This document shows positions 1-17,549 of a stretch of 17,549 bases of DNA, in pieces; the first letter of the stretch is position 1; each line of letters opens with the position of its first letter. A program made the position numbers and the translations under genes. This DNA is from Candidatus Nitrosopelagicus sp. (GTDB taxonomy: Archaea; Thermoproteota; Nitrososphaeria; Nitrososphaerales; Nitrosopumilaceae). The stretch is from positions 1 through 17,549 of the forward strand of contig JABHJJ010000183.1 in the NCBI GenBank assembly GCA_018691945.1, written 5' to 3'. Below the pieces are notes generated by a model. That model worked only from the letters and a program-made list of their open reading frames with translations, ran no database searches and was not told the DNA's origin.

Positions 1-746
1 ATAATCTCTTCAACTGAATCTGATGTTGCTGTAGGAACTAACTTTTTACGTAATTCATTATTTGGCGCATGAAGTGATATCGCAAGTCCAATCTGGAGAT
101 TTTCTTCAGCCAATCTCTCTATTCCTGCCTTAATCCCAATTGTTGAAATTGTAATGTGCCGTTGACCCAATCCAAATCCTCTTGGGTCTGTTAAAATTTT
201 CACAGCTCTAATCATTTCATCATAGTTGGCCATTGGTTCTCCCATCCCCATAAAAACTAAATTTGTAATGTGCTCTTTTCGTTGCTCAATAATCTCTTCA
301 AAATGAATTACCTGTGATACGATATGTTCTGCTTTTAGATTTGTTTCAAAACCCATCTGTCCTGTTGCACAAAACGTACATCCCATTGCACATCCAATTT
401 GTGTAGAAACACATACTGTTGATCTTGGTAGTCCTCCAATCTTCTCTGATTCATATTGCATGAGAACTGTTTCAACCGATTTATCATTAGTGAGATTAAG
501 TAATACTTTTGTTGTATCTCCATCGTCACTTGTAATGCTATGAACTTCTTTTGCTAAACCTATTGTATATCCTGCGTCCACTAACTTTGCAATCATTTCT
601 TTTGGAAGTTGTTTAATGTCTGCAATATTTTTAGGAAATTTGTAATAAAGTGGCATTAGAATCTGATCTGCTCTGTATCTATCATAACCCATACCAATTA
701 CCACTTTTTCCATCTCCTCTGGAAGTAATCTATAGAGATCAGTCAT
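1..746 (-). CDS. rlmN: Radical SAM RNA methyltransferase, RlmN/Cfr family (3' end outside window)
   Basis: Family role: C2 methylation of adenine in RNA (A2503 of 23S rRNA and A37 of some tRNAs in bacteria) using SAM and a 4Fe-4S cluster. Seen: about 248 residues starting MTDLYRLLPEEM, then the cluster motif in GCAMGCTFCATGQ (Cys-x3-Cys-x2-Cys), followed by VFMGMGEPMANYDE, the SAM-binding GEP-type motif, and LAISLHAPNNELRKKLVPTA, all typical of RlmN/Cfr. The C-terminal part carrying the second catalytic Cys lies beyond base 1, so RlmN and Cfr-like specificity cannot be separated here. The start is the ATG at 746; the ATG at 753 is followed at once by a stop. A TATA element at 769-779 lies about 28 bp upstream, suggesting a leaderless mRNA. 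The next gene (842) is divergent with a separate TATA box. Confidence 0.9.
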   Translation of the reverse strand, partial: MTDLYRLLPEEMEKVVIGMGYDRYRADQILMPLYYKFPKNIADIKQLPKEMIAKLVDAGYTIGLAKEVHSITSDDGDTTKVLLNLTNDKSVETVLMQYESEKIGGLPRSTVCVSTQIGCAMGCTFCATGQMGFETNLKAEHIVSQVIHFEEIIEQRKEHITNLVFMGMGEPMANYDEMIRAVKILTDPRGFGLGQRHITISTIGIKAGIERLAEENLQIGLAISLHAPNNELRKKLVPTATSDSVEEI

Positions 747-768
747 ATCACATCTAAGCCTTCAATTG

Positions 769-779
769 ATATTATAATC
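769..779 (-). promoter_or_regulatory. TATA box of the rlmN-type gene
   Basis: On the minus strand this reads GATTATAATAT, centred about 28 bp before the ATG at 746. Archaeal TATA boxes sit about 26 bp before the transcription start, so the transcript would begin at or next to the start codon. Confidence 0.5.
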
Positions 780-811
780 TAACTTATACTATTATGAAAT
801 AATTATGAATT

Positions 812-820
812 TTTTTATAA
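812..820 (+). promoter_or_regulatory. TATA box of the gene at 842
   Basis: TTTTTATAA is centred about 26 bp before the ATG at 842, the spacing expected for a leaderless archaeal transcript. No Shine-Dalgarno sequence lies between it and the start. Confidence 0.55.
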
Positions 821-841
821 CCACCTAATGGAATTCTCTAT

Positions 842-1210
842 ATGATTACAGTTGATTGCCATGAAGTAGAATCAATTCAAAATGAATTACTAATCTATGT
901 GGCAGATGATGTAGCAGCTGTTCCTAATATCAAATATCACGAATTTATTTTATCTCCCATAGAGGATGATGGCATAATTGACACAAATGAGGTGATTTCA
1001 TCCATTAAGCGATTTTTGGAATCGATAGGTGAGCAACGTAATTTTGCTGTAATTTCTAAAGGTGATATAATATCAATTGAGTCTATTTCTGGAAAAACTA
1101 TTGCACGTGATGCAAAATCTTCAGAAGGTCTGTTTTCTTGTCCACATTGTGGTCATGTTACACCATATGAAACCATACATAATACACACATGAAAATTCA
1201 TTATCTCTAA
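842..1210 (+). CDS. Small protein with a C-terminal C2H2 zinc finger
   Basis: Unknown function, 122 residues. The first 95 residues are an acidic, non-membrane domain I do not recognise. The end carries CPHC (C100, C103) and then H116 and H120, which gives C-x2-C-x12-H-x3-H, the exact spacing of a classical eukaryotic-type C2H2 finger; further histidines at 105 and 113 lie between. The hydrophobic core residues of a classical finger are not obvious, so the fold is inferred from spacing only. The start ATG at 842 is fixed by the TATA box 26 bp upstream. The stop lies 8 bp from the 3' end of the convergent tRNA-Thr. A nucleic-acid-binding or zinc-structural role is plausible but not shown. Confidence 0.8.
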   Translation: MITVDCHEVESIQNELLIYVADDVAAVPNIKYHEFILSPIEDDGIIDTNEVISSIKRFLESIGEQRNFAVISKGDIISIESISGKTIARDAKSSEGLFSCPHCGHVTPYETIHNTHMKIHYL

Positions 1211-1218
1211 AAGAAGAA

Positions 1219-1293
1219 AGCCAATAGAGAGATTTGAACTCTCGACCTATTGATTACAAATCAATTGCTCTAACCAGGCTGAGCTACATTGGC
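1219..1293 (-). tRNA. tRNA-Thr, anticodon UGU
   Basis: The minus strand folds into a complete cloverleaf: acceptor stem GCCAATG/TATTGGC with one G-U pair, D stem GCTC/GAGC, anticodon stem ATTGA/TCAAT with loop TTTGTAA (anticodon TGT at loop positions 3-5), variable loop AGGTC, T stem GAGAG/CTCTC with loop TTCAAAT, and discriminator T at 1219. CCA is not encoded and no intron is present. It reads ACA codons. A T-rich tract follows on the minus strand (about 1207-1218) and could serve termination. Confidence 0.95.
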
Positions 1294-1316
1294 ACTAATT
1301 CTTTTGATAATGTGGC

Positions 1317-1326
1317 TGGTTTAAAA
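1317..1326 (-). promoter_or_regulatory. TATA (box A) promoter of tRNA-Thr
   Basis: The minus strand reads ATTTTAAACC, centred about 29 bp upstream of the tRNA 5' end at 1293, as expected for an archaeal tRNA promoter. Confidence 0.5.
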
Positions 1327-1341
1327 TGTTAACATACTCAT

Positions 1342-1350
1342 AATTTAATA
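1342..1350 (+). promoter_or_regulatory. TATA box of the gene at 1371
   Basis: AATTTAATA is centred 25 bp before the TTG at 1371 and supports that codon as a leaderless start. Confidence 0.45.
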
Positions 1351-1370
1351 ACTTCTAGAATCTGGTTTGA

Positions 1371-1619
1371 TTGTTGAAATTAAAATATGTCCAACCAAAG
1401 AAACTAAAAATTCTCATAGTTGTTTTCACCATGGTGGGTATATGGGGAATTGTATTTGGATTGTGGATGGGAACCTTCAAGGCATCAATGAATTATTTCA
1501 TGATTGTTGTTCTAGGAGTTGTTAACCTCATTCTTGGTGCATTCATGACATATCTTTACTTGACACAGGTAAAGAACGTTGATCCACGAAAGGATTCAAA
1601 GTATAAACGACGCAAATAA
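1371..1619 (+). CDS. Two-helix small membrane protein of unknown function
   Basis: An 82-residue protein, not recognised. It has a basic N-terminus (LKYVQPKKLK), two hydrophobic helices (about residues 12-33 and 41-65) and a strongly basic C-terminal tail (KYKRRK), so both ends are probably cytoplasmic. There is no ATG near the start. The frame opens with TTG TTG at 1371 and 1374, and a TATA box 25 bp upstream points to 1371 or 1374 as a leaderless UUG start. It overlaps the convergent membrane protease gene by 24 bp at the 3' ends. Length and composition suggest a small subunit or accessory of a membrane complex, but nothing in the sequence identifies a partner. Confidence 0.65.
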   Translation: MLKLKYVQPKKLKILIVVFTMVGIWGIVFGLWMGTFKASMNYFMIVVLGVVNLILGAFMTYLYLTQVKNVDPRKDSKYKRRK

Positions 1620-2144
1620 AACACAAACCACCATTATGTTTGTGGCAAAGTGCATTGCGTAGGAGTGTTTTACACCTTTTTTATCATAAATATATTTGAA
1701 AACAAATCCAATTGGTATCAGTACCAACGCCATGTGTATTTTTATGCCCATCCCGATATGGATTAATGCCCATACCAAAACCATCTTTTTTGATTTTCTA
1801 AAATAAACTTCCTCAAAGTAATTGATATGTAAAAACATGTAAAGTAATAATGGCACAAATGGAATTATTCCCAACATTCCTTGTTCTGCAAATGGTCCAA
1901 ATGCAATATTGTATCCAAGCCAACTCCAATTTAGTATGGGTATCTGATCAACATACTCAAATGCAAACAGCACGTATACGGTTAAAATTCCGAAAGCAAT
2001 TGGTGCATATTTCATAGAACCAATTCCTGCTTTTAGATCTCTTATGCGTTTTTTTGTATCTTTGATTAACAATAGACTTGCACCAACTGTCATAACATAG
2101 TATCCAATCAGAAAATAATCTGAATTAAGAAATGAAGTGTCCAA
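1596..2144 (-). CDS. CPBP-family intramembrane metalloprotease (Rce1/Abi-like)
   Basis: A polytopic membrane protein with the three CPBP signature motifs in order: EEVYFR (EExxxR), WALIH (matching FxxxH) and HFATN (HxxxN). In this family these residues line a membrane-embedded metal site; members cleave prenylated or other membrane-associated substrates, or act in self-immunity. Several hydrophobic segments surround the motifs. The frame extends to a GTG at 2162, but that codon abuts the only good TATA element (2165-2173) and would not be transcribed from it. The TTG at 2144, 25 bp from the element, fits a leaderless start and is used here (182 residues). It is divergent from the peroxiredoxin with a shared promoter and overlaps the 1371 gene by 24 bp. 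The substrate is unknown. Confidence 0.75.
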   Translation of the reverse strand: MDTSFLNSDYFLIGYYVMTVGASLLLIKDTKKRIRDLKAGIGSMKYAPIAFGILTVYVLFAFEYVDQIPILNWSWLGYNIAFGPFAEQGMLGIIPFVPLLLYMFLHINYFEEVYFRKSKKMVLVWALIHIGMGIKIHMALVLIPIGFVFKYIYDKKGVKHSYAMHFATNIMVVCVLFASFIL

Positions 2145-2164
2145 TGAACTAAAAGAACACACTT

Positions 2165-2173
2165 GATAAATAA
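2165..2173. promoter_or_regulatory. Shared bidirectional TATA box (protease gene / peroxiredoxin gene)
   Basis: GATAAATAA, reading TTATTTATC on the other strand, is the only TATA-like element in the 47 bp between the two divergent starts, apart from a weaker one near 2184. Its centre (2169) is 23 bp from the ATG at 2192 and 25 bp from the TTG at 2144. It can therefore position leaderless transcription in both directions. Confidence 0.5.
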
Positions 2174-2191
2174 CCTATTCTAATACTAATC

Positions 2192-2659
2192 ATGACTCTT
2201 GAGAAAGGAGATGTTGCAGAAGACTTTGAATTGTTAGGAAATGATGGACGCCCTGTCACTCTCAGCTCGTTTAAAGGCTCAAAAAATGTGGTCTTGTGTT
2301 TTTATCCAAAAAATCATCTCTTTGCATGTCCGTCAAAAAAAGTCTTTGAGATGGCAAAAAGTGTCATCTCTGTTTACTCTGATATTATCTCAACAACCAC
2401 TGTTCTATTTGCCATATCTGTTGATTCTGTTGATTCCCAGGCTGAATTTGTTAAAGAATACGAAATTCCATATGTACACCTAAGTGATCCTAAAAAAATT
2501 GCATGTAAGAAATATGCTGGAACAAACATTGCGGGTCTTGCAAAACGCAGTACATTTGTTATTGGTATAGATGGTGTTATACGCGATGTTATGCGTGAAA
2601 TTAATGTTACATCTCATGGGCAAGAAATTCTTGATTCATTAAATAAAATCAACGTATAA
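2192..2659 (+). CDS. Peroxiredoxin of the BCP/PrxQ type with altered active-site motif
   Basis: A thioredoxin-fold peroxidase, 155 residues, the normal size for the bacterioferritin-comigratory subfamily that reduces H2O2 and alkyl peroxides. Seen: N-terminal GDVAEDFEL and VTLSSFKGSKNVVLCFYPK, then the active-site loop with P39 and Cys46 (aligning to the peroxidatic Cys), and Arg119 in AKRSTFVIG. The family motif is P-x3-T-x2-C; here the Thr position is Leu43 (NHLFAC). No Cys occurs five residues after C46, so a resolving Cys would have to be C36 or C105, or the enzyme is 1-Cys. Start: ATG 2192, from the shared TATA box. The stop codon lies inside the TATA box of pdaD. The peroxidase function is inferred and could be weakened by the Thr change. 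Confidence 0.85.
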   Translation: MTLEKGDVAEDFELLGNDGRPVTLSSFKGSKNVVLCFYPKNHLFACPSKKVFEMAKSVISVYSDIISTTTVLFAISVDSVDSQAEFVKEYEIPYVHLSDPKKIACKKYAGTNIAGLAKRSTFVIGIDGVIRDVMREINVTSHGQEILDSLNKINV

Positions 2660-2662
2660 ATT
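2655..2662 (+). promoter_or_regulatory. TATA box of pdaD, embedded in the upstream stop codon
   Basis: TATAAATT is made from the last codon and TAA stop (2657-2659) of the peroxiredoxin gene and the next bases. Its centre is 26 bp before the pdaD ATG at 2685, so pdaD can be transcribed on its own although it looks like the second gene of an operon. Confidence 0.5.
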
Positions 2663-2684
2663 CTTCAAAAAAATCATCCGTGCA

Positions 2685-3236
2685 ATGCTTGATTTAGTTG
2701 CTAAGAAATTATTTCTAACTAAAGGAATAGGTGTTCATGAAGACAAGCTCACAAGCTTTGAATATGCTCTGCGTGATGCAGGCATCTCTGGAACAAACAT
2801 AGTTCTAATCTCAAGTATTTTTCCTCCAAAGGCAAAACTAATTCCTAGAAAGGAGGGATTGAAGAAGATTAAACCAGGCCAAATTCTATTTACAATTTAT
2901 TCTAGAAATCAAACAAACGAGCCACATAGATTGGTTTCGGCATCTGTTGGATTAGCACAGCCAAAAGATCGTACCAGATATGGATACCTATCTGAATATG
3001 ATGCATTTGGCCAAACTGAAAAACAAGCCGGTGATTATGCAGAAGATATTGCAGCACAAATGCTTGCGTCATCTCTTGGTATTCCATTTGATATTGACAA
3101 GAGTTGGGATGAGAAGAGACAACAGTGGAATATTTCTGGAAAAATTTACAAAACCCAAAATATCACAATGACTGCAAAAGGTGACAAGTCTGGAAAATGG
3201 ACCACCGTATTTTCTGCTGCATGTTTGCTTCTCTAG
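2685..3236 (+). CDS. pdaD: Pyruvoyl-dependent arginine decarboxylase
   Basis: It converts arginine to agmatine, the first step of archaeal polyamine synthesis; agmatine is also used to modify tRNA-Ile2. The proenzyme of 183 residues cuts itself before a serine that becomes the pyruvoyl cofactor. Seen: LISSIFPPKA at residues 41-50, matching the family cleavage region (Ser-Ser followed by I-x-P-P), which predicts a beta chain of about 43 residues and an alpha chain of about 140. The downstream SEYDAF contains Glu104, aligning with the catalytic Glu of the Methanocaldococcus enzyme. The N-terminal FLTKGIGVHEDKLTSFEYAL and C-terminal VFSAACLLL also fit. Start: ATG 2685, with a TATA box inside the previous stop codon. 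The stop shares a CTAG palindrome with the convergent gene. Confidence 0.93.
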   Translation: MLDLVAKKLFLTKGIGVHEDKLTSFEYALRDAGISGTNIVLISSIFPPKAKLIPRKEGLKKIKPGQILFTIYSRNQTNEPHRLVSASVGLAQPKDRTRYGYLSEYDAFGQTEKQAGDYAEDIAAQMLASSLGIPFDIDKSWDEKRQQWNISGKIYKTQNITMTAKGDKSGKWTTVFSAACLLL

Positions 3237-4450
3237 TGTTTTGGCTTGTATCCTTTTAGATAAAATATTGCAGCTCCGATACCTGCTACAATTATAATGC
3301 CTAATACTGCATATTGTGTTTCATCGCCATCTCCTTCTTCATTTTCAATTATCGGCACTTCTTCTGCTTCACTCTCAATCTTTTCTACAGAATAAAGTGT
3401 CATCTCACTTTGCATGTCCCATGGAGCAGTCTCTACTAATAATTCCTCTGCTGAAATGGTCTTGCTCTGTCCAAACAAAAACTTTAGATCAATCATTTCT
3501 CCTGCAGGTGAACTCAAAAACCACCCTTTTTTCATTATATTCTCAAAAGTTGTTACATCGGTAATTGCATGAGTTGATATTGCATTAACCTTCGTTGTCT
3601 CACTTGGAATTATGATTAGTTGTATTATTGAATTTAGAGGAACATTTCTGTTATCAAAATAATCTGTTCGTGAAATTTTATCTACTTCGAAACTTTCTAG
3701 TGTCCTTATCACTGTAATATTATTACTTTTTTCTTTAATCTCTTTTGTAATTTTAAACATGTATAGATTTGAATCCTCATTTGGAATCATTGTTACTGAA
3801 ATTATTGAATCATCATGTATGGATAATTTTTTTGCGATGTCATAAAATCCTCCTCCATCTCTAATCTCTTTTGGAATTAATATTCCTGCTATATCTGTAA
3901 ACAAAAAGTCCGTTGCTCTTTTGTCAGTTACATAAGTTGCTGATACAGCGCCCTTGCCTGATACAATCCCTGATGTCTCTAATAGTACATTTGCATTATC
4001 TGCTGTATGAATATACACAGAGTGAAATTCTGCATCTGTACGGAAAACTTGATTTAAATCATCAATTAGCAGACCTCCCATCTCTCTTGCTGACTCTTGA
4101 ACCATTCGGATCCCACCATCTCCTTTGAGTTTTTCATAATCAAAATTAATCATTATGCATTGTTGTTCTGATGTTACTCCAATCACACATTCTCCGGCAT
4201 TTGTAAAAACTACTGCTCTAATCTTTTCATTGGCGTTAATCTTTTCAATTAATTCTCCAGGGAATCTTATCTCCTCATTACTTGTGGTCTCAAATCCTAT
4301 TGATGTAATGATTGATCCTGAAATTTTTTGATCATAAATTATTGATGCACTCTCTTGAAACGTTGCCTTTTCAAATTGCTGTGCACTAGCAAAAGGCATG
4401 ATTAGTATTGATGAAAATAATATGCCAAGCAGTAATGTTGACTTTATCAT
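3233..4450 (-). CDS. Secreted, C-terminally membrane-anchored protein of unknown function
   Basis: About 405 residues, not assigned to a known family. The N-terminus is a classical signal peptide (basic MIKS, hydrophobic core, cleavage likely near ASAQQ). The long middle part is a non-repetitive beta-rich region with two Cys in AGECVIGVTSEQQC. An acidic linker (about residues 365-380, EEVPIIENEEGDGD) precedes a single C-terminal helix and a short basic tail (KGYKPKH). This is a type I surface protein with its body outside the cell. The frame opens at TTG 4456, but a TATA box centred 25 bp from the ATG at 4450 favours 4450. Its stop overlaps that of pdaD. A role in extracellular sensing or the cell envelope is only inferred from topology. 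Confidence 0.8.
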   Translation of the reverse strand: MIKSTLLLGILFSSILIMPFASAQQFEKATFQESASIIYDQKISGSIITSIGFETTSNEEIRFPGELIEKINANEKIRAVVFTNAGECVIGVTSEQQCIMINFDYEKLKGDGGIRMVQESAREMGGLLIDDLNQVFRTDAEFHSVYIHTADNANVLLETSGIVSGKGAVSATYVTDKRATDFLFTDIAGILIPKEIRDGGGFYDIAKKLSIHDDSIISVTMIPNEDSNLYMFKITKEIKEKSNNITVIRTLESFEVDKISRTDYFDNRNVPLNSIIQLIIIPSETTKVNAISTHAITDVTTFENIMKKGWFLSSPAGEMIDLKFLFGQSKTISAEELLVETAPWDMQSEMTLYSVEKIESEAEEVPIIENEEGDGDETQYAVLGIIIVAGIGAAIFYLKGYKPKH

Positions 4451-4470
4451 ATTCAATGAAACTTGTATTA

Positions 4471-4479
4471 TTTTATTTA
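4471..4479 (-). promoter_or_regulatory. TATA box of the surface protein gene
   Basis: The minus strand reads TAAATAAAA, centred 25 bp before the ATG at 4450. Confidence 0.45.
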
Positions 4480-4500
4480 GTTTACTGATTATGCTATAAC

Positions 4501-4507
4501 GTTTAAA
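4501..4507 (+). promoter_or_regulatory. TATA box of the candidate hairpin RNA
   Basis: AACGTTTAAAT, with the TATA part GTTTAAA at 4501-4507, is centred about 26 bp before 4530, so transcription would start just at the 5' base of the predicted RNA fold. A second TATA-like element (TAGTATATT, 4512-4520) would give a start near 4542. Confidence 0.35.
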
Positions 4508-4527
4508 TCACTAGTATATTCCTGCTT

Positions 4528-4600
4528 AAATGACATCGAATTCAAACCGTTGGGGAACACGCCGGCAGTCCGATGGCTCGGGCTGCCGGCCCCACATTTC
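4528..4600 (+). ncRNA. Candidate structured non-coding RNA with a GC-rich 13-bp hairpin
   Basis: In this AT-rich region, bases 4561-4590 (24 of 30 G or C) form an uninterrupted 13-bp stem with tetraloop TGGC (4574-4577). One pair, 4569/4582, is U-G if read on the plus strand but A-C on the minus strand, which favours the plus strand as the RNA. Outside it, TGGG (4551-4554) can pair with CCCA (4591-4594), and AAATG (4528-4532) with CATTT (4595-4599). The 3' side would then be fully paired, with 6-nt and 18-nt bulges on the 5' side. A TATA element lies 26 bp upstream. I do not recognise the family; it does not look like tRNA, SRP RNA, RNase P RNA or C/D box RNA. The ends are guesses from the fold. 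It could instead be a DNA-level palindrome or an unusual terminator for pepF. Confidence 0.45.
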
Positions 4601-4606
4601 ATTAAC

Positions 4607-6388
4607 CTATAATTTTGCTAGATCGTCCACTTGCTTTTTTATATAGTCAAATCCACTTTGCCAAAATTTTGCCTTGGATATGTCAAGTCCATGCTCTTTG
4701 AGAAGTTTTTCTGGTTTCTGTGATCCTCCTGCAGACAGAATATCTGTGTATGTGGAGACAAAACGGTCTCCCTCATTTTTGTAAGTTTGGAATAGTGAAA
4801 CTGCAAGTAAGTTTCCAAATGAATATGAATAGCAGTAAAATGGAGAGTGATAAAAATGTGGAATGCAACTCCATTCTATTCCAAAGTCATCTGATATGTC
4901 AATTGAATTCCCAAATTGTTCCTTTAGATTATTTCTGTAAATGTTAGAAATCTCATCTACTGTGATGGAGTTTGCAATTTGATTATGAGCCTCAATCTCA
5001 AATAGCGTGAAAAATGATTGTCTTCCAATTGTTGCATAAAAGTCATCAATCTTATCTGATAGCATTGTAGATTTCTCTGCATCTGAAATCTGACTTGAAA
5101 TATTGTCATATAGTAATAATTCTGAATATGTGGATGCAGTTTCTGCAAGAGGCAGAGGTGCATCCGATATTAAAATTGATTTCTCAGATGCCGCAACACT
5201 ATGTACTGCATGTCCAATCTCATGTGCTAATGTGAATACATCTCTTGATTTTCCTGTATAGTTGATTAAAACAAATGGTGTGATATATGGGAGTGGGGTA
5301 CTACAAAATGCACCATCTCTTTTTCCATGTCTTAGAGAATAGTCAATATGATTTTCATTAAAAACACGTGAAGCATATTCTGCAATCTTTGGACTAAATC
5401 TGTTAAGTGAATCTAAAACTAGTTTTGTTCCTTGATCAAATGTGTAATTTTTTTCTTGTCTACTATTCTTTGATGGTGCATACAAGTCATATCTTCTAAG
5501 TTTCTTTACTCCAACTCGTTTTGCCTTTTGTTGGAAATACTTTTGAAATACCGGTGCATTTTTCTTGCACACCTGTAACATCACATCAATCGTTTTATCA
5601 TCTATATCATTTGAGATGTTTTGAACTGATATTGGATTTGTAAATCCTCTCATATCAACTCCTTCATTTCTCCAGTTTAGTACAATATTTTGATAAATCT
5701 GACCAATTACTCCCTTGTTTTCCTGATACTTTGTCAAGAGTGATTTGTAAGATGCCTCTCTAATCCTTGAACTCTTATTTCTGACAAGTGTTGTAAGCTG
5801 CTCTCTTCCCATTGTTTTTTTCTTACCATTTACGTTTACTGTATATGTAAACGCGTTAGTTATTTTATCATAAATTTTTACTAATGCAGAAATTCCTGTG
5901 ACATCTAATGTATTGATTATCTTTTCTTCAGGCTCGGTCAGTGCATATCTTGCAACAAGTCTTTTGTATCTTAGATAGTCTGCTAATTCTCCTGCATTTT
6001 TGATTAGTCTTTCGGCATTTTTCTCATCTATCTGCTTTTTCCACCACAAATCAAAGAACAGCATTTTGTTTTCGATAGTTGAACCAAACTGGGAAATTCT
6101 AGTTAGTAATGCAGTTGCCTCATCTGACTGTGTATCTTCTGAAAATTTTAGTCCTGCATATCCTCCAATCTTGCTTGATCTTTCTGTGATATCTTCAATC
6201 TCGTGGAGTAGTTGTAAAAATCTCTTTGATGAAATATTTGGTTTTAACAGAGATTTGTTCTTTGCAAATTTTTCAGATTGTTTTTGTATTTCATTGATCT
6301 TTCTATCAAATGATTGTCTTGTAGGGTTCTTGACTAGATCATCTAGATCCCATCGCCCCTTTTCATATTTCTGCACGATTACTTTCAA
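4607..6388 (-). CDS. pepF: Oligoendopeptidase F-like zinc metallopeptidase (family M3)
   Basis: A cytoplasmic zinc peptidase that trims oligopeptides. 593 residues, the usual length for M3B/PepF. Seen: the all-helical N-terminal region, then the zinc site FTLAHEIGHAVHS (His389, Glu390, His393) and, about 23 residues later, LAETASTYSE (Glu416 as third ligand). YSYSFGNLLAVSLF near the C-terminus matches the conserved tail region of the family. The frame opens with TTG at 6388. The best TATA-like element on the minus strand (GATATAG, about 6401-6407) better fits a leaderless start at GTG 6376, so the start is uncertain by four codons. It is convergent with the hairpin RNA and divergent from tRNA-Val. 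No signal peptide is present. Confidence 0.93.
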   Translation of the reverse strand: MKVIVQKYEKGRWDLDDLVKNPTRQSFDRKINEIQKQSEKFAKNKSLLKPNISSKRFLQLLHEIEDITERSSKIGGYAGLKFSEDTQSDEATALLTRISQFGSTIENKMLFFDLWWKKQIDEKNAERLIKNAGELADYLRYKRLVARYALTEPEEKIINTLDVTGISALVKIYDKITNAFTYTVNVNGKKKTMGREQLTTLVRNKSSRIREASYKSLLTKYQENKGVIGQIYQNIVLNWRNEGVDMRGFTNPISVQNISNDIDDKTIDVMLQVCKKNAPVFQKYFQQKAKRVGVKKLRRYDLYAPSKNSRQEKNYTFDQGTKLVLDSLNRFSPKIAEYASRVFNENHIDYSLRHGKRDGAFCSTPLPYITPFVLINYTGKSRDVFTLAHEIGHAVHSVAASEKSILISDAPLPLAETASTYSELLLYDNISSQISDAEKSTMLSDKIDDFYATIGRQSFFTLFEIEAHNQIANSITVDEISNIYRNNLKEQFGNSIDISDDFGIEWSCIPHFYHSPFYCYSYSFGNLLAVSLFQTYKNEGDRFVSTYTDILSAGGSQKPEKLLKEHGLDISKAKFWQSGFDYIKKQVDDLAKL

Positions 6389-6427
6389 AGTGATCTGCTT
6401 CTATATCTTTTGAAAACCCATTCAACG

Positions 6428-6437
6428 TCTAAATAAT
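6428..6437 (+). promoter_or_regulatory. TATA (box A) promoter of tRNA-Val
   Basis: TCTAAATAAT is centred 25 bp before the tRNA 5' end at 6458. Confidence 0.5.
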
Positions 6438-6457
6438 GCGCACTAGAAAATCATCTT

Positions 6458-6532
6458 GGATCCGTCGTCTAGCCTGGTTTGGATGCTGCACTCACACTGC
6501 AGAGGTCGCGAGTTCAAGTCTCGCCGGATCCA
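6458..6532 (+). tRNA. tRNA-Val, anticodon CAC
   Basis: Complete cloverleaf: acceptor stem GGATCCG/CGGATCC, short D stem GTC/GAT, anticodon stem CTGCA/TGCAG with loop CTCACAC (anticodon CAC), variable loop AGGTC, T stem GCGAG/CTCGC with loop TTCAAGT, and discriminator A at 6532. CCA is not encoded and there is no intron. It decodes GUG. The 3' end is only 3 bp from the stop codon of the convergent TFB gene, so there is no room for a separate terminator. Confidence 0.95.
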
Positions 6533-6535
6533 CTC

Positions 6536-7492
6536 TTAGTCTTCTGCAACTTTTTTCAATTTTGGATCTGCAAAAGATGCAATCTTTGCATCTTTTAGCT
6601 TTTTGCATAGATTTCTAATTGTTACACTGCTGATGGCTGCTGCTTTTGATACTTTAGTTTGAGAAACCTTTTCGCTATTCATAATTGATGCCAGATAGAC
6701 TACTGTTGCAGCCATTGCAACTGGGTTTTTCCCACTGGTAATCATTAATTCTTCAGCCTTTATGAGGAATTTTATGGCATCTCTTTTTGTTTTTTCAGAT
6801 GCACCAACCTCAGTTGTAATTCTTGTAATGAAGCTGACCGGATTATATGTCTCAAGTGTCAAGTCAAGATCTCGTACCAACATTCTGTAAATTCTGTGTA
6901 TACTTGTTCTTCGTAGATTTGTTGCGTTTGCAACATCTTTTATTGTTCGTGGGGTATTTGTGAATCTACATGATGCATATACACATGCACTCAAAACCAC
7001 TGGTATACTTCTGCCTCTTCCAATTTTTTTTGCCAGAGTCTTTCTGTAAATATATGCAGCTTGCTCAACGGCTGCATCTGTAAGCGATAATTTTGCTTTG
7101 AGCCCTTCTAATAATGTGAATGCTTTTTGCATATTTCTATGCCCCGGAAGGGCCTTACTGTTTTTGTCCCACATTCGTAATCGATAAAACGTCCTTTTCA
7201 TTTCTCCACTGAGATTTTTACCTGTCGCATCCTTGTCTGATTGTTGTATTACTGTAGACAATCCCATGTCATTGAAAGCAAGTGTTGACTTTCGCCCAGT
7301 TCTAGACTTTAACATATAGTCATCGCCTGATTGAACTGAGTACTCTTGTCCGAGATCTGCTGCATTTTCTACTATAACCTCCCCACATAATGAACACATC
7401 ACTTCACCGGTACTGCTATCGGAAACTAAGAGAACCTCATTTCCCTTGCTATTTTTACAAAAATGGTCATTAGATTCAGAATCTTTATTCAT
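6536..7492 (-). CDS. tfb: Transcription initiation factor TFB, with degenerate zinc ribbon
   Basis: The archaeal TFIIB homologue bridges TBP-bound TATA DNA and RNA polymerase. 318 residues. Seen: N-terminal ribbon region (residues 10-40), B-reader/linker with NDMGLSTVI near residue 74, and two cyclin-like repeats (about 120-205 and 215-305), the first with IPVVLSACVYASCR and the second with NPVAMAATVVYLAS. The second Cys pair (C33, C36 in CSLCG) is intact, but the first knuckle, normally Cys-x2-Cys, is C12-K-N-S15, leaving three Cys; His10 could be the fourth ligand. Ammonia-oxidising archaea carry several TFB paralogues, and this one is probably a divergent specialised copy. ATG 7492 has a TATA box 24 bp upstream. 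Confidence 0.93.
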   Translation of the reverse strand: MNKDSESNDHFCKNSKGNEVLLVSDSSTGEVMCSLCGEVIVENAADLGQEYSVQSGDDYMLKSRTGRKSTLAFNDMGLSTVIQQSDKDATGKNLSGEMKRTFYRLRMWDKNSKALPGHRNMQKAFTLLEGLKAKLSLTDAAVEQAAYIYRKTLAKKIGRGRSIPVVLSACVYASCRFTNTPRTIKDVANATNLRRTSIHRIYRMLVRDLDLTLETYNPVSFITRITTEVGASEKTKRDAIKFLIKAEELMITSGKNPVAMAATVVYLASIMNSEKVSQTKVSKAAAISSVTIRNLCKKLKDAKIASFADPKLKKVAED

Positions 7493-7511
7493 TGTTTAGA
7501 TATGGTGTTTT

Positions 7512-7520
7512 GAATTTATT
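7512..7520 (-). promoter_or_regulatory. TATA box of the TFB gene
   Basis: The minus strand reads AATAAATTC, centred 24 bp before the ATG at 7492. Confidence 0.45.
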
Positions 7521-7552
7521 AGGAAAGGGTTTCAGTGTTAGTTTTTTTAGCA

Positions 7553-7702
7553 CTATTCTTCTGAATTATTTTGATGATGCAAATTCACCATAATGAATGA
7601 CATTTCCTTTAGAAATTCATATTCTCCATTTGACCAGGAATATTTGTTAGCATCTTCCCAAAACTTTTGTCCATCTCTTGACTTGAATTCCTCAGTTTGC
7701 AT
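7553..7702 (-). CDS. Small 49-residue soluble protein of unknown function
   Basis: It starts MQTEEFKSRDGQKFWEDANK and ends HHQNNSEE. It is charged and aromatic (two Trp, three Phe, two Tyr), with no membrane segment, no Cys and no known motif. It is real rather than a chance frame on two grounds: a clean TATA element lies 25 bp upstream of its ATG (7723-7732), and the composition is that of a folded protein. It lies upstream of and on the same strand as the TFB gene, separated by 60 bp, and TFB has its own TATA box. No function can be inferred. Confidence 0.6.
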   Translation of the reverse strand: MQTEEFKSRDGQKFWEDANKYSWSNGEYEFLKEMSFIMVNLHHQNNSEE

Positions 7703-7722
7703 ATCATAACTTCAAATTTGAT

Positions 7723-7732
7723 CTATAATATG
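7723..7732 (-). promoter_or_regulatory. TATA box of the 49-residue protein gene
   Basis: The minus strand reads CATATTATAG, centred 25 bp before the ATG at 7702. Confidence 0.5.
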
Positions 7733-7867
7733 GAAATTGCCTCATTTGATAGACAAAAACGCTCAAAAAAATTGATCCATATGTAAGGAAAAATTGAATT
7801 TTGACTACGTTTTGGTTAGCTAAATCTACAAGGAATCACATTTAGCAATACACGTTATACCTAAACC

Positions 7868-7999
7868 ATGAAAGCAAGATTTGATGGAAAATGCAAAAGT
7901 TGTGGTGATGATATCCGCAAAGGCAAGGAAATTGCTAGAAATGCAGATGAAGTTTGGGTTCACAAGCACTGTGTTGAAGAATTAGTGGATTTACCTTAA
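7868..7999 (+). CDS. 43-residue mini zinc finger, PARP-finger-like motif
   Basis: It starts MKARFDGKCKSCGDDIRKGK and ends EELVDLP. Cys9, Cys12, His32 and Cys35 form C-x2-C-x19-H-x2-C. The surrounding pattern (C-x2-C-G-x2-I-x2-G-x2-I, then W-x-H-x2-C) resembles the zinc-binding core of PARP-type and related treble-clef-like fingers, but much shortened. The whole protein is essentially one zinc module and may be a nucleic-acid or protein-binding accessory. An upstream TATA element is weak (ATTTAGCAA, about 7840-7848). A T7 run at 8016-8022 could terminate it just before the methyltransferase gene. Recognition of the motif is by eye, not by a profile. Confidence 0.65.
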   Translation: MKARFDGKCKSCGDDIRKGKEIARNADEVWVHKHCVEELVDLP

Positions 8000-8002
8000 A
8001 AT

Positions 8003-8011
8003 CATATATCC
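8003..8011 (+). promoter_or_regulatory. TATA box of the methyltransferase gene
   Basis: CATATATCC is centred about 26 bp before the ATG at 8032. It starts 3 bp after the stop of the preceding mini-finger gene. Confidence 0.5.
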
Positions 8012-8031
8012 ACAGTTTTTTTATTTTTATC

Positions 8032-8871
8032 ATGTCAATTAATCTTGTAGACCTTTTACTGTGGACGTTTAGACGAAATGAAAATGACGTTGTAAAGCTA
8101 TATGATTCACTATCTCCTATAATGGAAATCTCTACTGGGGGTGACATGCTGAACTTTGGATTTTGGAATAATTCTACGTCTCATCCAGTTGATGCCCAAA
8201 AACAACTCTGTAAGATGGTTGGTGAAATGGCCGAAATCTCTTCAGCGCAAGTGATTGCTGATGTTGGAAGCGGCATTCTAGGTCCTGCAAAAATTTGGAA
8301 TTTAGAGTATCCTTCACTACAAATCTCTTCAGTAAATGTTAATTTTTCTCAATTACGGTCGGTTGATTCTGGTAATATATCTAAACTAAATTCTACCGCA
8401 AGAATGCTTCCTTTTGCAGATTTGTCTTTGGATCGTGTCATTGCACTCGAATCCGCACAACACTTCAAACCTATTGGCGACTTTTTCTCTGAGTCAAATA
8501 GAGTTTTAAAAGACAACGGAATTCTTGCACTTGCAATTCCGACGGCAACTGATGATTCCAGCTTACGCAATCTTGGAATATTGAAATTTACTTGGTCATC
8601 AGAACACTATTCACAAAATCATCTAACTGAAGAAATTTCCAAAAATGGTTTTGAAATTACACAGTTCAATGAGATTGGGAAAAATGTCTATTCTCCTTTG
8701 GCAGAATACTATCTCAATAATCGAGATGAACTACGTAAAAAAATCCTTACTAAATATTCATCATACGTTGAAAAAATTCTTTTTGAATCTATGAAAAAGA
8801 TGCAATCTTCATCTGAAAAAGGCTTGATTGATTATCTGATGTTAAAATGTAAAAAATTGCCATTAGATTAG
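8032..8871 (+). CDS. Class I SAM-dependent methyltransferase
   Basis: 279 residues. SAM motif I is seen as VIADVGSGILGPA (residues 74-86), an acidic/asparagine position follows in ISSVNVNFSQL, motif II-III lies around FADLSLDRVIALESAQHF, and NRVLKDNGILALA matches the usual strand after the motif III helix. The N-terminal segment with LNFGFW is shared with the small-molecule methyltransferases of the UbiE/sterol/tocopherol type (recalled pattern), so a lipid, quinone or natural-product-like substrate is more likely than RNA or protein. The C-terminal quarter is a basic helical region. No neighbour fixes the substrate; the flavoprotein at 9729 is about 0.9 kb downstream. Start ATG 8032 has a TATA box at the leaderless distance. 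Confidence 0.85.
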   Translation: MSINLVDLLLWTFRRNENDVVKLYDSLSPIMEISTGGDMLNFGFWNNSTSHPVDAQKQLCKMVGEMAEISSAQVIADVGSGILGPAKIWNLEYPSLQISSVNVNFSQLRSVDSGNISKLNSTARMLPFADLSLDRVIALESAQHFKPIGDFFSESNRVLKDNGILALAIPTATDDSSLRNLGILKFTWSSEHYSQNHLTEEISKNGFEITQFNEIGKNVYSPLAEYYLNNRDELRKKILTKYSSYVEKILFESMKKMQSSSEKGLIDYLMLKCKKLPLD

Positions 8872-8877
8872 AATCTT

Positions 8878-8886
8878 CTTTAAATT
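8878..8886 (+). promoter_or_regulatory. TATA box of the gene at 8908
   Basis: CTTTAAATT is centred 26 bp before the ATG at 8908 and begins 7 bp after the methyltransferase stop. Confidence 0.5.
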
Positions 8887-8907
8887 ATCTTACTGTATAA
8901 TCTATCT

Positions 8908-9390
8908 ATGAATATTTTTGTTTTAGACAATGATCCAAAATTATGTGCACAACAACACTTGGATAAACATGTAGTAAAAATGATTTTAGAATCTGCGCAG
9001 ATGGTATGCACAACTCATCATATACATCCAAACAAAGACATCAAGTATGAAATTCCATATAGAAAATCTTTCGTTAATCATCCATGTACAAAATGGGTTA
9101 GATCGAGTATTTCAAACTATGAATGGCTTACAAATCTGACGAAAGAACTAAACAATGAATACCGATATAGATATGGCAAAAAAATCAATCACAAATCTTT
9201 TGATGTGATTAAAAATTTACCGTTACCGGATTTACCTGATATCGGTCTTACAAGTTGGGCTAGAGCGATGCCTGATGAATGTAAGATAGAGGGTGACGTG
9301 ATTAAATCATATAGAAATTACTATCAACTGAGAAAACAAAAAATTATGAAATATACAAAACGCAAAATCCCTAGTTGGATAACTGTATGA
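8908..9390 (+). CDS. Phage-type conserved protein of unknown function
   Basis: 160 residues. The N-terminus MNIFVLDNDPKLCAQQHLDK continues into HVVKMILESAQMVCTTHH. This D-x-D-P ... D-K-H-V-V-K-M-x-L-E pattern is one I recall from a protein family in T4-like and cyanobacterial phages and some marine bacteria; its function there is not known to me. Further conserved-looking blocks are NHPCTKWVRSSISNYEWL and LTSWARAMPDECK. The C-terminus is very basic (LRKQKIMKYTKRK), compatible with nucleic-acid binding. There are no membrane segments. It sits between cellular genes with its own TATA box and no integrase or other viral genes nearby, so it would be a single acquired gene. Viral origin is an inference from memory. 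Confidence 0.75.
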   Translation: MNIFVLDNDPKLCAQQHLDKHVVKMILESAQMVCTTHHIHPNKDIKYEIPYRKSFVNHPCTKWVRSSISNYEWLTNLTKELNNEYRYRYGKKINHKSFDVIKNLPLPDLPDIGLTSWARAMPDECKIEGDVIKSYRNYYQLRKQKIMKYTKRKIPSWITV

Positions 9391-9453
9391 AACTATAGAA
9401 AAATTAAACAAAAGAAGATGGTTTCATAATAACACGTAAAATGTAAACGGTTG

Positions 9454-9473
9454 GCACTAGTCTAATCTAGTGC
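9454..9473. repeat. Perfect inverted repeat next to the promoter of the gene at 9509
   Basis: GCACTAG (9454-9460), a 6-bp spacer TCTAAT, and CTAGTGC (9467-9473) form a perfect 7-bp dyad, 4 bp upstream of the TATA element at 9478. This is the usual place for an activator site upstream of BRE/TATA in archaea. It could also be a short hairpin terminator for the gene ending at 9390, although no T-run follows. Confidence 0.5.
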
Positions 9474-9477
9474 ATAA

Positions 9478-9487
9478 CTATTAAATA
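9478..9487 (+). promoter_or_regulatory. TATA box of the zinc-ribbon/flavoprotein operon
   Basis: CTATTAAATA is centred 26 bp before the ATG at 9509 and lies immediately downstream of the inverted repeat. Confidence 0.55.
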
Positions 9488-9508
9488 TTTGAATTCCGAA
9501 ATTAATTC

Positions 9509-9727
9509 ATGGGGGCATCATGTAAAGGAATATGCACGCCACACAGGGTGATCAAAGTTCCAAACTCTCAAAAATACCAATCCGGACTAAAACGTTGTAG
9601 TTGGTGTGAAGTATGGCTTAACACTGAATCAATTCGCTGCCATTGCTGCAAAATGATCTTGAGAACAAAATCTAGAAATAAAAAACGAGTGGCAGTAGAT
9701 CAAACAACAACATCCGCCTCTGCATAA
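9509..9727 (+). CDS. Small zinc-ribbon protein of unknown function
   Basis: 72 residues with seven Cys. C30-x2-C33 and C44-x2-C47 (KRCSWCEVW and IRCHCCKM) form a four-Cys zinc ribbon or rubredoxin-like knuckle pair. C5, C9 and H12 (ASCKGICTPH) lie before it and could form part of a second site. The tail is basic (RTKSRNKKR) and then Ser/Thr-rich. A nucleic-acid-binding ribbon is likely; a metal/redox role is the alternative. It is the first gene of an operon: the next ATG is one base after its stop codon. A perfect inverted repeat precedes its TATA box, suggesting regulation. Start ATG 9509 is fixed by that TATA box. Confidence 0.75.
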   Translation: MGASCKGICTPHRVIKVPNSQKYQSGLKRCSWCEVWLNTESIRCHCCKMILRTKSRNKKRVAVDQTTTSASA

Positions 9728-9728
9728 A

Positions 9729-11105
9729 ATGAATTCCAATAATCAAACTAAGGAGATTTCAAAAAAATCGTCGAAAAAACCAGTCATAATAATTGGCGCT
9801 GGTGTCGGTGGTTTGTCAACAGCAATTCTTCTTGTCAACGACGGATTTTCTGTTTCTGTTTATGAAAAATCTGATCGTGTAGGTGGTCGAACCGCTTCCA
9901 CGGAGTTTCGAAACCATATCTTAGATAATGGTTTTCATATAATGCCATTTTACAAAAAATCTGCCATCTATGAAATTCTCAAAGATATTAAAATAGAATC
10001 TAGATTGAAACTTGCAATCGTAGACAAAATTGCATTTTATGACAATGGATTCCATACATATCCAAAAGGAATTTGTGATATCCTCAAAATGTCATTAATT
10101 CCATTTAAAAGTCGAATCTCTTTGCTGAAAATTTTACTACCTATGGCATTTACTAGTATGGAAAAAGCAGAGCAATTGGACTCTGTACCTCTCACTCAAG
10201 TTACATCCAAACTTGATTTTCATTCAAAACAGTTTTTTGATGCTGTATGCATGCTCGCATTTGCTGACTCTCCTGAACATATTTCATTAGGTGAGTTTGC
10301 AAGAACTATAATTCGTGCTAATCCTTTCAAAGGTGGAACAAGTGAATTTGCTTATCCTGACATGGGTGGATATGACCGAATTAGTGAGGTTATGGCTAAT
10401 TATGTGAAGGAAAATCATTCCCAAGTAAATCTGAGTCATTCCATCAAAAAGGTGATCATTCACGACAAAAAAGTTACCGGAATCGAACTATCTGATGGCA
10501 AAACTGTTGAAACTGACTGTGTAATCATTTCGTATCCTGCATACCATGCAATAAATCAGTTATTTGAATCTGGAATTTTTGATGATGATTTTATTATAAA
10601 AACAAACAGACTAAACAAAACCACATCTGTAGTGGAGGTTCATTTTGCATTATCAAAAAGGCTTGATGAACGTCAGGTGGTATTTCCAGTAGGTGAAAAC
10701 TATGTTTCAAAAGGCATATTTTTTATTTCAAACATTACTCCCTCAGTATCTCCAAAAGGTGAGCATCTCATTATAGTTGGTACCCCTGTAAAGCCTGAAG
10801 AAACTGAAGATCCTGTAAGAATCAAAGAAATTGTTTCAAAAATGAAACAAGAATTATCTGAAATTTATCCTGACTTTGATGATTCTTTATTATGGGATAG
10901 ACCTATGGCCTGGAAACTTGTAGAGGCAGTTGTTAAAGAACCAGGTTTGGTTTGGAAAAATAAAATGCCACATTCTGTATCTAATGTCGATGGATTATTT
11001 TTTGTAGGTGATTCTACTATTAGTTATGGTATTGGAACTGATTCTGCTGCACATAGTGCCGTTTTAGCACATCCATTAATAAAAAAACATCTCAAATCAC
11101 TGTGA
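9729..11105 (+). CDS. FAD-dependent phytoene desaturase-like oxidoreductase
   Basis: 458 residues. After a 17-residue polar Ser/Lys-rich N-terminus comes the dinucleotide-binding motif IIIGAGVGGLSTAILL (G-x-G-x2-G, with Glu in VYEKSD at the end of beta-2) followed by VGGRTAS, as in phytoene desaturases and related amine-oxidase-type flavoproteins. The C-terminal FAD motif is VDGLFFVGDSTISYGIGTDS. Substrates in this family include carotenoids, retinoids and isoprenoid or lipid chains; saturases such as geranylgeranyl reductases are more distant. The gene follows the zinc-ribbon gene with a 1-base gap and no promoter of its own, so it is translated from the same mRNA. Its 3' end overlaps the SRPBCC gene by 9 bp. 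The precise substrate cannot be read from the sequence. Confidence 0.88.
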   Translation: MNSNNQTKEISKKSSKKPVIIIGAGVGGLSTAILLVNDGFSVSVYEKSDRVGGRTASTEFRNHILDNGFHIMPFYKKSAIYEILKDIKIESRLKLAIVDKIAFYDNGFHTYPKGICDILKMSLIPFKSRISLLKILLPMAFTSMEKAEQLDSVPLTQVTSKLDFHSKQFFDAVCMLAFADSPEHISLGEFARTIIRANPFKGGTSEFAYPDMGGYDRISEVMANYVKENHSQVNLSHSIKKVIIHDKKVTGIELSDGKTVETDCVIISYPAYHAINQLFESGIFDDDFIIKTNRLNKTTSVVEVHFALSKRLDERQVVFPVGENYVSKGIFFISNITPSVSPKGEHLIIVGTPVKPEETEDPVRIKEIVSKMKQELSEIYPDFDDSLLWDRPMAWKLVEAVVKEPGLVWKNKMPHSVSNVDGLFFVGDSTISYGIGTDSAAHSAVLAHPLIKKHLKSL

Positions 11106-11534
11106 TTGATTTTTTGCATAGTTGGCAAACTCGTCTAAGACTTTTTCCATACTTGACTGTATCTTACTTTTTGCAAATATTCCAAAAATCTTCAATCCAC
11201 CAGATAATACAAAATCTACCTCGATTGTAACCTTGGTCTTTTCCTCTACTTTCTCATATCTTTCATCAAATACGGTTCCCTTTGCCTGTCCGTCAAGCAT
11301 TTTAACAATATGTCTGTCTGGTTTCTCAACCACATGCTCAGTAGTTACGCTAACTGTTTTCCCTAAGAAACTAAGTGTCTCAAAGATCTTTGTTACATTC
11401 CCGTTTCTCTCAACTATTTTTAATTCCTTGAAATAATCTGGCAAGATTTCTGTAAACCTTTCATAACATGTACTAATTTCAAAGAACTTGTCTCTGTCAA
11501 TGTCAACCTGCTTTACGAAAGAAAATTTTGGCAT
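11097..11534 (-). CDS. SRPBCC/START-like fold protein (polyketide cyclase/Coq10 type)
   Basis: 145 residues. The pattern is that of the helix-grip fold: N-terminal strand MPKFSFVKQVDIDRDKFFEI, a helix with YERFTEILPDYFKELKIVER, alternating beta strands through VTIEVDFVLSGGLKIFG, and a long C-terminal helix ending in VLDEFANYAKNQ. Members bind hydrophobic ligands such as lipids, quinones or polyketides in a cavity. It is convergent with the desaturase-like flavoprotein (9-bp overlap), which also handles hydrophobic substrates, but a functional link is only suggestive. ATG 11534 has a TATA box 25 bp upstream. Confidence 0.75.
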   Translation of the reverse strand: MPKFSFVKQVDIDRDKFFEISTCYERFTEILPDYFKELKIVERNGNVTKIFETLSFLGKTVSVTTEHVVEKPDRHIVKMLDGQAKGTVFDERYEKVEEKTKVTIEVDFVLSGGLKIFGIFAKSKIQSSMEKVLDEFANYAKNQSQ

Positions 11535-11554
11535 ATCTTCTCAAATTATCTACT

Positions 11555-11563
11555 GAATTAAAG
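11555..11563 (-). promoter_or_regulatory. TATA box of the SRPBCC gene
   Basis: The minus strand reads CTTTAATTC, centred 25 bp before the ATG at 11534. Confidence 0.4.
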
Positions 11564-11646
11564 TTTGAATGTAATGTAGAAAAGTTAATGGTGGTAATGT
11601 CATCTAATTTCCTAGTGCCCATGGTGAGTACCTAACTTCATCATGC

Positions 11647-11656
11647 TTTATTAAAA
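11647..11656 (+). promoter_or_regulatory. TATA box of the secreted repeat protein gene
   Basis: TTTATTAAAA is centred about 25 bp before the ATG at 11676, but only 12 bp before the first in-frame ATG at 11664. It therefore favours the third ATG as the start. Confidence 0.5.
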
Positions 11657-11675
11657 CTAAATCATGAATATGTTC

Positions 11676-12644
11676 ATGAAGTTAGTTTTGGCAGGAATAG
11701 CATCTGTTTTGCTATTGGCAACAATGGTAACTAGTGTAGAAGCTGCAAATGTTCCTACTTGGGTAAAAAATAATGCTGAATGGTGGGCTGCAGGGCAAAT
11801 CGATGATACCGCATTTGTATCTGGTGTTCAGTATATGGTTGAAAATGGAATAATCAATGTCCCCTCTACTACTAGAAGTTCAGGAGAATCTGATACTATT
11901 CCAAGTTGGGTAAAAAATAATGCAGGCTGGTGGGCTGATGGGACACTAACTGAAAATGAATTTGTAAATGCACTCCAATATTTGATAAAAATGGGAATCA
12001 TGAAAGTTAGCGCAAGCGCTGTAAGTGACGATGGTGCTTCAAAATCACAATATCAAGAAGCACCTCAAGAAACATCTACACCAAAATTATCTGGAAATTC
12101 AACTTTAGATCAAAAATTAGCAGCATGTGAGGGTGGAGAAAATAAAAGAGAAGTTCGTGAATGTCAAAAAATAATCAAAGATGAATACAAACTAAATACA
12201 TACATGAATGAAGGTGAGAAATACAAAGTTGGTAATGTTGCATATTATTACGTTACTGATTGGCAAGAGGAAACTCGAAAGGGAGTTAAACAATACAATA
12301 ACATCGCATACACTGCAACCGGACAACCTCTCTTAAACTTACAAATATTAGTTCAAAATGTTGGTGGCTCAAATGAAACTCTAATGTGTACTAGTCCTTC
12401 TATTTGTAATTATTCTGTATGGGATGGAGGACACAAATGGGTAAATTCTGGGTCTGACTTTACATCTGGCAATGTAGTTCTAAAACCAGGACAGGCAAAA
12501 TTTGTCAATGTCTTATGGGGACCTGCAATAGGTTATGGTAGTTATGAAAACTTTGAATACGATTCAAACAAGGATTATTACTTACGAATAGCAGAACCAT
12601 TTGGCAAGCTTGATCTTCCATTGAATCTTGTTGTTGTTCCTTAA
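11676..12644 (+). CDS. Secreted protein with two WVKNNA-WW repeats
   Basis: 322 residues from ATG 11676; in-frame ATGs at 11664 and 11670 are too close to the TATA box for leaderless initiation. The signal peptide starts MKLVLAGIASVLLLATMVTS, with cleavage after VEA. Two tandem modules of about 37 residues follow (about 26-62 and 75-111), each built as P-x-W-V-K-N-N-A-x-W-W ... F-V-x-x-x-Q-Y ... G-I. This module recurs in secreted proteins of ammonia-oxidising archaea (recalled). A Ser/Gln-rich linker and a C-terminal beta-sandwich-like domain follow, with two Cys pairs that may be disulfides. There is no C-terminal membrane anchor, so the protein is released or held by partners. The repeat may bind cell wall or polymer; this is not shown. 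Confidence 0.82.
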   Translation: MKLVLAGIASVLLLATMVTSVEAANVPTWVKNNAEWWAAGQIDDTAFVSGVQYMVENGIINVPSTTRSSGESDTIPSWVKNNAGWWADGTLTENEFVNALQYLIKMGIMKVSASAVSDDGASKSQYQEAPQETSTPKLSGNSTLDQKLAACEGGENKREVRECQKIIKDEYKLNTYMNEGEKYKVGNVAYYYVTDWQEETRKGVKQYNNIAYTATGQPLLNLQILVQNVGGSNETLMCTSPSICNYSVWDGGHKWVNSGSDFTSGNVVLKPGQAKFVNVLWGPAIGYGSYENFEYDSNKDYYLRIAEPFGKLDLPLNLVVVP

Positions 12645-12648
12645 TCTC

Positions 12649-12656
12649 TTTTTTTT
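12649..12656 (+). terminator. T8 tract, archaeal-type terminator
   Basis: A run of eight T follows the stop codon of the secreted protein by 4 bp. Archaeal polymerase terminates at such U-tracts without needing a hairpin, and none is seen. Confidence 0.5.
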
Positions 12657-12663
12657 GCCAATA

Positions 12664-12714
12664 AATTATGTTACAAATGCACAGATTGAGTCGAGATATT
12701 TCTCTGAAGATTTA
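12664..12714 (+). pseudogene. Remnant of a second copy of the 3' end of the downstream gene
   Basis: In the frame starting at 12664 the DNA reads NYVTNAQIESRYFSEDL. The gene at 12723-13457 encodes VTVLPNAWLESRYFSED near its C-terminus. At the DNA level 12686-12713 and 13345-13372 match at 26 of 28 positions, and both differences are third-codon-position changes that keep the amino acid. There is no start codon or upstream body, so this is a decayed or deletion-derived remnant of a paralogous gene. Its GAGATATTTC (12693-12702) may now serve as the TATA box of the downstream gene. Confidence 0.55.
12686..12713 (+). repeat. 28-bp imperfect direct repeat, copy 1 (intergenic)
   Basis: It differs from copy 2 at 13345-13372 only at 12693 (G for A) and 12699 (T for C). 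The copies lie in the same orientation 659 bp apart and bracket most of the gene at 12723. Confidence 0.8.
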
Positions 12715-12722
12715 TGCGTTAA

Positions 12723-13457
12723 ATGGTCAAATTTGGAGATAAAATTATGCAAAAAATCGTGTTTATAGCATTTTTTTGTTTACTAATGATTCCTGCATCT
12801 GCATTTGGACACAAATTAATCCCTACTGATGGAACTAACGTTAATTATGACTCTGCTTTAGAAATTCCCAATCCAGTAATATCTTGGGCAATGTATGAAG
12901 AACTACAAGACAAACCATTGTTTTACAAATTTGAGGCACAAAAAGGTGATAGATTATACAGCAGCATTGTTATTCCGAAACTTAAACCTCTAGAAGATTT
13001 TACGCCATCACTTGTGTTGATAGGACCTGCAACATTTCTAGAACTTGTTGATGAACTTCGTGTTTTGGATACAGACAAGAATTTTGATTATCATCTTCCA
13101 GAAGGATATGACGCATATGTCTTTGATTATGATGGACCTATCCCATCAAAAGAGTTCTATGAACCATTTGGGCAAATCACTTACTGGGAACGTCAAGAAA
13201 TTGATCTAGAGATAGAAGCACCTGGTACATACTATATGGCAGTTTTTGATAAGAATGGATCCAGTGGAAAACTTGCAGTTGCTATTGGATACGTGGAGGA
13301 TTTTTCTGGAGATGACTTTGTAACTGTACTGCCAAACGCATGGCTTGAGTCAAGATACTTCTCTGAAGATTTTACACCTCTTGTAATATTCATTGGAATA
13401 ATATCTGGCATCTTTCTTTTAATTGGATTTTTAATATATAGAAAAATTAAACAATAA
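12723..13457 (+). CDS. Secreted, C-terminally anchored membrane protein of unknown function
   Basis: 244 residues. A signal peptide (hydrophobic KIVFIAFFCLLMIPASAFG) is followed by an acidic extracellular region of about 185 residues rich in Tyr, Phe and Pro, with a GTYYMAVFDKNGSSGKLAVA stretch typical of a beta-sandwich edge. A single helix near the end (FTPLVIFIGIISGIFLLIGF) and a short basic tail (YRKIKQ) complete a type I topology. There are no Cys after the signal peptide. Two starts are possible. ATG 12723 has a TATA-like element 25 bp upstream, inside the gene remnant. ATG 12747 has GGAG 8 bp before it and gives a cleaner signal peptide (MQKIVFIAF). The C-terminal ESRYFSED motif before the helix is the part duplicated upstream. 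Confidence 0.8.
   Translation: MVKFGDKIMQKIVFIAFFCLLMIPASAFGHKLIPTDGTNVNYDSALEIPNPVISWAMYEELQDKPLFYKFEAQKGDRLYSSIVIPKLKPLEDFTPSLVLIGPATFLELVDELRVLDTDKNFDYHLPEGYDAYVFDYDGPIPSKEFYEPFGQITYWERQEIDLEIEAPGTYYMAVFDKNGSSGKLAVAIGYVEDFSGDDFVTVLPNAWLESRYFSEDFTPLVIFIGIISGIFLLIGFLIYRKIKQ
13345..13372 (+). repeat. 28-bp imperfect direct repeat, copy 2 (inside the gene)
   Basis: This encodes LESRYFSED just before the C-terminal membrane helix. It is the partner of 12686-12713. Confidence 0.8.
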
Positions 13458-13458
13458 T

Positions 13459-13468
13459 GAATATTATC
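13459..13468 (+). promoter_or_regulatory. TATA box of the TPR protein gene
   Basis: GAATATTATC is centred 26 bp before the GTG at 13490 and begins right after the preceding stop codon. Confidence 0.5.
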
Positions 13469-13489
13469 TAGGGAAAACATGTTATAGTA

Positions 13490-13975
13490 GTGAATAAAAA
13501 ATTCCAAAAAATGCTTGAACAAGCATCTGATCTTGCAGACGAAGAGGAATATGAGGAATCTATACTTCTTTATGATAAAGTTCTGGAATCTGATCCAAAA
13601 AATATTTCTGCCTTATTAGATAAAGCCGCAACCTTACAACGAATGGAAAAAAACTCACAATCTTTTCAAATCTATAATTCCATTTTAAAGGATGAGCCAA
13701 ACAACTTAGATGCTTTAATTGGAAAAGGAACTTTACTGCATGCAAAATCAAAATTTTCTGATGCCATTGAATGTTATGATACAGCTCTAAAAATTAAACC
13801 CCATTTTGCAATGGCTCTTGCATGCAAAGGAATGTCTCTAGGTGAGATGGGTGAACTTGATTATGCTCTAACATGCTTCAAAAAAGCCCTTACAATTGAC
13901 AAGGACTATGATTTGGCAAATATGGGTAAACAAAAAGCACTTGAATTATTAAAATCACAAAAATCTAAAAAATAG
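13490..13975 (+). CDS. Tetratricopeptide (TPR) repeat protein
   Basis: 161 residues built from about four helix-turn-helix TPR units of 34 residues. Visible units include YEESILLYDKVLESDPKN, SFQIYNSILKDEPNNLDAL, FSDAIECYDTALKIKPHF and LDYALTCFKKALTIDKDY, with the usual small residue/Tyr/Pro positions. TPR arrays are protein-protein scaffolds. There is no signal peptide, membrane segment or catalytic domain. GTG 13490 is the start: the ATG at 13479 runs straight into a stop, and a TATA box lies 26 bp upstream. The 3' end overlaps the convergent C2H2 gene by 11 bp. The partner protein is unknown. Confidence 0.88.
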   Translation: MNKKFQKMLEQASDLADEEEYEESILLYDKVLESDPKNISALLDKAATLQRMEKNSQSFQIYNSILKDEPNNLDALIGKGTLLHAKSKFSDAIECYDTALKIKPHFAMALACKGMSLGEMGELDYALTCFKKALTIDKDYDLANMGKQKALELLKSQKSKK

Positions 13976-14138
13976 AGACATCGCCTGGGGCTGGTCCTCT
14001 CTTATCTCCATTTTCATGATATTCAAAAAAATCCTTATGCTTTTCTTCTTGATGTTTTCTTAGATTTTCATAGTCGTCAAATGTATTGTGACACAAAAAG
14101 CACTTTGGCTTATCCTCGTCAACTAATGGTAATACCAT
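13965..14138 (-). CDS. 57-residue protein with a classical C2H2 zinc finger
   Basis: It starts MVLPLVDEDKPKCFLCHNTF and ends GPAPGDVSIF. C13-x2-C16-x12-H29-x4-H34 with F20 and L26 at the canonical core positions (C-x2-C-x3-F-x5-L-x2-H-x4-H) is a textbook C2H2 finger. A charged tail follows with no second domain. It is likely a small DNA-, RNA- or protein-binding factor. The ATG at 14138 lies 26 bp from a TATA element that is equally distant from the divergent mqnE start. The 3' end overlaps the TPR gene by 11 bp. Its size and antisense 3' overlap make it easy to miss, but motif and promoter together make it convincing. Confidence 0.78.
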   Translation of the reverse strand: MVLPLVDEDKPKCFLCHNTFDDYENLRKHQEEKHKDFFEYHENGDKRGPAPGDVSIF

Positions 14139-14159
14139 GCTAAAACTTAGCTTGCATTG

Positions 14160-14170
14160 TTTTATATTTT
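14160..14170. promoter_or_regulatory. Shared bidirectional TATA box (C2H2 gene / mqnE)
   Basis: TTTTATATTTT, reading AAAATATAAAA on the other strand, has its centre (about 14164-14165) 26 bp from the ATG at 14138 and 26 bp from the ATG at 14190. No other TATA-like element is visible between them. Confidence 0.55.
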
Positions 14171-14189
14171 CATTGTTATCAAATTAATC

Positions 14190-15290
14190 ATGTTAGAAGA
14201 ATTGGTTGGAACTTCTACTGCAATTGAACATGCCATAAATGGTGAAGAATTGACATTTGATGACGGTATGGAAATACTAAATGATGATAATCTTCATGTA
14301 ATTGGGGCTGCAGCTGATATAGTTAGAAAAAAACTTGTAGGTGATACTGTCTCTTTCGCGGCATCATATTACATGAATTACACAAATCTGTGTGCTGCAA
14401 GCTGTCAGATGTGTGCATTTTATCGTAAAGGTGGGGAAGAAGATGCTTACACACTTACTCCTGCTCAAATAGAAAAACGAGTTGCGGCTGCAAAAGATTT
14501 GGGTGCGACCGAAGTGCATATTGTAGGTGGATTTCATCCTGACTTACAACTTGATTATTATGAAGAGATGATGTCTGCAATAAAGCAAAAACATCCTGAC
14601 ATGACTATTAAGGCATTTACTGCAGCAGAAATTTTCTATCTATCAAAATTAACAAAAAATTCTATAACTGAAATTTTATCTAGATTAAAAGATGCAGGAC
14701 TTGATTCAATGCCTGGCGGAGGGGCTGAATTGTTTCATCCTGATGTTCGCTCAAAAATCATTCGAGGAAAATGTACTGGACAAGAATGGCTTGATACAAT
14801 TGAGACTGCACACAATCTTGGAATTAAAAGTAATGTTACAATGCTTTATGGTCATATAGAAAAACCAGAACATGTTGTTGATCATTTGATAAAGATTAGG
14901 GAATTACAAAAAAAGACTAAGGGATTCATCACTTTGATTCCCTTAAAGTTCAGTCTTGATAATACTGAACTTGAAAAAGAGCATCAAGTTACACATGAAT
15001 CATCTTCCATTTACGATCTAAAAATTATTGCATTATCAAGATTAATGCTTGCACAAACGCTCAACAATATTTCTGTCTATTGGGTCGCCTATGGAACAAA
15101 ACTTGCTCAAGTTGCATTGTCTCATGGAGGAAACGATTTGGTAGGTACCGCATTTTCTGAGGAAATTTATCGTGCAGCCGGCAAACCAACTAATTCTTCA
15201 TTATTGGAATTGGCGACTCTTGCAAAAGAGATTGGCCGCACTCCTATTCAACGAAATACATTTTTTGAAAAACTTCAAACCTTTACTTAG
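14190..15290 (+). CDS. mqnE: Aminodeoxyfutalosine synthase (radical SAM)
   Basis: Futalosine pathway of menaquinone synthesis: joins the SAM-derived adenosyl radical to 3-[(1-carboxyvinyl)oxy]benzoate to give aminodeoxyfutalosine. 366 residues. Seen: NYTNLCAASCQMCAFYRKGG with the 4Fe-4S ligands C68, C72, C75, then EVHIVGGFHPDLQLDYYEEM, IKAFTAAEIFYL, AGLDSMPGGGAELFHPDVR and NVTMLYGHIEKPEHVVDH, which match MqnE more closely than the sister enzymes MqnC and CofH. The frame extends upstream to a TTG at 14157, but that codon overlaps the TATA box; ATG 14190 is 26 bp from it and gives a normal N-terminus. Another pathway gene, mqnD, is at the window's end. The 3' end overlaps the next gene by 8 bp. 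Some confusion with CofH/MqnC cannot be fully excluded. Confidence 0.88.
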   Translation: MLEELVGTSTAIEHAINGEELTFDDGMEILNDDNLHVIGAAADIVRKKLVGDTVSFAASYYMNYTNLCAASCQMCAFYRKGGEEDAYTLTPAQIEKRVAAAKDLGATEVHIVGGFHPDLQLDYYEEMMSAIKQKHPDMTIKAFTAAEIFYLSKLTKNSITEILSRLKDAGLDSMPGGGAELFHPDVRSKIIRGKCTGQEWLDTIETAHNLGIKSNVTMLYGHIEKPEHVVDHLIKIRELQKKTKGFITLIPLKFSLDNTELEKEHQVTHESSSIYDLKIIALSRLMLAQTLNNISVYWVAYGTKLAQVALSHGGNDLVGTAFSEEIYRAAGKPTNSSLLELATLAKEIGRTPIQRNTFFEKLQTFT

Positions 15291-15564
15291 TTGCAGGTTT
15301 TTTCTCTGTTTTCTTTGCACCGCCTTTTCTTTTCTTGCGTGCTCCAAAACTAATCAATACCAAAAGAAATCCAATTCCAACTAGGATACCAGCAAGTGTT
15401 GTAAAATCTTCATTTTCTCTTTCTTGAGTTAAAAATTCTAAAATCTCCTCATCAGTCATTCCTTCTCTACCGATTGGTGTCATATCTGTTAAAATTGCAG
15501 AAAGTGATATCCCGACAATAACCATTACTATGCCTCCTGCTAAAATTCTCTTATCTACTAACAT
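15283..15564 (-). CDS. Small two-helix membrane protein of unknown function
   Basis: 93 residues from ATG 15564 (MLVDKRILAGG). Helix 1 covers about residues 7-25, an acidic loop follows (GREGMTDEEILEFLTQEREN), then helix 2 (TLAGILVGIGFLLVLISFGA) and a strongly basic Lys-rich tail (RKKRKGGAKKTEKK). The tail is probably cytoplasmic, so both ends are inside and the acidic loop is outside. The frame extends upstream to 15702, but that would run through the dus start and the TATA box. The 3' end overlaps mqnE by 8 bp. It is divergent from dus with a shared promoter. The function is not recognisable. Confidence 0.72.
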   Translation of the reverse strand: MLVDKRILAGGIVMVIVGISLSAILTDMTPIGREGMTDEEILEFLTQERENEDFTTLAGILVGIGFLLVLISFGARKKRKGGAKKTEKKPATK

Positions 15565-15587
15565 AACATGATTTAGGGAATGTAGAT

Positions 15588-15598
15588 TTAATATATAA
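15588..15598. promoter_or_regulatory. Shared bidirectional TATA box (membrane protein gene / dus)
   Basis: TTAATATATAA is near-palindromic and centred about 15592-15593, which is 24-25 bp from the ATG at 15617 and about 28 bp from the ATG at 15564. It is the only TATA-like element in the 52-bp gap. Confidence 0.55.
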
Positions 15599-15616
15599 TT
15601 CTGAAAACCACTTTGT

Positions 15617-16582
15617 ATGTCACAGCTTCCACATTTCACCAGTAAGGTATTTCTGGCTCCAATGGCAGGTGTTAGTGATCCTGCATTACGCATTATGTGC
15701 AAAAAAATGGGTGCAGGACTTGTTGTAACTGAATTGACTAGTGTAAATGCAATAGTTGCAAAGCATAAACAGCTAGAATCTCAATCAAAAAATATTACTG
15801 AATTTATAGAATTTTCTGAAAAAGAGCGCCCGCTCTCTATTCAATTGTTTGGCTCTGATATTCTTGCATTAGAAAAAGCTGCAAAAATTGTATCTCCCCA
15901 TTTTGACATGATTGATTACAATATGGGATGTCCTGCACCTCACATTACCAAACAGATGGCTGGTGGTGCTTTACTACAAAACTCTGACCTTACGAGAGAA
16001 ATATTTCGCACACTTGTAAACACAGTCAAAAAACCAATATCGCTAAAAATGCGAATGGGTGTAACTGAAGAAAATAAATCACTTTTCTTAGAAATCTCAA
16101 AGATTGCCGAACAAGAAGGAATTCAAATGATTACACTTCATCCTAGAACTGTGTCGCAGGGATACTCTGGACATTCAGACTGGGATATGATTAAAAAATT
16201 AAAACAAAACGTGTCGGTGCCTGTAGTTGGAAACGGCGACATCACATCTCCTGAAATTGCAAAAAAAGTTCTTGATTACACTGGCTGTGATTATATAATG
16301 ATAGGACGAGGAGCAATGGGCAATCCTTTCATATTTGAACAAATTAACGACTATCTTGAATGTGGGACATACAAACATTATTCACTTACAGACAAACTAG
16401 AGGCATTTGTCACATATCTTGAATTGACATCTCAGTACAACATTAGATTTGCAAACATAAAACAACAAGCAATTCGATTTACAAAGGGAACTGTAGGTGG
16501 CGCTCAACTACGAAATAGGCTTAGCACTACAAAAAATATTGATGATCTAAAAGAACTGCTTATCCAAAAAGTGGCTGCTTAA
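15617..16582 (+). CDS. dus: tRNA-dihydrouridine synthase
   Basis: FMN-dependent TIM-barrel enzyme that reduces uridine in tRNA D-loops. 321 residues, normal length. Seen: APMAGVSDPALRIMCKKMGA (the family's N-terminal flavin motif), IQLFGSD, DYNMGCPAPHITKQMAGGAL with the catalytic Cys105, ISLKMRMG with the conserved Lys, TLHPRTVSQGYSGHSDWDMI and VPVVGNGDITSPE followed by YIMIGRGAMGNPFIF (phosphate-binding loops). It belongs to the Dus/NifR3 group; which uridine it modifies cannot be told. ATG 15617 is set by the shared TATA box. The stop directly abuts the stop of the convergent gene at 16583, with no bases between. Confidence 0.93.
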   Translation: MSQLPHFTSKVFLAPMAGVSDPALRIMCKKMGAGLVVTELTSVNAIVAKHKQLESQSKNITEFIEFSEKERPLSIQLFGSDILALEKAAKIVSPHFDMIDYNMGCPAPHITKQMAGGALLQNSDLTREIFRTLVNTVKKPISLKMRMGVTEENKSLFLEISKIAEQEGIQMITLHPRTVSQGYSGHSDWDMIKKLKQNVSVPVVGNGDITSPEIAKKVLDYTGCDYIMIGRGAMGNPFIFEQINDYLECGTYKHYSLTDKLEAFVTYLELTSQYNIRFANIKQQAIRFTKGTVGGAQLRNRLSTTKNIDDLKELLIQKVAA

Positions 16583-16801
16583 TTACTTGTATAAATCAAA
16601 TTCTGGGCTTCTTTGTTGACTCTTAACTTCTGACATTACTGCCTTTACCACTTCGTTGTGATTGTAAGTCAAATGTCTGAGGAACTTTGCTGATACGTCT
16701 GCTCTTATATCATCGTCAGCAAAGAGCATCTCTTCAGATGATAATTCAGTCATCATTTCTTTGCATTCTATACAAGGGTCAAAATTCAAGAAAAGCTTCA
16801 T
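16583..16801 (-). CDS. Small 72-residue CxxC protein of unknown function
   Basis: The N-terminus MKLFLNFDPCIECKEMMTEL has C10-x2-C13 near the start of an acidic helical protein, and the later segment FLRHLTYNHNEVVKAVMSEV contains His residues that could complete a metal site. There is no membrane segment. A single CxxC could also be a thioredoxin-like redox pair, but the surrounding sequence is not thioredoxin. The start ATG at 16801 is supported by a TATA box 24 bp upstream. It is end-to-end convergent with dus, with zero spacing. Confidence 0.75.
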   Translation of the reverse strand: MKLFLNFDPCIECKEMMTELSSEEMLFADDDIRADVSAKFLRHLTYNHNEVVKAVMSEVKSQQRSPEFDLYK

Positions 16802-16819
16802 GGATAATTTTCTTCCTTG

Positions 16820-16830
16820 TATAATAAATA
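16820..16830 (-). promoter_or_regulatory. TATA box of the CxxC protein gene
   Basis: The minus strand reads TATTTATTATA, centred 24 bp before the ATG at 16801. Confidence 0.5.
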
Positions 16831-16851
16831 CTAGATGTTGATTTTACAGGC

Positions 16852-16923
16852 TCAGAATTCTTCGTCATCAATGAAAAGTCCCGAGTAATCATGTACTGAA
16901 TCATTATTTTGAGTTGTTTTCAT
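16852..16923 (-). CDS. Possible 23-residue acidic microprotein
   Basis: It starts MKTTQNNDSVHDYSGLFIDD and ends EEF. There is no recognisable domain. The reasons to keep it are a good TATA element (GAATATAAG on the plus strand, 16944-16952) exactly 25 bp upstream of the ATG, and an otherwise unexplained 180-bp gap between mqnD and the 16801 gene. It is too short for codon statistics. The TATA box might instead drive a non-coding transcript or a longer leader of the 16801 gene. Confidence 0.35.
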   Translation of the reverse strand: MKTTQNNDSVHDYSGLFIDDEEF

Positions 16924-16943
16924 AATTGGTGTACGTATGTTTT

Positions 16944-16952
16944 GAATATAAG
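16944..16952 (-). promoter_or_regulatory. TATA box in front of the possible microprotein
   Basis: The minus strand reads CTTATATTC, centred 25 bp before the ATG at 16923. It shows that a transcript probably starts in this gap, whatever it encodes. Confidence 0.4.
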
Positions 16953-16983
16953 CACCATGAACAATTTATCTTTGTTCTATTTC

Positions 16984-17549
16984 TTACAATGGTTTTGAAA
17001 TCTTTAGATCAAATTCTGGAACTAGGCCCTTTTGTTTTGCCATCTCAAACATCAGTTTAACTGCCTTTTCTCCTTGCTCACCCATGTCGACTGTCACTTT
17101 GTTGACATACATGAGAACAAATTTCTCAATCAACTCTCTTGATTTTCCTCTACTGTATTGCATAGCGTAATCAAGTGCATCTTTAATGTTATTTCTTGCA
17201 AATTTTATTGAATCTTGTAAATACAAATCAAATTTATGAATTACTTCATCGCCTAATGTCTCATTCATCACATTGACTCCTAATGGGACTGGCAATCCTC
17301 CTGACTCTTTATCCCACCATTCTCCAACATCCAGAATCTTCTGTATTCCTTCCTGTTCAAATGATAATTGTGTTTCATGAATTACCAATCCAACATCTAC
17401 CTTGCCGTTTTTTACAGCCTCTGGAATGTCGCTAAAATTCATCACAACGTAATCAAACTTTCCAATCATTAATTGTAAGAGCAAAAATGCAGATGTCATC
17501 TCTCCTGGAATCGCAATCTTTGATTTTTTTATCTCATCAATTGTCATAG
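16984..17549 (-). CDS. mqnD: 1,4-dihydroxy-6-naphthoate synthase, 5' end outside window
   Basis: Futalosine pathway of menaquinone synthesis: MqnD converts cyclic dehypoxanthine futalosine to 1,4-dihydroxy-6-naphthoate. Seen: IAIPGEMTSAFLLLQLMIGK, then VVMNFSDIPEAVKNGKVDVG leading to LVIHETQLSFEQEG, and LDVGEWWDKESGGLPVPLGV, all hallmark blocks of the MqnD periplasmic-binding-protein fold, including the loop His in VIHE. The C-terminal helical part ends at KISKPL. An ATG at 17547 exists, but in the family these blocks begin about 80-90 residues into the protein, so the gene continues past 17549. It is the second futalosine gene in the window, about 1.7 kb from mqnE and on the opposite strand. 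Confidence 0.9.
   Translation of the reverse strand, partial: MTIDEIKKSKIAIPGEMTSAFLLLQLMIGKFDYVVMNFSDIPEAVKNGKVDVGLVIHETQLSFEQEGIQKILDVGEWWDKESGGLPVPLGVNVMNETLGDEVIHKFDLYLQDSIKFARNNIKDALDYAMQYSRGKSRELIEKFVLMYVNKVTVDMGEQGEKAVKLMFEMAKQKGLVPEFDLKISKPL

Follow-up and report, generated by a model that had tools for sequence, protein, structure and literature searches.

The window is a 17,549-nt stretch of DNA of Candidatus Nitrosopelagicus sp. (contig JABHJJ010000183.1), and its contig derives from a 64%-complete genome of genus g1. At 4532-4600 the plus strand is predicted to encode an independently transcribed RNA of about 70 nt. The features of the locus are as follows.

4502..4508, plus strand: TATA-like promoter box TTTAAAT, recognized by its spacing to ACATCG across 44 loci
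4532..4600, plus strand: predicted RNA gene, matched by covariance models R1 and R2 over 4527-4606, with both ends deduced
4532..4539, plus strand: antisense block 1, GACATCGA, found in the duplex scan as complement of 23S UCGAUGUC; ACATCG is present in 44 of 44 aligned loci
4542..4549, plus strand: antisense block 2, TCAAACCG, found in the duplex scan as complement of 23S CGGUUUGG
4552..4555, plus strand: antisense block 3, GGGG, found in the duplex scan as complement of 23S CCCC
4556..4559, plus strand: AACA, conserved in the alignments, with no partner in the predicted 23S duplex
4561..4590, plus strand: 3' hairpin of 13 pairs with loop UGGC (fold z -3.5; pair changes on both sides)
4607..6388, minus strand: pepF, peptidase family M3 of the oligopeptidase F type (Pfam Peptidase_M3, 1.5e-47), a convergent neighbour outside the RNA

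The hairpin at 4561-4590, GCCGGCAGTCCGATGGCTCGGGCTGCCGGC, contains 24 G+C among its 30 bases and consists of 13 uninterrupted pairs closed by a UGGC loop. Its pair 4569-4582 is U-G, where the minus strand would have A-C. All of these properties, including the G-U/A-C asymmetry, had been given in the original prediction and were read back in the sequence. Folding of 4528-4600 yielded -31.3 kcal/mol (z -3.5), and none of 200 dinucleotide shuffles folded as well. In the free RNA of the window a lower GGG/CCC stem is also predicted, in which the GGGG of block 3 pairs with CCCC 3' of the hairpin instead of with 23S rRNA.

Covariance model R1 was built from 11 sequences. Alignment A3 comprised 44 of 51 source sequences, near-identical loci and L078 and L085 being left out, and was fitted to R1, which favours the R1 structure in the covariation test. 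In this alignment changes on both sides were found in 12 of 12 modelled hairpin pairs, and 96.9% of the cells pair. The covariation score of the whole structure, lower stem included, was 0.452 against 0.187 in shuffles (0/500 as high); slid partners gave no more than 0.097. Using RNAalifold on a separate MAFFT alignment of 11 sequences, both-side changes were seen in 5 of 16 pairs. A functional plus-strand RNA, as originally proposed, is supported by compensatory pair changes, conservation in two families and the TATA spacing described below; lack of covariation or conservation in relatives, named at the time as grounds for abandoning the proposal, is excluded, both having been found. The additional stems fared less well. 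Many relatives, like the window, form the TGGG/CCCA stem, yet of the three lower pairs one is lost in 6 and another in 9 of the 44 sequences, notably in genus g37 and the Nitrososphaeraceae-type family (f8). The AAATG/CATTT stem is not conserved and would lie partly upstream of the likely start.

What had been described as bulges of 6 and 18 nt contains the most conserved part of the gene. This part lies 5' of the hairpin and reads ACAUCG-n-(U/C)CAAACCG-nn-GGG(G), while the hairpin sequence drifts with compensation. The arm pattern fits all 44 loci; its spacers measure 1-4 and 2-3 nt and differ among loci in both length and letters. The 3' hairpin probably stabilizes or ends the transcript. 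Its loop is often UGCG in genera of the Nitrosopumilaceae-type family (f1) other than g1, with a varying stem beneath (L098, L101, L105, L107-L114), and this loop may be a contact site. In some copies of genus g38 (L082, L083, L115), about 12 extra nt, AAAAATTCCGTG, separate GGGGAACA (4552-4559 in the window) from the hairpin.

The TATA element of the original prediction, TTTAAAT at 4502-4508, was recovered at a fixed spacing in relatives: TTTAAA lies exactly 30 or 31 nt ahead of ACATCG in 40 of the 44 aligned loci, and the remaining four have spacings of 32, 33 and 15 (nearest copy only) or no copy. Given this position and the usual archaeal distance between TATA box and start, which was assumed here, transcription would begin at or beside the G of GACAUCG. 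The 5' end was therefore placed at 4532, and the antisense arm would probably form the 5' end of the RNA. The 3' end was placed at 4600, judged by where the hairpin ends and by the T-rich letters beyond it; most loci have such a T-rich stretch 3' of the hairpin, that of the window being short. A small protein gene was rejected, as neither a start codon nor a reading frame is conserved through the core of the 44 loci: ATG, GTG or TTG precedes ACATCG in 32 and is missing in 12, and the summed spacer lengths are spread over all three frames (19, 14 and 11 of 44).

Distribution was assessed by sequence and model searches. With a 111-base query at E <= 1e-6, 23 of 61 genomes matched, the window's own included; 21 belonged to genus g1 and the others to two further genera. 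In the family search (cut-off E <= 0.1), R1 matched 208 of 250 genomes, 124 of the 131 good ones (>= 90% complete, <= 5% contaminated) and 21 of 31 in genus g1, two matches being listed only for G092 and G262. On genomes of the class, R1 matched 113 of 200. Model R2 was built from the 44 loci of A3 with the hairpin as its sole structure, so that its matches in the A3 source genomes are by construction; it matched 227 of 350 genomes of the class (161 of 219 good ones) and, at E <= 0.01, 35 of 200 genomes of the phylum. Confident matches were confined to f1 and f8. Elsewhere in the class the R2 search gave only E 0.084 and 0.087, and the weak R2 hits in families other than these two (E 0.084 to 0.88) were regarded as noise. 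No core was found in the weak-match DNA of G034, G049, G048 (one of three) and G042 (one of four). Some genomes gave a second or third R2 match; the two with known places are weak (E 0.0025 and 0.0099). The exact core pattern occurred in at least 120 stretches of named genomes. Among the 80 matches listed, 78 are archaeal by title, including Nitrosopumilus, Nitrosarchaeum, Nitrosotalea, Cenarchaeum, Nitrososphaera and Nitrosocosmicus, and the two bacterial ones were taken as chance. By these searches most Nitrosopumilaceae-type and many Nitrososphaeraceae-type archaea are predicted to carry the RNA, usually in one copy per genome.

Neighbouring genes were compared across the same 44 loci. The pepF gene was found in 39 and lies on the strand opposite the RNA in every one of them. 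In 37 of the 44 loci (37 of 40 in f1) its distance to the RNA 3' end is at most 80 nt, and in L082 and L113 it is about 550 nt. No pepF turned up in L107 or the four f8 loci; G043, of f8, has a pepF far from its RNA. In f8 loci a PsbP-domain gene meets the RNA 3' end (L087, 2091-2705, minus strand; L088, 1433-2020, plus strand), and in L089 an HMG-CoA synthase gene is the neighbour. Upstream of the RNA in the window, the minus-strand gene at 3233-4456 encodes a protein with a signal-peptide-like N-terminus and no Pfam match; in many f1 loci a relative of this gene, with 24-93% identity, is found close to the RNA.

Absence of the RNA followed two patterns. Neither RNA nor pepF was found in the f1 genomes G083, G183 and G160, and because pepF is also absent there, the locus itself may be missing from these assemblies. 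In G026 and G010, both of genus g1, pepF is present (about 67% identity to that of the window) with no RNA beside it and no R2 match, and these two genomes appear to be natural cases of loss. Similarly, G034 has a pepF with no core beside it, and its only R2 match (0.04) is coreless. Because these three genomes keep pepF without the core, the RNA would not be indispensable and seems dispensable in some lineages.

The 5' part of the gene, overlooked in the original prediction, is antisense to 23S rRNA, and the hairpin is the lesser half of the gene. All duplex scans were carried out on the rRNA operon of one relative (G033, L117). The top-ranked site in the operon was CGACCCCGCGGUUUGGUACCUCGAUGUCGGC of the 23S rRNA, which we take to be the 3' strand of helix 89 plus the peptidyl-transferase loop (E. 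coli about 2483-2507). The blocks ACAUCGA, (U/C)CAAACCG and GGGG are predicted to pair with it collinearly: block 1 with what is presumably the peptidyl-transferase loop (E. coli about 2500-2507), block 2 with the presumed helix-89 3' strand (about 2488-2495) and block 3 with a CCCC that we place at about 2483-2486. A 23S UACC, by our assignment at about 2496-2499, and a G are left unpaired, facing the variable spacers of the RNA arm. The first base of block 2 forms a U-G pair in the window and a C-G pair in f8 loci, with the same 23S G as partner.

This site in helix 89 and the peptidyl-transferase centre (PTC) was the best partner in the operon for 22 of 22 distinct cores from the 44 loci, by 5 to 13 kcal/mol, with a mean duplex energy of -31.5 kcal/mol against -19.7 at the next site. 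In a column-shuffle null, run on five representative cores of the 22 with gaps placed by hand, 0 of 300 shuffles reached the observed mean (observed -31.3, best -29.1, median -22.1). A block-chain test on a single core gave a weaker result, the observed score being reached by 30 of 4000 dinucleotide shuffles. The first scan, with only 20 mononucleotide shuffles, gave -30.1 as the best shuffle against -33.2 observed. When sites were ranked by their longest uninterrupted complementary stretch, other places in the operon came ahead of the PTC site. The pattern CCCC-n-CGGTTTG-n-CGATGT was matched in 23 of 24 genomes and its backwards control in none. Each listed match was either 23S-type sequence or the antisense of the RNA core; the RNA-antisense matches in G313, G315, G316 and G321 were assigned by their letters only.

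Wherever the target was seen, in 23 genomes that include f8 members and one genome of family f2, its sequence was the same; it was not seen in the examined pieces of G045 and G057. A 23S query gave no match in 6 of 30 genomes, among them the window's own incomplete assembly, and the site is present in the genus-mate G025. It is kept in G026 and G034 despite the missing RNA. Four f2 genomes gave no R2 match, and G037 nonetheless carries the identical target. An invariant 23S site would explain the strict conservation of the arm; for the same reason, the target shows no compensatory changes. In a cofolding prediction for the window RNA and a short piece of 23S rRNA, which by itself is predicted to take a non-native fold, the duplex was favoured by 16.4 kcal/mol. 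In addition, GGGGAACA resembles 23S GGGAUAACA, the strand opposite the target in the catalytic centre, a likeness that is possibly mimicry or chance.

Known RNA classes were tested individually. At curated thresholds Rfam gave nothing at the locus, in agreement with the original view that it matches no known class, and nothing matching the RNA in the loci of eight relatives. The only Rfam matches in the window are two tRNAs elsewhere, tRNA-Thr(TGT) at 1219-1293 (minus strand) and tRNA-Val(CAC) at 6458-6533 (plus strand), and a tRNA identity was rejected on that ground. A permissive scan of 4440-4640 gave one CRISPR-repeat match, rejected at 15.5 bits against a threshold of 39. Archaeal H/ACA guide RNAs are hairpin RNAs of a size similar to the present RNA. 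Unlike them, it has no guide pocket on either side of an upper stem, all complementary blocks lying 5' of the hairpin and the hairpin 3' strand being paired, and ACA (the only ANA form counted) occurs within the final 22 nt of the matched region in just 9 of 44 loci; this identity was rejected. A box C/D sRNA was rejected as well: box C (RUGAUGA, up to one mismatch) was found in 1 of 44 loci, CUGA in 5 and both together in none.

Among described RNAs, archaeal box C/D sRNAs are likewise small and complementary to rRNA; some are proposed rRNA chaperones, and many of the sites they target are grouped near the peptidyl-transferase centre (PMC7994747). They carry two guides between boxes, whereas the present RNA has one 5' arm and a hairpin. 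Yeast snR190 is a box C/D snoRNA chaperone of the pre-60S particle that pairs with H73 and domain I (PMC8536666), and it is described as a placeholder on domain V (H73), not a methylation guide, regulated by Dbp7, a protein that crosslinks to helix 89 (PMC8536666, PMC8536713). The archaeal RNA shares with snR190 its small size and antisense pairing with large-subunit rRNA domain V, here predicted only, and differs from it in having the C/D box pair in 0 of 44 loci and in its predicted partner, helix 89 plus the peptidyl-transferase loop. Haloferax rancRNA_s194, also an archaeal non-coding RNA, binds the 50S subunit and lowers peptide bond formation in vitro (PMC6104027); the two are likened by description, ribosome binding of the present RNA being only predicted. 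The available part of a rancRNA review contains no use of '23S' or 'PTC' (PMC8938821), and the unknown 229-nt euryarchaeal RNA reported from a Red Sea transcriptome is distinct from the present one (PMC5069720). In the open-licence PMC literature five spellings of the core were absent, and among the papers listed no title or start of an abstract describes this RNA. Because each known class tested fails on a defining feature, the RNA family appears to be new.

The reading we prefer, with a probability of roughly 55%, is that this box-less antisense RNA serves as a placeholder for the catalytic centre of the ribosome during assembly of the large subunit. It would bind nascent 23S rRNA and prevent wrong or premature folding of the catalytic loop and of the helix-89 3' strand; its subsequent removal, for which a helicase is the probable agent, would make closure of the catalytic centre a late event. 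The gene, its promoter spacing, the hairpin covariation, the distribution and the three-block complementarity are supported by sequence comparison, and from them we infer binding in cells, its timing and its purpose. A duplex with the 3' strand of helix 89 can form only while that helix is open, a condition that suggests assembly. Mispairing of helix 89 with the P loop, involving C2498-U2500, can occur in E. coli, where the intermediates found in an rlmE mutant show differences at H89-93 (PMC11194073). Shielding of this mispairing site would be incomplete, since the bulged UACC partly overlaps it. The AACA, conserved yet unpaired in the predicted 23S duplex, counts against the placeholder reading, as do the single-core chain test (30/4000), the ranking by longest uninterrupted run and the genomes that keep the target but gave no RNA core. 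In a stronger form, to which we give slightly less than even odds, the RNA would be the first dedicated RNA chaperone of the PTC outside the C/D and H/ACA RNAs: a box-less, stand-alone RNA of two families of ammonia-oxidizing archaea, whose 5' end would splint helix 89 and the catalytic loop, keeping the active site open until a controlled step closes it.

An unlikely alternative is a ribosome-associated regulator: by pairing with the peptidyl-transferase loop in large subunits that already exist, the RNA would slow or halt translation, as under starvation or during dormancy. Helix 89 is double-stranded in mature ribosomes, and two of the three blocks pair with its 3' strand, so that the helix of a finished ribosome would need opening. 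In favour of the regulator are the same 23S complementarity, the loss of the RNA in some lineages, which suits a non-essential role, and the archaeal precedent of rancRNA_s194 (PMC6104027). We consider a guide RNA of a new type, bulging the 23S UACC between two duplexes for a modification enzyme, to be distinctly unlikely. The spacer between blocks 1 and 2 does always face UACC, but the box counts given above (C/D pair 0/44, ACA near the 3' end only 9/44) and the grouping of the antisense blocks 5' of the hairpin, not around a pocket, argue against it. That the RNA is real and acts mainly on an mRNA or a protein, its 23S complementarity being incidental, is improbable. Conserved letters of GGGGAACA that do not pair with 23S rRNA, and the moderate significance of the single-core chain test (30/4000), would be in keeping with another target; against it stand the alignment-wide null (0/300), the occurrence of the exact pattern in 24 genomes only in 23S rRNA and the RNA gene itself, and the position of the spacer changes at the duplex breaks. 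A pepF terminator or 3' structure only, or a chance GC-rich hairpin, is scarcely credible and the terminator was rejected: the 3' ends of the RNA and of pepF are indeed no more than 80 nt apart in 37 of 40 f1 loci, but promoter (at fixed spacing) and T-rich tail are on the strand opposite pepF (39/39), conservation is higher in the 5' arm than in the hairpin, pepF is not adjacent in four f8 loci and G026 and G010 carry it without the RNA, all of which contradicts the terminator explanation that the original prediction had allowed for.

Ammonia-oxidizing archaea are among the most abundant microbes, and in most searched genomes of their main family this RNA is predicted, yet it has no Rfam family. 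If the chaperone reading is true, its mechanism would be a new variant of rRNA-pairing chaperones that resembles the snoRNA chaperones of eukaryotes. A gene-encoded complement of the ribosome active site would offer a handle on how the archaeal catalytic centre is built or controlled, and it raises the question of whether rRNA chaperone RNAs exist beyond snoRNA-type particles.
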